Source: an uncultured Chlorobiales bacterium (lineage in GTDB: Bacteria > Bacteroidota > Chlorobiia > Chlorobiales > Chlorobiaceae). Taken from it: 64,000 nucleotides of DNA. The DNA is taken from NCBI GenBank assembly GCA_903929135.1, contig CAIYTH010000033.1:1-64000 (forward strand). The letters are read 5' to 3'. A program made the position numbers and the translations under genes. How positions within the stretch are numbered: the first letter of the stretch is position 1; each line of letters begins with the position of its first letter. Shown here piece after piece: positions 1-64,000 of the stretch. The notes beneath the pieces were generated by a model. The model did not search any database. It saw only the letters and a program-made list of their open reading frames with translations, and was not told the origin of the DNA.

Positions 1-4
1 CTTG

Positions 5-77
5 TGCCCTTGGACAGATTCGAACTGCCGACCTTCAGTTCCGGAAACTGCTGCTCTATCCACTGAGCTACAAGGGC
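5..77 (-). tRNA. tRNA-Arg (anticodon CCG)
   Basis: On the minus strand the sequence folds as a standard 73-nt cloverleaf: 7-bp acceptor stem GCCCTTG/CAAGGGC, D stem GCTC/GAGC, anticodon loop TTCCGGA giving CCG (reads CGG, Arg), T arm GGCAG-TTCGAAT-CTGTC and discriminator A. The 3' CCA is not encoded. The fold was read by eye, not scored. Confidence 0.93.
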
Positions 78-192
78 CTGCTGACCATCAGGCCAGTCGT
101 TCATCAAGGCACGTAAAATAACACATTAATCGATAAAAAAAGAACAACTTTCGTATCATCGCAAAGTTTCTTCGCATGCAAGGAGGGCTCAG

Positions 193-1581
193 CTATGCGC
201 CGTTCCTCCCGGCCTGCCGCACGATGCCGTCGACGGCAAGGTTGGCGCTCATGACTGCCCCGCCCATAGAGTCGTAGAAGAGCTGCTGCGAGAAGCCTCC
301 TGCGAGGAAGAGGTTGGGAACCGGAGTGACCTGCGTCGGGCGGTACTGCTCCATGCCGGGCAGAGGTGCATAGACCGACTGGGGAATCCTGACGACGGTG
401 GACTTGAGGATCTTCGCTCCTTGCGACTCTTTCGGGAAATTGGCCCTGACGCTCCTGTCGACGCGCTGCACGATCTCGTCGTTGGTCAACCCCATGAGAT
501 CCCTGGCGGGAGCGACGCAGAACTCGAAGCGGGTGCGCCCCTCGAAGGCCTCGCCCCTGAGGGTCCGGTAATCGGGGGTGGTCCTTGCGAGGTTCGCGTA
601 GACGGGGATGACTCCGTCCGGGCTGAAGAGCACGTTGTCGGTGCTGCTGATCTCCTGGTCGTACCAGATCTGCACGGAGATGACCGGCACCCCTTCGAGG
701 TGCTCGAGATTGCTGAAAAAGCTGTCATGGCGCTTCAGCGATGCCGGCATTATCTTGCGGAGGTTGTGGATCGGCAGCGCCGACAGATAGTAGTCGGCGT
801 CGAGGATCTCGCCGGTGCGAAGCTGCACGCCCTGGATCTTCCTGCCGTCGAACAGCAGCTCGTCGACCGTGGATTCGGTCTGGAACTGCGCGCCGCGCTT
901 CGTGGAGTAGTCGATGAGCGGCTGGTGCAGGTACTCCTGCGGCGAACCTTTCAGGAAACCCATGCAGGATGATTCCGGAATGCGGTAGAAGGTCTCGGTG
1001 ACGTCGAGGATGATCTTGGCCGAAATCACTTCGGGCGGAATGAACTTGAGGGCAAGGGCCATCGGCCTGAACATCTTGTCCATCAGTCGCTTGCCGAACT
1101 TGCGCTGCTCTGCCCACTGGGCGAAGGTCAGGTGGTCCTGCGTCGGAGGGTATTTATCCTTCCTCAGGGCAAGGGGTATGAGCGACTTCGAGAACGAGGC
1201 CATCTCGCCGAACGTGAAATAGCCGTTTTTGACGATGGCCGGAAGCAGGTGCAGCGGGCTGGGAAGGTCCCAGGTGTCGAAGGTGAATCTGTGGCCGCCG
1301 TCAAGGGTATAGGTCAGGCGATGCTCTTTCCAGAGTACGGCATCGTAGGTGCCGATCTCCTTCATGAGGTCATAGAGCACGTCATAGGCGCCGAAAAAGC
1401 AGTGGGTGCCGGATTCGACCCAGTCCCCTTCCTGGTCTTTCCATGCCGAGACCTTGCCGCCGTAGATGGGCCGCTTTTCAAGGAGGCGGACCTGGAATCC
1501 GCGGTCGACAAGACGCTTTGCCGCGGTGAGGCCCGCAAGACCCCCGCCGATGATCAGTACCTTTTTTTTATCTCCGTTCAT
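193..1581 (-). CDS. crtP: Plant/cyanobacterial-type carotene desaturase (probably phytoene desaturase CrtP)
   Basis: FAD-dependent desaturase of carotenoid biosynthesis, 462 aa. The N-terminus has the dinucleotide fold ([14 protein letters not shown], residues 9-22) followed by a conserved RPIYGGK segment. Motifs such as [10 protein letters not shown] and the C-terminal [11 protein letters not shown] match the CrtP/CrtQ/PDS/ZDS family rather than CrtI. Segments such as [18 protein letters not shown] resemble phytoene desaturases, while [13 protein letters not shown] resembles zeta-carotene desaturases, so CrtQ remains possible. My recollection that crtP lies some 30 genes from the complex I operon in Chlorobaculum tepidum favours CrtP. 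It is the last gene of a minus-strand run with ybaB and recR; 49 nt separate it from recR. Family call is firm, substrate call moderate. Confidence 0.72.
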
Positions 1582-1630
1582 CAGTTGCTGTTGGTATTAC
1601 GAATTTGCCGTGTTTCTGCCTGCCGCCATT

Positions 1631-2245
1631 TCAAATCGCCGAGCGGCCCTCCATGGCGCGCGACAGCGTGGCTTCGTCGATGAATTCAAGTTCGGCGCCG
1701 ACCGGTATGCCCCTGGCTATCCGGGTGACGCTGATTCCGAGCGGTTTGAGCAGTTTGCTGATGTAGAGCGATGTGGTCTCCCCTTCGACCGTCGGGTTGA
1801 GGGCGAGCACGACCTCCTTCACCTCGGCGGAATCACCGGGATGGAGTCGTGCGAGCAGCTCCCTGACCTTGATGTCGTCGGGACCGATGCCGTCAAGAGG
1901 CGAGATGACTCCATGGAGCACATGGTAAAGCCCCTTGTAATGCCCGGTCTTTTCAAATGCCAGCACTTCGGTGGGCGATTCGACCACGCAGATCACCGTG
2001 CGGTCCCGTCCCTTCGAGGTGCAGACCGTACAGGGGTCGGTGCCCAGGTCGGTGATGTTCTGGCAGACCGTGCAGCGGGTGACCTTCTCCTTGACGTCGA
2101 CGAGTGCGGTGGCAAGCTTGTCGACCTCCGAACGACGCTCCTGCAGCACGTGCATGGCGAGGCGCTGGGCGGTCTTGCGACCGATGCCGGGCAGCTTGGC
2201 GAACTCTTCGATCAGCGCTTCGATGGCGCCTGAGGTGTAGCGCAT
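1631..2245 (-). CDS. recR: Recombination protein RecR
   Basis: RecR, 204 aa, acts with RecF and RecO to load RecA at single-stranded gaps. The N-terminal helix-hairpin-helix region is visible ([16 protein letters not shown], about residues 15-30), followed by a four-cysteine zinc finger at C58, C61, C72 and C75, then the Toprim domain ([15 protein letters not shown]) and a C-terminal Walker-like region. Length is normal. It starts 10 nt after the ybaB stop; ybaB-recR pairing is widespread in bacteria and suggests one transcript. Confidence 0.97.
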
Positions 2246-2255
2246 GAAGGAGGGG

Positions 2256-2591
2256 TTACTTCCCCAGGTTCAGGTTCTTCAGGAGGTCGGCGGGGTTCAT
2301 CATGCCGCCGGCGGCTTTGGAGATTTCGTTCTGCGCGAGCTGGGCGGATGCTTCGAGCGCATTGTTGACCGCAGCCACGACGAGGTCCTGCACCATGTCG
2401 ACGTCGTCCATGATCTCGGGGTCTATGGTGAGTTCGAGCAGCTTCTGGCGCCCGTTGACCTTCACCCGCACCATGCCGCCGCCGGCTTCGCCTTCGGCGA
2501 TGAGCTTCTCGAGCTGCTTCTGCACGTCCTGCATCTTCTCGCCAGCTTCCTTGAGCTGCTTCATCATGTCATTGAAATTGGGCATCGTCAT
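2256..2591 (-). CDS. ybaB: YbaB/EbfC family nucleoid-associated protein
   Basis: Small DNA-binding nucleoid-associated protein, 111 aa from the start chosen. An open frame extends 10 codons further upstream, but a ribosome binding site (AGGAG) sits about 10 nt before the ATG at 2591, and the family begins near [11 protein letters not shown] long N-terminal helix ([22 protein letters not shown]) precedes a conserved core [19 protein letters not shown], as in EbfC/YbaB. It heads the ybaB-recR-crtP minus-strand cluster. No promoter is convincing, although a TATAAT lies just upstream of the ribosome binding site. Confidence 0.95.
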
Positions 2592-2774
2592 CGTCGTATC
2601 TCTCCTGATTATATAATTCAAACTTCTCCGGAATGGCCGAGCAGCCGTCGTGAGCGGTTCAAGTGCCAGGCGGACGGAGAGGATAAACCGGAATGTACAA
2701 AGAAGTACATGAGGATTTCGTGCATCGACCAGCGAAGCAATTGAATTGCGGAACAGGCTGACCGGCTGTTCCTG

Positions 2775-3758
2775 TCAATCTTTTCTGCGCAGGGCCAGAT
2801 AGATCTTTTCGAGAATGTCTTCGGTGGTCAGCTTGTACTTCTTCAAAAGGTCGTCCGGCTTGCCCGATTCGCCGAAGGTGTCCTCAACGGCGACCATCTC
2901 GATCGGAACAGGAATGTTCCTGGCGCAGACATTGGCGACCGCCTCGCCGAGGCCGGTGTACATCTGGTGCTCTTCGGCCGTGACGATGGCGCCGGTCTCA
3001 TGGGCGGCCATGACGATGGCGAGCGTGTCGATCGGCTTGATGGTATGCATGTTGATCACGCGGACCGAGACCCCCTCCTTTTCAAGGATCCTGGCGGCTT
3101 CGAGTGCCTTCCAGACCATGATGCCGCAGGCGATCACGGTGACGTCAGTGCCTTCATGGAGACGGATGGACTTGCCGATCTCGAACCCGTCCTCATCGGT
3201 TGTGAAGTCGGGCACGTTCGGGCGTCCGAACCGGAGGTAAACCGGTCCCTTGTGCTCGATGATGGCCTTTGTGGCGCGTTTGGTCTCGCTGTAGTCACAA
3301 GGCACCACGACGGTCATCCTCGGAAGGCTTCGCATGAGGCCGATATCCTCGAGGATCTGGTGGGTAGCACCGTCCTCGCCGAGCGTGAGGCCTGCGTGGG
3401 ATGCGCAAATCTTGACATTAAGGTTCGAGTAGCAGACCGACTGGCGGATCTGGTCGTAGACCCTGCCGGTGGCGAAAACGGCAAAACTCGAAGCGACGGG
3501 AATCTTGCCGGTCGTTGCGAGGCCTGCCGCCATGGAGACCATGTTGGCCTCGGCGATGCCGGTCTGGATGAAGCGGTCGGGAAACTCGTCCCGGAACTGG
3601 TTCATGTTCAGCGAACCGGTAAGGTCGGCGCAGAGTGCCACGACCGAAGGGTTCTGGCGGCCAGCTTCGAGCAGCGCTTCACCGAACCCGGTGCGGGTGG
3701 CCTTGTTGCCCCGGGAAGCATACTTCCCTACCTCTTCGATGGTATTTTTCTCTCCCAT
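2775..3758 (-). CDS. Transketolase, C-terminal subunit (split transketolase)
   Basis: 327 aa corresponding to the pyrimidine-binding and C-terminal domains of transketolase, the TktB/TktC-like half of enzymes split over two polypeptides. Recognisable segments are [20 protein letters not shown] (about residues 50-70 of this start), [33 protein letters not shown], and a C-terminal [13 protein letters not shown]. The thiamine-diphosphate-binding N-terminal half is not beside it and must be elsewhere if the enzyme works. The frame is open to 3821, but the family starts near the ATG at 3758. It faces rsmA divergently, with under 80 bp between the starts. In autotrophs transketolase serves pentose formation; here that role is inferred. 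Confidence 0.88.
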
Positions 3759-3831
3759 TAATGACACAGAATAACTTAAATTGTAAAAAGTACTTCCAGC
3801 CGGTTGCGCTGCTCTCCACATACCCTGGCCG

Positions 3832-4675
3832 ATGACGAAAGTTGAATATAAGCATACGAATATAGCGGCAAAAAAAAAAACTGGGCCAAAACTTCCTGAC
3901 CGACAGGAACATCCCGAGAAAGATCGTCCGTGAATCCGGCATCGCCCCTGGTGACCGGGTGCTCGAGATCGGCCCTGGATTCGGCGCGCTGAGCACCGCC
4001 ATCCTCGAGGTGATTGCCTCCTTCACGGCCGTCGAAAAGGATACCGGACTGGCGAAGTTCATCCGTGAGCACCATCCCGAGATCGACCTGATCGAAGGCG
4101 ACTTCCTGAAGGTGCCGCTCGAACCGATCGCCGCAGGAGGCAGAATCGCCGTGCTCGGCAACATCCCCTACTCCATCACCAGCCCCATTCTCTTCAGGCT
4201 GCTCGATAACCGGCGCCTGGTCTCGTCGGCCACGCTCATGATGCAGCATGAGGTCGCCCAGCGCCTGGCGGCGTCGCCTGGCACGAAGGAGTACGGCATC
4301 CTCGCCGTGCAGATGCAGGCTTTCTGCGAGGTGAAGTACCTGTTCAAGGTGGGCAGGGCTGTCTTCAAGCCGCGCCCCGAGGTCGACAGCGCCGTGATCA
4401 GGATAGTGCCGAAAGCGCAGGACCCGGTCGAGGACAGCGAGGGGTTCAGGAGGTTCGTGCGCTGCGCGTTCCATCAGCGGAGAAAGACGATCCTGAACAA
4501 CCTCAAGCAGGATTACGACACCTCGTCGGTACCGGAAGCCACGCTGAAACTTCGTTCCGAAGCGCTGGGAATAGAAGAACTTATCGCGCTCTTCTCTCTC
4601 CTCCGGCCGTTGGCGCCAGCCCTTCATGGGGAGACTGAACCACGGAATCGGTTGCATGAAGAGAGCGGGGCATAG
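3832..4675 (+). pseudogene. rsmA: rsmA (ksgA) 16S rRNA dimethyladenosine transferase, frameshifted at an 11-A run
   Basis: RsmA dimethylates two adjacent adenines near the 3' end of 16S rRNA. The ATG at 3832 begins [16 protein letters not shown], then an 11-A run (3870-3880) throws the reading frame off by one. In the next frame the protein continues [16 protein letters not shown], the SAM motif [10 protein letters not shown] and the catalytic motif LGNIPYS, through to 4675. With 10 A's the gene would be a single 280-aa protein, normal for the family. The downstream frame has a stop at 3863 and no usable start codon before 3959, which lies after GQNF. The frameshift is therefore either a sequencing or assembly error, a real lesion, or a site of slippage. 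Divergent from the transketolase gene. Confidence 0.85.
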
Positions 4676-4686
4676 CAATCACCTCA

Positions 4687-4714
4687 TTGCTTAATTCTTT
4701 ATTTTTGTTAACAT
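4687..4714 (+). promoter_or_regulatory. Candidate promoter of the propionate operon
   Basis: In the AT-rich 177-bp gap before prpE there is TTGCTT (4687-4692), a 16-nt spacer and TAACAT (4709-4714), a partial match to -35/-10 boxes. A strong ribosome binding site AAAGGGGG precedes the ATG at 4853. No cobalamin riboswitch-like structure was recognised. The promoter call is weak. Confidence 0.3.
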
Positions 4715-4852
4715 TGGTTTTCAAAAAATTCACCGTCCTTCTTACACGCATGCAGCATCCACAGCTCCATCGTCACGCCGCTTCTCACTCCGTTCAAAGC
4801 TCGTATCTCCCGATACATCAATCATAACATCACTCTAAAGGGGGTTGTCAGT

Positions 4853-6757
4853 ATGTCATCATCCTACAGCGCCGTCCACCGGCAGTCTATCGAAAACCCG
4901 GAACAATTCTGGGGAGACATTGGCGAAAAGCTACACTGGTACACCAAATGGGACAAGGTGCTCGATGACTCCAACCCTCCTTTTTACCGCTGGTTCACCG
5001 GCGGCATAACCAACACCTGCTACAACGCTCTAGACCGTCATGTCGATGAGGGCCGCGGCAACGAGATCGCCGTCATCTACGACAGCCCGGTGACCGGTAC
5101 CATCGAGAAGTACACCTACCGCGAGTTCCGTGACCGCGTTGCCCTGTTCGCCGGTGCGCTGAAAGCCCGGGGCGTCAGGAAGGGCGACAGGATCATCATC
5201 TACATGCCGATGATCCCCGAAGCCGTCATCGCCATGCTTGCCTGCGCAAGGCTCGGCGCGATCCATTCGGTCGTTTTCGGCGGCTTCGCTTCGCACGAGC
5301 TGGCCGTCCGCATCGACGACTGCAAGCCGAAGGTGATCATCTCGGCCTCCTGCGGCATCGAACACGGCAAGATCATCGACTACTACCGCCTGCTCGACTT
5401 CGCAGTCGAACTGGCCCACTTCAAGCCGGAGCTCTGCATCATCTACCAGCGGCCGCAGATGAGGGCCCTGCTGAACGAAGATCGCGACATGACCTGGAAG
5501 CAGGCCCTCCTGGGCGTCGCTCCGGCACAGTGCGTGCCGGTCGAATCGACGGACCCCCTCTATATTCTCTACACATCCGGCACCACCGGCCAGCCGAAAG
5601 GTATCGTACGCGATAACGGCGGCCACATGGCAGCCCTGAAATGGACCATGGAGAGCGTCTACAACGTCAAGCCGGGAGAGGTGTTCTGGGCAGCCAGCGA
5701 CGTGGGATGGGTCGTAGGCCACTCCTACATCGTCTACGCTCCCCTGCTCCACGGCTGTACGACGGTCATCTTCGAGGGCAAGCCGGTCGGCACCCCCGAT
5801 CCCGGCACCTTCTGGAGAATCATCAGCGAGCACGACGTCGCCGTACTCTTCACCGCACCGACAGCTTTCAGGGCCATCAAGAAGGAGGACCCGACCGGAA
5901 GCTACATCCCCCGCTATAATTTCTCGAAGTTCAGGGCACTGTTCCTCGCCGGCGAGCGCGCCGACCCCGATACGGTCAGATGGGCAGAAAACCAGCTCAA
6001 GGTTCCGGTTATCGACCACTGGTGGCAGACCGAGACCGGCTGGGCCATCGCGGCCAACTGCCAGGGCATCGAGCCCGGGCCGATCAAGTACGGATCAGCG
6101 TCAAGGGCCGTACCGGGCTATGACGTCAAGGTGGTCAACGCCGAGCTCGAGGAGCTTCCCCCCGGCCAGATGGGTGACATCGTCGTGAAGCTGCCGCTTC
6201 CTCCCGGCACCATGATGACCCTTTGGAAACAGGACAACCGCTTCAACGAGAGCTACATGAAGGCCTACCCGGGCTACTACCAGACCAGCGACGCCGGGTA
6301 CATCGACGAGGACGGTTACATCTACATCATGTCGAGGACCGACGACATCATCAACGTCGCCGGACACCGCCTCTCGACGGGCGGCATCGAAGCGGAGCTC
6401 TGCGAGCATCCGGATGTGGCCGAAAGCGCCGTGATCGGCGTTGCCGACGACCTGAAGGGAGAGATACCGCTCGGGTTCCTGGTGCTGAAGAGTGGCGTCG
6501 ATACCCCGCCGGAGCTGATCATCAAACACGTTGTCGAGTATGTGCGCGAGAACATCGGGCCGGTCGCTTCGTTCAAGCAGGCCGTCATCGTCAACCGCCT
6601 GCCGAAAACACGTTCCGGCAAGATACTGAGGAGCACGATGCGCAAAATCGCCAACGGAGAGGCGTACACCATTCCGCCGACCATCGACGACCCGGCCATC
6701 CTCGACGAGATCGCCGAGGCGCTGCAGACGATCGGTTACGCGAAAAAACGTTCATGA
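4853..6757 (+). CDS. prpE: Acyl-CoA synthetase, propionyl-CoA synthetase (PrpE/ACSS3) type
   Basis: AMP-forming synthetase, 634 aa, converting propionate (possibly also acetate) to its CoA thioester. The family P-loop YTSGTTGQPKG (about residues 240-250), the DHWWQTETG motif (about 386-394), and the C-terminal NVAGHRLSTG and acetylatable lysine motif PKTRSGKILR (near 583-592) are all present. The segments KPVGTPDPGTFW, CEHPDVAESAVIGVADDLKGE and IPLGFLVLK follow the PrpE/ACSS3 branch more than bacterial Acs. Context decides the substrate: it heads an operon of methylmalonyl-CoA genes. The ribosome binding site AAAGGGGG lies close before the start. Acetyl-CoA synthetase is the main alternative. 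Confidence 0.85.
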   Translation: MSSSYSAVHRQSIENPEQFWGDIGEKLHWYTKWDKVLDDSNPPFYRWFTGGITNTCYNALDRHVDEGRGNEIAVIYDSPVTGTIEKYTYREFRDRVALFAGALKARGVRKGDRIIIYMPMIPEAVIAMLACARLGAIHSVVFGGFASHELAVRIDDCKPKVIISASCGIEHGKIIDYYRLLDFAVELAHFKPELCIIYQRPQMRALLNEDRDMTWKQALLGVAPAQCVPVESTDPLYILYTSGTTGQPKGIVRDNGGHMAALKWTMESVYNVKPGEVFWAASDVGWVVGHSYIVYAPLLHGCTTVIFEGKPVGTPDPGTFWRIISEHDVAVLFTAPTAFRAIKKEDPTGSYIPRYNFSKFRALFLAGERADPDTVRWAENQLKVPVIDHWWQTETGWAIAANCQGIEPGPIKYGSASRAVPGYDVKVVNAELEELPPGQMGDIVVKLPLPPGTMMTLWKQDNRFNESYMKAYPGYYQTSDAGYIDEDGYIYIMSRTDDIINVAGHRLSTGGIEAELCEHPDVAESAVIGVADDLKGEIPLGFLVLKSGVDTPPELIIKHVVEYVRENIGPVASFKQAVIVNRLPKTRSGKILRSTMRKIANGEAYTIPPTIDDPAILDEIAEALQTIGYAKKRS

Positions 6758-6776
6758 ACCAATTGACCGCTCTGCC

Positions 6777-7193
6777 ATGATCAACAGATTGGACCACATT
6801 GCCATAGCGGTTCAGGACCTCGATGCCGCACTCGGGACGTTTGTCAGCGTCCTCGGGTGCGACCCGGGTTCGATCGTCATCGAAGAGGTGCCCTCGGAGA
6901 AAGTCCGGGTGGCATTCATCCCGATCGGCGAAAGCCACATCGAACTTCTGGAACCGCTCGGCGATGAGGGAGCGGTCTCGAAGTTCCTGGCAAAAAACGG
7001 CGAGGGAATGCATCATATCGCCCTGGCGACCGACGACCTTGGACAGGAAACCGAACGGGTAACCTCCCTCGGGCTCAACCCGCTTGGCCAGCCGTCAACG
7101 GGAGCGGGAGGTAAGAAGATCGTCTTCCTCCATCCACGCCAGACAAACCGTGTTCTTTTTGAATTAGTGGAACCCGACCCACATCACCATTAA
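6777..7193 (+). CDS. mce: Methylmalonyl-CoA epimerase
   Basis: VOC-fold metalloenzyme, 138 aa, interconverting the two methylmalonyl-CoA epimers. The start NRLDHIAIAVQDLDAA carries the first metal-binding His. GEGMHHIALATDDL in the middle and RVLFELVEP near the end are typical epimerase motifs, the Glu in FELVEP being the last ligand. Length is typical. It lies 19 nt after prpE and 20 nt before the carboxyltransferase, so one transcript is likely. It would link the carboxylase product to the stereochemistry the mutase needs. Confidence 0.95.
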   Translation: MINRLDHIAIAVQDLDAALGTFVSVLGCDPGSIVIEEVPSEKVRVAFIPIGESHIELLEPLGDEGAVSKFLAKNGEGMHHIALATDDLGQETERVTSLGLNPLGQPSTGAGGKKIVFLHPRQTNRVLFELVEPDPHHH

Positions 7194-7213
7194 GACACCT
7201 TACGCCGATTACC

Positions 7214-8989
7214 GTGAAACATTTTTACCTTCCTTTCGAGAAAAAAGAGCACTTCAGCTATTCGACCAAGTCCATCAAGGCACTGACGGAGTACGAGAAA
7301 TACCAGCTCTCGTTCCACCCTGAACGCCCCAAGTACCTCGACTATCTCGAAGTCTTCGACAACGTCGAAGAGTGCCTCCAGAACGACCTCCACGGCAGCT
7401 GCCTGATACAGACCCACCGCGCCGACATCCGTTACAACGACTCCAGCCACCCCGTCATGTTCATCGGACAGCAGTCCGGGCCGACATCGAATTTCGGTGA
7501 GCTGAAGACGATCATGAAGGACCAGTCCGAGGTGGTCAGATGGAACCACGGCATGCCTACCCCGGCCGCATTCCAGAAAGCCATCGACGCCATCGCCATC
7601 GCAGAGAAGGAAAACCGCATCGTCATCACGATGATCGACACGGCCGGAGCAGATCCGACCGAAGATTCGGAGTCCGGCGGCATCGCCTGGAAAATCGGCA
7701 AATGCATGCAGGCGCTTGGCGAGTCGAAGGTACCGACCATTTCGGTGATCATCAACCGCGGCTGCAGCGGCGGCGCCATCGCCCTGACCGGCTGCGATGC
7801 CGTTCTGGCCATGCAGTATTCGACCTATCTCGTCATCGGCCCAGAAGCCTGCTCCTCCATCCTGTTCAGGACAAGGGAAAAGGCCAACTTCGCGGCCGAA
7901 ATCTCACAGATCACGGCAAGGGAAGCGCTGCTGAACGGCATCGTCGACGAACTCATTCCGGAACATGAAGGCCCTGCCCACCGGTTCCGCAAAGAGGCGC
8001 TCGAGTCCTTCCGGGATGTGGTCTCCCGTTGGGCCGGCAAACTTGCAAGTGAGGAGAACCAGGGTGTATTCGGACGTCGCATCGACCGCTGGCAGCGGAT
8101 CGGACAGTGGGACCTGACCACTGATGAGGCCATCCATGCCTATGAGAAACCGGTGTCACGCATGATCGCGAAACCGAAAAAGAACCATTTCATCCCTCGC
8201 CACAAGAGCTGCCGCAACGAACTCGGCAAGCATGTGGCAGACCCGGTACTTTATACCCGGCTCCTGGCGGACAATTTCGTCTGCGATACCTGCGGCCACC
8301 GCTACGTGCGGCTCACGGCCCATGATTACCTCGACCTCATCCTCGATCAGGGCACCTTCAAAGAGCATTCGGAGACCCGCTACATCGTCGACCGTGACAT
8401 CCTGAATTTCCCGGACTACAGCGAGAAGATCGCCGAAGCCCGGCACAAGAACGGCATGTCCTCCGCGCTGATCAGCGGCAACGGCAAGGTCGACGGTCAC
8501 GATGTCGTGATGTGCGCGACCAGCTTCGGATTCCTGGGCGGGTCGTTCTGCATGTCGACCGGGGAGAAGGTCTGGCGGGCTGCACAGCTGGCACTCGACC
8601 GGAAGTGTCCGCTCATCATCCAGGCCGCCGGCGGCGGAGCCCGCATGCACGAAGGATGCTCGTCGATGGTCAGCATCCCCAAGATCCACGTGGCTCTTTC
8701 GCGTATCGAAAGAGCGGGCCTTCCGCTCATCACGATCGTCACCGATCCGACGCTCGGAGGCGTGGCCATCGGATTCGGCTCGAGGGGCATCAGGATCTTC
8801 GAGCACAACGCCGGCAATATCGGATTTTCCGGCAAGCGGGTCATCGAGCAGTACACAGGCAAGAAGACAACGAAGGACTTCCAGACCACCAACTGGCTGC
8901 AGAACAAAGGCTTCGTCGACATGGTCGCCCGTCCGTCCGAAATGAAAGCGCGAATCAGGGAGATCATCGAAAGCCACCTAGCAAAGTGA
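7214..8989 (+). CDS. Fused acyl-CoA carboxyltransferase (AccA-like domain followed by AccD-like domain)
   Basis: 591-aa carboxyltransferase made of both halves in one chain. Residues about 30-310 resemble AccA (alpha), with GCSGGAIAL and MQYSTYLVIGPEACSSILF. Residues about 340-590 resemble AccD (beta), with FGFLGGSFCMSTGEKVWRA, GGGARMHEG, PTLGGVAIGFGS and IGFSGKRVIEQ. The AccD zinc ribbon is incomplete: one CxxC pair (NFVCDTCGH) remains, and a single Cys (HKSCRNE) sits where the first pair is expected. The order alpha-then-beta is unusual. Surrounding genes suggest propionyl-CoA carboxylase or methylmalonyl-CoA decarboxylase activity. No biotin carboxylase or biotin carrier gene is in the window, so it must borrow those subunits. 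Confidence 0.88.
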   Translation: MKHFYLPFEKKEHFSYSTKSIKALTEYEKYQLSFHPERPKYLDYLEVFDNVEECLQNDLHGSCLIQTHRADIRYNDSSHPVMFIGQQSGPTSNFGELKTIMKDQSEVVRWNHGMPTPAAFQKAIDAIAIAEKENRIVITMIDTAGADPTEDSESGGIAWKIGKCMQALGESKVPTISVIINRGCSGGAIALTGCDAVLAMQYSTYLVIGPEACSSILFRTREKANFAAEISQITAREALLNGIVDELIPEHEGPAHRFRKEALESFRDVVSRWAGKLASEENQGVFGRRIDRWQRIGQWDLTTDEAIHAYEKPVSRMIAKPKKNHFIPRHKSCRNELGKHVADPVLYTRLLADNFVCDTCGHRYVRLTAHDYLDLILDQGTFKEHSETRYIVDRDILNFPDYSEKIAEARHKNGMSSALISGNGKVDGHDVVMCATSFGFLGGSFCMSTGEKVWRAAQLALDRKCPLIIQAAGGGARMHEGCSSMVSIPKIHVALSRIERAGLPLITIVTDPTLGGVAIGFGSRGIRIFEHNAGNIGFSGKRVIEQYTGKKTTKDFQTTNWLQNKGFVDMVARPSEMKARIREIIESHLAK

Positions 8990-9066
8990 AATAACGGGTG
9001 CCGATGCGGGCCGATCGCGGCTCGCATCGGTGGCTGAACGCAAGAACCAGCAGAACATCATTACCA

Positions 9067-10802
9067 ATGTCCCAGGCTGAACCTCTCTTTTCAGGATTTC
9101 CTCCGGTCACCTACGACGGATGGAAATCGCGCGTTCTCGAAGAGCTCAAGGGTGCCGATTACGCGAAAATCGTCTGGAAAACCCCGGAAGGATTTACCAT
9201 GGAGCCATGGTATAATCGCCGGACCGCCCTGCCCTCCCCTTCCGTGCCGTTCGCTCGAAGCTCAAACCTCTGGAGGATCTGCGTGCAGATCCCTGCGTCG
9301 TCGCCTGAAACCGCGGCTGAGGCCGCACGGATAGCGATCGACGGCGGTGCGGACGCCATCGAATACCGCTTCTCCGACCCGGCCCAGGCCGGCCCGGAAG
9401 CACTGGCGTACCTCTTGAGCGCAATCGACCTGTCGAAGGTCGCCATCTACCTGTCCGGAGCGACCGGCGAGCTCCGTTCGCTTGCCGCAAACCTGCTCAA
9501 CGCCGCAGAGTGCCCATTCATCAAGGGCGCAATCCTTTCAGAATCCCCGGATGCCGCCGATGCGCTCGTCGCCATCCGTCCCGAAGGGTTCAGGACCCTT
9601 GCCGTCGATACCGGCCGGTTCCATGATGCCGGAGCGACCATCACCCAGGAGATCGCCTTCGCGCTTGCGGGGACCAGCGACCTCATCAGCCGTGCCACTG
9701 AATCCGGCATCACGGCGGAGAGGGTTGCCGCAGCCATCTCGGTGGTCTTCAGCGCCGGGACCAGCCATTTCCCCGAGCTCGCCAAACTCCGGGCCTTCAG
9801 GGCGATGTGGGCGCAGCTGCTCGCCGCCTATGGCGTGCCGGCCACGGAGTGCCCCGAACCTGAAATCTTCGTGCGCGCTTCCCGGCGTTCGGCTTCGGTG
9901 CTCGATCCGTACACCAACATCCTCCGCCTTTCGACTCAAGCCGTGTCGGCCATCCTCGGGGGATGCGACACGCTCCAGCTTTCATCGTTCGACCCGGGCG
10001 GCTCTGTCCCGTCCGACCTGGCCGGTCGGATCACGACGAACATCCATCATCTGCTCAGGGAAGAGTCGGGTCTCGACCGCGTCATCGATCCCGCTGCAGG
10101 CTCCTCCTATATCGACACCCTGACGGCCACGCTCTGCAGGGAAGCGTGGAAACTTTTCCAGCAGATCGAGGCCGCCGGGGGCCTCAGGCAGGCCGAAGCG
10201 AACGGTACGGTCGCATCCATGACCGCATCTGCGGCTGAGGCACAGAGAAAAGCCATCAACACCAGGAAGCGTTCGCTGATCGGCATCAACCGTTATGCGG
10301 TTTTGCCCTCCCCTGAGGTAACGGCGCTGTTGAAAGCCACCCCTGAGGCCGCCGCTCAAGCTCCGGAATTCGAGCAGCTCAGAGTGCGCGTACTCGCGCA
10401 TGTCGCCCGAACCGGCTCGGCACCTCTCGCGGAACTCTGGCTGCACGGCGACACGGTGAAATGCCTCCGGGTCGCGGCCTTTGCCGAGGAGTTCCTGCGC
10501 TGCGGGGGATTTGATGTGGCTCCATCCGCAACCATGCCCCTGGAAACCAGATCCTGCCGCTCCGTGCTTCAGGACGAACCCGACATCGTAGTGCTCTGCT
10601 GGACAGGCGAGGATGACCTGCAAGCTCTCCCGGCAATCCTCGGGACAATGCAGGAGCTCCGCAAGGAGACGGTCGTCGTCATGGCCGCCAAGCCTCCGGA
10701 AAACGCCGCCGACCTGATCAGGAACGGCCTGGACCAGTTCATCCACATGGGCAGCGACGCCTATGCCACCCTGCTTTCGCTCCAACACAAAACCGGTGTG
10801 TT

Positions 10803-10806
<4 letters not shown>
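9067..10806 (+). CDS. mutA: Methylmalonyl-CoA mutase small (beta) subunit
   Basis: 579 aa. The N-terminal [18 protein letters not shown] and the TIM-barrel core match MutA, the non-catalytic partner of the B12-dependent mutase that turns (R)-methylmalonyl-CoA into succinyl-CoA. The C-terminal region has the fold of a B12-binding domain but lacks the DxHxxG cobalt-ligand motif, as expected for this subunit. The frame is open upstream to 8998, but the sequence before MSQAEPLF does not look like the family, so the ATG at 9067 is preferred; no clear ribosome binding site helps. Its stop overlaps the mutB start by 4 nt (ATGA), a sign of translational coupling. Confidence 0.93.
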
Positions 10807-12940
<2,134 letters not shown>

Positions 12941-12955
12941 CCGGAATCTGGCGTC

Positions 12956-13963
12956 ATGACCCACAAACCCCTGCATGAGCTGACCGTCGACGAGTTCGTC
13001 GACGGGATCACGGGAGGCAGCCGCCACCTCCTCAGCAGGGCTGTCACCCTCGTCGAGTCAAACCGCCCCGATCACGAAACGAAGGCCCACGCCATCCTCG
13101 ACCGCTGCCTTGCCAAAGGGAGGCGGTCGATACGCATCGGCATCACTGGAGCGCCCGGCGCAGGCAAAAGCACATTCATCGAGTCATTCGGCCTCGAGAT
13201 CATCCGGCATGGGCTTCGCGTGGCCGTCCTGGCAATCGATCCGAGCAGCACCCGTTCAGGGGGCAGCATCCTCGGCGACAAGGCACGCATGGAGCAGCTT
13301 TCGGTGAGACCGGAGGTGTTCATCCGCCCGACAGCATCCTCCGGGTATCTCGGCGGCACCTCCCCGAGAACCCACGAAACCATCCTGCTCTGCGAGGCGG
13401 CCGGATACGATGTCATCGTCGTGGAAACTGTAGGGGTAGGTCAGTCGGAGATCGTGGTGAACTCGATGGTGGATTTCATCCTGCTGCTCATGCTGCCCGG
13501 TTCGGGCGACGAGCTCCAGGGCATCAAGCGCGGCATCATGGAGATCGCGGATACGGTGGCCATCACCAAGGCAGACGGGGAGCGGACGGGCATCGCGCAA
13601 ATATCGAAATCCGATTTCGAATCCGCGTTGAGGCTGCTGCCGGAAAAGCATCCGGGATGGGTGCGCAAGGTGCTGCTCACCTCAGCACTGGAAAGTTCAG
13701 GCATCGCGGAGGTGTGGCAGAACATCACGGAGTTCATCGGGTCCATGTCCTCAAGCGGCGAGCTCGACAGGAACCGTCGGGAACAGCTGAGGCTGCTGCT
13801 CTATGCCATCATCGAGGACCGCCTGAAGCGGGAGTTCTTCAAGCGTCCCGCCGTGGCCTCGCTCCGGGAATCGATAGAGCAGAACGTGCTTTCGGGAACC
13901 CTGAGCCCGTTCAGCGGCGCCATGGCACTCCTTGATGCCTTCAACACCCAGGGAAGCCACTGA
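12956..13963 (+). CDS. meaB: MeaB/ArgK family GTPase, mutase chaperone
   Basis: 335-aa G3E GTPase that protects and reloads the B12 cofactor of methylmalonyl-CoA mutase. The Walker A motif GAPGAGKST is at residues 65-73. The segments LAIDPSSTRSGGSILGDKARM, FIRPTASSGYLGG and IVVETVGVGQSE are the family switch regions, and TKAD is the guanine-specificity motif. The C-terminal dimerisation arm is present. It closes the propionate operon and its presence supports the B12-mutase reading of mutA and mutB. Convergent with the stress-protein gene, 27 nt away. Confidence 0.95.
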   Translation: MTHKPLHELTVDEFVDGITGGSRHLLSRAVTLVESNRPDHETKAHAILDRCLAKGRRSIRIGITGAPGAGKSTFIESFGLEIIRHGLRVAVLAIDPSSTRSGGSILGDKARMEQLSVRPEVFIRPTASSGYLGGTSPRTHETILLCEAAGYDVIVVETVGVGQSEIVVNSMVDFILLLMLPGSGDELQGIKRGIMEIADTVAITKADGERTGIAQISKSDFESALRLLPEKHPGWVRKVLLTSALESSGIAEVWQNITEFIGSMSSSGELDRNRREQLRLLLYAIIEDRLKREFFKRPAVASLRESIEQNVLSGTLSPFSGAMALLDAFNTQGSH

Positions 13964-13990
13964 CACTCCCCCTCACGGTTCGGACTCGCT

Positions 13991-14449
13991 CTACCCTTCC
14001 GAAATGAACTCCTTCTCTTCGGCCTTGACGATCAGCACCGGAATACCGGCCTTGCGGACCACCCCCTCGGCTACGCTGCCCATGAGGAAGCGGCTCAATC
14101 CGGTTTTGCCGTGCGAACCCATAATCAGGAGGCTGATGTCGAATTCGGTGAGCTGCTGGAGGATCACCTCCACAGGGGTGCCGATCATCACGTCGGACTG
14201 CACCGCGATCCCCTTCTTCTTCGCCTCCTGCACGAGCGGCTCCATCTCCTCCCTCGCAGCCTTTTCAAGGTCCTCCTCGACAGGGATATAAGTGAGTGTC
14301 ATATCTGCGGCAAGGGGACGGGGTTCGACAACGTTCAGAAGCTGGATTTTCGAACCCATCGCTCTCGAGAACTCGCAGGCGTAGCGGAACGCATTGTTGG
14401 AAGCATCTGAAAAGTCGATGGGGCAGAGTATCGATTTGATCGTAATCAT
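13991..14449 (-). CDS. Universal stress protein (UspA family)
   Basis: 152 aa from the ATG at 14449; an open frame runs 10 codons further upstream, but the family starts at MITIKSILCPIDFS. The C-terminal ATP-binding motif G-x2-G-x9-G(S) is present (GSHGKTGLSRFLMGSVAEG), so this is of the nucleotide-binding UspA class. A long central helix carries the charged run EEDLEKAAREEMEP. It lies 30 nt behind the slipin gene on the same strand, probably co-transcribed. Specific role unknown. Confidence 0.92.
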   Translation of the reverse strand: MITIKSILCPIDFSDASNNAFRYACEFSRAMGSKIQLLNVVEPRPLAADMTLTYIPVEEDLEKAAREEMEPLVQEAKKKGIAVQSDVMIGTPVEVILQQLTEFDISLLIMGSHGKTGLSRFLMGSVAEGVVRKAGIPVLIVKAEEKEFISEG

Positions 14450-14479
14450 GGCAGTCTCGTTTTGTTTATGGAATTGCAC

Positions 14480-15229
14480 TCATGACTGCTTGTCGAAAAA
14501 CACCTTGAACAGGTCGACCGGTACCGGGAAGATGGTGGTGGAGTTGTTCTCGGCGGCGATGTCCTGGAGGGTCTGGAGGTAACGGAGCTGCAGTGCCGCA
14601 GGATTTTTCCCGATAATGGCGGCAGCGTCGGAGAGACGTTCGGCGGCCTGGAACTCACCTTCCGCGTTGATGATCTTCGAACGGCGCTCACGTTCGGCTT
14701 CGGCCTGCTTGGCCATGGCCCTCCGCATCTCCTCGGGAAGATCGATCTCCTTCACCTCGACCTTTGCTACCTTCACGCCCCAGGGCTCGGTATCCTTGTC
14801 AAGAATACCCTGAATCCGGTCGTTGATCTCGTCGCGCTCCGAGAGCAGGTCATCCATCTCACCCTGTCCACAGACGCTCCGAAGGGTCGTCTGTGCAAGC
14901 TGGGAAGTTGCAAAATGAAAATCTGCCACCTCGATGATAGCCTTGATGGGGTCGACCACCCTGAAATAGACTACGGCGCTCACCTTCACCGAAACGTTAT
15001 CCCTGGTGATGACATCCTGCGGAGGCACGTCGAGCGTGACCGTCCGGAGGTCGACCCTGACCATCCGGTCGATATACGGGATCAGGATGATCAGCCCGGG
15101 GCCTTTTGCGGCGATGATTCGACCGAGGCGGAACACCACGCCACGTTCGTATTCCGAAAGGATCTTGACCGAGGCCGAAAGGAAAGCGCCCAGCAGGAAA
15201 AGAATGATCAGCAGATTCATTGTCAGCAT
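14480..15229 (-). CDS. Slipin / stomatin-like SPFH (band 7) membrane protein
   Basis: 249 aa. A single N-terminal membrane segment ([16 protein letters not shown]) is followed by the SPFH domain: [48 protein letters not shown]. An alpha-helical coiled-coil follows ([28 protein letters not shown]), as in slipins. Bacterial slipins usually sit beside an NfeD gene; none is visible here, and the neighbour is a UspA protein instead. Probably forms membrane-associated oligomers. A second ATG lies three codons in (15220). Confidence 0.92.
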
Positions 15230-15422
15230 GTCGCCATTCCGTTTTTTAATGGTTTAACCTTACTCGAAAGAAACAGTACTCCTGTCGAAACAGAAAGGGC
15301 AGGAGGAACATAGCAGTGGGCTCGGCCGGAAGTGATGGCTGGAGGCGGGCACTGGATGATGCGCCAGCTGCCTGTCAAGCCGGCAGAGCTGGCGGATGCA
15401 ATTCTCATGGAAGCTACAGGTT

Positions 15423-16169
15423 TCACGAATTGATCAACCGGTAATCGTGCAGCTTGAGGTGGATCAGCACGGGAAGCGGCAGCGGCTCACCCGCAAGTCC
15501 CCTCGGCGTCACCCTCCGCTCTGAGGGGTACACCAGCCCGTCGGCGTTTTTCGCATGATTCAGGACCACGTTCGAGGCCATCGCGAACGGGCTGATGATC
15601 TCTGCCGTATAGTCGTGCTGGATCAGGCGGCCGGTGTCGAGGTCGAACTTGAACTGCTGCACCCTGCTGTGTGTCGGAACGGATTCGGGAAAACGGGCCT
15701 GCAACAGGCCTGGACGCAGTTCACTCCAGGCAATATCTTCGCGCATGAGCAAGGCCGGGAGCGTGAAGTAGTTCCAGGATGCGTAGTTCGCGAAATAGGC
15801 CATATCAAGGTCGTCCCACCAGAACAGGCGTCTGCCGATCGTAAAATATTCCCGTGCATTGCGTCGCTCTGAAAGGATCCGGTTATGCCCATCCTCAAGA
15901 CGTACATCCGGACCTTCGAGCACACCTGAAATCCCCGGATCATGGCCGATCGGCGTCAGGCTGGAATAGGGCCGGTGAACCTCCTCGACGATTCTGGAAT
16001 GTCTGAAAAAAGGGCGCAGTTTCAGGACGAAGGCAAGTCCCGTTGCGCTTACTTCGACTTCCAGCCGCTTTGCGTTTTGCCAGAGCGTTGCACCACCGTA
16101 AGCGGCGATCGCCTTCTCAGCAGTTTCAGAAAGAGCCATAGGGGTATCGGTCTTGGTTGATCCGTTCAC
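15423..16169 (-). CDS. Uncharacterised conserved protein
   Basis: 248 aa from a GTG at 16169, or 238 aa from the ATG at 16139 (MALSETAEKAIAAYGG). No membrane segment and no catalytic motif recognised. The sequence has alternating hydrophobic stretches and many aromatic residues (RRLFWWDDLDMAYFANYASWNYF; QHDYTAEI) suggestive of a beta-rich fold. I recall similar unnamed proteins in proteobacteria but cannot name a domain. A perfect 28-bp palindrome (16161-16188) overlaps the GTG start, which argues for the ATG as the start or for a regulatory role at the 5' end. Confidence 0.75.
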   Translation of the reverse strand: MNGSTKTDTPMALSETAEKAIAAYGGATLWQNAKRLEVEVSATGLAFVLKLRPFFRHSRIVEEVHRPYSSLTPIGHDPGISGVLEGPDVRLEDGHNRILSERRNAREYFTIGRRLFWWDDLDMAYFANYASWNYFTLPALLMREDIAWSELRPGLLQARFPESVPTHSRVQQFKFDLDTGRLIQHDYTAEIISPFAMASNVVLNHAKNADGLVYPSERRVTPRGLAGEPLPLPVLIHLKLHDYRLINS

Positions 16170-16188
16170 CCGGAGCCGGGTGAACGGA
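16161..16188. promoter_or_regulatory. Perfect 28-bp inverted repeat at the 5' end of the uncharacterised gene
   Basis: Two 13-bp arms, TCCGTTCACCCGG (16161-16173) and CCGGGTGAACGGA (16176-16188), are perfect inverted complements around a central AG. There is no T tract on either side, so a terminator is unlikely. Position at the start of the minus-strand gene suggests a repressor operator or a stem in the mRNA leader. Function is inferred only. Confidence 0.55.
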
Positions 16189-16464
16189 GAATACCTGATT
16201 CTCCAACTGCAGATGTTCTGCCACCTTAATTTAATAAATCATCCCCCCTGATGGTTCCCTCCTCCGTGCCCATTGAGCCATCAAACCGATATTTTTCGAA
16301 AAAACTCGTGCACCATACGCCAAACCACCATCTTCCGGCGAAGCATGCGCACTCCGAATGTGAGGAAACGTATGAATTTATTCCGAATCGCGATCGTTCG
16401 TGATGTATCGAGAATTCTGTTTGTTGTACAAGGTGAGATCGATCAACAATGAAAGGAGGATATG

Positions 16465-16854
16465 ATGAGTACTGAAAGAAAGGAGTGCAATCCGGTTGTC
16501 TGGTTCGAGATTCCCGTAGCTGACATGGCGAGAGCTGCCGCCTTTTACGAGTCTGTTTTCCGGTGGCCGATCAAGGTCGAATACATGGACGACGGCAAGG
16601 TAATGGGCTGGTTTCCTGCGAGCGAGACGGGCTATGGAGCATCCGGGGCGCTCGTGAAAGACAATGGGTACGAGCCGATGCCTAGCGGCATGGTTATCTA
16701 TTTTTCCGAACCCGACATCGACGGAACGCTCGAATGCGTGAAGAAAAGCGGGGGGAACGTGATCCTCGAAAAGACTCACATCGGCAAATACGGGTTTTAT
16801 GCCTGGTTCGAAGACACGGAAGGCAACCGCATCGGGCTGCACGCCATGGCTTGA
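16465..16854 (+). CDS. VOC family (glyoxalase-like) protein
   Basis: 129 aa with the vicinal-oxygen-chelate fold: first half VVWFEIPVADMARAAAFYESVF, second half GFYAWFEDTEGNRIGLHAMA. Two ATGs stand in tandem (16462 and 16465). The strong AAAGGAGG sits only 2 nt from the first and 5 nt from the second, so the second is the better start. The substrate cannot be predicted. It stands alone between the uncharacterised minus-strand gene and the initiator tRNA. Confidence 0.9.
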   Translation: MSTERKECNPVVWFEIPVADMARAAAFYESVFRWPIKVEYMDDGKVMGWFPASETGYGASGALVKDNGYEPMPSGMVIYFSEPDIDGTLECVKKSGGNVILEKTHIGKYGFYAWFEDTEGNRIGLHAMA

Positions 16855-16891
16855 CCCGGCTTATCGTGCATCGAGAACGCAGCATTGTCGT

Positions 16892-16917
16892 CGAAACCTT
16901 TCGCACGAAGGGTTTCG
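16892..16917. repeat. Near-perfect inverted repeat after the VOC gene
   Basis: CGAAACCTTTCG and CGAAGGGTTTCG pair as a 12-bp stem with one G-T wobble and a 2-nt loop (CA), 38 nt after the VOC stop codon. No T tract follows; it may act as a 3' end stem or a protein-binding site. Confidence 0.45.
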
Positions 16918-17008
16918 GCGTTTATCAGCGCTCATGGATTTATTTTCAATAAATGTGCATCGACAATTAGGAAAGCACGGAAATTCGGTTAGATTCATAC
17001 AACAACAT

Positions 17009-17084
<76 letters not shown>

Positions 17085-17085
17085 T

Positions 17086-17118
17086 AAAGCCGCTCTTCCA
17101 GGGCGGCTTTTCTTTTTC
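17086..17118 (+). terminator. Rho-independent terminator of tRNA-fMet
   Basis: Stem AAAGCCGC (17086-17093) pairs with GCGGCTTT (17103-17110), loop of 9 nt, followed by TCTTTTT. It begins two bases after the tRNA CCA end. Confidence 0.85.
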
Positions 17119-17250
17119 CGACCGCTTCACCCCTCCTTCCCGTCAGCAGGTGATGTTTTTACTCTGTATTTTCTGTTTATCGCCAGTCGTTTCATATATT
17201 TACTGGACTGAATAGTGTCATATTCCTCAATAAGATAATCGGAGCACCAA

Positions 17251-17928
17251 ATGAAGATGAAACTTCTGAAAAGCTCGTTGGTGTCGGCTACGCTTCTTCT
17301 GGGTATCGCCCCTTCGGCAGTCGCAGGAACCGGGGATGTCGCGCTCGGAGTAAAGGGCGGCACCCTCGGCATCGGCGCTGAAGTGACGGTCGGCCTCCTG
17401 CCAAGCCTCAATCTGAGGACGGGCTACAACGCGTTCAATTACAACGGAACCGCCACCAAAGACAACATCGATTACGACTACAAGCTGAAACTCGGTTCAC
17501 TGCCGGTGCTCGTCGACTGGCACCCCATCCCGGCATCGGGCTTCAGGCTTTCGACCGGCCTCGTGTTCAACAACAACAAGGTTGATGCGACCGGAAAAAC
17601 CAAGCTCTCGTATTCCATCGGCGGCACAACCTATTCTTCTGCACAGTTGGGTACCCTGACCGGAAATATCGATTTCAATTCGACAGCCCCCTACGCGGGC
17701 ATCGGGTGGGGTAATGCCGTAGCGAAAGGCAGCCCGCTGAGCCTCTCCTGCGATGTCGGCGTCCTTTTCCAGGGCACGCCGAAGGTCTCCCTTGCTGCTA
17801 GCGGCCCGATCGCGACGGACGCGACCTTCAAGGCAAACGTCGCCAAGGAGGAAGCCACCATCAGGGACACGACGGACAACTTCAAGTACTATCCCGTCGT
17901 CTCGCTCGGTCTGGCATACAGGTTCTGA
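17251..17928 (+). CDS. Outer membrane beta-barrel protein with signal peptide
   Basis: 225 aa. A classic signal peptide MKMKLLKSSLVSATLLLGIAPSAVAG is likely cleaved after AVA (residue about 25). The mature part has alternating strands rich in Gly, Thr, Asn and aromatics, and it ends in Phe (LGLAYRF), the outer-membrane insertion signal. Size suggests an eight-stranded OmpA/OmpW-like barrel or small porin. A ribosome binding site GGAG precedes the ATG, and a strong terminator follows, so it is monocistronic. Function unknown. Confidence 0.85.
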   Translation: MKMKLLKSSLVSATLLLGIAPSAVAGTGDVALGVKGGTLGIGAEVTVGLLPSLNLRTGYNAFNYNGTATKDNIDYDYKLKLGSLPVLVDWHPIPASGFRLSTGLVFNNNKVDATGKTKLSYSIGGTTYSSAQLGTLTGNIDFNSTAPYAGIGWGNAVAKGSPLSLSCDVGVLFQGTPKVSLAASGPIATDATFKANVAKEEATIRDTTDNFKYYPVVSLGLAYRF

Positions 17929-17953
17929 TCCCTTTTCAGGCAGTTCTGTTCCG

Positions 17954-17989
17954 AACCGTCGCACTCCCCGGGGTTGCGACGGTTTTTTT
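17954..17989 (+). terminator. Rho-independent terminator of the outer membrane protein gene
   Basis: AACCGTCGCA (17954-17963) pairs with TGCGACGGTT (17975-17984) across an 11-nt GC-rich loop and runs into a T tract. Confidence 0.9.
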
Positions 17990-18205
17990 ATGCCGTTGCT
18001 GAAGCTGAGCTGCCTTGACGGCAGACTCCCGGACTGAGAGCGCAAGAATCTGGCGGTTTTCAGCGTCATGAACAGATGGTGAGGGAAATCTTGACCGGCA
18101 ACGAAACCTGAGCTATCTTTCATCCGAAACTTATGTGATCCCTCCCTTGTTTTGTAAGCGGTTGCCTGGGCAACCATGATTGTGCAACGATAATTCATAA
18201 CGACC

Positions 18206-18901
18206 ATGTTTTTCTTCGATCCTTCATATTTCCTGTTTGCAGGCCCCCCGCTTCTCCTGGGCCTCTGGGCACAGTACAAGGTAAAGTCCGCTTTCAAGAA
18301 ATACTCGCAGGTTCCGACCCAGAGCGGGATCACCGGCGCCCAGGCTGCCTTGAGGCTGCTTGAGCGGAACGGGCTGGGCAATATCACGGTAGAGCCCACC
18401 CAGGGAATGCTTTCAGACCACTACGACCCCGGCAGCAAGACCCTGCGGCTGAGTGAGGAAGTCTACGGCATGTCGAGCATCGCATCGGTCGGCGTTGCCG
18501 CACATGAAGCCGGCCATGCCCTTCAGGACAAGAGCGGTTACGCTCCGCTTCATCTCCGTTCAGCCATGGTGCCGACGGTGTCGATCGGCAGCAACCTCGG
18601 CCCTATCCTGTTCATGATCGGACTCTTCATGCACGGCGCCCTGGGCAGCTCACTGGCCTGGGCGGGGGTGATCCTGTTCGCTGCCACTGCCCTGTTCGCC
18701 ATCGTCACGCTTCCGGTCGAGTTCGATGCAAGCCGCCGGGCAAAAGCGCTCCTTGTCTCCCAGGGTATCGTCTCGCAACGTGAAATGGAAGGGGTGAACG
18801 CGGTACTTGACGCGGCAGCACTCACTTACGTGGCGGCTGCAGCGCAGGCAATCATGCAGCTTCTCTACTATGTCACCGTGCTGAACCGACGAAACGACTG
18901 A
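18206..18901 (+). CDS. Neutral zinc metallopeptidase, YugP family membrane protein
   Basis: 231 aa. An N-terminal hydrophobic segment (SYFLFAGPPLLLGLWAQY) precedes the zinc motif HEAGH (H100, E101, H104) in the segment SVGVAAHEAGHALQ, then two or three membrane spans (PILFMIGLFMHGAL, LAWAGVILFAATALFAIVTL, and a C-terminal one). PVEFDASRRAKALL is the conserved segment after the membrane spans, as in YugP. Likely a membrane-embedded peptidase of unknown substrate. Monocistronic, with a strong hairpin behind it. Confidence 0.93.
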   Translation: MFFFDPSYFLFAGPPLLLGLWAQYKVKSAFKKYSQVPTQSGITGAQAALRLLERNGLGNITVEPTQGMLSDHYDPGSKTLRLSEEVYGMSSIASVGVAAHEAGHALQDKSGYAPLHLRSAMVPTVSIGSNLGPILFMIGLFMHGALGSSLAWAGVILFAATALFAIVTLPVEFDASRRAKALLVSQGIVSQREMEGVNAVLDAAALTYVAAAAQAIMQLLYYVTVLNRRND

Positions 18902-18922
18902 ACCTGATTCTTTTTCCGAATC

Positions 18923-18968
18923 CAGGAAAAGCAGAATGGCGCCCGAGGGCGCCATTCTGCTTTTCCTG
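18923..18968. terminator. Very long perfect hairpin, probable terminator
   Basis: Two perfectly complementary 21-bp arms (18923-18943 and 18948-18968) around a 4-nt loop CGAG; the core is GGCGCC flanked by an A-rich/T-rich outer part (AGGAAAAGC / GCTTTTCCT). It lies 21 nt after the peptidase stop codon. Arms are longer than an ordinary terminator needs; see findings. Confidence 0.8.
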
Positions 18969-18978
18969 ACTATCTCTC

Positions 18979-19235
18979 ATGCAAACCTGTAACAATACTC
19001 AGCGCCGCTCTGGAGCTGGAAACCTGCTGCCGCTTCCATCTGGCGATCGACGTTCACCTTTTCAACCTCCTGCAGGAGCCGTACCATACTGCCCGGCAAT
19101 CGATGAAAACCGGCTTCCAGCTGCTCATGATGAGTTCGTCGAGGCTCTTTGCATAGCGGTTGATCTGACGGTTGAGTTTCGGATATGGGGTTGGCTCCTG
19201 CTGGAGTAAAACAGCAGAGGAGGATTTACCGTTTC
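18979..19235 (-). pseudogene. Possible decayed gene remnant in the 446-bp gap before the pterin genes
   Basis: No intact gene lies between 18969 and 19414. On the minus strand, one frame reads protein-like from about 19235 (QEPTPYPKLNRQINRYAKSL, then DELIMS near 19125). A second frame continues (LEAGFHRLPGSMVRLLQEVE, then a stretch ending AEYCYRFA) to a stop at 18979. The two together look like the C-terminal part of one protein broken by a frameshift, with no start codon or ribosome binding site. I cannot name the family. From 19235 to 19414 I see only AT-richer sequence that may hold the promoter of the next gene. Confidence 0.3.
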
Positions 19236-19792
19236 TTTTCTTCCTGCGAGTTGCTTATTGTTATGACCAGCATGCAGGTTCGATCATGGGGATGCTTCCC
19301 GAAACGATGCTGAAACTTATAAACTCCCTGCAGGGTTGATCTTGGACGTTGACAACAATATCAACAACCTCCCCTGGCATTATTGCCGGAGAGCGATAAA
19401 CCCAACCTCAGCACATGAACGACGTCCTCGAGAAACCGAGAAAAATCTACGTCACCCGGAAAATAGAGTTCAATGCCGCCCACAGGCTGTTCAATCCCGA
19501 ACTTTCCGAAGAGGAGAACCGTCAGATCTACGGCAAATGCAGCGCACTGCATGGCCACGGCCACAATTACGTGATCGAGATCACACTCTACGGCACCGTC
19601 GACAGAAAAACCGGTTTTCTTTTCGACCTCAAGGAATTGAAAACCATGCTTGAAGAGGAGATCGTGGCCAGATTCGATCACCGGCACCTCAATTTCGACG
19701 TCAGTGAGCTGGAAAACTGCGTACCAACGACGGAAATCCTTGCCATAACCATCTGGGACATCCTCGAATCGCGGCTGAGATCCATTACCAAC

Positions 19793-19808
19793 AAGGAGGT
19801 TTCCCTCC

Positions 19809-19811
<3 letters not shown>
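19793..19811 (+). promoter_or_regulatory. folE ribosome binding site sequestered in a hairpin
   Basis: The perfect ribosome binding site AAGGAGG (19793-19799) is followed by TTTC and then CCTCC (19804-19808), directly before the ATG at 19809. GGAGG and CCTCC can pair as a 5-bp stem with a 4-nt loop. The whole element lies inside the PTPS coding sequence, so a translating ribosome would open it. Pairing is seen in the sequence; a coupling role is inferred. Confidence 0.6.
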
Positions 19812-20504
<693 letters not shown>

Positions 20505-20517
20505 AGCAATGGACAAT

Positions 20518-20545
20518 AAAAAAGCCCCGAATTTGGGGCTTTTTT
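20518..20545. terminator. Bidirectional terminator between folE and hupD
   Basis: AAAAAAGCCCC (20518-20528) pairs perfectly with GGGGCTTTTTT (20535-20545) over a 6-nt loop. A tracts and T tracts on both sides let it serve the two convergent genes. Confidence 0.92.
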
Positions 20546-20565
20546 CATTGCTGATCCGGCTGATC

Positions 20566-21033
20566 TCACTCCCCGAGCCAACCTTCGAGAACCTCCACTG
20601 CCATTGCAACGCCCTTTTCAAGGTGCCCGCGCATCACGTCGCTCAGGCCGCCACCGAGGTCGAGGTTGTGCGGCGGTGCACCGATCAGCACGATCTCGCC
20701 GGGAACCCTTCCGTGCAGCCTTGCTACGCCGAGCAGTTCGCTCAGCCCCATCTGGTGGGCGGACATCTTACGGTGAATGAATGCCGGAAGTTCATCATTC
20801 CTGTAGAGGTAGACCTTCGGTTCGAACTCGACCGGGATGATCGAATCGAACACGAGCAAGGCGTCACACGACTCGAAATAGTCGAGCAGATAGATCCCCT
20901 GGGTGCCTCCGTCGACGAAGTTGACCGATTCCGGAAACTGCCGGCAGGCTTCAATCGCCCTCACGGCCTCGACGCCGAATCCCTCATCGCCGAAAAGCAG
21001 ATTGCCAAGACCGACAACGTTGATTTTTTTCAA
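20566..21033 (-). CDS. hupD: Hydrogenase maturation endopeptidase
   Basis: 155-aa protease (HupD/HyaD/HybD family) that trims the C-terminus of the [NiFe] hydrogenase large subunit after nickel insertion. The start VVGLGNLLFGDEGFGVEA is diagnostic. The nickel-sensing ligands E17, D63 (VFDSI) and H93 (SAHQMG) correspond to HybD Glu16, Asp62 and His93. Its substrate, the tail of HupL, is encoded about 0.8 kb upstream. A terminator-like hairpin separates it from hupC, so it may be expressed at a lower level. Confidence 0.95.
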   Translation of the reverse strand: MKKINVVGLGNLLFGDEGFGVEAVRAIEACRQFPESVNFVDGGTQGIYLLDYFESCDALLVFDSIIPVEFEPKVYLYRNDELPAFIHRKMSAHQMGLSELLGVARLHGRVPGEIVLIGAPPHNLDLGGGLSDVMRGHLEKGVAMAVEVLEGWLGE

Positions 21034-21097
21034 CTCTGATACCTGAAATTGACAGTTACATAACTCTTTTCATCACTTGTCACGACATAACAAGAAA

Positions 21098-21126
21098 GCC
21101 CGTCACTTGCTACTCCAATGACGGGC
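21098..21126 (-). terminator. Terminator-like hairpin between hupC and hupD
   Basis: In the minus-strand direction, GCCCGTCA pairs with TGACGGGC around a 13-nt loop and is followed by TTTCTTG. It sits in the 125-bp hupC-hupD gap and may attenuate transcription into hupD or mark the end of hupSLC. Confidence 0.6.
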
Positions 21127-21158
21127 CTCCGCATTCAACTCCTGCTCCTCGCGAATGC

Positions 21159-21845
21159 TCACAATGAGCGTTCGTCCTCCACCTTGTGCTTGTAGCCGGT
21201 AATGATCGACGAAGTCACGCTGGTGCGATCCACGACGTCGTGGCGAAACACGGCATAGAGGTGCATGATCACGTAAAGCGGAAAGATCCAGGCCATGATG
21301 TGGTGAGCGAAATGCAGGTTGTAGCTGCTCCCGAAAATCGGCAGGACCCAACCGAAAAACCTCTCGATAAAGCCCCCCGGACGGTTTTCACCATACATGG
21401 CAAGGCCGGTGAGGATCATGAACACCGACCCGCAGAAAATGAACACGAAATGGGCAAGCGCGGCGACCGGGTTGTGACCGACGTAGTTGGGCTCATCCTT
21501 TCTCAGGAAGAGGTATGATGCCACCTGCTCCTTGAAAGGTTCGCCCCACCATGCCGGAGACCAGGGCCGGAATCCGCCGAACTTCGCATACACGTCATCG
21601 GTCAGCAACGCATAGTACAGGCGATACAGGAAGTTGCCGATGAAGACGAACGCCACACAGTAGTGCACATAGCGCCACATGACAAAGTTGTGCTGCCAGA
21701 CCGCCTCGCCCAACGGGGGGTTCAGTGCCGGAGAGGCGATGTAGAGGCCGGTCACGGCGAGAGCAACGATGCACAGGGCGTTTATCCAGTGATATACCCT
21801 GACCGGCAGGCGCCAGACATAGATTTCCTCGATTATCCTACCCAT
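21159..21845 (-). CDS. hupC: [NiFe] hydrogenase b-type cytochrome subunit
   Basis: 228-aa membrane cytochrome b passing electrons from HupSL to the quinone pool. It starts with the conserved YVWRLPVRVYHWINALCIVALAVTG, whose His is a haem ligand, and has four predicted membrane spans with further His residues (HYCVAFVFIGNFLYRL; ALAHFVFIFCGSVF; HFAHHIMAWIFPLYVIMHLYAVFRH). It lies 12 nt after hupL. The family is HyaC/HupC/HydC. Confidence 0.95.
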   Translation of the reverse strand: MGRIIEEIYVWRLPVRVYHWINALCIVALAVTGLYIASPALNPPLGEAVWQHNFVMWRYVHYCVAFVFIGNFLYRLYYALLTDDVYAKFGGFRPWSPAWWGEPFKEQVASYLFLRKDEPNYVGHNPVAALAHFVFIFCGSVFMILTGLAMYGENRPGGFIERFFGWVLPIFGSSYNLHFAHHIMAWIFPLYVIMHLYAVFRHDVVDRTSVTSSIITGYKHKVEDERSL

Positions 21846-21857
21846 GGCATTCTCCGT

Positions 21858-23576
21858 TTAAACGATGGTTACCTTGGTGATTTCATTACCGTTCATGTCG
21901 AAGACATGGGATGCGCACGCAAGGCACGGATCGAACGAGTGGATGGTCCTCAGGATCTCGAGCGGTTTTGACGGATCGGCCATCGGGGTTCCCTTCAGGG
22001 CGGCTTCGTAAGCGCCGGAGTTGCCCTTGTTGTCCCTCGGTGAAGCGTTCCAGGTCGATGGCACAACGATCTGGTACTCGTCGATCTTCTTGTCCTTGAT
22101 GCGGATCCAGTGACCGAGCGACCCCCTCGGAGCCTCGGTGTAGCCGAATCCCTTGCACTCCGCCGGCCAGGTCGAAGGATCCCAGCGGTCGCTGTTGAAG
22201 GTCCTGTAGTCCCCCGTCTTGACGTTGGCGATGAGTTCGTCGTAGAACTTGCCCATGAATCCGGCGGTCTGCTTGCATTCGATGCCGCGTGCAGCCGTAC
22301 GGCCGAGCGTCGAGAACAGCGCTTCGGGCCCGACACCGAGCTTGCCGAGCACCATGCCGACCGTGTCCTTGAGCATCGGGTCGCCCTTGGCGTAGCCGAT
22401 CAGTACGCGGGCAAGAGGGCCGACTTCGACGGCATGGTCCTTCCAGCGAGGCGTCTTGAGCCAGCTGTACTGCTTGTCCGTATCCATGTACTCGTAAGGA
22501 GGTTTCGGACCGGTGTAGTGTGGTTTGGTCTCGCCTTCCCAGGGATGGAGTCCCTTGTCGGAACCTTTCGAGTAGGTGTACCAGCTGTGGCCGATCTCCT
22601 CCTTGATCTGGGCGGTATCCCTCGGGTCGACATCGTGGATCGTGGTCAGGTCCTTGTTCAGGATGACGCCGCGCGGCCAGAGCAGCGACTTGACGTCATT
22701 GACGTTCTTCTCCGGGAAGTCTCCGTAGCTCATGAAGTTGCCGAGTCCTCCGCCGTACAGCCACCCCTTGTAATAGCTTGCGATGGCCAGCAGGTCAGGG
22801 ATGTAGACCTGGTCGATGAAGGTCTGCGTGTCGTCGATGATCTTCTTCACCATGGCGAGACGTTCGATATTGATCGCCGTATCGCTGTTGGGGTCGATGG
22901 CGCATGCCATGCCGCCGACAAGGTAGTTCGGGTGCGGGTTCTTGCCACCGAAGATCGTCTGGATCTTGATGATCTCTTTCTGAAAATCGAGCGCTTCGAG
23001 GTAATGCGCCACAGCGATCAGGTTCACCTCGGGGGGCAGCTTGTAGGCCGGATGACCCCAGTAGCCGTTCGAGAAGATGCCGAGCTGGCCGCTCTCCACG
23101 AAGGAGACAAGGCGCTTCTGAAGGTCCTTGAAGTATCCGACGGACGACTTCGGCCAGGGCGAGATGCTCTGCGCGATGTCGGAGGCCTGCTTCGGGTCGG
23201 CTTTCAGTGCGCTGACCACATCGACCCAGTCGAGCGCGTGCAGGTGGTAGAAATGAACCAGGTGGTCCTGGGTATGCTGGGTAGCCTCCATGAGGTTCCT
23301 GATGATCCTCGCATTGGTCGGCACCTCGATGCCCAGGGCGTCCTCGACGCAGCGTACGGAAGCCAGCGCGTGGACCGTGGTGCAGACGCCGCAGATACGT
23401 TCGGCGAAAGCCCAGGCGTCACGAGGGTCGCGGCCCTGGAGGATCACCTCGATGCCGCGCCACATGGTGCCTGTGCTCCAGGCTTCCTCGATGACGTTGG
23501 CGTCGTTCGTTTTCGCCTCTATCCTGAGATGTCCCTCGATACGCGGGATCGGATCGACAACTATTTTTTTGGCCAT
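21858..23576 (-). CDS. hupL: Uptake [NiFe] hydrogenase large subunit
   Basis: 572 aa; holds the Ni-Fe(CN)2CO centre that splits H2. The N-terminal nickel motif RICGVC has C62 and C65, and the C-terminal motif DPCLACASH has C551, C554 and H557. Cleavage after H557 would remove a 15-residue tail (VFDMNGNEITKVTIV), the job of HupD. Length is usual for group 1 membrane-bound hydrogenases. Between hupS (18 nt) and hupC (12 nt) in one operon. No hyp accessory genes lie in the window. Confidence 0.97.
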   Translation of the reverse strand: MAKKIVVDPIPRIEGHLRIEAKTNDANVIEEAWSTGTMWRGIEVILQGRDPRDAWAFAERICGVCTTVHALASVRCVEDALGIEVPTNARIIRNLMEATQHTQDHLVHFYHLHALDWVDVVSALKADPKQASDIAQSISPWPKSSVGYFKDLQKRLVSFVESGQLGIFSNGYWGHPAYKLPPEVNLIAVAHYLEALDFQKEIIKIQTIFGGKNPHPNYLVGGMACAIDPNSDTAINIERLAMVKKIIDDTQTFIDQVYIPDLLAIASYYKGWLYGGGLGNFMSYGDFPEKNVNDVKSLLWPRGVILNKDLTTIHDVDPRDTAQIKEEIGHSWYTYSKGSDKGLHPWEGETKPHYTGPKPPYEYMDTDKQYSWLKTPRWKDHAVEVGPLARVLIGYAKGDPMLKDTVGMVLGKLGVGPEALFSTLGRTAARGIECKQTAGFMGKFYDELIANVKTGDYRTFNSDRWDPSTWPAECKGFGYTEAPRGSLGHWIRIKDKKIDEYQIVVPSTWNASPRDNKGNSGAYEAALKGTPMADPSKPLEILRTIHSFDPCLACASHVFDMNGNEITKVTIV

Positions 23577-23594
23577 GCCTTGAGCTCCCTTGGT

Positions 23595-24674
23595 TTACTT
23601 TTCTGACTCTGAGTCGTGCTGTTTTTTCTTCACGGCGGTTACGGCTGCGTGCGCAGCGGCGCCGGCAGCGGCCGCACCGACCGCGACCACACCGATCTGG
23701 TCGGCTGTCGTGTCGGTACCGAGGAACGAAACCTCGGCAAGCCTCGAATAGAATGGTCCCTTGTCCCAGAAGCCCGGTTCCGAGCAACCGATGCAGGGAT
23801 GGCCGGAGCCGATCGGGAAGCTGGTACCTGCATTCCACTGGATCTTCGAGCAGGAGTTGTAGGTCGTCGGGCCCTTGCATCCCATCTTGTAAAGGCACCA
23901 GCCCTTGCGGGTCGACTCTTCGTCGAAGCCGCGAACGAACATGCCTGCATCATAGAAGGCCCTGCGATAGCATTTGTCGTGGATCCTGGTGGCGTAGAAG
24001 GCTTTGGGGCGGCCGAGCCTGTCGAGCTCGGGAAGGGTACCGAAGGTGTGGACGTGGGTGATCACGCCGGTCATGACCTCGGAGATCGGAGGACAACCAG
24101 GCACCTTGATGATCGGCTTGTCCTTGATGACTTCCGAAACCGGAACAGCTCCGGTCGGGTTCGGATGTGCGTTCTGTACGCATCCGAAGGAGGCACAGGC
24201 ACCCCAGGCGATCACTGCTGCCGCTCCGGCAGCCGTCTCCTTCACCACGTTCAGGAATGAGTTGCCACCGACCGTACAGTACACGCCGTCGTCCTTCATC
24301 GGGATATTTCCCTCGATGGCCAGTATGTACTTGCCGTTATACTCCTTCATGATCTTCCTGCGGACATCCTCGAGCTGCTGTCCGGCAGCGGCACTCAGCG
24401 TCTCGTCATAGTCGAGCGAGATCATGTTGAAAACGATGTCCGCCATAACCGGATGCGATGAACGGATGAAGGACTCCGTGCAGCAGGTGCACTCAAGCCC
24501 GTGCAGCCAGATGACCGGCGTGCGCGGCTTGGTTTCCATTGCATGGATGACGTCTGGAAGAAGAGCTGGAGAAAGGCCGAGGGCGACTGAAGTCAGACTG
24601 CAGAACTTGAGGAAATCCCTTCGGGACACGCCACGGGATTCGAATACTTCTGCGAACGTTTGCTTGGTGGGCAT
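23595..24674 (-). CDS. hupS: Uptake [NiFe] hydrogenase small subunit, Tat-exported
   Basis: 359 aa; carries the iron-sulfur relay from the active site to the cytochrome. The Tat signal [18 protein letters not shown] lies near residue 17, so the mature enzyme faces the periplasm. The first cluster motif [17 protein letters not shown] and further Cys residues ([38 protein letters not shown]) are intact. A C-terminal Ala/Val-rich anchor ends in a charged tail. The ATG at 24674 is chosen over an upstream in-frame ATG (24725) because GGAGG precedes it at proper spacing. Confidence 0.96.
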
Positions 24675-24852
24675 TAACACCTCCGTAGATTTGGATGCAG
24701 TGTCTTGATGGAGCTGGCCTGTCATTCCTGTTCCGCTGTACCGGAATGAATCGGGAAAATCGAAACTTGATTTCCGATAATATACGTAACGATCGTTATT
24801 TACAAAAGCCGGAGTTCAAGATTCAGGTTGATGGCCATGTTTTTGCGCATAA

Positions 24853-24890
24853 AAAAACCCGGCTCACGTCTTTCTTGTGGCCGGGCTTTT
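24853..24890 (-). terminator. Terminator of the nuo operon
   Basis: In the gap after nuoN, A-rich CCCGGC pairs with GCCGGG with flanking A and T tracts; on the minus strand the stem runs into TTTTTTT. One A-C mismatch interrupts the outer stem. It separates the nuo transcript from hupS. Confidence 0.82.
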
Positions 24891-24920
24891 TAGGCTCGGG
24901 AGCTATTTTCCTTTCATTTA

Positions 24921-26456
24921 TCAGTTCAGCACGGCCCCGAACATCGAAGCTGAGTACCTGGCATACTCGGCGACCGGCTGGAAGAAGAGGCCGAAGTAGA
25001 TGGTCAGCACCATCAGCACGACCGTGATGGCATTGGAAAGCATGCCGGTCCTGTAGTCCTTGTCAAGGTTCCTGTCGGAGTCGCGAAGGAACATGTTCAG
25101 CGGAATCAGCATGTAGTAGTAGAGGGAGATGACGCTGGTCAGGATGCCGATGAGTGCCAGCCACATGAAAAGGTCGCCCTTTCCGATCAGCGCGGTGAAG
25201 ATCATCAGCTTGCCGATGAACCCGAAGGTCGGAGGAAGGCCGACGAGCGAAATCAGGAATACGGTCAATGCGGCTCCTGCAAGCGGCATCTTCCTGCCGA
25301 GTCCCCTGTAGTCCTCGAGGTTCTCGCTGCCGGTCTTGTTGGCGATGACCACGACCACGTAGAACGCGCCTATGTTCATCAGCAGATAACTTGCAAGGTA
25401 GAGCAGCACGGCCTGGGTACCCACCTTGTCCATGGTGATGATGCCAAGCAGCAGGTAACCCGCATGGGCGATCGAAGAGTAGGCAAGGAGTCGCTTGACG
25501 TTCTTCTGCCAGATGGCCACAACGTTGCCATAGATCATCGAGGCTGCCGAAATGATCATGAGGATCGTGAGCCAGTCGATGCTGAGCATGTCCTCGATTC
25601 CATCGGCGGCATGAGGCACGGCCACGAAGAAGAAGCGCATGAGCAGGGCGAAACCGGCGGCCTTCGATCCGACCGAAAGATACGCGGTGATCGGGGTCGG
25701 TGCGCCCTCGTACACGTCAGGGCTCCAGAAGTGGAACGGGACTGCGCCGATCTTGTACCCGAGACCCGCCATGACAAGAAGGGTTGCAAGGATCATCACC
25801 AGCGGATCGTAACCGTGCTGTGACAGCTCCATGCTGATCTTCGAGATGTTCGTCTGTGCCGTGAGGCCGTAGATAAGGGAAAAGCCGTAAAGCAGCATAC
25901 CCGAAGAGACCGCTCCGTACACCAGGTACTTCAACGCGGCTTCGGAGGAGCGTGGCTCACGCTTCAGGTAGCCGGTCAGGACATAGGCGGAGAGAGCGAC
26001 CAGTTCCATGGAGAGGAACATCATCAGGAGGTCGGTGGAAGAGGCCATCATCATCATACCGACGACCATGGCGACGATCAGGGCGTAGTACTCGCCCATC
26101 CCGGCTTCCTGGCTGTTCAGGTGCTCGTCCTCCGCCGAAATGACGACAGCGAGGACGCCCGTCAGCACGAAGAAGTATTTGAAGAAAATGCCGAACCGGT
26201 CAAGCGCATACATGCCGAAGAAGAGCTCCGCATCGGGCATCGCATGCTGCTTGAAGATGAAAAACAGGGTACCAAGGAGACCGATGATCGTCGCCGAGGC
26301 GAGTATCCTGTTTTTCCTGCCTCCGAGCACAAGGTCCAGGATGATCAGCACCATGAACAGGGCTGAAAGGTAGAGTTCAGGGATAAAATAATCGGCACCA
26401 GCCCTGAGGGTCGAAATGATGCTCTGTATTTCAGCGCCTGATGGCATTTCGAACAT
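24921..26456 (-). CDS. nuoN: NADH-quinone oxidoreductase subunit N
   Basis: 511-aa antiporter-like membrane subunit of complex I. Many membrane spans; the characteristic stretch SMELVALSAYVLTGYLKREPRSSEAALKY is broken here as SMELVALSAY and EAALKYLVYGAVSSGMLLYG, with the proton-path Lys. GYKIGAVPFHFWSPDVYEGAPTPITAY is the family signature in the centre (FHFWSPDVYEGAP). Last gene of the nuo operon, 39 nt after nuoM, followed by a terminator. Confidence 0.96.
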   Translation of the reverse strand: MFEMPSGAEIQSIISTLRAGADYFIPELYLSALFMVLIILDLVLGGRKNRILASATIIGLLGTLFFIFKQHAMPDAELFFGMYALDRFGIFFKYFFVLTGVLAVVISAEDEHLNSQEAGMGEYYALIVAMVVGMMMMASSTDLLMMFLSMELVALSAYVLTGYLKREPRSSEAALKYLVYGAVSSGMLLYGFSLIYGLTAQTNISKISMELSQHGYDPLVMILATLLVMAGLGYKIGAVPFHFWSPDVYEGAPTPITAYLSVGSKAAGFALLMRFFFVAVPHAADGIEDMLSIDWLTILMIISAASMIYGNVVAIWQKNVKRLLAYSSIAHAGYLLLGIITMDKVGTQAVLLYLASYLLMNIGAFYVVVVIANKTGSENLEDYRGLGRKMPLAGAALTVFLISLVGLPPTFGFIGKLMIFTALIGKGDLFMWLALIGILTSVISLYYYMLIPLNMFLRDSDRNLDKDYRTGMLSNAITVVLMVLTIYFGLFFQPVAEYARYSASMFGAVLN

Positions 26457-26495
26457 ATTGCTCCAACGTTTATTCTTTTACACGGAAATACAGAA

Positions 26496-28133
26496 TCAGT
26501 TCACGGCCGAAATCGCAACAGGTGCGAGAACGGTGACCAGCTTGTTGATGCTGGCAGTCAGCATGCCCATGATCGGCATCGGGTAGATTCCGAGCGCGAT
26601 GACGATGACGGCGAGCGGCACAAGCATGGTGAGCTCCCTTGCATCAAGGTCGAGCTTGCCGTTCCAGTCGTGGAAGTGGATATGCTCGTGGCCTTCGGCA
26701 TCTTTCTCGAGGTCATATGCGGCATCCGGCCTGCGCTTGCCGAGGAACATCCTCTGCAGCGACCACAGCAGGTATGCAGCGCCGAACACGATGCCGAGTA
26801 CGGAAACCATGGCGATAGGCCTGGTGGTCGTCGAGGTGAAGGCTCCGACGAAAACGAAAGCCTCCGATATGAAGCCGCTCAGGCCGGGCAGACCGAGGGA
26901 GGCGAACCAGGCGACGGTGACGAGGCCAGCGTAAACCGGCATGTAGGAGGCGAGGCCGCCGAACTTGTCGATTGCGCGGGTGTGTGCACGGTCATAGATG
27001 ACACCGACCAGAAGGAAGAGCATGGCGGTAATGGTGCCGTGGTTGAACATCTGGTAGAGTGCGCCGAGCATGCCTTCGCTGTTTGCGGCGGCAAGGCCGA
27101 GAAGGACATAGCCCATGTGGCTGATCGACGAATAGGCGACCATCTTCTTCAGATCCTGCTGTGCGAGTGCGCAGAAGGCGCCGTAGATGATGTTGATCGC
27201 GCCGAACACGCCGATGACATAGAGCCCGGCATGGTAGACCTCGGGGAAAAGCGGGAAGTTGATCCTCATCATGCCGTAGGTGCCGAGCTTAAGGAGCACG
27301 CCGGCAAGGATGACCGAAATCGGGGTCGGGGCCTCGACGTGTGCGTCAGGAAGCCAGGTGTGGAACGGGAACATCGGGACCTTGATGGCGAAGCCGATGA
27401 AGAGCACGATGAAGGCGATGGTGCGCCACATGGTGCTGTCAGGGCCGAGGATGGCGCCCTTGAGGTAGTTTTCCTGGCTGGCCATGGCGACAAGGCTGAA
27501 GGTGTGGTGACCGGTGACAGGGTCAACGACACTGAAGTAGAGGCCGATCATCACGAGAAGCATGAACACGGAACCGAAAAGCGTATAAAGGAAGAACTTG
27601 ATGGCGGCGTATTCCCTGTTCGGTCCGCCCCAGATGCCGATGAGGAAGTACATCGGAAGCAGCATGATTTCCCAGAACACATAGAAGAGGAAGAAGTCGA
27701 GCGCAACGAAGCAGCCCATCATGGCGGTACTGAGCAGGTTGAACAGGATGAAGTAGCCTTTGACCTGCTTCTGGATGGTCCAGCTCGACAACACGCCGAT
27801 GATCGAGATCAGGGCGGTCAGGAGGACCATCGTGATCGAAATGCCGTCGACGCCGATGAAGTACTCGATGGTCATCGGGCCGAACGAGCCGAGGTTCAGC
27901 GATATCCACGGAATGCGTTCGATCAGCTGGAACGAGCCGACCGGCGAACCGCCCGGTGAGGCTATGATACCGGCCATGGTCGGATCATAGTGGCGCCAGA
28001 TAAGCACGGCGATCACCCCCTGCGCAATTGCGGCGAGCAGCGAGACAATCCTGATGATCTGCTTCTGCGACGCAGGCACAGCCAAAATAATGAGTCCGGC
28101 AATGATCGGCAGAAATACAATTAAGCTCAGCAT
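26496..28133 (-). CDS. nuoM: NADH-quinone oxidoreductase subunit M
   Basis: 545-aa antiporter-like membrane subunit. The conserved Glu segment FYVFWEIMLLPMYFLIGIWGG and the central signature FPFHTWLPDAHVEAPTPISV identify NuoM. GTITAMLFLLVGVIYDR is the conserved region near residue 370. It resembles the cyanobacterial NdhD as well as NuoM. 43 nt separate it from nuoL upstream. Confidence 0.96.
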   Translation of the reverse strand: MLSLIVFLPIIAGLIILAVPASQKQIIRIVSLLAAIAQGVIAVLIWRHYDPTMAGIIASPGGSPVGSFQLIERIPWISLNLGSFGPMTIEYFIGVDGISITMVLLTALISIIGVLSSWTIQKQVKGYFILFNLLSTAMMGCFVALDFFLFYVFWEIMLLPMYFLIGIWGGPNREYAAIKFFLYTLFGSVFMLLVMIGLYFSVVDPVTGHHTFSLVAMASQENYLKGAILGPDSTMWRTIAFIVLFIGFAIKVPMFPFHTWLPDAHVEAPTPISVILAGVLLKLGTYGMMRINFPLFPEVYHAGLYVIGVFGAINIIYGAFCALAQQDLKKMVAYSSISHMGYVLLGLAAANSEGMLGALYQMFNHGTITAMLFLLVGVIYDRAHTRAIDKFGGLASYMPVYAGLVTVAWFASLGLPGLSGFISEAFVFVGAFTSTTTRPIAMVSVLGIVFGAAYLLWSLQRMFLGKRRPDAAYDLEKDAEGHEHIHFHDWNGKLDLDARELTMLVPLAVIVIALGIYPMPIMGMLTASINKLVTVLAPVAISAVN

Positions 28134-28176
28134 GTTCAGTACCTGTTATGTTCGGAGATTAAAAATAAACCGTTCG

Positions 28177-30459
28177 TTATTTCATGAGCTGGACAAGATA
28201 TACGGCGAAATAGCCGAGTACCGCCACCATCACCATGACCAGGTAGGTCTGCACCTTGCCGGTCTGGATCTTCCTCATGACTGCGCCAGATGTCTGGACG
28301 AAAAATGCCGTGAAGTTCACCGCTCCGTCGACCACGTATTTGTCGAAACCGGCGTTGAGGAATGCGAACTTCCTGAATGTGGTCGCCACCCCGTTGACGA
28401 TGCCGTCGACGATGTTCGTGTCGAACCAGGCAAGCGCCCTTGCGATCAGCATTGAACCCCTGATCACGGTCGCATCGTAGATTTCGTCCCAGTACCACTT
28501 GTTGAACGAATAGAGATACAGGGGGCGGATCGCCTGCGCGGTCTTTTCCGGGTCGATCGCACCGAAAGCGTAGACCACCAGGGCCAGGCCGATGCCGAAG
28601 GCAACCATGCCGGACGACAGGTAGATCGCCGTGAAGTGGTTCGCGTGGGCCGCATGAGCGAGTTCGGCCTGGCGGGGATCGGAGAAGACGGGGCCGTGGG
28701 CTTCTGCTGCCGCTCCATGCTCAGGTGCAGCAGCCGGAGTGGCGGAGACAGTCGCATGCTCGGCATCGTTGGACGCCTCGGCGAGCAGTATGCCGCCGGT
28801 AGCCGCCAGTGCTGCCGTTTTCGGAGCCTCGGCTGACTTGACCACCGTCGACGGGGTCGGCACGAGATGCATGAACCATCCCTTCGCGCCATCGAGCGGG
28901 TCCGGAGAGAAGACGATGAAGACCGAAAGCGTGGCGAGAACAACCAGCGGAGCCCTCATGATCCAGCCGACCTCGTGCACGCCGTGGTGTGCGCCGTGAT
29001 CGTCATGGCCATGGTCATCATGACCGTGGGCATCATCGTGGCCATGTTCGTCATGATGCGCTTCTGCCGGCTTGAGGTGCGTGCGGCTTTCGCCGAAGAA
29101 CACCAGCCAGACCTGGCGGCCCATATAGAATGCGGTCATCAGGGCCGAAGCGAAACCGAGTACGGGAATCAGATAGAAGACACCGCCGCCTTCGACGTTC
29201 GCGAAACCGAGCGCAGCAGCAAGGATGGCGTCCTTGCTCATGAAGCCGCTGGTCAGCGGAAGACCGGCCAGGGCGAGGGTGGCGATACTGAAGGTCGCGA
29301 AGGTCCAGGGCATGTTCTTGCGGAGTCCACCCATCCAGCGCATGTCCTGTTCGTGGTGCATTGCGTGGATGATTGCACCCGAGCCGAGGAAGAGGCAGGC
29401 CTTGAAGAAAGCGTGCGTGAGCAGGTGGAACAGCGCGGCGGAATAGGCGCCGACGCCGAGGCCCATGACCATGTAGCCGAGCTGCGAAACGGTAGAATAG
29501 GCCAGCACCCTCTTGATGTCGTGCTGGGTAATGGCGATGGTTGCCGACATGAAGGCTGTGGCAGCTCCGATGAAGGCGATATAGTGCAGCGCATCGGGGG
29601 TCAGGATCACGAAGATGCGGCCGACGAAGTAGACACCGGCGGCGACCATCGTGGCCGCGTGGATGAGGGCCGACACCGGGGTCGGGCCTTCCATGGCGTC
29701 AGGCAGCCAGATGTGCAGCGGGAACTGTGCCGATTTGCCGACGCAACCGAAGAAGAGCAGGATGCCGGCGGCAGTCAGCCAGCCGTTCGAAAGGTTGAAC
29801 TTGCCTGCGGCGATATTCTGGAAGATCTCCTGGTAGCCGAAGGTGTGGAACTGAGAATAGAGGATAAGGATGCCGAGCCACATGCCGATATCGCCGACCC
29901 TGTTGGTCAGGAAGGCCTTCTTCTGAGCATCTGCGGCGCTGTCCTTCTCGAAGTAGAACCCGATGAGCAGGTACGAGGAGAGGCCGACCAGCTCCCAGAA
30001 GATATAGATGGACAAGAGGGTGTCCGAAAGGACGATGCCGAGCATCGAAAAGGTGAAGATGCCGAGGTAGGCGAAGAAACGGCCATAGTTCTTGTCGCCT
30101 GCCATGTAACCGGTCGAATAGAGATGGACCAGAAGGCTGATCAGGGTCACCATGGCCAGCATGATGGCGGTCAGGTTGTCGATCACGATGCCCATCTTGA
30201 CCTGCAGCGGGCCGACGCCGGGCACGTTGCCCAAATCGAGCCAGGTGAAGTTCCAGGCGATCCTGTATGCCGGATCGTAGTGCTGAACGATCACGGTCCA
30301 GAAGATATATGCCGAGATGGCGAACGCCGTGCCGAGCATGCCGACGCCGACGAAATCGCCCATGCGGGGAAGCCTGCGGTTAAAGAAAATCAGTACCACA
30401 AACGACAGCAGCGGCAAGAGCAGGACTACGATCGATAACTGGATTAAACTGTGCATCAT
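28177..30459 (-). CDS. nuoL: NADH-quinone oxidoreductase subunit L with His/Asp-rich insertion
   Basis: 760 aa, longer than E. coli NuoL (613 aa). The antiporter-like core is normal: FWELVGLSSYLLIGFY, FPLHIWLPDAMEGPTPVSALIHAAT and the C-terminal lateral helix region. The extra length sits after the core. A stretch of roughly 30 residues (about 466-495) is almost all His, Asp and Gly (DEHGHDDAHGHDDHGHDDHG and more). An Ala-rich linker (about residues 555-600) follows before the last membrane spans. The His-rich loop could bind metal ions; nothing in the core is missing. Confidence 0.95.
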   Translation of the reverse strand: MMHSLIQLSIVVLLLPLLSFVVLIFFNRRLPRMGDFVGVGMLGTAFAISAYIFWTVIVQHYDPAYRIAWNFTWLDLGNVPGVGPLQVKMGIVIDNLTAIMLAMVTLISLLVHLYSTGYMAGDKNYGRFFAYLGIFTFSMLGIVLSDTLLSIYIFWELVGLSSYLLIGFYFEKDSAADAQKKAFLTNRVGDIGMWLGILILYSQFHTFGYQEIFQNIAAGKFNLSNGWLTAAGILLFFGCVGKSAQFPLHIWLPDAMEGPTPVSALIHAATMVAAGVYFVGRIFVILTPDALHYIAFIGAATAFMSATIAITQHDIKRVLAYSTVSQLGYMVMGLGVGAYSAALFHLLTHAFFKACLFLGSGAIIHAMHHEQDMRWMGGLRKNMPWTFATFSIATLALAGLPLTSGFMSKDAILAAALGFANVEGGGVFYLIPVLGFASALMTAFYMGRQVWLVFFGESRTHLKPAEAHHDEHGHDDAHGHDDHGHDDHGAHHGVHEVGWIMRAPLVVLATLSVFIVFSPDPLDGAKGWFMHLVPTPSTVVKSAEAPKTAALAATGGILLAEASNDAEHATVSATPAAAPEHGAAAEAHGPVFSDPRQAELAHAAHANHFTAIYLSSGMVAFGIGLALVVYAFGAIDPEKTAQAIRPLYLYSFNKWYWDEIYDATVIRGSMLIARALAWFDTNIVDGIVNGVATTFRKFAFLNAGFDKYVVDGAVNFTAFFVQTSGAVMRKIQTGKVQTYLVMVMVAVLGYFAVYLVQLMK

Positions 30460-30505
30460 GTTTCGTTTTACAGAGTATTTGCAGCTGAATTGTTTTCGGT
30501 TCGGG

Positions 30506-30832
30506 TCACTCCTTCATCGTATCGACGCGGGAGACGTCGACCGTCTTGAAGGTCTTGAATATGTTGATGACGATCGCCAGCGCCACTGCGGCTTCGGCGG
30601 CAGCAAGCACGATCACGAACATGCTGAACATCACACCTGCCATCCCGCCGTTGTACTTGGAGAAGGTGAGGAAGTTGATGTTGGCTGCGTTCAGGATCAG
30701 TTCGACGCCCATCAGGATCACGATGGCGTTCTTCCTGGTCATCACGGCGAACATGCCGAGCGAGAAAAGTATGGCTGATATGGTCAGAAAGTGGTTCAGC
30801 CCTATCGTTGTGAACATTTCCATGTACGTCAC
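30506..30832 (-). CDS. nuoK: NADH-quinone oxidoreductase subunit K
   Basis: 108-aa, three-span membrane subunit. The buried Glu residues of the proton path are visible in MGVELILNAANINFL and VIVLAAAEAAVALAIVI. Length and motifs are standard. It ends 46 nt before nuoL and starts 3 nt after the nuoJ stop. Confidence 0.96.
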   Translation of the reverse strand: MTYMEMFTTIGLNHFLTISAILFSLGMFAVMTRKNAIVILMGVELILNAANINFLTFSKYNGGMAGVMFSMFVIVLAAAEAAVALAIVINIFKTFKTVDVSRVDTMKE

Positions 30833-30835
30833 TCC

Positions 30836-31369
30836 TTAGTGTTCATTTTTGTGAGCCTTGTCGAAGCGCGCCAGGAAAGCCGCGCCGAGCAGGGCGACCA
30901 GCAGGACGATCGACGCCATTTCAAACGGAAGCATGAAGTGCGACATGGTCTCGAAGCCGATCCGCTGCACGACGCTTCCCTGCAGCTGCGCTTCGCCCGG
31001 CATCCAGTCGCCGGTGGTGTAGAAGGTGTAAAGCATGCCTGCGATCATCAGGATGAGCAGCAGCGTGCCGGGCACCACATGGAGCACATCCGTCTTCAGT
31101 TCGGCCTGCATGATCGTATTGGTGAACATCACGCCGAAGAGCAGCAGCACGAGGATGCCGCCGACGTAGACGACCACCTGGGTGACGGCGATGAAATCTG
31201 CGCTCAGGAACACATACAGGGCAGCCACTCCGAAAAAGGTGAACAGCAGCGAAAAGGCCGAGTAGATGATGTTTTTCGAAAACACGACAAACGCCGCCGA
31301 CAGGACCGTCAAGGCCGCGAATACGTAAAAGATGATAGCTAAGGTCAGTTGATTCATGTTTGTCTGCAC
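30836..31369 (-). CDS. nuoJ: NADH-quinone oxidoreductase subunit J
   Basis: 177-aa membrane subunit. The third span with the pi-bulge region is recognisable: ADFIAVTQVVVYVGGILVLLLFGVM. The C-terminal FEMASIVLLVALLGAAFLAR is also typical. Located between nuoI and nuoK, with a 3-nt gap to nuoK. Confidence 0.95.
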   Translation of the reverse strand: MQTNMNQLTLAIIFYVFAALTVLSAAFVVFSKNIIYSAFSLLFTFFGVAALYVFLSADFIAVTQVVVYVGGILVLLLFGVMFTNTIMQAELKTDVLHVVPGTLLLILMIAGMLYTFYTTGDWMPGEAQLQGSVVQRIGFETMSHFMLPFEMASIVLLVALLGAAFLARFDKAHKNEH

Positions 31370-31391
31370 TTGTTAGGTATTCGGTACCCTG

Positions 31392-32048
31392 TTACTCCCC
31401 TGCTTCATCGGCAGGCGGTTTCGCGGCAGGCGCCGGCGCTGTGCCGGATGCTGCAGCTGCTGCGGCGGCGGCGGCTTTCTCCTTCGCTGCCTGCGCCTGC
31501 TGTTCGGCAAGCTTCTTCTTCTTGGCCTCAGCCTCGATATTCGAAAGGTTGCCGAAATGGTAGATCATGTTCCTGACGTCGAACTCCGAGAAGTCGCTGA
31601 CCGGCGTGTGGACGAGGCACTCGGTCGGGCACACGCTGACGCAGATGCCGCAGGTCATGCATTTGGCGACGTCGATGTCGAACACCGGAACCCACATGCG
31701 CTTCTGCTGCCCCTGCGAGGTCTTGCCGCAGGCTGCGAGGTCGTCGGCCGTGGTCTTGATGGTCTCGATGGTGATGCACTCGATCGGACAGGCACGCTCG
31801 CACTGGCCGCAGCCGATGCAGTCGTCGATATCGTTGTACAGGCGGTAGCGGCCGAGAGCCGGAGTCGGCACGGCCTCCCTCGGATACTGGAGGGTGCACA
31901 GGCCGTCGACCTGCTTGAAGTAGTCGGCGTCGTCGATACCGGCATCCCCTTTCCGATGGATCGCATTGAAAAAGTGGCGAAGGGTGATGGCCAAACCGGT
32001 CGCGATTGTCGTGGCCCCGATCCTTATATTGCTGAAGTACTCACTCAT
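31392..32048 (-). CDS. nuoI: NADH-quinone oxidoreductase subunit I
   Basis: 218-aa ferredoxin-like subunit of the peripheral arm. Two 4Fe-4S motifs: C77-x2-C80-x2-C83-x3-C87 (CIGCGQCERACP) and C130-x2-C133-x2-C136-x3-C140 (CMTCGICVSVCP). The ORF is open upstream of 32048, but MSEYFSNIRIG is the natural start. The last 40 or so residues are a low-complexity Lys/Ala/Pro tail (AAAAAAAAASGTAPAPAAKP), not needed for the fold. In the absence of NuoEFG these clusters must receive electrons from an unknown donor, possibly ferredoxin. Confidence 0.96.
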   Translation of the reverse strand: MSEYFSNIRIGATTIATGLAITLRHFFNAIHRKGDAGIDDADYFKQVDGLCTLQYPREAVPTPALGRYRLYNDIDDCIGCGQCERACPIECITIETIKTTADDLAACGKTSQGQQKRMWVPVFDIDVAKCMTCGICVSVCPTECLVHTPVSDFSEFDVRNMIYHFGNLSNIEAEAKKKKLAEQQAQAAKEKAAAAAAAAASGTAPAPAAKPPADEAGE

Positions 32049-32098
32049 AGTTGATGTTTCGTCTTGCTTGCCTGTAATCTCGATAATTCTCCGCCGGG

Positions 32099-33178
32099 TT
32101 ATTTGTAGATCTCCCAGATGGCCGTCAGCACGAATGCGACAAAGGCGAACGGAGTCAGAACCTTCCAGCAGAGGTACATCAGCTGGTCGACCCTGAGCCT
32201 CGGAAGGGTCCAGCGAAGCCACATCTGCACGAAGATGAAGAAGAACCCTTTCATGATGATCCAGAACGCACCCCACACCGGACCGTTGGTCAGGTCGTTC
32301 AGTGCGAAACCGCCGATGTTCGGCAGCGGCGAGTTCCATCCGCCGAGGAATACGATCGAAATGACTGCGGAAACCATGAACATGCTGCCGTATTCTGCAA
32401 GGAAGAACATGGCGAACTTCATGCCGGTGTATTCGGTGAAGAAACCTGCGACCAGCTCTGATTCAGCTTCGGGAATATCGAACGGAGCACGGTTGGTTTC
32501 GGCCAGCGATGCGATGAAATAGATGATGAACGGCAGCCAGGCGATCGGATTGTTGAACAGGTAGAAATGGGCGAATCCGTACGGACCTGACTGAAGGACG
32601 CTGAACTGCTGCATGCTCAGTGTGCCGGACATCATGGCGCCGCAGAGCAGTGCCATCGAAGCCGGGATTTCGTAACTGACAATCTGGGCGACGCTCCTGA
32701 CAGCACCGTAGAGCGCCCACTTGTTGTTGGAACCCCAGCCCGAGGCAAGGATGCCGACGACCTCGAGGGCCACGATGCCGATTGCGTAGAACAGACCGAC
32801 GTTCAGGTCGGCGCCGATGAAGGCGGGGCCGAAAGGAAGAACGGCAAAAGCGAGGAATGAACCGACGAACATCACGAGCGGACCGATGACGAACAGGAAC
32901 TTGTCAGCGGCGGTAGGCACGATATCCTCTTTCTGGAGAAGCTTGAGAATGTCGGCCAGCGTCTGCAGGATACCCCACTTGCCGACCTCCATCGGGCCAA
33001 GACGGTCCTGCATGAAAGCAGAAATCTTGCGCTCGCCGTAAACGCCGTAGGTCAGCGCATAGAGCGCGATGAACACGAGTGGGATGGCCGCGACGATCAC
33101 GAGCCCGAGCGGGAACCAGCCGAGGTGGAATCCTGAAAGGGCGTCTGACCAGGTATTGAGAGATGGTGACTGACTCAT
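32099..33178 (-). CDS. nuoH: NADH-quinone oxidoreductase subunit H
   Basis: 359-aa membrane subunit forming the quinone channel. Signatures: [29 protein letters not shown] near residue 50 (with RLGP), [23 protein letters not shown] in the middle, and [20 protein letters not shown] near the end. About eight spans. Between nuoD and nuoI. Confidence 0.97.
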
Positions 33179-33229
33179 AGAAAACGGCTTGCCTGTCTAT
33201 GGAATAAGATTGTTGTCTTGAAAAAACGT

Positions 33230-34432
33230 TCAGCGGTCCACTTCACCCAGCACGATGTCGATACTTCCGATGATGGCCACAAGGTCAGGGATCAGCTGGC
33301 CTTTTGAAAGGTCCTTCATGGCAGCAAGGTTCACGAAGCACGACGAACGGGCCTTGCAGCGCAACGGCTTGGTCGACTTGCCGTCGCTCACGATGTAGAA
33401 TCCGACCTCACCCCTCGGGTTTTCGGCGCGTGCATAGACCTCGCCGGCTTTGGGACGGATCTTCTTCGGAATGGCAGAGCGTGAGTTGAATCCTTCGACC
33501 TCGGGCATTTTGTCGAGGCACTGCTCGATGATCTTCAGGCTCTCCTCGATTTCAAGGGCACGGACAAGGTGCCTCGACAAGCTGTCGCCGATGTCGGAGA
33601 GCTTGCCGTCAGGCACGGGAACGTCGAAATCGAGTTCCGGGTAGATGGAATACGGATCGTTGCGGCGAAGGTCCCACTTGACACCTGAACCGCGAAGCAT
33701 CGGACCCGACCATGCATAGTTGATGGCCACCTCGGCCGGCATCATGCCGACTCCCCTGGTGCGCTTGACGAAAATCTCGTTTTCGGTGAGCAACTGCTGG
33801 AGCTCCCTGGTCTTCGGCTTGAAATAGGTGACGAACTCGGCGACACGCTTCTTGAAATCTGCCGGAACATCGAAGGAGAGTCCGCCGATCCAGATATAAT
33901 TGTAAAGCATGCGTGCGCCGGAGATCCACTCGAGCAGGTTGAGGATGTGCTCCCGGTCACGGAAGCAGAACAGGAATGGGGTGAATGCGCCGAGATCGAT
34001 GCCGTAGGTGCCGATGGCGACCAGGTGGGATGCGATCCTGTTGAGTTCGGAGACGATGACCCTGATGAACTCGACCCTCCGGGGGATTTCGATGTCGAGC
34101 AGCTTCTCGACGCCGAGGCAGAACGCCAATTCGGTGTTCATGCCCGCGAGGTAGTCCATACGGTCGGTGTAGGGCACGATACCGGGATAGTCGACCTTTT
34201 CGCAGTACTTCTCGAAGCATCGGTGCAGATAACCGAGGTAGGGCTCGGCCTCCACGACGACTTCACCGTCGGTGATGCACTCGAGACGAAGCACGCCGTG
34301 TGTCGACGGGTGCTGCGGTCCCATGCTGAGAACCATGTATTCGGTGTCCAGATCCTTTTCGATGACGACGCGGTTGTCGTCCTGGCGAATGATCCTGGTG
34401 GAGTTCAGTTCAGCTTTACCTAATTCCTGCAT
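33230..34432 (-). CDS. nuoD: NADH-quinone oxidoreductase subunit D
   Basis: 400-aa 49-kDa-type subunit with quinone-site residues, homologous to hydrogenase large subunits but lacking nickel Cys motifs. [14 protein letters not shown] (quinone-binding His), [26 protein letters not shown] and [11 protein letters not shown] are all canonical. Length is usual for a stand-alone NuoD. Ends 51 nt before nuoH. Confidence 0.97.
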
Positions 34433-34462
34433 GCTCGGAATGCTTGTTTACGTGTTATGGCG

Positions 34463-34963
34463 TCAGTACGGGACCTTGATGCCGTGATAGGTTTCCTGTA
34501 CCTGGTAATCCTTGCGGAGCGGAAAGCCGGTCCAGTCTTCCGGACAGAGAATCCTCCTGAGGTCCGGATGGCCGTCGAAGGTCATGCCGTACATGTCGTA
34601 GGCTTCCCTTTCGTGCCAGTTGGCCGTATGCCATACGCACGAAACAGACGGGATCGATCCGCCGTCCCTCTGGCACTTGACCTTGACGGCGATCCTGTGG
34701 GGGTGATGTCCTATCGACTCGAGGTTGCAGACGATGCCGAGCTGGTTCTGCTCGAGGTAGTCAACGCCCGAAAGGCAGGCCATGTAGTTGAACTTCAGGC
34801 GCGAGTCGTCGCGCATGAAGAGGGCGATGTCTACCCATTTCGAAAGGTCGAGCACCTCGAAGAACGGCATGGTCGGGTTGGCGTCGAACTCCGACACCGC
34901 ATCACCGAACCGAGCCCTGATGAGATCATAGGCAGCCTTGCTCTGCTGAACCGCTGCCGACAT
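34463..34963 (-). CDS. nuoC: NADH-quinone oxidoreductase subunit C
   Basis: 166 aa from the chosen ATG (MSAAVQQSKAAYD), preceded by AGGAAA at good spacing. Other in-frame ATGs exist at 34984 and 34996, the latter giving 177 aa. The C-terminal signature HEREAYDMYGMTFDGHPDLRRIL is diagnostic for the 30-kDa subunit; it is followed by DWTGFPLRKDYQ. NuoC and NuoD are separate here, not fused as in E. coli. Confidence 0.95.
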   Translation of the reverse strand: MSAAVQQSKAAYDLIRARFGDAVSEFDANPTMPFFEVLDLSKWVDIALFMRDDSRLKFNYMACLSGVDYLEQNQLGIVCNLESIGHHPHRIAVKVKCQRDGGSIPSVSCVWHTANWHEREAYDMYGMTFDGHPDLRRILCPEDWTGFPLRKDYQVQETYHGIKVPY

Positions 34964-35009
34964 GCTGTTTCCTGCTTCTTCCATCCCGTTGTCCATTGAT
35001 GATAGATGT

Positions 35010-35576
35010 TTATGCCGTTGCCCTGCGGGCCTGGTCGATGATCTGCTGGGGATCGACGCTCTTCTCGGCAAGCTTCTTCAGGGCCTCCTGGCGGGAAATG
35101 CCGATGCCTTCCATCCGGATCAGCTCCTGGATCTTCATGAGTCCGCCGATGAGCGCTTCGGGCCGCGGAGGGCATCCGGGCACGTACACGTCGACCGGAA
35201 TGACACGGTCGACCCCCTTGAGCACATGGTAGCCATGGTTCCAGTAGGGCCCGCCGCAGTTCGAGCAGCTGCCCATGGAGAGCACGTAGCGGGGTTCCGG
35301 CATCTGTTCGTAGAGCGTGACGACCTTCTCGGCCATCTTCATGGTCACCGTACCGGCGACAATCATGAGGTCGGACTGGCGTGGCGACGAGCGGGGAAAA
35401 ATGCCGAAACGTTCGAGATCGTAGTTGGATGCGTTGGTAGCCATCATCTCGATAGCACAGCAGGCAAGACCGAAACCCATGGGCCAGATCGAAGAGAGGC
35501 GGGCCCAGTTCATCACGTTGTCGACCGAGGTCACAAGGACGTTTCGGTTCGATATCCTGGCATCAAGCAAACCCAT
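35010..35576 (-). CDS. nuoB: NADH-quinone oxidoreductase subunit B
   Basis: 188 aa; binds cluster N2, the last iron-sulfur centre before quinone. Ligands C39 and C40 (GLACCAIEM), C104 (MGSCSNCGG) and C135 (VPGCPPRPE) are in place. The segment [19 protein letters not shown] is conserved. Starts 26 nt after nuoA. Confidence 0.97.
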
Positions 35577-35602
35577 AGCGTTAATCGATGAAGATTGAAA
35601 GA

Positions 35603-36034
35603 TTATCCGTTCGAGCGCCCGGCGTCGCGATTCGGCAGCTCAGGCATTTTCGGAATATTCGGAGTCGGCCTCACCCAGTCGAGATCACCCTTGACCCATG
35701 CATAGACAAGGCCCAGGATGAGGATGCCGGCAAAAATCAGAACTTCGACCAGGGCGAAAACGCCAAGAGACTTGAACACGGTCGCCCATGGAAACAGGAA
35801 GACGATTTCGACGTCGAAGATGATGAAGATGAGGGCTACGACATAAAAGCGGATGTTGAACTTGACCCAGGCGCTGCCGACGGCAGGTTCGCCGCATTCG
35901 TAAGTCGAGTTCTTTTCGGGGTTGGGTCGGCTCGGGCGAAGCAGTCTTGCCGTCAGGAAACCCATGACCACAAAGATGATGCCGAGCAGGAGAAACACGA
36001 AAACGGTACCGAAGCCGGTCAGCGTCTGATCCAT
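35603..36034 (-). CDS. nuoA: NADH-quinone oxidoreductase subunit A
   Basis: 143-aa, three-span membrane subunit. [26 protein letters not shown] is the conserved loop (here YECGEP and FNIRFY), followed by [12 protein letters not shown]. First gene of an eleven-gene minus-strand nuo operon in the order A-B-C-D-H-I-J-K-L-M-N. The 216-bp gap upstream holds a terminator for the previous operon and presumably the nuo promoter, which I could not place. Confidence 0.96.
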
Positions 36035-36140
36035 GTGCTGTTATTTGACAGTTATGTGCAGGGATTCCCCAGACTCCCCCGCACTCTCGAAAATGCCTTT
36101 GAAACAAGTGCGGCAAATATAAAAAATAATCCGTTCAACC

Positions 36141-36170
36141 GCAGATAAAAAGCTGATTTTTTCAGCGGTT
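36141..36170 (-). terminator. Terminator upstream of nuoA
   Basis: On the minus strand GCTGA-AAAAA-TCAGC is followed by TTTTTAT, nested in a wider AACCGC/GCGGTT pairing. It would end the transcript of the small membrane protein operon before the nuo promoter. Short stem, so moderate confidence. Confidence 0.55.
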
Positions 36171-36250
36171 CACCATCTGAGGGCGCCTGAATATTCAAAC
36201 GGACACGTCAGAACCGGGGCTGAGCCATCCCCTTATTTATTTAAGGACGC

Positions 36251-36505
36251 CTACCTGTCGCCAAATATTTTTAAGGCATATCGCCTGAATAGACCGACCA
36301 GGCCGAACACCACCAGGAGGGTTGAAACCACCAGAATTGCCACGATCGGGCGCCAGTCGGCGAACAGGTACTGCATCGCCGGACCGAGCAGGGCGACCAT
36401 CAGCATCCAGACCATAGGGGTCCAGGCGACCGCGAAAATAATCGGCAGCCCCTTTTTCCTGAATGTGTTCATTTTCTCTTTTTCGGGGAACAGTCTCATC
36501 GTCAT
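36251..36505 (-). CDS. Small two-span membrane protein of unknown function
   Basis: 84 aa (or 82/73 aa from ATGs at 36499 and 36472). Two membrane segments: LPIIFAVAWTPMVWMLMVALL and IVAILVVSTLLVVFGLVGLF, joined by a short loop, with a basic C-terminus. A GGAG ribosome binding site supports the 36505/36499 starts. No family recognised. Last gene of a minus-strand group with the TPR, ferrochelatase-like and PAP2-like genes. Confidence 0.7.
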   Translation of the reverse strand: MTMRLFPEKEKMNTFRKKGLPIIFAVAWTPMVWMLMVALLGPAMQYLFADWRPIVAILVVSTLLVVFGLVGLFRRYALKIFGDR

Positions 36506-36567
36506 CGTCTCCGTTAGAATGCCCTGCCGGGCATCGACGGGGTGCCCAGGAGCATGGGAATGGGTTT

Positions 36568-37158
36568 TCAGAGCAGCAGTTCGGCAATCTGGTCGGCCAT
36601 GTCGTGATCGAGATCGCGGAGCACTTCGTACTCGTGCCGCAGGCCCTTCATGTCACCGCGTGAAAGATAGTACATGGCGAGCTTGCAATGGGGTTCGGGA
36701 TTGGCGGCGTCCAGGCCGAGGGCCGTATCGAGAGCCTCCTTCGCATTTTCGGACTCGCCGAGCTCCATGTAGACATCCCCGAGCACGCACCACGCTTCGG
36801 CAAACCGGGGCTCTATCGCGATGGCGGCCTTGAGGGCCCTGACTGCGGCCTCCTCCTTGCCGAGGGAGAGGAAGACGAACCCGAGGTGAAGGTACGCCGG
36901 CAGGAAGCTGCGGTCGATGGCGATGGTGAAGACGAGGTCGGTGCCCGCTTTACGGAATTCGCCGGTCGACAGGTAGGCGACGGCCCGCGCATAACGGATA
37001 CGAGCGTCCCGCGAAGCCGGGCCCGCGAGCGTTTCGAGGATCTCCAGCGACTTCGGGTAATCCCCTTCGCCGATGCAGTCGAGAGCCTGCTGATAGTCGC
37101 ATTCGGTTACCGGATCCATCGCTGATGCTGCCGGTTCACGATAAATGGTGTCGTTCAT
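36568..37158 (-). CDS. Tetratricopeptide repeat protein
   Basis: 196 aa made largely of TPR motifs: ALDCIGEGDYPKSLEILETL, RIRYARAVAYLSTGEFRKAG, YLHLGFVFLSLGKEEAAVRA, AWCVLGDVYMELGESENAKE and PHCKLAMYYLSRGD give about five repeats. No signal peptide is evident, so it is likely a cytoplasmic scaffold. Its ATG overlaps the stop of the ferrochelatase-like gene by 4 nt, suggesting coupled expression. Confidence 0.88.
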   Translation of the reverse strand: MNDTIYREPAASAMDPVTECDYQQALDCIGEGDYPKSLEILETLAGPASRDARIRYARAVAYLSTGEFRKAGTDLVFTIAIDRSFLPAYLHLGFVFLSLGKEEAAVRALKAAIAIEPRFAEAWCVLGDVYMELGESENAKEALDTALGLDAANPEPHCKLAMYYLSRGDMKGLRHEYEVLRDLDHDMADQIAELLL

Positions 37159-38240
37159 GATGCCGCTCCGTTGTTCTGGCCAGGGTTTTCGTTGCCGCAG
37201 AAGATTGCATGCTGCCAGTCGAGCAGCCGGACCTCCTCCTCGATCCGGGTCGCAAGCCAGGCGGAGAAGTCAGGAGATTCATTGATGCAGGGAATATACT
37301 GCTTGAACCTGATCTCCGATGCATCCAGCTGACGGCGTGCCTCGTAATCGGTTTCGCTGTTGTCGGCGAAATAGCCGAAAGGGAACATGGCGACGGCATC
37401 ATACCCCTCCTGCTGAAACTCGCCGAGCGCTTTCTCGACCGTATCGGAGGTCCATTCTCCCCCTGCCGTGTGGTTCAGGCACCCGAGCCTGACCTCTCCG
37501 AACATGTTCCGGGGATCCCCGAGTATCCGGTCACGCATGACCCGGAAAAACTCGTAGGTTTCCTCCAGTCCGGTGAAGACGGAGGGCGGATTGCCCTTCC
37601 GGTTGCGTACGATCGTGCCGTGGATGACCAGCACGAGCGCGGGTTTCCGCTCTCCACCCGCAAATGTACCCTGCGGAACGGAACCGAACAGATGATCGAG
37701 GTAGATGTCGTGAAGCTCCTTGTGCTTCCAGAGGCCGTGCATGACACGAACCCTGCCGGGAAGTGCTTCGCCGTAAACGTCGATGGCCATCTGGCATGCC
37801 ACCCCGCAGGAGAAGGCCGACTCGACCGGAATCATGGGGACAACGACGACACCGTCCATGCGTCCGAGGAACCGTTCAAGCACGGTTTCAAGGTAGGGCG
37901 GCACGAAGTAGTACGCGTCCTCGACCTCGACGCCCACCCCCATCGAAGCCAGACGCCCGCTCCGGGCAATCTCGCGTTCAACCCCCTGCTTCTGGATCCG
38001 GTTGATGGCGACCAGCCTGGACCGGTACCGGTTGATCTTCCAGTCGATGTAGTGCTTGATAGAACGGTAGTCGCCAAGGGCGTAGATCATCGCCTTGGGC
38101 AGCTTGACGATCTGGCGGGTAACGACCTGCACGATCTTCCGGGAACTCGGCACAAGGGTCCGCACGGCAAGCTTTTCGACTTCGCCGTAGGTCACCAGGA
38201 CAACGCCGTACCGCTTCCCTTTCACAGCGAAAGCCACCAT
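37155..38240 (-). CDS. Ferrochelatase-like protein (HemH family)
   Basis: 361 aa. The second half resembles ferrochelatase: LVLVIHGTIVRNRKG (with the metal-site His), LNHTAGGEWTSDTVEKALGE, and YDAVAMFPFGYFADNSETDYEARRQ with the conserved acidic cluster. The first half has the expected VVLVTYGEVE start and HYIDWKINRYRSRL but is diverged. Inserting Fe into protoporphyrin is the most likely role; another metal-chelatase role for tetrapyrroles cannot be excluded. Coupled to the TPR gene downstream and overlapping the PAP2-like gene upstream by 19 nt. Confidence 0.78.
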   Translation of the reverse strand: MVAFAVKGKRYGVVLVTYGEVEKLAVRTLVPSSRKIVQVVTRQIVKLPKAMIYALGDYRSIKHYIDWKINRYRSRLVAINRIQKQGVEREIARSGRLASMGVGVEVEDAYYFVPPYLETVLERFLGRMDGVVVVPMIPVESAFSCGVACQMAIDVYGEALPGRVRVMHGLWKHKELHDIYLDHLFGSVPQGTFAGGERKPALVLVIHGTIVRNRKGNPPSVFTGLEETYEFFRVMRDRILGDPRNMFGEVRLGCLNHTAGGEWTSDTVEKALGEFQQEGYDAVAMFPFGYFADNSETDYEARRQLDASEIRFKQYIPCINESPDFSAWLATRIEEEVRLLDWQHAIFCGNENPGQNNGAAS

Positions 38241-38815
38241 TTGAATTCCGTGAACATCAGCAGGAAACCGATCGTGGCGCCAACAAGCGTCTGCATGAAA
38301 TTATGCGCCTTGAGGTAGACCCTCGACCACATCAGCAGCGGCACGGCCGTCAGCATCCAGAGCGCCTGCTGGCCGAAATGCAGATAACAGAGGGCGATCG
38401 ACGAGCCGAGGCTGAAGAGATGGATGCTGATTTTCCACTGGAGGGTGACCAGGAGGATGAACACCGTGTTGACAGCGTTGAAAAACAGGATGCCCGAAAG
38501 GAAGCGGGGGGCATTGAGCTGCTTCATCAGCTCGTAACCCAGCACGTTGATTCCCACCAGCACGAGCAGGGGAAGAAACCGCTGCTCCCTGAACGTGATG
38601 TTGTAGTCAGATACCTTGCCGATCTTCTTCAGGCCGTAGATGAGCATCAGCGGTGCAATGGTTGCAGAGACGAAGAGCACATAGAACCAGGAGATGTAAC
38701 GCGGATGGCTTGCGTATCCGAACAGCACGATAACAAGGTAGGCCGCAGGTGCAACGACGACAGGGCTGATGACCCAGGAGACCAGAGATGCGAACCGGCG
38801 TAAATCAGCGTGCAT
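38222..38815 (-). CDS. PAP2-like integral membrane protein
   Basis: 197 aa, about six membrane spans. The layout is that of PAP2 phosphatases: REQRFLPLLVLVGINVLGYE (motif 1 region), WKISIHLFSLGSSIAL (motif 2 region, SGH replaced by SIH) and SRVYLKAHNFMQTLVGATIG (motif 3 region, Arg and His kept). The usual KxxxxxxRP of motif 1 is not recognisable, so catalysis is doubtful. Several Bacteroidota/Chlorobiota proteins share this reduced form. First gene of its operon. Confidence 0.72.
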   Translation of the reverse strand: MHADLRRFASLVSWVISPVVVAPAAYLVIVLFGYASHPRYISWFYVLFVSATIAPLMLIYGLKKIGKVSDYNITFREQRFLPLLVLVGINVLGYELMKQLNAPRFLSGILFFNAVNTVFILLVTLQWKISIHLFSLGSSIALCYLHFGQQALWMLTAVPLLMWSRVYLKAHNFMQTLVGATIGFLLMFTEFKWWLSL

Positions 38816-38940
38816 TGAAAACCAGGAGGATGATCAGATAAGTTTTATCCCTTGTAATTTCGTCCCTTGCGGAGCCCCGAAAGCCAACCAGAAGATAGTT
38901 TTATTATGATAAAAAACCGCGTATATTAGCACTTCATGAC

Positions 38941-39022
38941 GCGAGAGTGGTGAAATTGGTATACACGCCAGTCTTAGGAACTGGTGCCGTGAGGCGTAAG
39001 GGTTCGAGTCCCTTCTCTCGCA
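38941..39022 (+). tRNA. tRNA-Leu (anticodon TAG)
   Basis: 82-nt class II tRNA. Acceptor stem GCGAGAG/CTCTCGC, anticodon loop CTTAGGA (TAG), long variable arm GTGCCGTGAGGCGT, T loop TTCGAGT. No encoded CCA. The first of two tandem tRNA-Leu genes. Confidence 0.93.
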
Positions 39023-39033
39023 CATGTCATCAA

Positions 39034-39117
39034 GCCAGAGTGGCGGAACTGGTAGACGCGCTGGACTCAAAATCCAGTGAGTGCAAACTCGTGTGGGTTC
39101 GAGTCCCACCTTTGGTA
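39034..39117 (+). tRNA. tRNA-Leu (anticodon CAA)
   Basis: 84-nt class II tRNA, 11 nt after the previous one. Acceptor GCCAGAG/CTTTGGT with two G-T wobbles, anticodon stem CTGGA/TCCAG around loop CTCAAAA (CAA), variable arm GTGAGTGCAAACTCGT, T loop TTCGAGT. No encoded CCA. The 217 bp after it, up to 39334, hold no recognisable gene. Confidence 0.92.
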
Positions 39118-39334
39118 CAAGGTTTATTTTCCGGCGGCACGGATGTCTGGAGCCGCTTCTCTTATCATATTCCGGTCATTCGCCGCACCCACTGCACCTC
39201 TGATCATCGTTGAGCACTCCGGGTGGAAAGGAGGGACGAAGCGCAGAAACCGGAACGTATATGTGGGGAATGAGGATTTCGATCACCGCGAAACGAGGCG
39301 GTCGGATTGCGCAGCAGATTATCAGTGGATCCAT

Positions 39335-39856
39335 ATGCAAAGAATGTACTCACCCTGGCGTGAAGTCTACATGCAGTCCTTCAAGGATGAAAAGCCCACG
39401 CCGGCCGCAGAAGGCAAATCGGTCTTCGCCGACATCCCCCCCGAAGAGGACGAAGAGCGCTATGTGCTCTGCAGGGGCAAGCACTGCTTCGCCATCCTGA
39501 ACCTCTACCCCTACAACTGCGGGCACCTGATGGTCATCCCCTACATGCAGACCCCTGAATTCAGCGACCTCGACGATCAGACAAGGCTCGAGATCATGCA
39601 GCTCTCCGACCTCTGCATGCAGGCCCTCAAGATCACCCTGAAACCGCAAGGCTTCAATCTCGGCGCCAACCTCGGCAAGGTAGCCGGCGGCAGCGTCGAT
39701 TCCCACATCCACTTCCATATCGTGCCGCGCTGGGAAGGCGATACGAACTTCATGCCGGTGCTCGGCGATACGAAAGTGCTGAGCAACGACCTCCGCAAGA
39801 CCTACGTACAGCTCCGTGAGGCGATAACCGCACTGACAGCCGAAAAGGCCAAATAA
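39335..39856 (+). CDS. HIT family nucleotide hydrolase/phosphorylase
   Basis: 173 aa from ATG 39335 (MQRMYSPWREVYMQSF); the frame is open further upstream into the tRNA gene, but that part is not protein-like. The histidine triad H124-x-H126-x-H128 (HIHFHIVPRW) is intact, with upstream NCGHLMVIPYMQTPEFSDL typical of FHIT/Ap4A-type members. Likely acts on dinucleoside polyphosphates or adenylated nucleotides. Followed closely by a methyltransferase gene. Confidence 0.9.
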   Translation: MQRMYSPWREVYMQSFKDEKPTPAAEGKSVFADIPPEEDEERYVLCRGKHCFAILNLYPYNCGHLMVIPYMQTPEFSDLDDQTRLEIMQLSDLCMQALKITLKPQGFNLGANLGKVAGGSVDSHIHFHIVPRWEGDTNFMPVLGDTKVLSNDLRKTYVQLREAITALTAEKAK

Positions 39857-39868
39857 ACTCCTGCCGCA

Positions 39869-40870
39869 ATGGAACTGGTCCCCTGCCCCATCGCCGGCGA
39901 CCGGGATTTCGCGCCCTGGATCGAAGCCCCTGACAGGTTCGACCTTTCCGGACCCTCCTGGTCGATCGTCCGCTCCAGCTCATCCGGCCTGGTGATGCTC
40001 AATCCGAGACCCCGGGAGGGTGAAGCCGCGAAACACTACCCTCCGCAAGCCTATGACCCGTTCATCCACCAGGGAAACGCAAGTTCGGCCAGAGACCGAG
40101 CCTACCTCCTGACAAGCTCACTGCTCCTCGGCCTCAGGGCATCCATCGTGATGCGGGGGTTACGAAAACCGGCCGGGTCCGTCCATATCCTCGAAGCGGG
40201 CTGCTCGACAGGACGTCTGCTGATGCGGCTGCACCGGGATTACGGGATTCCCGTGCAGAACCTCTGCGGCATCGAACCGGACCGGACATCATCGGATGCC
40301 GCCCGGGCCTCGGGGCTCCCCCGCATCTACGGCACCGACCTCGACCGGACCGTTTTCGGTTGCAGGTTCGACCGCATCGTCTTCTGGCATGCCCTTGAAC
40401 ACATCCACCGCATCGAAGAGGCCCTCGTTTCGGCGCAGAGCCTTCTCGAACCAGGCGGCATGCTGGTTATCGCGCTCCCGAACATCGGCAGTCGCGACTC
40501 CCTGCACTACGGCAAAGGGTGGGTTGCGCTCGACGCACCTCGCCACCTCTACCACTTCACCCCTGAATCACTTGGCCGGCTCCTCTCCAAACACGGATTT
40601 TCGGTCACCGACGTCAGGGCGTTCGCTCCCGATGCCCTCTACAACGCATGGTACAGTGAAAAACTGGTGAGCGATATCTCGGGACGCCGTTTCGGCGGGA
40701 CGGGAGCGGCGCGTGCCGCGCTTCAGGCGGCATTGTCCGTCATTGCCGGCATCGACCCCTCGAAAGCATCGGGAATCGTCTGCCGGGCGGTCAGGAGCAG
40801 TCAGGAACCGGGTATTTCGGCAGGGATCCTGCCAAGGGACTTCTCGATTTCGGCAGAAGCCACCAGGTAG
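39869..40870 (+). CDS. Class I SAM-dependent methyltransferase
   Basis: 333 aa. The N-terminal part (about 1-95) is unassigned. The Rossmann SAM motif is VHILEAGCSTGRLLMRL (about residues 105-121). Acidic loop, RIVFWHALEHIHRIEEAL and PGGMLVIALPNIGSRDS follow, as in the Methyltransf_23 group. The C-terminal part (LDAPRHLYHFTPESLGRLL) is shared with methyltransferases of envelope polysaccharide or quinone-like pathways; the substrate is unknown. Starts 12 nt after the HIT gene. Its last 70 bp overlap the end of tolC in antisense. Confidence 0.85.
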   Translation: MELVPCPIAGDRDFAPWIEAPDRFDLSGPSWSIVRSSSSGLVMLNPRPREGEAAKHYPPQAYDPFIHQGNASSARDRAYLLTSSLLLGLRASIVMRGLRKPAGSVHILEAGCSTGRLLMRLHRDYGIPVQNLCGIEPDRTSSDAARASGLPRIYGTDLDRTVFGCRFDRIVFWHALEHIHRIEEALVSAQSLLEPGGMLVIALPNIGSRDSLHYGKGWVALDAPRHLYHFTPESLGRLLSKHGFSVTDVRAFAPDALYNAWYSEKLVSDISGRRFGGTGAARAALQAALSVIAGIDPSKASGIVCRAVRSSQEPGISAGILPRDFSISAEATR

Positions 40871-42186
40871 TCGTAGACCGCCTGCAGGTAGTTGATCTTC
40901 GCCGTGTTGAGCTGAAGCTCCGAATCGGTCAGTTCGAGCCTCGAGCCAACCCCCTCGCGCAAGCGCAACATCGTGATCCGGTAGCTCCTTTCGGCAACGC
41001 TGACGGTTTTCGACTGCACCTCGATCCTCCGCCTTGATTCGGAGAGGTTGGACATGCGGACCTCGACGTCGGCCCTCACCTGTGCCTTGAGGTCCTCGAA
41101 CCTGGTACGGGTCTGCATTTTCGCGATTTTTGCCTCGGCTATCCTCGCACTGGTACCGAAACCGGAAAAGATCGGCACGCTGAGCTGCAATCCGACCGTC
41201 GAAGAAACCGGCCAGCGGCTCTTGTCGATCGGCGCACCATCATTGAACTGCGTCTGGGCCTGGATCTGGCCGAACGCAGAAAGCGTCGGAAGTCCCTCCG
41301 AGCGTGCGGCGGTCACCTTCTCTCCCTCGGCTTCGAGCTGAAACGAAAGGCTGCGGACGTCCGGACGTTTGTCGAGCGCCTCGGCATAGGCGGCAGCGAT
41401 GTCCTTCGGGCTCTGCATGTCACGGAATGCGAGCGAATCCGACAGGATGAGTTCCGAATCCTGATCGACCCCCATAACCGTCTTCAGCCTGGTGGAGGCT
41501 ATGGCAACGTCGTTCCTGGCACGAATCAGCTCCGGCTTGAGGTTTTCCACGGAAAGGAACGCCTTGAGCGTATCGATGTCCGCAGCGACCCCCTGCCTGA
41601 AAAGCGATCCCGTATCCTTTCGGGAGGCCTCCCAGCGGTCGATGCTCTGCTCCACCAGCTTGAGTTTCTCCTTCGTGATCAATGCGTCATAATAGGCACG
41701 CCTGATGGAGGTCACCACCTCGGCATTCGTCTGCCTGAAGGATTCGTCGCTGATCTTCCGGACCAGTGACGATGCCCTGATGCCGGCAATCGCCGAAAGC
41801 TTGAAGATGTTCTGGCTCACGTTGACCGAGGCCACATACGAGTTGTCCTGGCTCACTTCGAAGGCCTGCGTCCCCAGATCGGGCCGCCCGAAAATGCTGC
41901 CTGGCAGGAAAAGCACGTTCGGCTTCAGGCTTCGGGTATAGGTAAAGGCCGACGAGACATGCGGCAGCACTTCCGCCCATGACTCCCGGACTTTCTGGCC
42001 CGCCATGTTCCTGTCGAGCCTGGCAAGCTCCAGCGAGCGGTTCTTCTTCAGGCCGGTCCTGACGGCGTCGTCCAGGCTGACGGACATTTTCCGGGGCTCG
42101 TCCGCTCCTTCGGCGAAAGAACGCCCCGCGAGGCCGGTGATCAGGAGGACGATGGCGAACGAAAAAATGAGTCGGTGACGGATCAT
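40801..42186 (-). CDS. TolC family outer membrane efflux protein
   Basis: 461 aa from ATG 42186. Signal peptide MIRHRLIFSFAIVLLITGLAGRSFAEG. Two repeats of the OEP domain with long helices follow (SVSLDDAVRTGLKKNRSLELARLDRNM; DIDTLKAFLSVENLKPELIRARNDVA; DSELQLNTAKINYLQAVYDYLVA). Forms the outer-membrane exit duct of tripartite exporters or type I secretion. No membrane-fusion protein or pump gene is adjacent, so its partner is elsewhere. Convergent overlap with the methyltransferase gene. Confidence 0.92.
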   Translation of the reverse strand: MIRHRLIFSFAIVLLITGLAGRSFAEGADEPRKMSVSLDDAVRTGLKKNRSLELARLDRNMAGQKVRESWAEVLPHVSSAFTYTRSLKPNVLFLPGSIFGRPDLGTQAFEVSQDNSYVASVNVSQNIFKLSAIAGIRASSLVRKISDESFRQTNAEVVTSIRRAYYDALITKEKLKLVEQSIDRWEASRKDTGSLFRQGVAADIDTLKAFLSVENLKPELIRARNDVAIASTRLKTVMGVDQDSELILSDSLAFRDMQSPKDIAAAYAEALDKRPDVRSLSFQLEAEGEKVTAARSEGLPTLSAFGQIQAQTQFNDGAPIDKSRWPVSSTVGLQLSVPIFSGFGTSARIAEAKIAKMQTRTRFEDLKAQVRADVEVRMSNLSESRRRIEVQSKTVSVAERSYRITMLRLREGVGSRLELTDSELQLNTAKINYLQAVYDYLVASAEIEKSLGRIPAEIPGS

Positions 42187-42246
42187 GTCTGCACGGTCGG
42201 AATTGACAATTTTATGAAATATAGCTCGACGGACATTGTACGCCAA

Positions 42247-43593
42247 TCAACTTCCGTAACGGCCGGGCCACAGCGCCTCGAGCCGCTCCTTCAGGTACTT
42301 TTCCCGACCCTCGGCGTCAGGACGGTAGAAAGCCTTCGGATCGATCTGTTCGGGAAAATAACGCTCTTCGACGAAATGGCCGGGATAGCTGTGCGGATAG
42401 CGATACCCTTCACCGTAGCCGATCTCCTTCATGAACTTCGTCGGCGCATTGCGCAGGTAGAGCGGCACCGAGAGCTGGCCGGCAGCCTTCACCACCGCCG
42501 AGGCCTCGCTGAGTGCTGCGTAGCTCGCATTCGACTTCGGGCACCCGGCGAGATAGGTCGCCCCCTGAGCCAGGTTGATGCGAGCTTCGGGCATGCCGAT
42601 CACTTCGACGGCATGAAACACCGACATGGCGAGCGTAATGGCGTAGGGGTCGGCATTGCCGATATCCTCGCTTGCAAAGATCACCATGCGCCGGGCGATG
42701 AATTTGGGGTCCTCCCCTCCTTCAAGCATCCGGGCCATCCAGACCAGGGCAGCGTCAGGATCGGAGCCGCGCATCGATTTGATGAAAGCCGATACGATAT
42801 CGTAATGGGACTCTCCGCCCTTGTCATAGTCCGGCGCCCGGTGCTGCAAGGCCTGCTCGAACAGCCTCCTGTCGAGCACAGCGTGCTGCGTACCGGGAGG
42901 CAGCAGCGAGAGCGCGGCTTCAAGCGCATTCAGTGCCTTGCGTGCATCCCCTCCGGCATACTGCAGCAGGAACTCCATATCCCCGACCTCGATGCCGGCA
43001 CACGCGAGCTCCTCATCGCCGGCAATCGCACGATCTATGACCTTGCGCACATCTTCATCGCTGAGCGGCTGAAGGATGTAGACCTGCATACGGCTCAGGA
43101 GCGCCCGGTTGACCTCGAACGAGGGGTTCTCGGTCGTTGCGCCGATCAGCACGATCAGCCCCTGCTCGATCGCATGGAGCAGCGTATCCTGCTGCGCCTT
43201 GTTGAAGCGGTGAATCTCATCGATGAAAAGAAGGGTCTGCCGGTTCTCGAGCCTTCGGCTCTTCTCGGCCGTTTCGAGAACCCGCCGGACATCCTTGACT
43301 CCTGCGTCCGTGGCAGAGAGCTGCTCGAAACGGTAGTTCAGGGAGTGTGCGCAAACCTCGGCGAGCGTGGTCTTGCCGGAGCCGGGAGGTCCCCAGAAAA
43401 TCATGGAGGGAATACGCCCCTGCTCGAGGTATCGCCTGACCGGACCCTCCGGGCCCACCAGGTGCGCCTGCCCGAACAGGTCATCGATGCTCCTCGGCCT
43501 GACCCGTTCGGCGAGGGGCTGAAAGCGACTGCCGGCAGCATCCCCGCCATCCTGCCCGAAAAGGTCCGGCAGCAATGTGAGGCCTGGGGTCAT
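42247..43593 (-). CDS. rarA: Replication-associated recombination protein A (AAA+ ATPase)
   Basis: 448 aa (RarA/MgsA, homolog of WRNIP1). N-terminal [19 protein letters not shown], Walker [12 protein letters not shown] (residues 67-77), Walker [18 protein letters not shown], sensor [12 protein letters not shown], then the C-terminal tetramerisation region with [14 protein letters not shown] and [22 protein letters not shown]. Acts at stalled replication forks. The start ATG at 43593 overlaps the ribE stop (ATGA), so the two genes are translationally coupled. Confidence 0.96.
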
Positions 43594-44246
43594 GAAAACC
43601 CCTGTTCGGACAGCCAGGATGCGCTGATGCGGCTCCCGGACCCGGCGGCGGCTCCCGCCAGGTGCTGCCGCGACACATACTTTCCGAGGATGTCGAACTC
43701 GAGGTTCACCTCGCTTCCCTCGCGAAGCCCGGAGATCGAGGTGTTGCCGAGCGTATAGGGAATGAGCGCGACCGTCAGGAGGGACGGCTCGACACGTGCG
43801 ACCGTCAGGCTCACGCCGTCGATGGCGATCGAACCGACCGGCACGATCCATGCGTCGAAACCGGCGGGAAAAGCGATCGAAACCAGGCGGCTCTCACCGG
43901 CCTCCTCGATGTGGGCGACCCTGCCGACGCAATCCACGTGACCGAGCACGAAATGGCCTCCAAGCCGGTCCATCGGGCGAACAGCCCGTTCGAGGTTGAC
44001 CTTCGTCCCGGGGCGTAAGGCGCCGAAGGTGGTCTTCTTCAGGGTCTCCTCGACGGTATCGACCTCGAACCAGCCCGCACCGCAGGCAACGACCGTCTGG
44101 CAGGCGCCGTTCACGCTGACGCTCTCGTCGACCGACAGGTCCGCGAACGCTTCGACCGAAGCGTACTGAACCCTCAACCTGAGCCCTTTGCCTCTCGGGG
44201 TGATGCCGGCGACCGTGCCGACATCCTTCACAATTCCTGTAAACAT
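43590..44246 (-). CDS. ribE: Riboflavin synthase alpha subunit
   Basis: 218 aa; dismutates two 6,7-dimethyl-8-ribityllumazines to riboflavin. Two lumazine-binding domains: [12 protein letters not shown] at the start, VNGACQTVV and TLKKTTFG in the first; [19 protein letters not shown] and [24 protein letters not shown] in the second. Ends with a non-conserved tail. ribD is about 4 kb away on the same strand but not in the same operon. No FMN riboswitch seen. Confidence 0.96.
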
Positions 44247-44302
44247 GGAGTAATGATCCTGTTGCCGTCAATAATCATGGTGTGCATCAAGGTAACAAAA
44301 AT

Positions 44303-46267
44303 TCAACGGTAGACCACGAACCCGCCCGCAGGCACCATTACGCGGATCGAGGCGCCGCAAGCTTCCCCGACGGCCGTCTCCATGCCAACCTGCGACTCCG
44401 AGGTCGAGAAGCGGCAGCTCATCAAGCTTCCGGCAGGATGAAGCTTCCTGTCGACCACGGCCCACACCGAAAGATCGTGATCCAGGCTGGTATTGATGGC
44501 GCACAGGCACTCCGATTCGGCGAAGATGCGCGACCAGGCCACCACCCAGTGAAGCTCTCCCCCGAGCGGCTGGGGGTAGAAAAACTCCCCGTCGATTCCT
44601 GAAGCCGAAAGCTGGCGGAGGTACTGGCGCCCCCTGCGCAGGGCGATCTCCTGACGGCGGAATGCGCAGAGGTCGCTCACGAACCTGTAGACCTCGTGCT
44701 CCTCGTTGAAAAAATGGCGTCCCCTGCTCTGCAGCGATCCGAAGGGCCCGCCGAACATGCACTCCCTGAGGAAAACGTCGCTCCATGAACTGTCGTCCGT
44801 ACGGCGGTCCGCGCCGTCGAAGGCCTGTTCGGTCCCGTAGTAGATGCAGCAGATGCCTTCGGTAGCCAGGTTCAGACCGAGCGCCGCCCTCAGCAGACGG
44901 TAGCTGTCGGGCGAGTCGCCGCAGAAACGGTACTTGTGCTGCTCGCCGACCTGGTCGTGATCGTCGATCATGGTCACGATATGCTTCGAATACCATTGAT
45001 GGCTGCTCTTGCCGTCGAGCAGGCTGTTGCGGAACAGGTCGAAATAACCCTCCTGGGCTTCAGTGTCGGGATTGCCGGGACTGCGACGCCCCTTCACCAG
45101 GAATTCGAGCTTGTCCGGCAGGTCGTCGATGCCGAGAGCCGCATCCAGGCCCGTCGTGTTGAGAATGTCGATGGCGTTGGCGCGTCCTCCGGTGATCTCG
45201 CCGATCACCGGGAAGTTTTCCTTGCCGAGCGACTGGGCGAACTCATGGATGGCCGTGACGAAATAGCGCACCGCCCCCGGCTCCATATGCTTGACGGTAT
45301 CGAGACGGAACCCGTCGATATCGGCAAAAGCAATCCAGAAACGGTAGATCTTGATAAGGTGATCGAGCACAGGCGAAGGGGTGAACGCCTTGATCCGCCG
45401 CTCAAGGTCCCAGCTCAGGAACGGATCCTCAAGGCCGTCGCCGAGGTGCATGTCCTTGAGGGAGCAGAAATCGCCGCCGAGGTACTCCGGAAAAGCGTCC
45501 CAGTTACGGATTTCACCGCGCCTTGTCCAGGTCGCTTCGTCCTGGAGCTCCTCCGGCCAGACGGCTCCGTCAGGCCAGATTCCGTCACAGCACTGTCGAC
45601 CGGCACTGTCGAAGGGAATGCTGCCGCCATCGCCGCTGTGCGCCCGGAATCCGTCGACCGGCCACTGACGGCCCTGATAGTAGGCGTAAGGCTGGTTGTC
45701 CCGGTATGCGAACACATCCCCGGCATGGTTGAGGATGATGTCGAGGATCACCCTGATGCCGGCGGCGTGCGCCGCAGCAACGAACTCCCGAAGCTCATCC
45801 CTCGTTCCGAAATGCGGATCAACGTCGAGGAAGTTCTGGATGCCGTAACCATGGTAATCGCTGCTGCCGGTCACCTGCCTGAAGACCGGGCTGACCCAGA
45901 TCGCCGTGACGCCAAGGCGACGGAGGTAGCCGATCTTGTCCCGCAGGCCGGCGATCGTGCCGCCGCACCACCCTTTTCCGGCATCGAACCACACCGTTCG
46001 GGGAGCGTTGCCGGCATCGGTTCCGAGATCGAACAGCGCCGTCGTTCTGCCCCCATCGGGACCGCTCACCGGGCGACCGGCGACGTCGCCGAAACCGCCG
46101 GACTCCTTGCCGTCCGAAAAACGGTCGAGCATCAGGAAGTAGAGCACCTCGTCCTCCCAGGTCGACGGGGATGGATGAAACTCCTTCCCGGAAGTCAGGG
46201 TTCCGAGATCGATCTCGTCAAGCCTGCGCTCAACCTGGAGGTTGTCTGATTTGAATTCCATTGGCAT
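44303..46267 (-). CDS. Alpha-amylase family glycoside hydrolase (GH13)
   Basis: 654 aa from ATG 46267 (652 aa from 46261). After an N-terminal extension, the catalytic barrel shows YFLMLDRFSDG, SDYHGYGIQNFLDVDPHFG, VILDIILNHAGDVF, the nucleophile Asp in DIDGFRLDTVKHM (about residue 320), the acid Glu in FPVIGEITGG and the third Asp in MIDDHDQVGE. A beta-sheet C-terminal domain ends the protein. No signal peptide, so it likely works on intracellular glycogen-type glucans. Specificity is not readable. The frame is open to 46426 but no ribosome binding site supports that start. Confidence 0.9.
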   Translation of the reverse strand: MPMEFKSDNLQVERRLDEIDLGTLTSGKEFHPSPSTWEDEVLYFLMLDRFSDGKESGGFGDVAGRPVSGPDGGRTTALFDLGTDAGNAPRTVWFDAGKGWCGGTIAGLRDKIGYLRRLGVTAIWVSPVFRQVTGSSDYHGYGIQNFLDVDPHFGTRDELREFVAAAHAAGIRVILDIILNHAGDVFAYRDNQPYAYYQGRQWPVDGFRAHSGDGGSIPFDSAGRQCCDGIWPDGAVWPEELQDEATWTRRGEIRNWDAFPEYLGGDFCSLKDMHLGDGLEDPFLSWDLERRIKAFTPSPVLDHLIKIYRFWIAFADIDGFRLDTVKHMEPGAVRYFVTAIHEFAQSLGKENFPVIGEITGGRANAIDILNTTGLDAALGIDDLPDKLEFLVKGRRSPGNPDTEAQEGYFDLFRNSLLDGKSSHQWYSKHIVTMIDDHDQVGEQHKYRFCGDSPDSYRLLRAALGLNLATEGICCIYYGTEQAFDGADRRTDDSSWSDVFLRECMFGGPFGSLQSRGRHFFNEEHEVYRFVSDLCAFRRQEIALRRGRQYLRQLSASGIDGEFFYPQPLGGELHWVVAWSRIFAESECLCAINTSLDHDLSVWAVVDRKLHPAGSLMSCRFSTSESQVGMETAVGEACGASIRVMVPAGGFVVYR

Positions 46268-46358
46268 GAGCTTGCGGTTTTTGGTGGCAAAACCTTCCGG
46301 GCAAGAGACGATCCGCTCCCGGCGACCGGAGCGCCGGGAATTCCGCGGAGCAAAAGGA

Positions 46359-46859
46359 TCAGGCAAGTGCCGCGAGGGCCCTGGCGTAATCTGGTTCCTG
46401 CACGATCTCGGGCACCTGCTCTGCATACAGCACCTTCCCGGAAGCGTCGGCCACGATGACCGCCCTCGACAGCAGTCCTTTCAGCGGTCCGTCGACGATG
46501 ACAAGACCATACTCCTGCCCGAATTCGGGCGACCGGAACACCGAAAGCGGCACGACCCGGTCAAGCCCTTCGGCCACGCAGAAACGTGCATGTGCAAAGG
46601 GAAGGTCGGCCGAAATGCAGAGCACCAGAGTATCGCCGAGCGAAGTCGCCTCCTGGTTGAACCTCCGGACCGAAGTCGCACACACCGAAGTGTCGAGGCT
46701 TGGAAAAATATTCAGGACAAGCCTCTTTCCGGCAAAATCCGGAAGCGAAACTTCGGAAAGATCGGTTTTGACGAGCGTGAACGACGGCAGGATGCTTCCG
46801 ACAGCCGGAAGCTGGCCGGAAGTGCTGATCGCATTGCCCTTGAGGGTGATCGTTGCCAT
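46359..46859 (-). CDS. tpx: Thiol peroxidase (2-Cys peroxiredoxin)
   Basis: 166 aa. The peroxidatic Cys C60 ([15 protein letters not shown]) and resolving Cys C94 ([10 protein letters not shown]) match Tpx Cys61 and Cys95 of E. coli. Start [15 protein letters not shown] and end PEYVQEPDY-like [12 protein letters not shown] are family typical. Reduces lipid and hydrogen peroxides with thioredoxin, useful to an anaerobe meeting oxygen. Stands alone before the GH13 gene; a repeat-filled gap lies upstream. Confidence 0.95.
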
Positions 46860-46957
46860 GATGGATGGGTATTATTTATTTGTTTGAAACCATTTGGAAG
46901 AACATGCCACATCAAACCCGACAGCGGCCAGTGAAGTTCCTTGAAGATAGAAAGGAA

Positions 46958-47096
46958 ATGGACTTCATGGACAGAATGGACGAATGTAAGAGATGGACTT
47001 CATGGACAAATACAAGAGAAAAACGTCTTCCGGGCTTTTTCTTACACTGTCCATAACGTCCATACCGTCCATGATTTCTTCGTCCATTCCGTCCAT
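46958..47096. repeat. ATGGAC/GTCCAT hexamer repeat cluster
   Basis: Five ATGGAC copies stand at 46958, 46967, 46976, 46993 and 47002, mostly at 9-nt spacing. Five inverted copies GTCCAT follow at 47049, 47058, 47067, 47082 and 47091. The two arrays could fold back on each other over a 41-nt centre. The element fills the gap between tpx and the ABC ATPase gene. A smaller relative occurs at 51828-51851. Confidence 0.85.
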
Positions 47097-47108
47097 TTCA
47101 TCTTCCGC

Positions 47109-47921
47109 TCACCCCGGCACAGCCTGGTAGAAACCGTTGGCCCGAACCATCTTCACGGGACAACCGAACAGTCCGGAGACCCTTTCGGAGGTCAGAAGCT
47201 GCTCCTTTGCACCGTCGGCAACCACGCGCCCGTCCCTGATGAAGACGATCCGGGTGATCTCCGGGGGAATCTCGTGCAGGTGGTGCGTCACCAGGATGAC
47301 CTGTTTGCCGGATCGCATGAGTTCCCTGACCGTTTCGATGTACCGGAACGTTGCTGAAAGGTCGAGGCCGCCGGTAGGCTCGTCGAGCAGGAGCGCTTCA
47401 GGATCGTGCACCAGGGCCCGGCCAAGCAGCAGACGCCGCTGCTGCCCCGTCGACATCCTCCCGAACGGCCGGTCGGCGAGATGTTCGATGCCCAGTCGTT
47501 GCAGGAGCACTTCCGCATGCGACAGTTCAGCGGCGCTGAACTGCTGATGGGTATGGGTTCCGATGCTCGAGTAGTAACCTGAGAGGATAACCTCACGGCC
47601 CTTTGCGTAACGGCCATACTCCTGTTGCAGGTCGTTGGAGACAATGCCGAGCCGCGAACGCAGCTCCTCGACATTCCATAGCTCTCGCCCGTAGACCAGC
47701 AACCGGCTGTCCGGATGGTGCACGGGATAGATTTCGCGGGAAAGCAGCTTGAGGAGGGTTGTTTTTCCCGAACCGTTCGGCCCGATGATGGCCGTGTTCC
47801 TGCCGGTTTCGATGCAAAGGTCGATTCCGTCGAACACCAGTGTTCCGCCCCTGTAGGCGCTCACGTTCCTGCATTCGAGCACGCATGGCCCGTTTGCGCC
47901 ATTCCCGTCTGCCTTAGCCAT
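47109..47921 (-). CDS. ABC transporter ATP-binding protein
   Basis: 270 aa. Walker A GPNGSGKTT (47-55), Q-loop region NDLQQEYG, signature variant RMSTGQQRRLLLGRAL, Walker B ALLLDEPTGGLD, and switch His in LVTHHLHEIPPE. The H-loop LHEIP and the wording of the signature recall ModF/PhrA-type or metal-related ATPases. No permease or binding protein gene is adjacent, so the transported substrate is unknown. Confidence 0.9.
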   Translation of the reverse strand: MAKADGNGANGPCVLECRNVSAYRGGTLVFDGIDLCIETGRNTAIIGPNGSGKTTLLKLLSREIYPVHHPDSRLLVYGRELWNVEELRSRLGIVSNDLQQEYGRYAKGREVILSGYYSSIGTHTHQQFSAAELSHAEVLLQRLGIEHLADRPFGRMSTGQQRRLLLGRALVHDPEALLLDEPTGGLDLSATFRYIETVRELMRSGKQVILVTHHLHEIPPEITRIVFIRDGRVVADGAKEQLLTSERVSGLFGCPVKMVRANGFYQAVPG

Positions 47922-47951
47922 GCTTCCTCGCGTCGCCGGTTGCAGACGATC

Positions 47952-48353
47952 TCAGTTCCACCGTCCTGAACCGCCAGAAAAACTGTAGCTGCCCGAACCG
48001 AAGAAAAACACCGCAAGGGAGCCGAAAAAGTAGAACGCCTGGAGTTCGAGCGCGTATCCGCCCATGGGAGAGATCGACGTCAGCTGCCCCATATGCACCA
48101 TCCAGACGGCCATGGCCATGAGAAACGCTTCGACGAGGGCTGCCGGCCTTGTGAAGAGCCCGAGAAGGATGAGCAGTGGTGCGACGACCTCGCCGATGGG
48201 CACACCTGCGACCAGGAACACGGGAAGGCCGACCGCATGGAGCTTCGCCACGATGAAACCGTAACCGTGGACAAGCTTGCTGATGCCATGGAAGAGCATC
48301 AGGCCGCCGACGCACAGCCGGATCAGGAGCTTTCCGAGATCCTCATTTTTCAT
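47952..48353 (-). CDS. DoxX family membrane protein
   Basis: 133 aa from ATG 48353, chosen because AGAGG lies just before it. Four membrane spans: [60 protein letters not shown] and [29 protein letters not shown] near the start is the DoxX signature. The C-terminus is Gly/Ser rich. Function in anaerobes is unclear. An open frame extends 22 codons upstream but is low-complexity. Confidence 0.88.
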
Positions 48354-48448
48354 GTAGCCTCTGCCTCCGGATGAAAAACTCCGCCTGCCTCCGTAACCTT
48401 TTCTGAATAAAGCTGCCATGAACTCTCCGGGGTGATGGTTTGATATGA

Positions 48449-49561
48449 TCAGATCACATACGCTTCAAGCATGAAGTCCTGGCCGGACATGCCGGCCTCT
48501 GTAAAACGCAGTTCGACCGACTGTTCGGGCAAAAGGACGTCGAGGGTTCCGAACGATGCCAGGCCGTCGCCGCCGAACAGGCGGGGTGCGATGAACATCT
48601 GTATCTTGTCCACGAGCCGCTCCCTGACGAATGCTGCGGCAAGTCGATTGCCGGTCTCGACCATGACGGAGAGCACCTGCCGACGATGGAGCTCGCCGAG
48701 AACCTGGTGGAGGTCGAGCCCGCCGGGCGACTCGCCCACCTGGACGACCTCGATCCCCCTCGCTTCGAACTGTGCGATCCTGCAAGGGTCCGATGCCTGG
48801 CCGGAGCTGAACACCAGGGTCCTGGCCTGATCGTTGAACACCTTCGATTCGACCGGCACCCGGAGCTGACGGTCGAGAAGCACCCGGAGCGGCTGCCGTC
48901 CTTCACAGCGTCGGACGGTAAGCTCCGAATCGTCGGCGATGACCGTCGACGAACCGCTGAGCACGGCATCGTAGCGGCTCCGTAACCGATGGACCTCCGT
49001 CCTCGACTCCTCCCCGGTAATCCATCTGGACACGCCCATTGACGTGGCGATGCGTCCGTCGAGAGTCTGGGCCACCTTGATGCTGACGAACGGCCTTCCC
49101 TTGCGATGACTGGTGATGAAGGCCTCGTTGAGCCGTTCCGACTCCCCGGCGAGCACTCCGACCTTCACCTCGACGCCCGCAGACTCGAGTGTCGCGATGC
49201 CACGGCCCGAAACCTTCGCGAACGGGTCTAGGCATCCGACGACCACCCTCGGGATTTTTTTCGAGACGATCAGGTCGCTGCACGGCGGCGTCTTGCCGAA
49301 ATGCGAACAGGGTTCAAGGTTGACATACAGGGTCGATTCCGTCAGCAAGCCATGATCAGGGACAGAGCCGATGGCGTTCACCTCGGCATGCGGACCGCCG
49401 AAACGCTCATGCCAGCCTTCGCCGATGATCCGGCCGCCATGCACGATCACCGAGCCGACCATGGGATTCGGACTCACGCTTCCGGCGCCCCGCCGTGCAA
49501 GCTCCAGGCAGCGATGCATGAATGCTTCGTCCGTCGGCGTGATGTCGGGTATCGAACTCAT
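48449..49561 (-). CDS. ribD: Bifunctional riboflavin biosynthesis protein RibD
   Basis: 370 aa with two domains. The N-terminal deaminase has zinc ligands H58 (PHAEVNAIG, with E60), C85 and C94 ([11 protein letters not shown]). The C-terminal reductase has [39 protein letters not shown] and [13 protein letters not shown]. The NADPH segment reads SSTVIADD where GxxTVxADDP is usual, and [13 protein letters not shown] stands where a VEGG-type motif is expected; both are mild departures. Starts 12 nt after the dCMP deaminase gene. Confidence 0.95.
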
Positions 49562-49573
49562 GCAGGTCCGCAG

Positions 49574-50095
49574 TCAGTGCGTTTCCGCAGAAACGTTCAC
49601 GAGACGGACGCCGGAGAGCCGCAGAAGTTCGGAGATATGTTCGATCTTGTACGGCTTTTCGTAATAGATGGTCTTGATGCCGACGTTGATCAGCACCTTC
49701 AGGCAATGGATGCAAGGGCTGGCCGTTATGTAGATGTCGGCGTCCTTGATCGAGACGCCGTGCTTTGCAGCCTGTGCAATGGCATTGATCTCGGCATGAA
49801 TGGTGTTGACGCAATTCTCCTCGACCGTGCCGTCAGGATGGGTGCTCCTGAAGATCCGGCAGTTGGTCTCGTTGCAGTGCGGCAGACCCGACGGCGCTCC
49901 GTTGTAGCCGGTCGACAGGATGTTGTGGTCACGGACGACGACGGCGCCGATGTGACCTCTCGTGCAGGTAGCCCTGCGTGAGATCAACTGAGCGACGCTC
50001 ATGAAATACTCATGCCAGCCGAGCCGTTTTTCCTGACCGGAACCGGCCTCTTCGCCGGAGGTGCCGCAAGAGCACTGGTCGCCCTCTTCATGCAT
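49574..50095 (-). CDS. Deoxycytidylate (dCMP) deaminase, ComEB-like
   Basis: 173 aa; makes dUMP from dCMP for thymidylate synthesis. Catalytic HAE at 100-102 and zinc Cys C128 and C131 (SPCIHC). [23 protein letters not shown] is the substrate-binding stretch of the family, and [10 protein letters not shown] carries further conserved Cys. The first 25 residues (with CSC) are non-conserved. Divergent from the NFACT gene with a 91-bp gap. Confidence 0.94.
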
Positions 50096-50186
50096 AGCGA
50101 TGATTTTTTATGCTTTGGGAGAATAATTCATGAAATTAATCTAAAAATAGAGCAAAGAACCTCCTCAAGCAACTCTTCAACCCTCC

Positions 50187-51818
50187 ATGCACCGAAATTA
50201 CTTTGCGCTGTACCATGCCGCACAGGAACTGCACGAAGTGATTGCGGGGGGGTACCTTTTCGAAATCCATTCGCAGGACAGGAACGAACTCACCCTGAGC
50301 TTCGTCACGCCTGACGGCCGTCACCTGCAGCTCATCGTCACCGTGCGCGCACAGGAGTTCTCGATCTCGACGCGGGAAGGGCTGAACCGGAAGCGCCGGA
50401 ACGCTGCGGCCATCATGACCATGGCTTACGAACTGCAGGTCACCGGCGTCAGCATGGCGCCACGCGACCGGGAGATCCTCATCGCACTCGAAAGGGAGCA
50501 CCTCATCGTGGTCAGGTTCTTCAGCGCCGATACCAACGTGCTGCTGGTCCACGAAGGCCGGATCGTCGATGCCTTCAAGGACAAGCGGGTACTCGAAGGT
50601 ACGCCCTTCTACTCAGGAGCCTCCGGGGAGACGGTATTCCGGTCACTCGAACTCCTGGCAGGCGACAAAGCTCATTTCCTGGCCCGGTTTCAGGCCTCGG
50701 ACGCCAGTGCCCCTCTCGACAGGCGCCTTGCCTCCTTCCTGCCCGGCTTCGACCGTGCGCTCGCCAGGAAGCTCGTCATGCGTGCGGGAGGCGACCCCTC
50801 GCCGGAAGCGCTCTTCAGCGCCCTCACCGGAATCCTCTACGAGCTCGCATCCCCATCACCCTGTGTTATTGAATCTGCCGGAAAAGCCCCGGAATTCTCG
50901 ATCCTCGAGCCACCGGAAGGGAGCGAATCAAGCCGTTTCGAGGAGGTGCTCGAAGCCCTGAGCCACTACACACGGAACATGCACCGGTTCCTGCACCTGC
51001 ATGCAGGAACCGGCGATCTGCGTAAAGACCTTCTGCAGCGCATCGGCAGAACGGAGCGGGAGATTGCGGAACTGGAGACTGCAGACCCCCTGGAGGCAGC
51101 CGGTCGCTATGAAACCTTCGGGCACCTGCTTACCGGAGCCATCGGCAAGGCGGAGTCAACCTCCGGTAGAGTCACCGTGCCGAACCTGTTCGAGCCTGAC
51201 ACCCCGGATGTCAGCATAGCGGTCAAACCGGAACTCAACCTGCAGCAGAACGCCGCATGGTACTTCTCCCGGGCCGCCAGAAGCCGGGAGAAAGTTCAGG
51301 CAACCGAAGCGAGGCGGTCGCTGCTCGATGCACGGCTCCGCTCGCTCCGGCTGAAGCTCGACCAGCTCGAGGTCGCACAATCCGGGGAAGAGCTTCGGCA
51401 GCTGATCGGCAAGGGAAAGCAATCGAAGGAGAAGACGCCGGTCCAGGGACGCAAACAGCAGGATCGACAGGCCCGGTTTCGGACCGTACCGCTGACCGCC
51501 GACATCACCCTCTATGTCGGCAAGGACGCCACAAACAATGAACTGCTGACCTTCGGCCACGCACGTCCCGACGATATCTGGCTGCACGCCCGCGGCGCAT
51601 CGGGCTCGCATTGCGTGCTCAAGGGGGCCGGAATGGACCAGATGAGCGAGATCCGCCGGGCGGCTGAAATCGCAGCATGGTACTCTGCCGCCAGGACCTC
51701 GGGACTGGTGCCCGTCATCTACGCACTGAAGAAATATGTCCGGAAAGCCAGGGGGGCGACAGGAAGCGTCATCGTGGAACGGGAAAAGGTCCTCATGGTA
51801 AGGCCAAGGAAAGAGTGA
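50187..51818 (+). CDS. rqcH: NFACT family protein (RqcH / FbpA-like)
   Basis: 543 aa. The N-terminal NFACT-N domain (MHRNYFALYHAAQELHEVIAGG), a long coiled-coil middle (about 270-410, with LRSLRLKLDQLEV), and the C-terminal NFACT-R domain TLYVGKDATNNELLTFGHAR followed by DDIWLHARGASGSHCVLK are in the expected order. RqcH recruits tRNA-Ala to obstructed 50S subunits and adds alanine tails to stalled chains; that role is known from Bacillus and inferred here. Followed by an ATGGAC repeat and a thioesterase gene. Confidence 0.92.
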   Translation: MHRNYFALYHAAQELHEVIAGGYLFEIHSQDRNELTLSFVTPDGRHLQLIVTVRAQEFSISTREGLNRKRRNAAAIMTMAYELQVTGVSMAPRDREILIALEREHLIVVRFFSADTNVLLVHEGRIVDAFKDKRVLEGTPFYSGASGETVFRSLELLAGDKAHFLARFQASDASAPLDRRLASFLPGFDRALARKLVMRAGGDPSPEALFSALTGILYELASPSPCVIESAGKAPEFSILEPPEGSESSRFEEVLEALSHYTRNMHRFLHLHAGTGDLRKDLLQRIGRTEREIAELETADPLEAAGRYETFGHLLTGAIGKAESTSGRVTVPNLFEPDTPDVSIAVKPELNLQQNAAWYFSRAARSREKVQATEARRSLLDARLRSLRLKLDQLEVAQSGEELRQLIGKGKQSKEKTPVQGRKQQDRQARFRTVPLTADITLYVGKDATNNELLTFGHARPDDIWLHARGASGSHCVLKGAGMDQMSEIRRAAEIAAWYSAARTSGLVPVIYALKKYVRKARGATGSVIVEREKVLMVRPRKE

Positions 51819-51827
51819 AATGTAAGA

Positions 51828-51851
51828 ATGGACGAAGTCCATCACGTCCAT
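51828..51851. repeat. Short ATGGAC/GTCCAT repeat
   Basis: ATGGAC (51828), GTCCAT (51837) and GTCCAT (51846) at 9-nt spacing, preceded by AATGTAAGA, which also precedes an ATGGAC in the larger cluster near 46984. Same repeat family, in the 74-bp gap before the thioesterase gene. Confidence 0.75.
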
Positions 51852-51892
51852 AACCACAATATTTTCTTTAACCAGCAATTATCAACTGTCCT

Positions 51893-52261
51893 ATGCAAAC
51901 TTACAAACTCGTCATGCCCGAGAACCTGAACCACTTCGGATTCCTGTTCGGTGGCAACCTGCTCAAATGGACCGACGAGATCGCCTATATCGCCGTGACA
52001 CTCGACTATCCCGGCTGCAATTTCGTAACGGTCGGCATGGACAAGATCGAGTTCAGGAAAAGCATCCGCCAGGGAACCATCCTCTGCTTCGAATCCAAAC
52101 GTAACCGGGTCGGCAACACCTCGGTTGAATATGTAGTGGATGTCACCAGGGAGGATATCACGAGCGGCGAGAAGGAGCTGGTATTCACAACGCGCATCAC
52201 CTTCGTGAGCGTCGACTCGGATGGACGGAAACAGGCGATCTGTTCACTGAAAAAGAGATAG
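51893..52261 (+). CDS. Acyl-CoA thioesterase (hotdog fold)
   Basis: 122 aa. [22 protein letters not shown] is the YciA/BACH-type hotdog signature, in which the central helix carries the catalytic Asp. The second half [20 protein letters not shown] and [12 protein letters not shown] is typical. Hydrolyses acyl-CoA esters of unknown length. Convergent with lptF, 38 nt apart. Confidence 0.9.
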
Positions 52262-52299
52262 CTGGAAGGTGGCTGCAGCATGGACGCTCATGCCCATGC

Positions 52300-53628
52300 T
52301 CAGCGCGTCGATCCGCTGATCGAGTTGCTCAGCCGCCGGAGCATGTACAAACCGATCGCCGCAAGCAGGATATCGGGCATCCAGACGGCGACAGCCGGCG
52401 ACAGGATGCCTTTTTTCGTCATCTTTTCACCGCCGATCATCAGGGCCCAGTACATGACGAAAAAGAGCAGCGACAGACCGGCACCGACGCCGAACCCTCC
52501 CCTGCGGGCCATCACGCCGAGGGGGGCCCCCACGAGGGCAAACACGACGCAGGCGAACGAAAGCGAGTACTTCTTGTGATACTCGATCATGGTCATGTAA
52601 TACGCCTCACGGAAATGGTCGAGCTGATCCAGCCCGGAGCTCATATCCGCAATCCTTTTCTCCGTGACCTCGATCGCCCTGGTTACCCCTGGTTCAGTCG
52701 CCACCCGGGACGCAGCAGGATGTGACGGCCTTGAAGTCCGCCTGATCAACCCGACCTGGTTTTTCAGCTCATCGACACCGCTGTTGACCGCTCGTTCTGA
52801 AGCATCCACACGCAAACGCAATTCGCGGCCCACATCCAGAAGTTCGGAGGCAGACAGCTCGCGCCCGCCCCGCTTTCCCTTGTTTTTGTCGGAGCGTTCG
52901 AAGCCGTAACCCGTCGCCTCAAAAACGTAACGATGCTTTCTGAAATAAATCCTTCGATACTTGTTCATGCCCGGCAGGGAGAGTTCGTGGATCTGCCCAT
53001 CCTCCAGGGTCATCACCAGGTAACGGTAATCGGGCGTGAAGGTGATCCTGCCCTGCCCGGCGGTAACGACCGTTCTGATGTTCGGCCGCTCCTTGTCGTA
53101 CATGACGACATCTTCCAGGTCGCCGGTTTTGCCGTCGACCTTCCTCACCATGAGGGAAAACCCTTTGATCGCATTGGAAAACGACCCCTGGTCAACCGCG
53201 AAACCCGGTTTCAGGCGGGTAATGTCGGAAAGAAGCACATTTGCCCGGTAGTTGGCCTCCGGCAGCAACACATTATTGAAACGCTCATCGCAGAGCGCCA
53301 GGAGAAGGCTTCCGATGAGCACCGGCGTGATCAGCCGGTAAACCGAAATACCCCCGGAGCGCATCACGGTCATCTCCGAGCTGTTGGTCAGGGTACCGAA
53401 TGCCATGACCGTGGCGATCAGCACTGACATGGGCAGGGCGAGGCTGACCATCCACGCCGATTCGAGAAGCACCATCTCGATCAGCACCCCTATATCGAGC
53501 CCTCTTCCCACCAGACGATCGATCAGGCCGGTCAGGAACGAGAGAATGAAAACGAACATGATGGTAAAAAAACCGAAGAACAGCGGTCCGGCATGCGCCT
53601 TCAGAATATATCTATCGAGAATTTTCAT
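52300..53628 (-). CDS. lptF: LptF/LptG family LPS export permease
   Basis: 442 aa from ATG 53628 (MKILDRYILKAH). Family start LDRYILKAHAGPLFFGFFTIMFVFILSFL, three N-terminal spans, SSEMTVMRSGGISVYRL after the first spans, a large periplasmic beta-jellyroll in the middle, and three C-terminal spans (KYSLSFACVVFALVGAPLG; GGFGVGAGLSLLFFVMYWAL). It works with LptB and other Lpt proteins to move lipopolysaccharide out. A Ser/Arg-rich stretch (about 265-310) enlarges the soluble domain. Start beyond this ATG is open but not conserved. Confidence 0.92.
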   Translation of the reverse strand: MKILDRYILKAHAGPLFFGFFTIMFVFILSFLTGLIDRLVGRGLDIGVLIEMVLLESAWMVSLALPMSVLIATVMAFGTLTNSSEMTVMRSGGISVYRLITPVLIGSLLLALCDERFNNVLLPEANYRANVLLSDITRLKPGFAVDQGSFSNAIKGFSLMVRKVDGKTGDLEDVVMYDKERPNIRTVVTAGQGRITFTPDYRYLVMTLEDGQIHELSLPGMNKYRRIYFRKHRYVFEATGYGFERSDKNKGKRGGRELSASELLDVGRELRLRVDASERAVNSGVDELKNQVGLIRRTSRPSHPAASRVATEPGVTRAIEVTEKRIADMSSGLDQLDHFREAYYMTMIEYHKKYSLSFACVVFALVGAPLGVMARRGGFGVGAGLSLLFFVMYWALMIGGEKMTKKGILSPAVAVWMPDILLAAIGLYMLRRLSNSISGSTR

Positions 53629-53817
53629 CGACGGTCCGTTAATGCCTGATATCCTACCCCGCACCAGGTTCCGCCGAATCCGGCAGAACAAGTGAAGCAC
53701 ACAATATACGGCAGAACCGGCCGACTGCAATATCTCCACCGTTGCGATACCCTTTGCCGGTTGAACACCATCCCGATGACGAAAAAAAGTGAAATTTCGG
53801 CCACTGCGTAGTGAGGC

Positions 53818-53881
53818 ATTATATAATTTTCATTATATATCACATATACGAGCGCATGACATCCCTGGCATTCTGAATGCC
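53818..53881. promoter_or_regulatory. Candidate divergent promoter/operator between lptF and the sensor kinase gene
   Basis: In the 302-bp gap, the only AT-rich block (53818-53849) contains ATTATATAAT and ATTATATATC, offering TATAAT-like -10 boxes on both strands. A perfect 15-bp palindrome GGCATTCTGAATGCC follows at 53867-53881, 49 nt before the kinase start. Promoter role is inferred from composition and position; -35 boxes are not convincing. Confidence 0.4.
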
Positions 53882-53930
53882 GGCCGCACGGATGCGAAGA
53901 TAGTGCGCACAAACAAACACCCCCTCTGCC

Positions 53931-55874
53931 ATGCTTACGGAAACTTCATTTTCGGGCATCAGACAACCGAAGAAGAGCGAGTTCGTACACTTCGAATCCT
54001 TTGAGGAACCGGTCTTTGTCATGGACACCAAAGGCGACATCCTCTACGCCAACAGCATCTTCACCGAACGATTCCTGAAAAGTCCCCATATCGGTGCAGA
54101 CCTCAACCTGTTCGTCCAGGATTCATCCAGACCAGTCGTCATGGCTTTTCATGCCGACTGGGAAAGCATGAGCAAAGAGGTGTTGCGCACCAACGAACGG
54201 TTCACTTTCGACAAGGACCTGGATGAGTGCACTCTGCGGTATACCCTCTATCCCTACAACAGTTCGCATCTTCTGGTCATCGCCCAGGACATCACCGAGC
54301 AGAAGAGATTTGAGCGCCAGGCCCGCCAGGGCAAGGAGCTCCTGAGTGCTCTGGTCAACGCCATACCGGCATCGGTCATCATCGTGGATGCCAATATGCA
54401 CCTTGTCGGCTGGAACCGGTTTTCCCAGGAAACCATCAACGGAAAGTCCGAGAAAGAGATGATGTCCGGCGTCAATCCGTTCGGCCGCGTCCATCCGGAC
54501 GATCTTTACGAGCTCAAGAAGCTCTTCTTCAATATACTCAAGCTCGATGTCGAGGAATCAGCCGAATTCAGGATGTTCCATAAGGATGGCCCTCCTTACA
54601 AATGGGCGACGATACGGGGAAAACGGATCATCATCGAGGAGAAGCCGTGCGTGATCGCCGTCGTTACGGAAACGACCGATCTGGTGTCAGCCGAAGAACG
54701 GCGAAACAGCCAGGAGTCCCGGTTGCATCAGATCCCGAAAATGGAACTGCTCGGCCAGTTTACCGGAGGCATTGCCCACGATTTCAACAATTCGCTCACC
54801 GGGATTCTCATCAACACGGAACAACTGCTTGAAAAGCTCGACCCGGAGCTTCCGTTCGTCGAAAACATCAGGGATATCCGCAGGTCCGCCCTTGTTTCGG
54901 CCGATATGACCCGCAAGCTTCTCGATTTCGTCAGGAACGAAACCTCTGAACCCGAGATCATCTGCCTGAACAAGGAGATCGAAAACCTGATCCCGATGCT
55001 CAAACGGATGATCGGCGAGAACATCCGGATCGAATGGGCCCCCGGCGGCAGTGATCCCCAGGTGCGAATCGATCCCTCCCAGGTCGACCAGATCGTCTCC
55101 AACCTGTGCATCAATGCCAGGGATGCCATTTCCGGCAGCGGAAAAATAATCATCGCGACGGGCAGCATACACGTCGAGCAGTCCGACTGCGACGATGGAC
55201 ATCCATGTCTGAGTCCGGGAGAGTATGTTTCCGTTTCTATCTCAGATAACGGCAGCGGCATCGACACGCAGACACTGCCCCATATCTTCGAGCCCTTCTT
55301 CACCACGAAGAGTGCAGACAAAGGCACCGGCCTGGGGCTTTCCCTGGTCCGTGGAACGCTACAGCAGAACAACGGGTTCATCGACTGCCGGTCGAATCCG
55401 GGAAAAGGCACCACCTTCAACGTCTATCTGCCGGAATATCGGGAGTCAGCGATGCAGCCGGCAGCCCCGCAGAGTGAACCATTGCCGGAATTACCCATAA
55501 AAACGATACTTCTGGTCGAGGATGAAATCAATATCCTCAAGTTCATCAAGGATATCCTCGAGGAGAAGGGTTTTACGGTCTTTGCAGCTCAGGATGCCGA
55601 AACGGCCTGCCGGATTTTTGCCAGGCAATCGTCCAGGATCGACCTGCTGATAACCGACATCATCCTGCCGAAGATGAACGGCGTGCAGCTCGCCCGGAAG
55701 CTGACTGACGCACAGCCCGACATGAAACTGCTCTTCATGTCGGGCTATGCTCCCGAAACGCTCTGCCAGCAAAGAAGTTTCGAGGAGGGAGTCGACTTCA
55801 TCCAGAAACCGTTCGGTCTCCACGATTTCATGAAAATCGTGCACCAGACCCTGGTAGCGCCTGCGAATCAATAA
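53931..55874 (+). CDS. PAS-containing hybrid histidine kinase with receiver domain
   Basis: 647 aa, no membrane span, so likely cytoplasmic. Two PAS domains (about 20-120, and about 140-260 with LVNAIPASVIIVDANMHLVGWN), a dimerisation domain with phospho-acceptor H283 (GGIAHDFNNSLTGIL), an ATPase domain (NLCINARDAI, ISDNGSGID, GTGLGLSLV), and a C-terminal receiver with phospho-acceptor D576 (LITDIILPKMNG) and KPF loop. No separate regulator or output domain gene adjoins it, so the partner is not evident. H-box type is the HDFNN class. Confidence 0.93.
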   Translation: MLTETSFSGIRQPKKSEFVHFESFEEPVFVMDTKGDILYANSIFTERFLKSPHIGADLNLFVQDSSRPVVMAFHADWESMSKEVLRTNERFTFDKDLDECTLRYTLYPYNSSHLLVIAQDITEQKRFERQARQGKELLSALVNAIPASVIIVDANMHLVGWNRFSQETINGKSEKEMMSGVNPFGRVHPDDLYELKKLFFNILKLDVEESAEFRMFHKDGPPYKWATIRGKRIIIEEKPCVIAVVTETTDLVSAEERRNSQESRLHQIPKMELLGQFTGGIAHDFNNSLTGILINTEQLLEKLDPELPFVENIRDIRRSALVSADMTRKLLDFVRNETSEPEIICLNKEIENLIPMLKRMIGENIRIEWAPGGSDPQVRIDPSQVDQIVSNLCINARDAISGSGKIIIATGSIHVEQSDCDDGHPCLSPGEYVSVSISDNGSGIDTQTLPHIFEPFFTTKSADKGTGLGLSLVRGTLQQNNGFIDCRSNPGKGTTFNVYLPEYRESAMQPAAPQSEPLPELPIKTILLVEDEINILKFIKDILEEKGFTVFAAQDAETACRIFARQSSRIDLLITDIILPKMNGVQLARKLTDAQPDMKLLFMSGYAPETLCQQRSFEEGVDFIQKPFGLHDFMKIVHQTLVAPANQ

Positions 55875-56106
55875 AATACTGACGGCAGGAGCTGACCGTC
55901 GGATACCGGCGTCCTCTCCCGCTAAGTCCCCCTGCACAAGTCTCCCCCGCCTTCACGAATACACCGTTTCCCTGTTTGTCCTGGCAACACCATCCACATC
56001 CCGTTCGGGCTCGTTTCCCGATGAATTTGCGTTATAAGAACGGGAACCCCCGGATTGAGCACGGGATGTCAAGAACCACCGTACGAGAAACAAGGAATGG
56101 AATTCG

Positions 56107-56634
56107 ATGAAACAGAAAGCCACGAAAAGAGAGAAACTGATCGACGAAATTGATCGTGCCAGACATCACGGAGCTGAATTCATCAGCTATCCCGGCCATG
56201 AAAACGCCATCAGGATCGAGAAAGCGATCGAGTACCTCGAGAGGATGCCTGAGGAGCTTGTCGGCATGTCCGGAGATATCGCGAGATGGTACGAGTGCGA
56301 CACCTCCGGCAACCGGCTCATCAGGGCCCGTGAGATTTATGAAGGCCTGACCATGCACGCCTCAGGCGTCATCGTCTGGGACGGAAGCGCGGACACTTAC
56401 TGCGGGGAGTGGATCGGGCTGAAAGGCATGCCCCGTTCGTTCGGAGCACCTGACACCAGCGGTGAAGGCCGGAAGCTCGTTGCCGTTTGCCTCGAACGTC
56501 AGCGACTCGACGAGGACACGCTGGAACTTGCCTTCAAGGCAGCATATGCCAGAGGGGACAGCTCCCCTTCCGTCCACGAAGTGTTTCGTGTCAACGAACT
56601 GGCCACCATCGTCACCTTCGAAGGCTGGCCCTGA
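56107..56634 (+). CDS. Uncharacterised protein A (175 aa)
   Basis: No family recognised. Basic, helical N-terminus (KREKLIDEIDRARHHG), middle ERMPEELVGMSGDIARWYEC, C-terminal part mixed. Two Trp-containing segments (VIVWDGSADTYCGEWIGL) look like beta strands. No signal peptide or membrane span. Codon structure is convincing and the start follows AATGGAATTCG without a strong ribosome binding site. The 232 bp before it contain no recognisable element. Confidence 0.65.
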   Translation: MKQKATKREKLIDEIDRARHHGAEFISYPGHENAIRIEKAIEYLERMPEELVGMSGDIARWYECDTSGNRLIRAREIYEGLTMHASGVIVWDGSADTYCGEWIGLKGMPRSFGAPDTSGEGRKLVAVCLERQRLDEDTLELAFKAAYARGDSSPSVHEVFRVNELATIVTFEGWP

Positions 56635-56763
56635 CGCCGGGTTCCCGCCCTGCCATGCCGACCTCACCGACTTAGGCAAGGCGAGGTTTTGCGTGGTCCC
56701 TTCGCAGGTTTATGACTATCTTGTCGTTGCCGGGCAACCACTCCCAAACCAATCACTGAAACC

Positions 56764-57123
56764 ATGAGCGAATCGATAAACCTCAATGACGATCCGAAAT
56801 ACTCCAGGGTGCTCGCAGACCTGGACAACATCGAAACCAGACTCCTTGAAAACGGCAAACTGATGGAGCTCACCGGAACCGTCGCCAGCAGCGTCACGAT
56901 TGAATTCGGGATTTACGGCGAAGGCAAGGATGCCGAACCGAGCATCCTCATCAGGGTCACCACGCCCGACGAAATCGACCCGGAGGAGGATGTGCTCGAC
57001 GACTTCGAGGATTTCGTCATCGAAGAGCTCGAAGCCGCATCACTCGAATGGTCACAGGAGGTCAAAAACTCACTCGGAGACAACCGCCAGATCATCCTCA
57101 TCATCAACGAAGAGGAGTACTGA
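56764..57123 (+). CDS. Uncharacterised acidic protein B (119 aa)
   Basis: Strongly acidic: the C-terminal half has EIDPEEDVLDDFEDFVIEEL and ends INEEEY. A short helix (SRVLADLDNIETRLLENGKLMEL) is followed by beta-like VTIEFGIYGEG and ILIRVTTPDE. No family recognised. Not obviously linked to its neighbours except by strand with gene A, 129 bp upstream. Confidence 0.65.
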   Translation: MSESINLNDDPKYSRVLADLDNIETRLLENGKLMELTGTVASSVTIEFGIYGEGKDAEPSILIRVTTPDEIDPEEDVLDDFEDFVIEELEAASLEWSQEVKNSLGDNRQIILIINEEEY

Positions 57124-57164
57124 TACTGAGGCCTGCGAGCGGAACTCCGTCCCGGAGGGCAACC

Positions 57165-57698
57165 TCACCCGCCGGCGTTCCGGTCGCTGAAGATCACCTT
57201 CGGCTTCGCATCCTCCCAGATGGTGCCGTACCTGACCTTTTCAGCATCCGTAAACCGGATCGAACCTGCCAGGAACCATGTACCGGGCTGCTTTTCCGGG
57301 TCATCTCCCTCTGTGGTGCCCAGATGCTGCAGATCGGCCACATTGCCTCCTTCGCCGCGGATCACCCGCCAGTGCCCCATGATATAGTGCTTCGAATCGG
57401 CAGCCACCACATCCAGCACCTCTTCGATCGCACCCATGTCGCCGTCGCCCCGCAGGGCAAGCCCTCCGTAAGCATAGGCTGCGGAGTGGTGCTCTTCGAG
57501 CACGAAGCGGATGTATTTGTTCCGCACCATGTGATGCAGTTCAAGTTCGTCGATCAGGTAGATGAACTGCCGCCCCTCCTCCGAAACCCCTGAAATCGAC
57601 CTCGGCACTATGCCGTTCTCTTTCGCAAGGCTCGAATACCACTCCGAAAACTCCTCGAAAAGCTCCGAAAGCAGCTCCCTTGATTCATTGTATTCCAT
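57165..57698 (-). CDS. Uncharacterised protein C (177 aa)
   Basis: Acidic, soluble. Segments FEEFSEWYSSLAKENG, RQFIYLIDELELHHMVR and DMGAIEEVLDVVAADSKHYIMGHWRVIRGEG suggest an alpha/beta protein; the run SKHYIMGHWRV is the best candidate for a search seed. No motif I can name. Convergent with gene B, 41 bp apart. Divergent from aioB. Confidence 0.65.
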   Translation of the reverse strand: MEYNESRELLSELFEEFSEWYSSLAKENGIVPRSISGVSEEGRQFIYLIDELELHHMVRNKYIRFVLEEHHSAAYAYGGLALRGDGDMGAIEEVLDVVAADSKHYIMGHWRVIRGEGGNVADLQHLGTTEGDDPEKQPGTWFLAGSIRFTDAEKVRYGTIWEDAKPKVIFSDRNAGG

Positions 57699-58116
57699 AC
57701 ATGAGGATGGTAAAATGATAATAATACGCAGTTCCGGTGAACAGCTGAACCTTATGCACTGAGGCCGGAAAAGCTGCTCTCCTTAAGATACATACAGCAG
57801 TTCCTCCTGCACCCCTTGATTATGCAACTGATCCGATAAAACTCCCAAAGATGCGCAAACCCCCGCCCTTCACCTCGGCAGGCAGGGCGATCATGGTTAT
57901 TCCGGAACATAACCGTACATTGGTGTAGAAATCAATTCTTCTCCGCACCGACCTCAGCAATGCATGCTGTCAACCGAAATTAACCTTTCCTGAGTTGCCG
58001 TACCGCGAATCGCGGCCCCATCAGACCTCCGAATTTCAAGTAGTAGCAGACAGAGAAGTGCGTTTGCCTTCCCTATGGTGTTATCCGATTTCCGAATCGT
58101 TAACCAAGGAGCAACC
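57699..58116. other. 418-bp gap upstream of aioBA
   Basis: No gene is evident on either strand. A perfect 13-bp palindrome CCGCGAATCGCGG (58003-58015) lies about 100 bp before the aioB start. I looked for a sigma-54 type GG-N10-GC promoter, used for arsenite oxidase genes in some proteobacteria, and saw no convincing one. The ribosome binding site AAGGAG precedes the aioB ATG. Confidence 0.4.
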
Positions 58117-58608
58117 ATGTCACCACTCAACCGCAGAGAATTCCTGCAGACCTCTTCCGCAAGCCTTGCACTGGCGGTTCTGGGCCTTTCCGGAAAAGCG
58201 GATGGCGCTGCCGCCAACAAGTACCCTTCGATCAGGATAGGCAACATCCGTGACCTCAAGACCGGGGAACCGGTCCAGTTCAACTATCCAGACAAATCCT
58301 CCCCTTGCAACGTGGTCATGCTGAATGGCAATGCTGTCGGCGGCATCGGTCCATTCAGCAACGTCGTCGCCTTTTCAGCCCTCTGCCCGCACATGGGTTG
58401 TCCCGTCAACTACAGCAACGGCCGCTTCGTGTGCGGTTGCCACTATTCGATGTTCGATGCGGCCAAAAACGGCCAGACCTACCAGGGCCTCGCTTCGCAA
58501 TGGCTGGCTCAGGTCTCGCTGCGGCTTGACAAGGCCAGCGGCAACATCTATGCGGAAGGGATCGAAGGGCTCGTCTACGGAAGGATCGGCAACCTGAACA
58601 TCAGCTGA
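58117..58608 (+). CDS. aioB: Arsenite oxidase small subunit, Rieske protein, Tat-exported
   Basis: 163 aa from ATG 58117, preceded by AAGGAG. The N-terminal Tat signal NRREFLQTSSASLALAVLG exports the folded AioBA pair. The Rieske 2Fe-2S motif is CPHMGCPVNYSNGRF followed by VCGCHYSMFD; both ligand pairs (Cys-His) and both disulfide Cys are present. The reading CGCHYSMFD is of the AioB type. It passes electrons from AioA to a periplasmic carrier. The frame extends upstream to 58075, which would bury the signal; the shorter start is better. Twelve nt before aioA. Confidence 0.93.
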   Translation: MSPLNRREFLQTSSASLALAVLGLSGKADGAAANKYPSIRIGNIRDLKTGEPVQFNYPDKSSPCNVVMLNGNAVGGIGPFSNVVAFSALCPHMGCPVNYSNGRFVCGCHYSMFDAAKNGQTYQGLASQWLAQVSLRLDKASGNIYAEGIEGLVYGRIGNLNIS

Positions 58609-58620
58609 GGAGATACGACC

Positions 58621-61182
58621 ATGTCACTATTCACCAGAAAAGAGAGCCTGCCGATACCGCCGAAAGACGCGGAACGCTACACGACCGTATGCCAGTACTG
58701 CAGCGCCGGTTGCGGCTACAACGTCTATGTCTGGCCCGTCGGCAGGAACGGCTCGGCAAAAAACAATGCGTTCGGCATCGACCTGTCGATGCAATCCCCC
58801 ATGCTCTCCGGGCACTCATACACGGAGACCATGCATAACGTCATCACCCGGAAAAACGGGATCAGCTACAACCTTGCCATAGTTCCGGCGAAAGAGTCGC
58901 GCATCAACAAAGGTAATTATTCCGTCCGTGGCGGTACCAACGCCATCGCCGCCTGGTCGGACACCGGCTATACTAAAAAACGCCTGAAGCAACCGCTCCT
59001 GAAAAAAGGAGACTCGTTCGCAGCCATCTCATGGACGGATGCCGTGGAAATCATAGCAACGCTCACCAAAGCCTCGATCGACAGATACGGGGCCGACAGC
59101 ATCGCCATGAAGTTCTACGACCACGGCAGTTCAGGCCTCGGCTTCGAAGACAACTGGGCCGCCGGCAAGCTGTTCCTCAGCGGCATCAGAACGAACCACC
59201 TCTCCATCCACAACCGCCCGGCATACAACTCCGAAGTATGGGGAACCAGGGAACGCGGCATGCATGAGCTCAACTACGACGTCGACGACGCAAGGCTTGC
59301 CGACACGGTCGTGCTCTGGGGAGCAAATGCCTATGAAGCCGCGACGATCCTCTACACCGAGCACATCATGCCCAACCTCCAGGGGGCTTCGATGGACGAG
59401 AAAAAGAGCGCTTTCGATACCGGTGAACCGGCCGCCGAAGGCCGCCTGATCGTCATAGACCCTAGGAAGAATGCATCCGTCACCGTCGCACAGGCGATCG
59501 CGGGCGGGCGAGTCCTGCATATCCGCCCCAACCTCGGCACGGACTGGATCCTCGCCAACGCCATCGCACGCATCGCCTGGGAGAACGGGTGGTACGACAA
59601 GGCGTTCCTCGAGAAACGCACCGATATGAAAACATTCGAGGAGTACAAGGCAAAGTCGCTTCAGCTCGCAAAACCACTCAACGACCTGCTTGCCGAAGCC
59701 GAAAAGATCACCGGTGTCAGCAGGAAGGAGATGGAACAGGCCGCCGAATGGATCGCGAAGCCTAAAAGCGGCGGATTCAGAGCCAGGACCCTGACCATCT
59801 ACGAAAAAGGCATCATCTGGAACATGAAAAACTACGACCAGGTGGCCGCCATCGCCCAGCTCAGCGTGCTGACCGCAAACATCGGCAGGCCGGGTACCGG
59901 ATGCGGCCGTGAGGGCGGGCATCAGGAAGGTTACGTCAGGCCCCCCGCCCCGACCCCTGGCTCGATCTATGCAGGAGGTCCGCCAAAAAACGTCGACAAA
60001 TTCCTGACCGGTGGCGGAGGCAAGATCTACTGGGTAGGTGCGACCGATCCCTACCTTTCCACTCCCAACAGCCAGTTCTTCAGGAAGGTCCTGAAAAAAA
60101 GAAGCGCCACCCTGCTCGACCACATCGATCATGGCGGAGTCCCCTCCGACCCGAAAGAGCTCGTCGCCAGGGTTCTCGACGCATTTGAAAAAACCGACGG
60201 GCTCTTCATGGTCGTGCAGGATATCTACATGACCCAAACCGGCAACGACGCCATGCTGATCCTTCCCGCTGCTGGATGGGGAGAAGCCGCAGACACTTCG
60301 ATCAATTGCCACAGCCGCCTCCTCAGGATCTACGACAAATTCATGGACGCACCCGGGGAAGCCCTGCCTGACTGGAAGATCCTGTCGATGGTCGGCATGA
60401 AGCTCAGGGAGCTTTACACCGCCGCAGGCAACAAGGAGATGGCCGACCGGTTCAGCGACATGGACTGGAAATCCGATGAAGAGGTTTTCCTTGCAGGTTC
60501 CCGCGAATTCGGCGACAACCGCGTTCCCGAAACCGAGGAGGCGAAGTTGTCTCCGGAGTGCTACAAGGGGGTCACGCACCAGATCCTGAGAAAACTGGGC
60601 AACACCGGCATCCAGACTCCCGTCCGCGTCGATCCCTCAACCGGAAAGCTCGTCGGAACCAAACGACGCTACAAATACAGCTTTGCGACAACGGACGGAC
60701 GCTTCAGGTGGTACGGCACCGACCCCTGGAGCGGTTATCCGCCGGAGGTAGCCAAATACGTCGGCAACCCGAAGTATCCTTACTGGTTCACCACGGGCCG
60801 GTCACAGCTTGTCTGGCAGACCATGTACCACGACAGGTACCTTCCGGAAAAGTACTTCGCCCTCCCGCTCCCCTATATCGAGGTGCACCCTGAAGATGCT
60901 GCGCATCTCGGAATCAGGGGCGGCGACATGGTGGAGGTGTTCAACGAGGAGGGCTCCAGCATCGCGCTGGTCTACGTCAACGACGCCTGCAAACCGGGAC
61001 TCGTCTTCGGAATCATGTACCATGCGAAAGGCTCCATGAACCACCTGACCTCCTCCTATACCGACCCGAAAACCACCATGCCCTGGTACAAGGGAACCAA
61101 AGTGGGAATCAGGCCATACCATGGAACCCCTGACGAGGCGATCAGGACAACAAGCCTCCTGCCCAACAACAACTTCTCGTAA
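58621..61182 (+). CDS. aioA: Arsenite oxidase large subunit (molybdopterin, 3Fe-4S)
   Basis: 853 aa, DMSO-reductase family. Cluster ligands C24, C27 and C31 (CQYCSAGC) with S101 (NYSVRGG) where other family members have a fourth Cys, the AioA hallmark that gives a 3Fe-4S cluster. The arsenite-site residues of characterised AioA (His195, Glu203, Arg419, His423) correspond to H197 and E205 (HNRPAYNSE) and R430 and H434 (GREGGHQEG). Oxidises arsenite to arsenate in the periplasm. Length is close to known enzymes (about 825-845). No aioX, aioS, aioR or cytochrome c gene is adjacent. Green sulfur bacterial aioA has been reported from genome surveys. Confidence 0.95.
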   Translation: MSLFTRKESLPIPPKDAERYTTVCQYCSAGCGYNVYVWPVGRNGSAKNNAFGIDLSMQSPMLSGHSYTETMHNVITRKNGISYNLAIVPAKESRINKGNYSVRGGTNAIAAWSDTGYTKKRLKQPLLKKGDSFAAISWTDAVEIIATLTKASIDRYGADSIAMKFYDHGSSGLGFEDNWAAGKLFLSGIRTNHLSIHNRPAYNSEVWGTRERGMHELNYDVDDARLADTVVLWGANAYEAATILYTEHIMPNLQGASMDEKKSAFDTGEPAAEGRLIVIDPRKNASVTVAQAIAGGRVLHIRPNLGTDWILANAIARIAWENGWYDKAFLEKRTDMKTFEEYKAKSLQLAKPLNDLLAEAEKITGVSRKEMEQAAEWIAKPKSGGFRARTLTIYEKGIIWNMKNYDQVAAIAQLSVLTANIGRPGTGCGREGGHQEGYVRPPAPTPGSIYAGGPPKNVDKFLTGGGGKIYWVGATDPYLSTPNSQFFRKVLKKRSATLLDHIDHGGVPSDPKELVARVLDAFEKTDGLFMVVQDIYMTQTGNDAMLILPAAGWGEAADTSINCHSRLLRIYDKFMDAPGEALPDWKILSMVGMKLRELYTAAGNKEMADRFSDMDWKSDEEVFLAGSREFGDNRVPETEEAKLSPECYKGVTHQILRKLGNTGIQTPVRVDPSTGKLVGTKRRYKYSFATTDGRFRWYGTDPWSGYPPEVAKYVGNPKYPYWFTTGRSQLVWQTMYHDRYLPEKYFALPLPYIEVHPEDAAHLGIRGGDMVEVFNEEGSSIALVYVNDACKPGLVFGIMYHAKGSMNHLTSSYTDPKTTMPWYKGTKVGIRPYHGTPDEAIRTTSLLPNNNFS

Positions 61183-61205
61183 CGGCACCACCTCCTCTTG
61201 AACAG

Positions 61206-61248
61206 AACAGTGAACCCCGGCTCATGGACCGAGCCGGGGTTCACTGTT
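61206..61248. terminator. Perfect 18-bp hairpin after aioA
   Basis: Perfect 18-bp arms AACAGTGAACCCCGGCTC and GAGCCGGGGTTCACTGTT around loop ATGGACC, ending in a short T run. It lies between the convergent aioA and dehydratase genes and probably ends both transcripts. Confidence 0.82.
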
Positions 61249-61294
61249 TCAGAGATGAGGGCATGGGCTCGATCGAGCATACCCGAAGCCAGCG

Positions 61295-62575
61295 TCAGGA
61301 AAGCATTTCAACGAAGGCGCGGACCCTGGTCAGCAACTGCCCGGAGGGCGGCCCGACCTGAAAACTGCCTTCAAGGCCGATCGACGGTATCCCCAGTTTG
61401 TGGAAATGGTCTCGCTGTATCTCCTGGTGCACGCCGGCGAAGGAGCAGCCGACATAGGTGTAAAAGAGGATGCCCTTTGCGCCGTAATGTTCGATCACCT
61501 GCTCCAGCGGCTTCAGGCGGTGGACCGGCGATCCTACGGTGTGCCCGCCGCTTCCGCCGAGAATGCGCGAGGCGATCGATTCCAGGGGAGTATCGGCCTC
61601 AGGCAGGTCGTGCGACCATGAATTGGGAGTATACCAGGCGAGGATCGCACCTCCGCAATCGTCCACGGTCTTGTACACGCCGAACTCCTGGCCTCGCCCT
61701 CCGATCCATGCGAGCGGAACGACCTTGCCGAGCGGTGACGGGACATGGTCCGCCACCTTCATCTCTTCGATGAGCTGGTCCAGGGCAGCTTCATACTCAT
61801 CCGGCTTGCCGAAATAGTGGCCGCTCCCCATCAGCAGGAACATGGTCGCCAGGCTCTTGATGTAGAGCGGATTCTCCTTGCGCAGCTCGAAGATATCCCG
61901 GACCTTGCCAAGAATGCGGTTTGTCCGCTTGATTTCGTACGCCACGCGCTCCTCGTCCACCGGCTTGCCGGTAAGGCGGATCGCCACATCGGCGAGTTCG
62001 TCAGCGAGGAATCGGATATGCTCCGCTAGCCGCACCGGATCGTTGTCGGTCGGCCGGTTGACCGTCTCGATCCGATAGATCGTATAGCCTTCGTCCGCGA
62101 TCAGCTCCCAGGCGAGATTGAGCGGCTCGCACAGGCTGTTGAACACGACAAGGTCCTTGACCGTATGGTTGCGGCGCAGATACCACTCGCCCACCACCGA
62201 CGCCACCATCGAGCAGGTCTCCTTGGGAAACTGGAAGTAGTCCTCGGCAACCGACATGGCATCGCTCGAACCGAGCCGGCCGAGTTCCGTCAGCGAGATC
62301 GGCACGATGTCCATGGCATACAGCAGCGGCGCTTCCCAGAGCCCCATGACCCAGGCCGAGCGACCGCCGTTCCTGGCATGCTCCTCGGCAAACCCGACAT
62401 AGTTCAGGGCCAGGTCATAAATCCTGGCGACTGCCGGGGAGTAGCTGTGATCCTTTTTGCTCTGCTCGATATACTCGAGCTGGCTCTGGAGCTCCTGCCG
62501 GGTCGAGATTCCGGTATCCGGGGCGATAGAGGTACCCGGCTCGACGAAATTGATTTCAGTACCGTTCAGCGACAT
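61295..62575 (-). CDS. 2-hydroxyacyl-CoA dehydratase / benzoyl-CoA reductase family subunit
   Basis: 426 aa of the HgdB/HgdC/BcrB superfamily, which binds a 4Fe-4S (or double-cubane) cluster between two subunits. Segments AWVMGLWEAPLLYAMDIVPI, FPKETCSMVAS, FNSLCEPLNLAWEL, DDCGGAILAWYT and GILFYTYVGCSFAG carry candidate ligands C121, C149, C307 and C377. No CoA-binding motif can be assigned by eye, so substrate is open: a 2-hydroxyacyl-CoA, an aromatic CoA, or a small molecule as in the double-cubane cluster proteins. The start is 1 nt after the stop of the fused activase gene, so the two are coupled. Confidence 0.82.
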   Translation of the reverse strand: MSLNGTEINFVEPGTSIAPDTGISTRQELQSQLEYIEQSKKDHSYSPAVARIYDLALNYVGFAEEHARNGGRSAWVMGLWEAPLLYAMDIVPISLTELGRLGSSDAMSVAEDYFQFPKETCSMVASVVGEWYLRRNHTVKDLVVFNSLCEPLNLAWELIADEGYTIYRIETVNRPTDNDPVRLAEHIRFLADELADVAIRLTGKPVDEERVAYEIKRTNRILGKVRDIFELRKENPLYIKSLATMFLLMGSGHYFGKPDEYEAALDQLIEEMKVADHVPSPLGKVVPLAWIGGRGQEFGVYKTVDDCGGAILAWYTPNSWSHDLPEADTPLESIASRILGGSGGHTVGSPVHRLKPLEQVIEHYGAKGILFYTYVGCSFAGVHQEIQRDHFHKLGIPSIGLEGSFQVGPPSGQLLTRVRAFVEMLS

Positions 62576-62576
62576 C

Positions 62577-64000
62577 TCAAATCTCCTGCTTTTCTTTTAA
62601 CACTTCGACAAAGGCGTCAAGGCGGGTTTTGATCTGGCCGGTGTCGCCGAGGGAATAATCGCTCGCCAGCTCGAGGACGGGAAGCTCCATCTCCTGGAAA
62701 CGGCGGACGAACTTGTTCTTGGCCATGCCGTAGCAGGGGCAGAACTTGAGGTAGAAGTAAATCACCCCCTGAACCCGATATTCGGTCGCCAGCTGAGCCG
62801 AGAAATCGATCCGTTTGCCCAGCGGCGTCTGCCGGGCGCAGGGCGCCTGGTCGAGATATGCATTGGCAAGCGCCTGCCATGGATCGATCTTTTCATCGGT
62901 GTCGTGGTAGAACGGCTTGAGGCCCGAGCAGTGGTCTTCCACGACAATCCGCGCACCGATCTCCTCTTCGATCAGGTCCAGCAGGCGACGGTCTCCTTCA
63001 GCCACGATACCGCCTGCCATCATGAGGCGCAACGGAGCCGGGCCGGTGTCCGGAGTGCCCGAAAGCCTCAGGTAGACATCTTCAAGAAGCACGAGCTGCT
63101 CTTCGGGCTGGAGGGTATAAAAAGCTTTGGTGATTTCCAGGAAATCGCGGCCGCTCAGTGGCGGATTGTCGCGCTTGCGCAGCGCCGAGATGTCGCGGAT
63201 CAGGCTCCGGGTCCGGTTGTAGAGCTGAATCTGCTCGGACAACTCATCATCGGTGACCAGTTTGCCGGTGAGCCTGGCAAGGTCCTTCCGGAAATGCATG
63301 ATCTCCTGCCGGAAGAACTTCCTCCCCGCTTCCCTGCCGCCATCGCGCGGCACGACATAGCCCAGCGAAGGCACAAAAAACCTGTCGATGGCCTCTGCGG
63401 CCGCCTTCATCGAGTCGCAGGAGTAGAAGGTCACGACCTGGTCGAGCCCGTCATGCAGCGGATCCTTTTCTGCAAAATGCCCCAGCACGCTCTTGGTGAA
63501 GTCGCAGAACACGCTTTTGGTGATCAGCTCCCCACGGGAAACGACCTCAGGCTCGCCGCACTTCAGGATGCGTGTATGCGCCGCACCCGAGGCGGCAAGC
63601 AGTTCGATCGGCGTGTAGTTGCACAGATGCCCGACTTTCTTCACATCGGTGCGCTCGATGAACGACTTTTCGGCTTCCGAGGTGCGCCCGATGATTTCGG
63701 TGATGTCCGCTTTGATGATCGCATCGTATTCGTCGGGAAGCTTGCGCTCCTCGGCAAAGAAACGCTGGGCATACACCGCAGCCCCGAGCGCACCGGCATA
63801 GACCGGATCGAGCCTGAACGGCTTGATCGGCAGACCGATCAGATCTTCGAGCGCTTTTTTCATACCGACGTTGTTGGAAACGCCGCCGGTGAACACCAGA
63901 TCCCCTTCGAGCGGAATCTTGCTGACCAGGTTCTTGACGCGCCGCGCCGAAGCATAGTGCAGGCCTGCAGCGATGGCTTCCCGGGTCTCGCCCCGCGCCC
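62577..64000 (-). CDS. Fused BadF-type activase and 2-hydroxyacyl-CoA dehydratase-like protein (5' part outside the window)
   Basis: Partial: the gene enters from beyond 64000 and the in-window part is about 474 residues. The visible upstream end is the C-terminus of a BadF/BadG/BcrA/BcrD ATPase (AIAAGLHYASARRVKNLVSK, then LVFTGGVSNNVGMKKALEDL and AGALGAAVYAQRF). After a linker comes an HgdB-like region: VGHLCNYTPIELLAASG, SVFCDFTKSVLGHF, FYSCDSMKAAAEA, MMAGGIVAEGDRRLLDLIEE, VEDHCSGLKPFYHD and YLKFCPCYGMAKNKFV, all with Cys positions typical of the dehydratase family. The ATPase normally fires electrons into the dehydratase cluster at the cost of ATP. One chain here carries both functions. 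Confidence 0.85.
   Translation of the reverse strand, partial: ARGETREAIAAGLHYASARRVKNLVSKIPLEGDLVFTGGVSNNVGMKKALEDLIGLPIKPFRLDPVYAGALGAAVYAQRFFAEERKLPDEYDAIIKADITEIIGRTSEAEKSFIERTDVKKVGHLCNYTPIELLAASGAAHTRILKCGEPEVVSRGELITKSVFCDFTKSVLGHFAEKDPLHDGLDQVVTFYSCDSMKAAAEAIDRFFVPSLGYVVPRDGGREAGRKFFRQEIMHFRKDLARLTGKLVTDDELSEQIQLYNRTRSLIRDISALRKRDNPPLSGRDFLEITKAFYTLQPEEQLVLLEDVYLRLSGTPDTGPAPLRLMMAGGIVAEGDRRLLDLIEEEIGARIVVEDHCSGLKPFYHDTDEKIDPWQALANAYLDQAPCARQTPLGKRIDFSAQLATEYRVQGVIYFYLKFCPCYGMAKNKFVRRFQEMELPVLELASDYSLGDTGQIKTRLDAFVEVLKEKQEI

Follow-up and report, generated by a model that had tools for sequence, protein, structure and literature searches.

A rare three-gene operon of the benzoyl-CoA reductase superfamily in Chlorobiaceae whose gene neighbours in relatives point to organosulfur compounds

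A three-gene operon in a draft Chlorobiaceae genome encodes a system of the BCR/HAD/DCCP superfamily that is real, rare and patchy in distribution and that is not filed as benzoyl-CoA reductase (BCR), dehydratase (HAD) or double-cubane cluster protein (DCCP). We propose, with a probability of about 0.5, that it is an ATP-dependent reductase helping to release sulfur from organosulfur compounds via a double-cubane relay, with a substrate that is probably no usual acyl-CoA ester. The operon lies partly in the window, by which we mean the whole 64,000-nucleotide stretch of DNA analyzed, which comes from a 2.14-Mb draft genome that is 92% complete. The contig (CAIYTH010000033.1, 96,989 bp) extends past the window and completes the operon, whose genes are as follows.

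61295..62575, minus strand: partner, probable catalytic subunit, 426 aa (ORF and Pfam HGD-D, PF06050; BzdO-type position)
62577..64586, minus strand, with the window ending at 64000: activase-HGD-D fusion, 669 aa (ORF and Pfam)
64583-65452, minus strand, same contig outside the window: separate activase, 289 aa (ORF, contig read past 64000)

Transcription runs from the 289-aa activase through the fusion to the partner, with the activase and fusion genes overlapping by 4 nt and the fusion and partner genes separated by 1 nt. The first-pass annotation had described the 426-aa frame, this gap and a second chain, and all are confirmed by ORFs and Pfam, the second chain entering at 62577 on the minus strand. 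It had further read the second chain as an activase continuing into an HgdB-like, Cys-rich domain. The completed fusion bears this out, matching BcrAD_BadFG with 198 bits (residues 21-273) and HGD-D with 260 bits (322-663), which gives a layout of activase (about 1-285) followed by HGD-D (about 310-663). The partner matches HGD-D (PF06050) with 144 bits, and all three matches are far over their cut-offs. Extension of the contig beyond 64000, as the annotation had advised, yielded the full fusion and the separate activase. The chain order is kept at eight Chlorobiaceae loci, the window's locus among them, which excludes chance. A search of the window's genome for further HGD-D or full-length BcrAD_BadFG proteins found none. 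Foreign origin of the operon by composition was rejected (GC 0.59-0.61 compared with 0.58 for the window).

Cluster ligands were compared in an alignment of the new proteins with BzdNO, with BcrCB-, MbdNO- and BadDE-like pairs taken from genomes of Aromatoleum and Rhodovulum, with DCCP and with HadBC; the BzdO reference was identified via a full-length PDB match and the other reference pairs were named by resemblance. Six cysteines of the fused HGD-D half (C322, C361, C390, C553, C583 and C616) are present in all 11 fusions compared. They align with BzdN and DCCP, the only characterized reference relay chains in which the six double-cubane cysteines are complete. BzdN uses its six cysteines to hold an [8Fe-9S] double cubane that acts as electron relay (PMC11971306, a 2025 structure paper), and the fused half is predicted to be a double-cubane subunit of the same cluster type. 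The earlier description of this half as dehydratase-like is refined here to the double-cubane relay type. In the partner, C121, C149 and C377 correspond exactly to the three BzdO ligands and are found in 12/12 orthologues. BzdO binds a [4Fe-4S] cluster via Cys95, Cys128 and Cys380, with water at the open iron, and benzoyl-CoA is bound (PMC11971306); an open [4Fe-4S] cluster is accordingly predicted for the partner. C307 was rejected as a further ligand, being S, L or M outside Chlorobiaceae. The activase cysteines of the fusion, C145 and C184, are invariant across 13 orthologues, and the 289-aa activase carries NDKC and SSQC motifs as in the fusion, giving two cluster cysteines per activase module. 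The system therefore pairs one relay-type and one catalytic-type chain with two activase modules.

Two tyrosines of the CoA-ester site have been lost from the partner. In BzdO, Tyr97 and Tyr298 hydrogen-bond the thioester oxygen of the CoA ester, and both positions are tyrosine in 6/6 CoA-type catalytic subunits (two BzdO, BcrB, MbdO, BadE and HadB). The alignment shows tyrosine at these positions in 0/12 partner orthologues; conserved CoA-site residues had been named in the first-pass annotation as evidence against an undescribed system. The position of BzdO Trp46, a residue that helps to occupy the space left by the missing half-cluster, is tryptophan in 11/12 partners (W75 here). BzdO Glu65 aligns to T, N or Y at partner position 96, with E or D at position 97 in all, and a one-residue shift is possible.

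A close parallel in overall plan is class I benzoyl-CoA reductase, BzdNOPQ (BzdNO, PDB 8s02), which likewise has two activase modules, a six-cysteine relay and a catalytic subunit with a three-cysteine open [4Fe-4S] cluster. It differs in that one activase of the operon is fused to the relay subunit, that the partner has neither CoA-contact tyrosine and is about 16% identical to BzdO in structure alignment, and that the phototroph loci hold no recognized aromatic-degradation genes. The shared four-module layout, together with the acidic residue at partner position 97 if it does match Glu65, would suit a CoA-ester enzyme, that is, a divergent relative of class I benzoyl-CoA reductase or 2-hydroxyacyl-CoA dehydratase with an aromatic or alicyclic acyl-CoA as its substrate. 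We regard such an enzyme as unlikely in view of the tyrosine positions lost from every partner, of the NCBIfam equivalog cut-offs for BzdN, BcrC and HadC, which are missed by wide margins, and of the surroundings of the Chlorobiaceae copies, where no CoA ligase or beta-oxidation genes were recognized.

A 45-row tree splits relay-type from catalytic-type chains (95/85) and places the partners in a clade of their own (100/100) outside the CoA-type catalytic clade (100/99), on long branches. Their nearest neighbours are unfused Chlorobiaceae chains of 459-486 aa (93/80). Placement in a characterized clade, which had been named beforehand as a counter-argument, is rejected by the AU test for partner plus HadB (p 0.0097) and for partner plus MbdO/BadE (p 0.0074). 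The grouping with BzdO is not rejected (p 0.069), and this, too, counts for a CoA-ester enzyme. The 2-hydroxyacyl-CoA dehydratases (HadBC, HgdAB) share the HGD-D fold, the activase partner and a three-cysteine catalytic chain with the operon. HadC, in contrast, does not have the full six-cysteine set, and HadB retains the CoA-site tyrosines that the partner has lost. Domains, residues and tree together uphold the initial assignment to an ATP-driven system of the HgdBC/BcrBC/double-cubane superfamily, whose substrate the annotation had left open.

The operon proteins stay below the NCBIfam cut-off for each of the named HGD-D families. The highest HGD-D-family score of the fused half is to the double-cubane model NF040772 (fusion 207.9 bits, partner 68.9 bits, both below the cut-off of 350 bits). 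An AlphaFold model of the partner (pLDDT 78, pTM 0.82) has DCCP, HAD or BCR subunits as all of its best 20 PDB matches, with DCCP at the top (TM 0.77, 18% identity); the fusion model has a pTM of 0.44, and structural claims were made without it. DCCP with DCCP-R (PDB 6eno, 7yyl) resembles the operon in the six-cysteine set of the fused domain, in the apparent lack of a CoA ester and as the partner's best match in sequence and structure. The physiological substrate of DCCP members is itself not clear (PMC11971306). These matches, and the absence of sulfur neighbours from the window's genome, could reflect a DCCP-like reductase of a small non-CoA substrate unrelated to sulfur, next to which the sulfur genes of relatives would be incidental. 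DCCP, however, is a homodimer with six cysteines and a double cubane in each identical chain, whereas the operon has two unlike chains with six and three ligands. Both chains fall below the model's cut-off, and sulfur neighbours are seen repeatedly, in two different phyla; we find this reading improbable.

By analogy with BCR and DCCP, the proposed reductase may work as follows. Reduced ferredoxin would charge a [4Fe-4S] cluster common to a two-chain activase composed of the separate activase and the activase half of the fusion. ATP hydrolysis would then push single electrons onto the [8Fe-9S] double cubane carried by the HGD-D half of the fusion, from which they would reach the 426-aa partner's open [4Fe-4S] cluster, where the substrate would be reduced. 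Fusion of one activase to the relay subunit may fix part of the docking geometry. Across the family, the substrate would most likely be an organosulfur compound such as a sulfonate, with the C-S bond cleaved reductively and the sulfur assimilated. An invariant arginine, Arg294, is a candidate residue for an anion pocket in the fusion-partner complex.

The neighbourhoods of the operon in relatives point to organosulfur compounds. A gene for an SsuA-like (sulfonate-type) binding protein lies less than 8 kb from the operon in seven of the nine Chlorobiaceae carriers, at distances of 0.4-7.8 kb, while chance coverage is 0.8-6.5% per genome in those seven. This corresponds to P = 2e-11 under the assumption of independent copies, an assumption that is true only in part. 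SsuA-type binding proteins also serve other anions. An identity of the SsuA-like proteins with Sao was considered and rejected, as the SaoX model match was weak (50 bits with a cut-off of 300) and the Sao literature consisted of a selenoprotein list only. In the SsuA-linked genomes the operon often adjoins a nitrogenase-like (Nfl) HDK and radical SAM gene set as well. At one locus (L030), a single-strand run comprises nitrogenase-like D/K, radical SAM, PNPO-like and nitroreductase genes, the operon, and flavin-reductase-like, porin and SsuA/SsuC/SsuB genes, with the nitroreductase gene 6 bp upstream and the flavin-reductase-like gene 21 bp downstream of the operon. Across Chlorobiaceae, close Nfl genes are found in 7/9 operon carriers and 16/77 non-carriers (p 0.001), and the radical SAM protein also co-occurs with the operon (p 0.0006), both values being uncorrected for kinship.

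At four Chlorobiaceae loci and in Rhodovulum the operon is physically linked with Nfl HDK as well as radical SAM genes, which would also fit a system without a substrate of its own that serves another enzyme, such as one of these nitrogenase-like or radical SAM neighbours, by ATP-driven electron delivery or by maturation. Activase-type proteins are indeed also known as methanogenesis marker proteins (TIGR03286 model match). We consider such a helper role very unlikely: the operon occurs without close Nfl genes in the window's genome (G000), in G310 and in Aromatoleum, 16/23 Nfl genomes have no operon, and isethionate reductase (Isr) functions in R. capsulatus and R. sphaeroides with isrBHDK and ssuCAB (PMC11423573). 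Close NflD proteins occur in 23/86 Chlorobiaceae genomes, and Isr-like HDK and radical SAM sets are seen at L034:15312-18934, L029, L032 and L090. The phyla listed for Isr do not include this lineage (PMC11423573). Rhodobacterales Nfl copies are only 37% identical to those of Chlorobiaceae, and the substrate may differ.

The most telling neighbourhood is that of Rhodovulum strictum. Its operon is followed by rhodanese, cysteine-synthase-type, serine-acetyltransferase-type, SrpI encapsulin shell and SufS-type genes and, farther away, sulfate-type transporter genes; the other side holds SsuABC, a luciferase-type monooxygenase, and radical SAM and nitrogenase-like (Isr-like) HDK genes. This gene content is that of an island of Rhodobacter capsulatus whose induction on isethionate reaches as much as 5,000-fold and whose isrBHDK and ssuCAB genes are needed for growth on that compound (PMC11423573). 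IsrBHDK with SsuCAB resembles the operon in neighbourhood and probably in theme, obtaining sulfur anaerobically from a sulfonate at the expense of ATP, but the enzyme is nitrogenase-like and non-homologous to the operon, a neighbour in relatives that was not found in the window's genome. R. capsulatus assimilates isethionate with no such three-gene operon among the induced genes listed (PMC11423573), which makes the operon of Rhodovulum an addition to the set. The genes directly adjoining the operon in R. strictum (L104:7250-12425) include a type 2A (SrpI-like) encapsulin shell along with SufS-, CysE- and CysK-type and rhodanese genes. In Rhodobacter viridis, a PLP enzyme of Cys/Met metabolism lies near the operon.

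Other carriers weigh against the organosulfur reading. In Aromatoleum, the conserved neighbours are an adjacent 341-aa gene for an AraC-type regulator, a MalT-like regulator of 870-890 aa and an acyl-CoA-ligase-like gene; several of the neighbours, the two regulators among them, were named by eye. Genes of acyl-CoA metabolism border the operon in two of the three Aromatoleum species, with a molybdopterin oxidoreductase, a hydratase/dehydrogenase-like fusion and a thiolase-like gene directly downstream. These neighbours keep a CoA-ester substrate alive there. One Chlorobiaceae relative (G252) also has no sulfur neighbourhood. The window's genome is a further such case: at its 92% completeness, no SsuA-like gene, close Nfl gene or matching radical SAM gene was detected, NflD matches being only distant (24-25% identity). 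The sulfur partners may be hidden in the missing 8%, the compound may enter otherwise, or the sulfur link may not be the core function. Use of the operon for organosulfur compounds in this genome we infer by orthology. Chlorobiaceae live with sulfide; a need for organic sulfur could be argued, speculatively, from sulfide-poor habitats.

In the window the operon instead adjoins arsenite oxidase genes, separated from them by an inverted repeat.

58075-61182, convergent with the operon: aioB-aioA, arsenite oxidase small (Rieske) and large subunits (both over NCBIfam cut-offs)
61205..61249, between the convergent arsenite oxidase and partner genes: 19-bp perfect inverted repeat (RNA fold)

The repeat folds as RNA with -57.1 kcal/mol (z = -7.0) and is likely a two-way terminator dividing the operon from aioBA. 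A functional link to arsenic was rejected, given the convergent orientation, the strong hairpin and the lack of aioBA next to the operon in the further carriers inspected. An Rfam scan over 9 kb gave only a sub-threshold miRNA match on the hairpin, taken as chance. Beyond 64000, where the first-pass annotation had suggested looking for an ordinary catabolic operon, none follows. An Hcp-type gene (type VI secretion tube, TIGR03344) is present at L003:7225-7710, equivalent to window positions 67225-67710, with no other secretion genes recognized among the few neighbours scanned.

The partner is found in 9/86 Chlorobiaceae genomes. The system is not restricted to green sulfur bacteria, further carriers being Aromatoleum toluclasticum, A. 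diolicum, A. toluolicum, Rhodovulum strictum and Rhodobacter viridis. When 397 Rhodovulum-family genomes were surveyed, R. strictum was the sole carrier, indicating that the operon is rare.

A benzoyl-CoA-reductase-like enzyme in organosulfur assimilation was not reported in the open-access literature searched. More tentatively, and at somewhat less than even odds, the family may represent a second class of ATP-driven metalloenzyme, independent of nitrogenase, that cleaves organosulfur compounds reductively under anaerobic conditions, a BCR architecture minus the CoA-ester site, present in phototrophs and with unfused sister sets amplified as one relay and several catalytic subunits. If so, the superfamily that breaks aromaticity by double-cubane clusters would also feed sulfur assimilation with no CoA handle, giving the double-cubane superfamily a testable non-CoA role. 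Lake green sulfur bacteria would gain an anaerobic route to organic sulfur, one that adds to the Xsc, IslAB and nitrogenase-like Isr enzymes.

The unfused sets of other Chlorobiaceae (L084:1-14642; L086:977-12954; L088:2729-16784; L091:9161-16846) consist of an activase and two HGD-D proteins (392-417 aa and 459-486 aa), interspersed with SsuABC genes and porins. They likewise have no CoA-site tyrosines. Several combine one relay-type chain with at least two catalytic-type chains, possibly forming an interchangeable-catalyst system. In one Chlorobiaceae genome, two tandem partner copies (L035:8491-9765 and 9989-11266) follow a single fusion gene, which suggests that different catalytic chains are served by one electron source.
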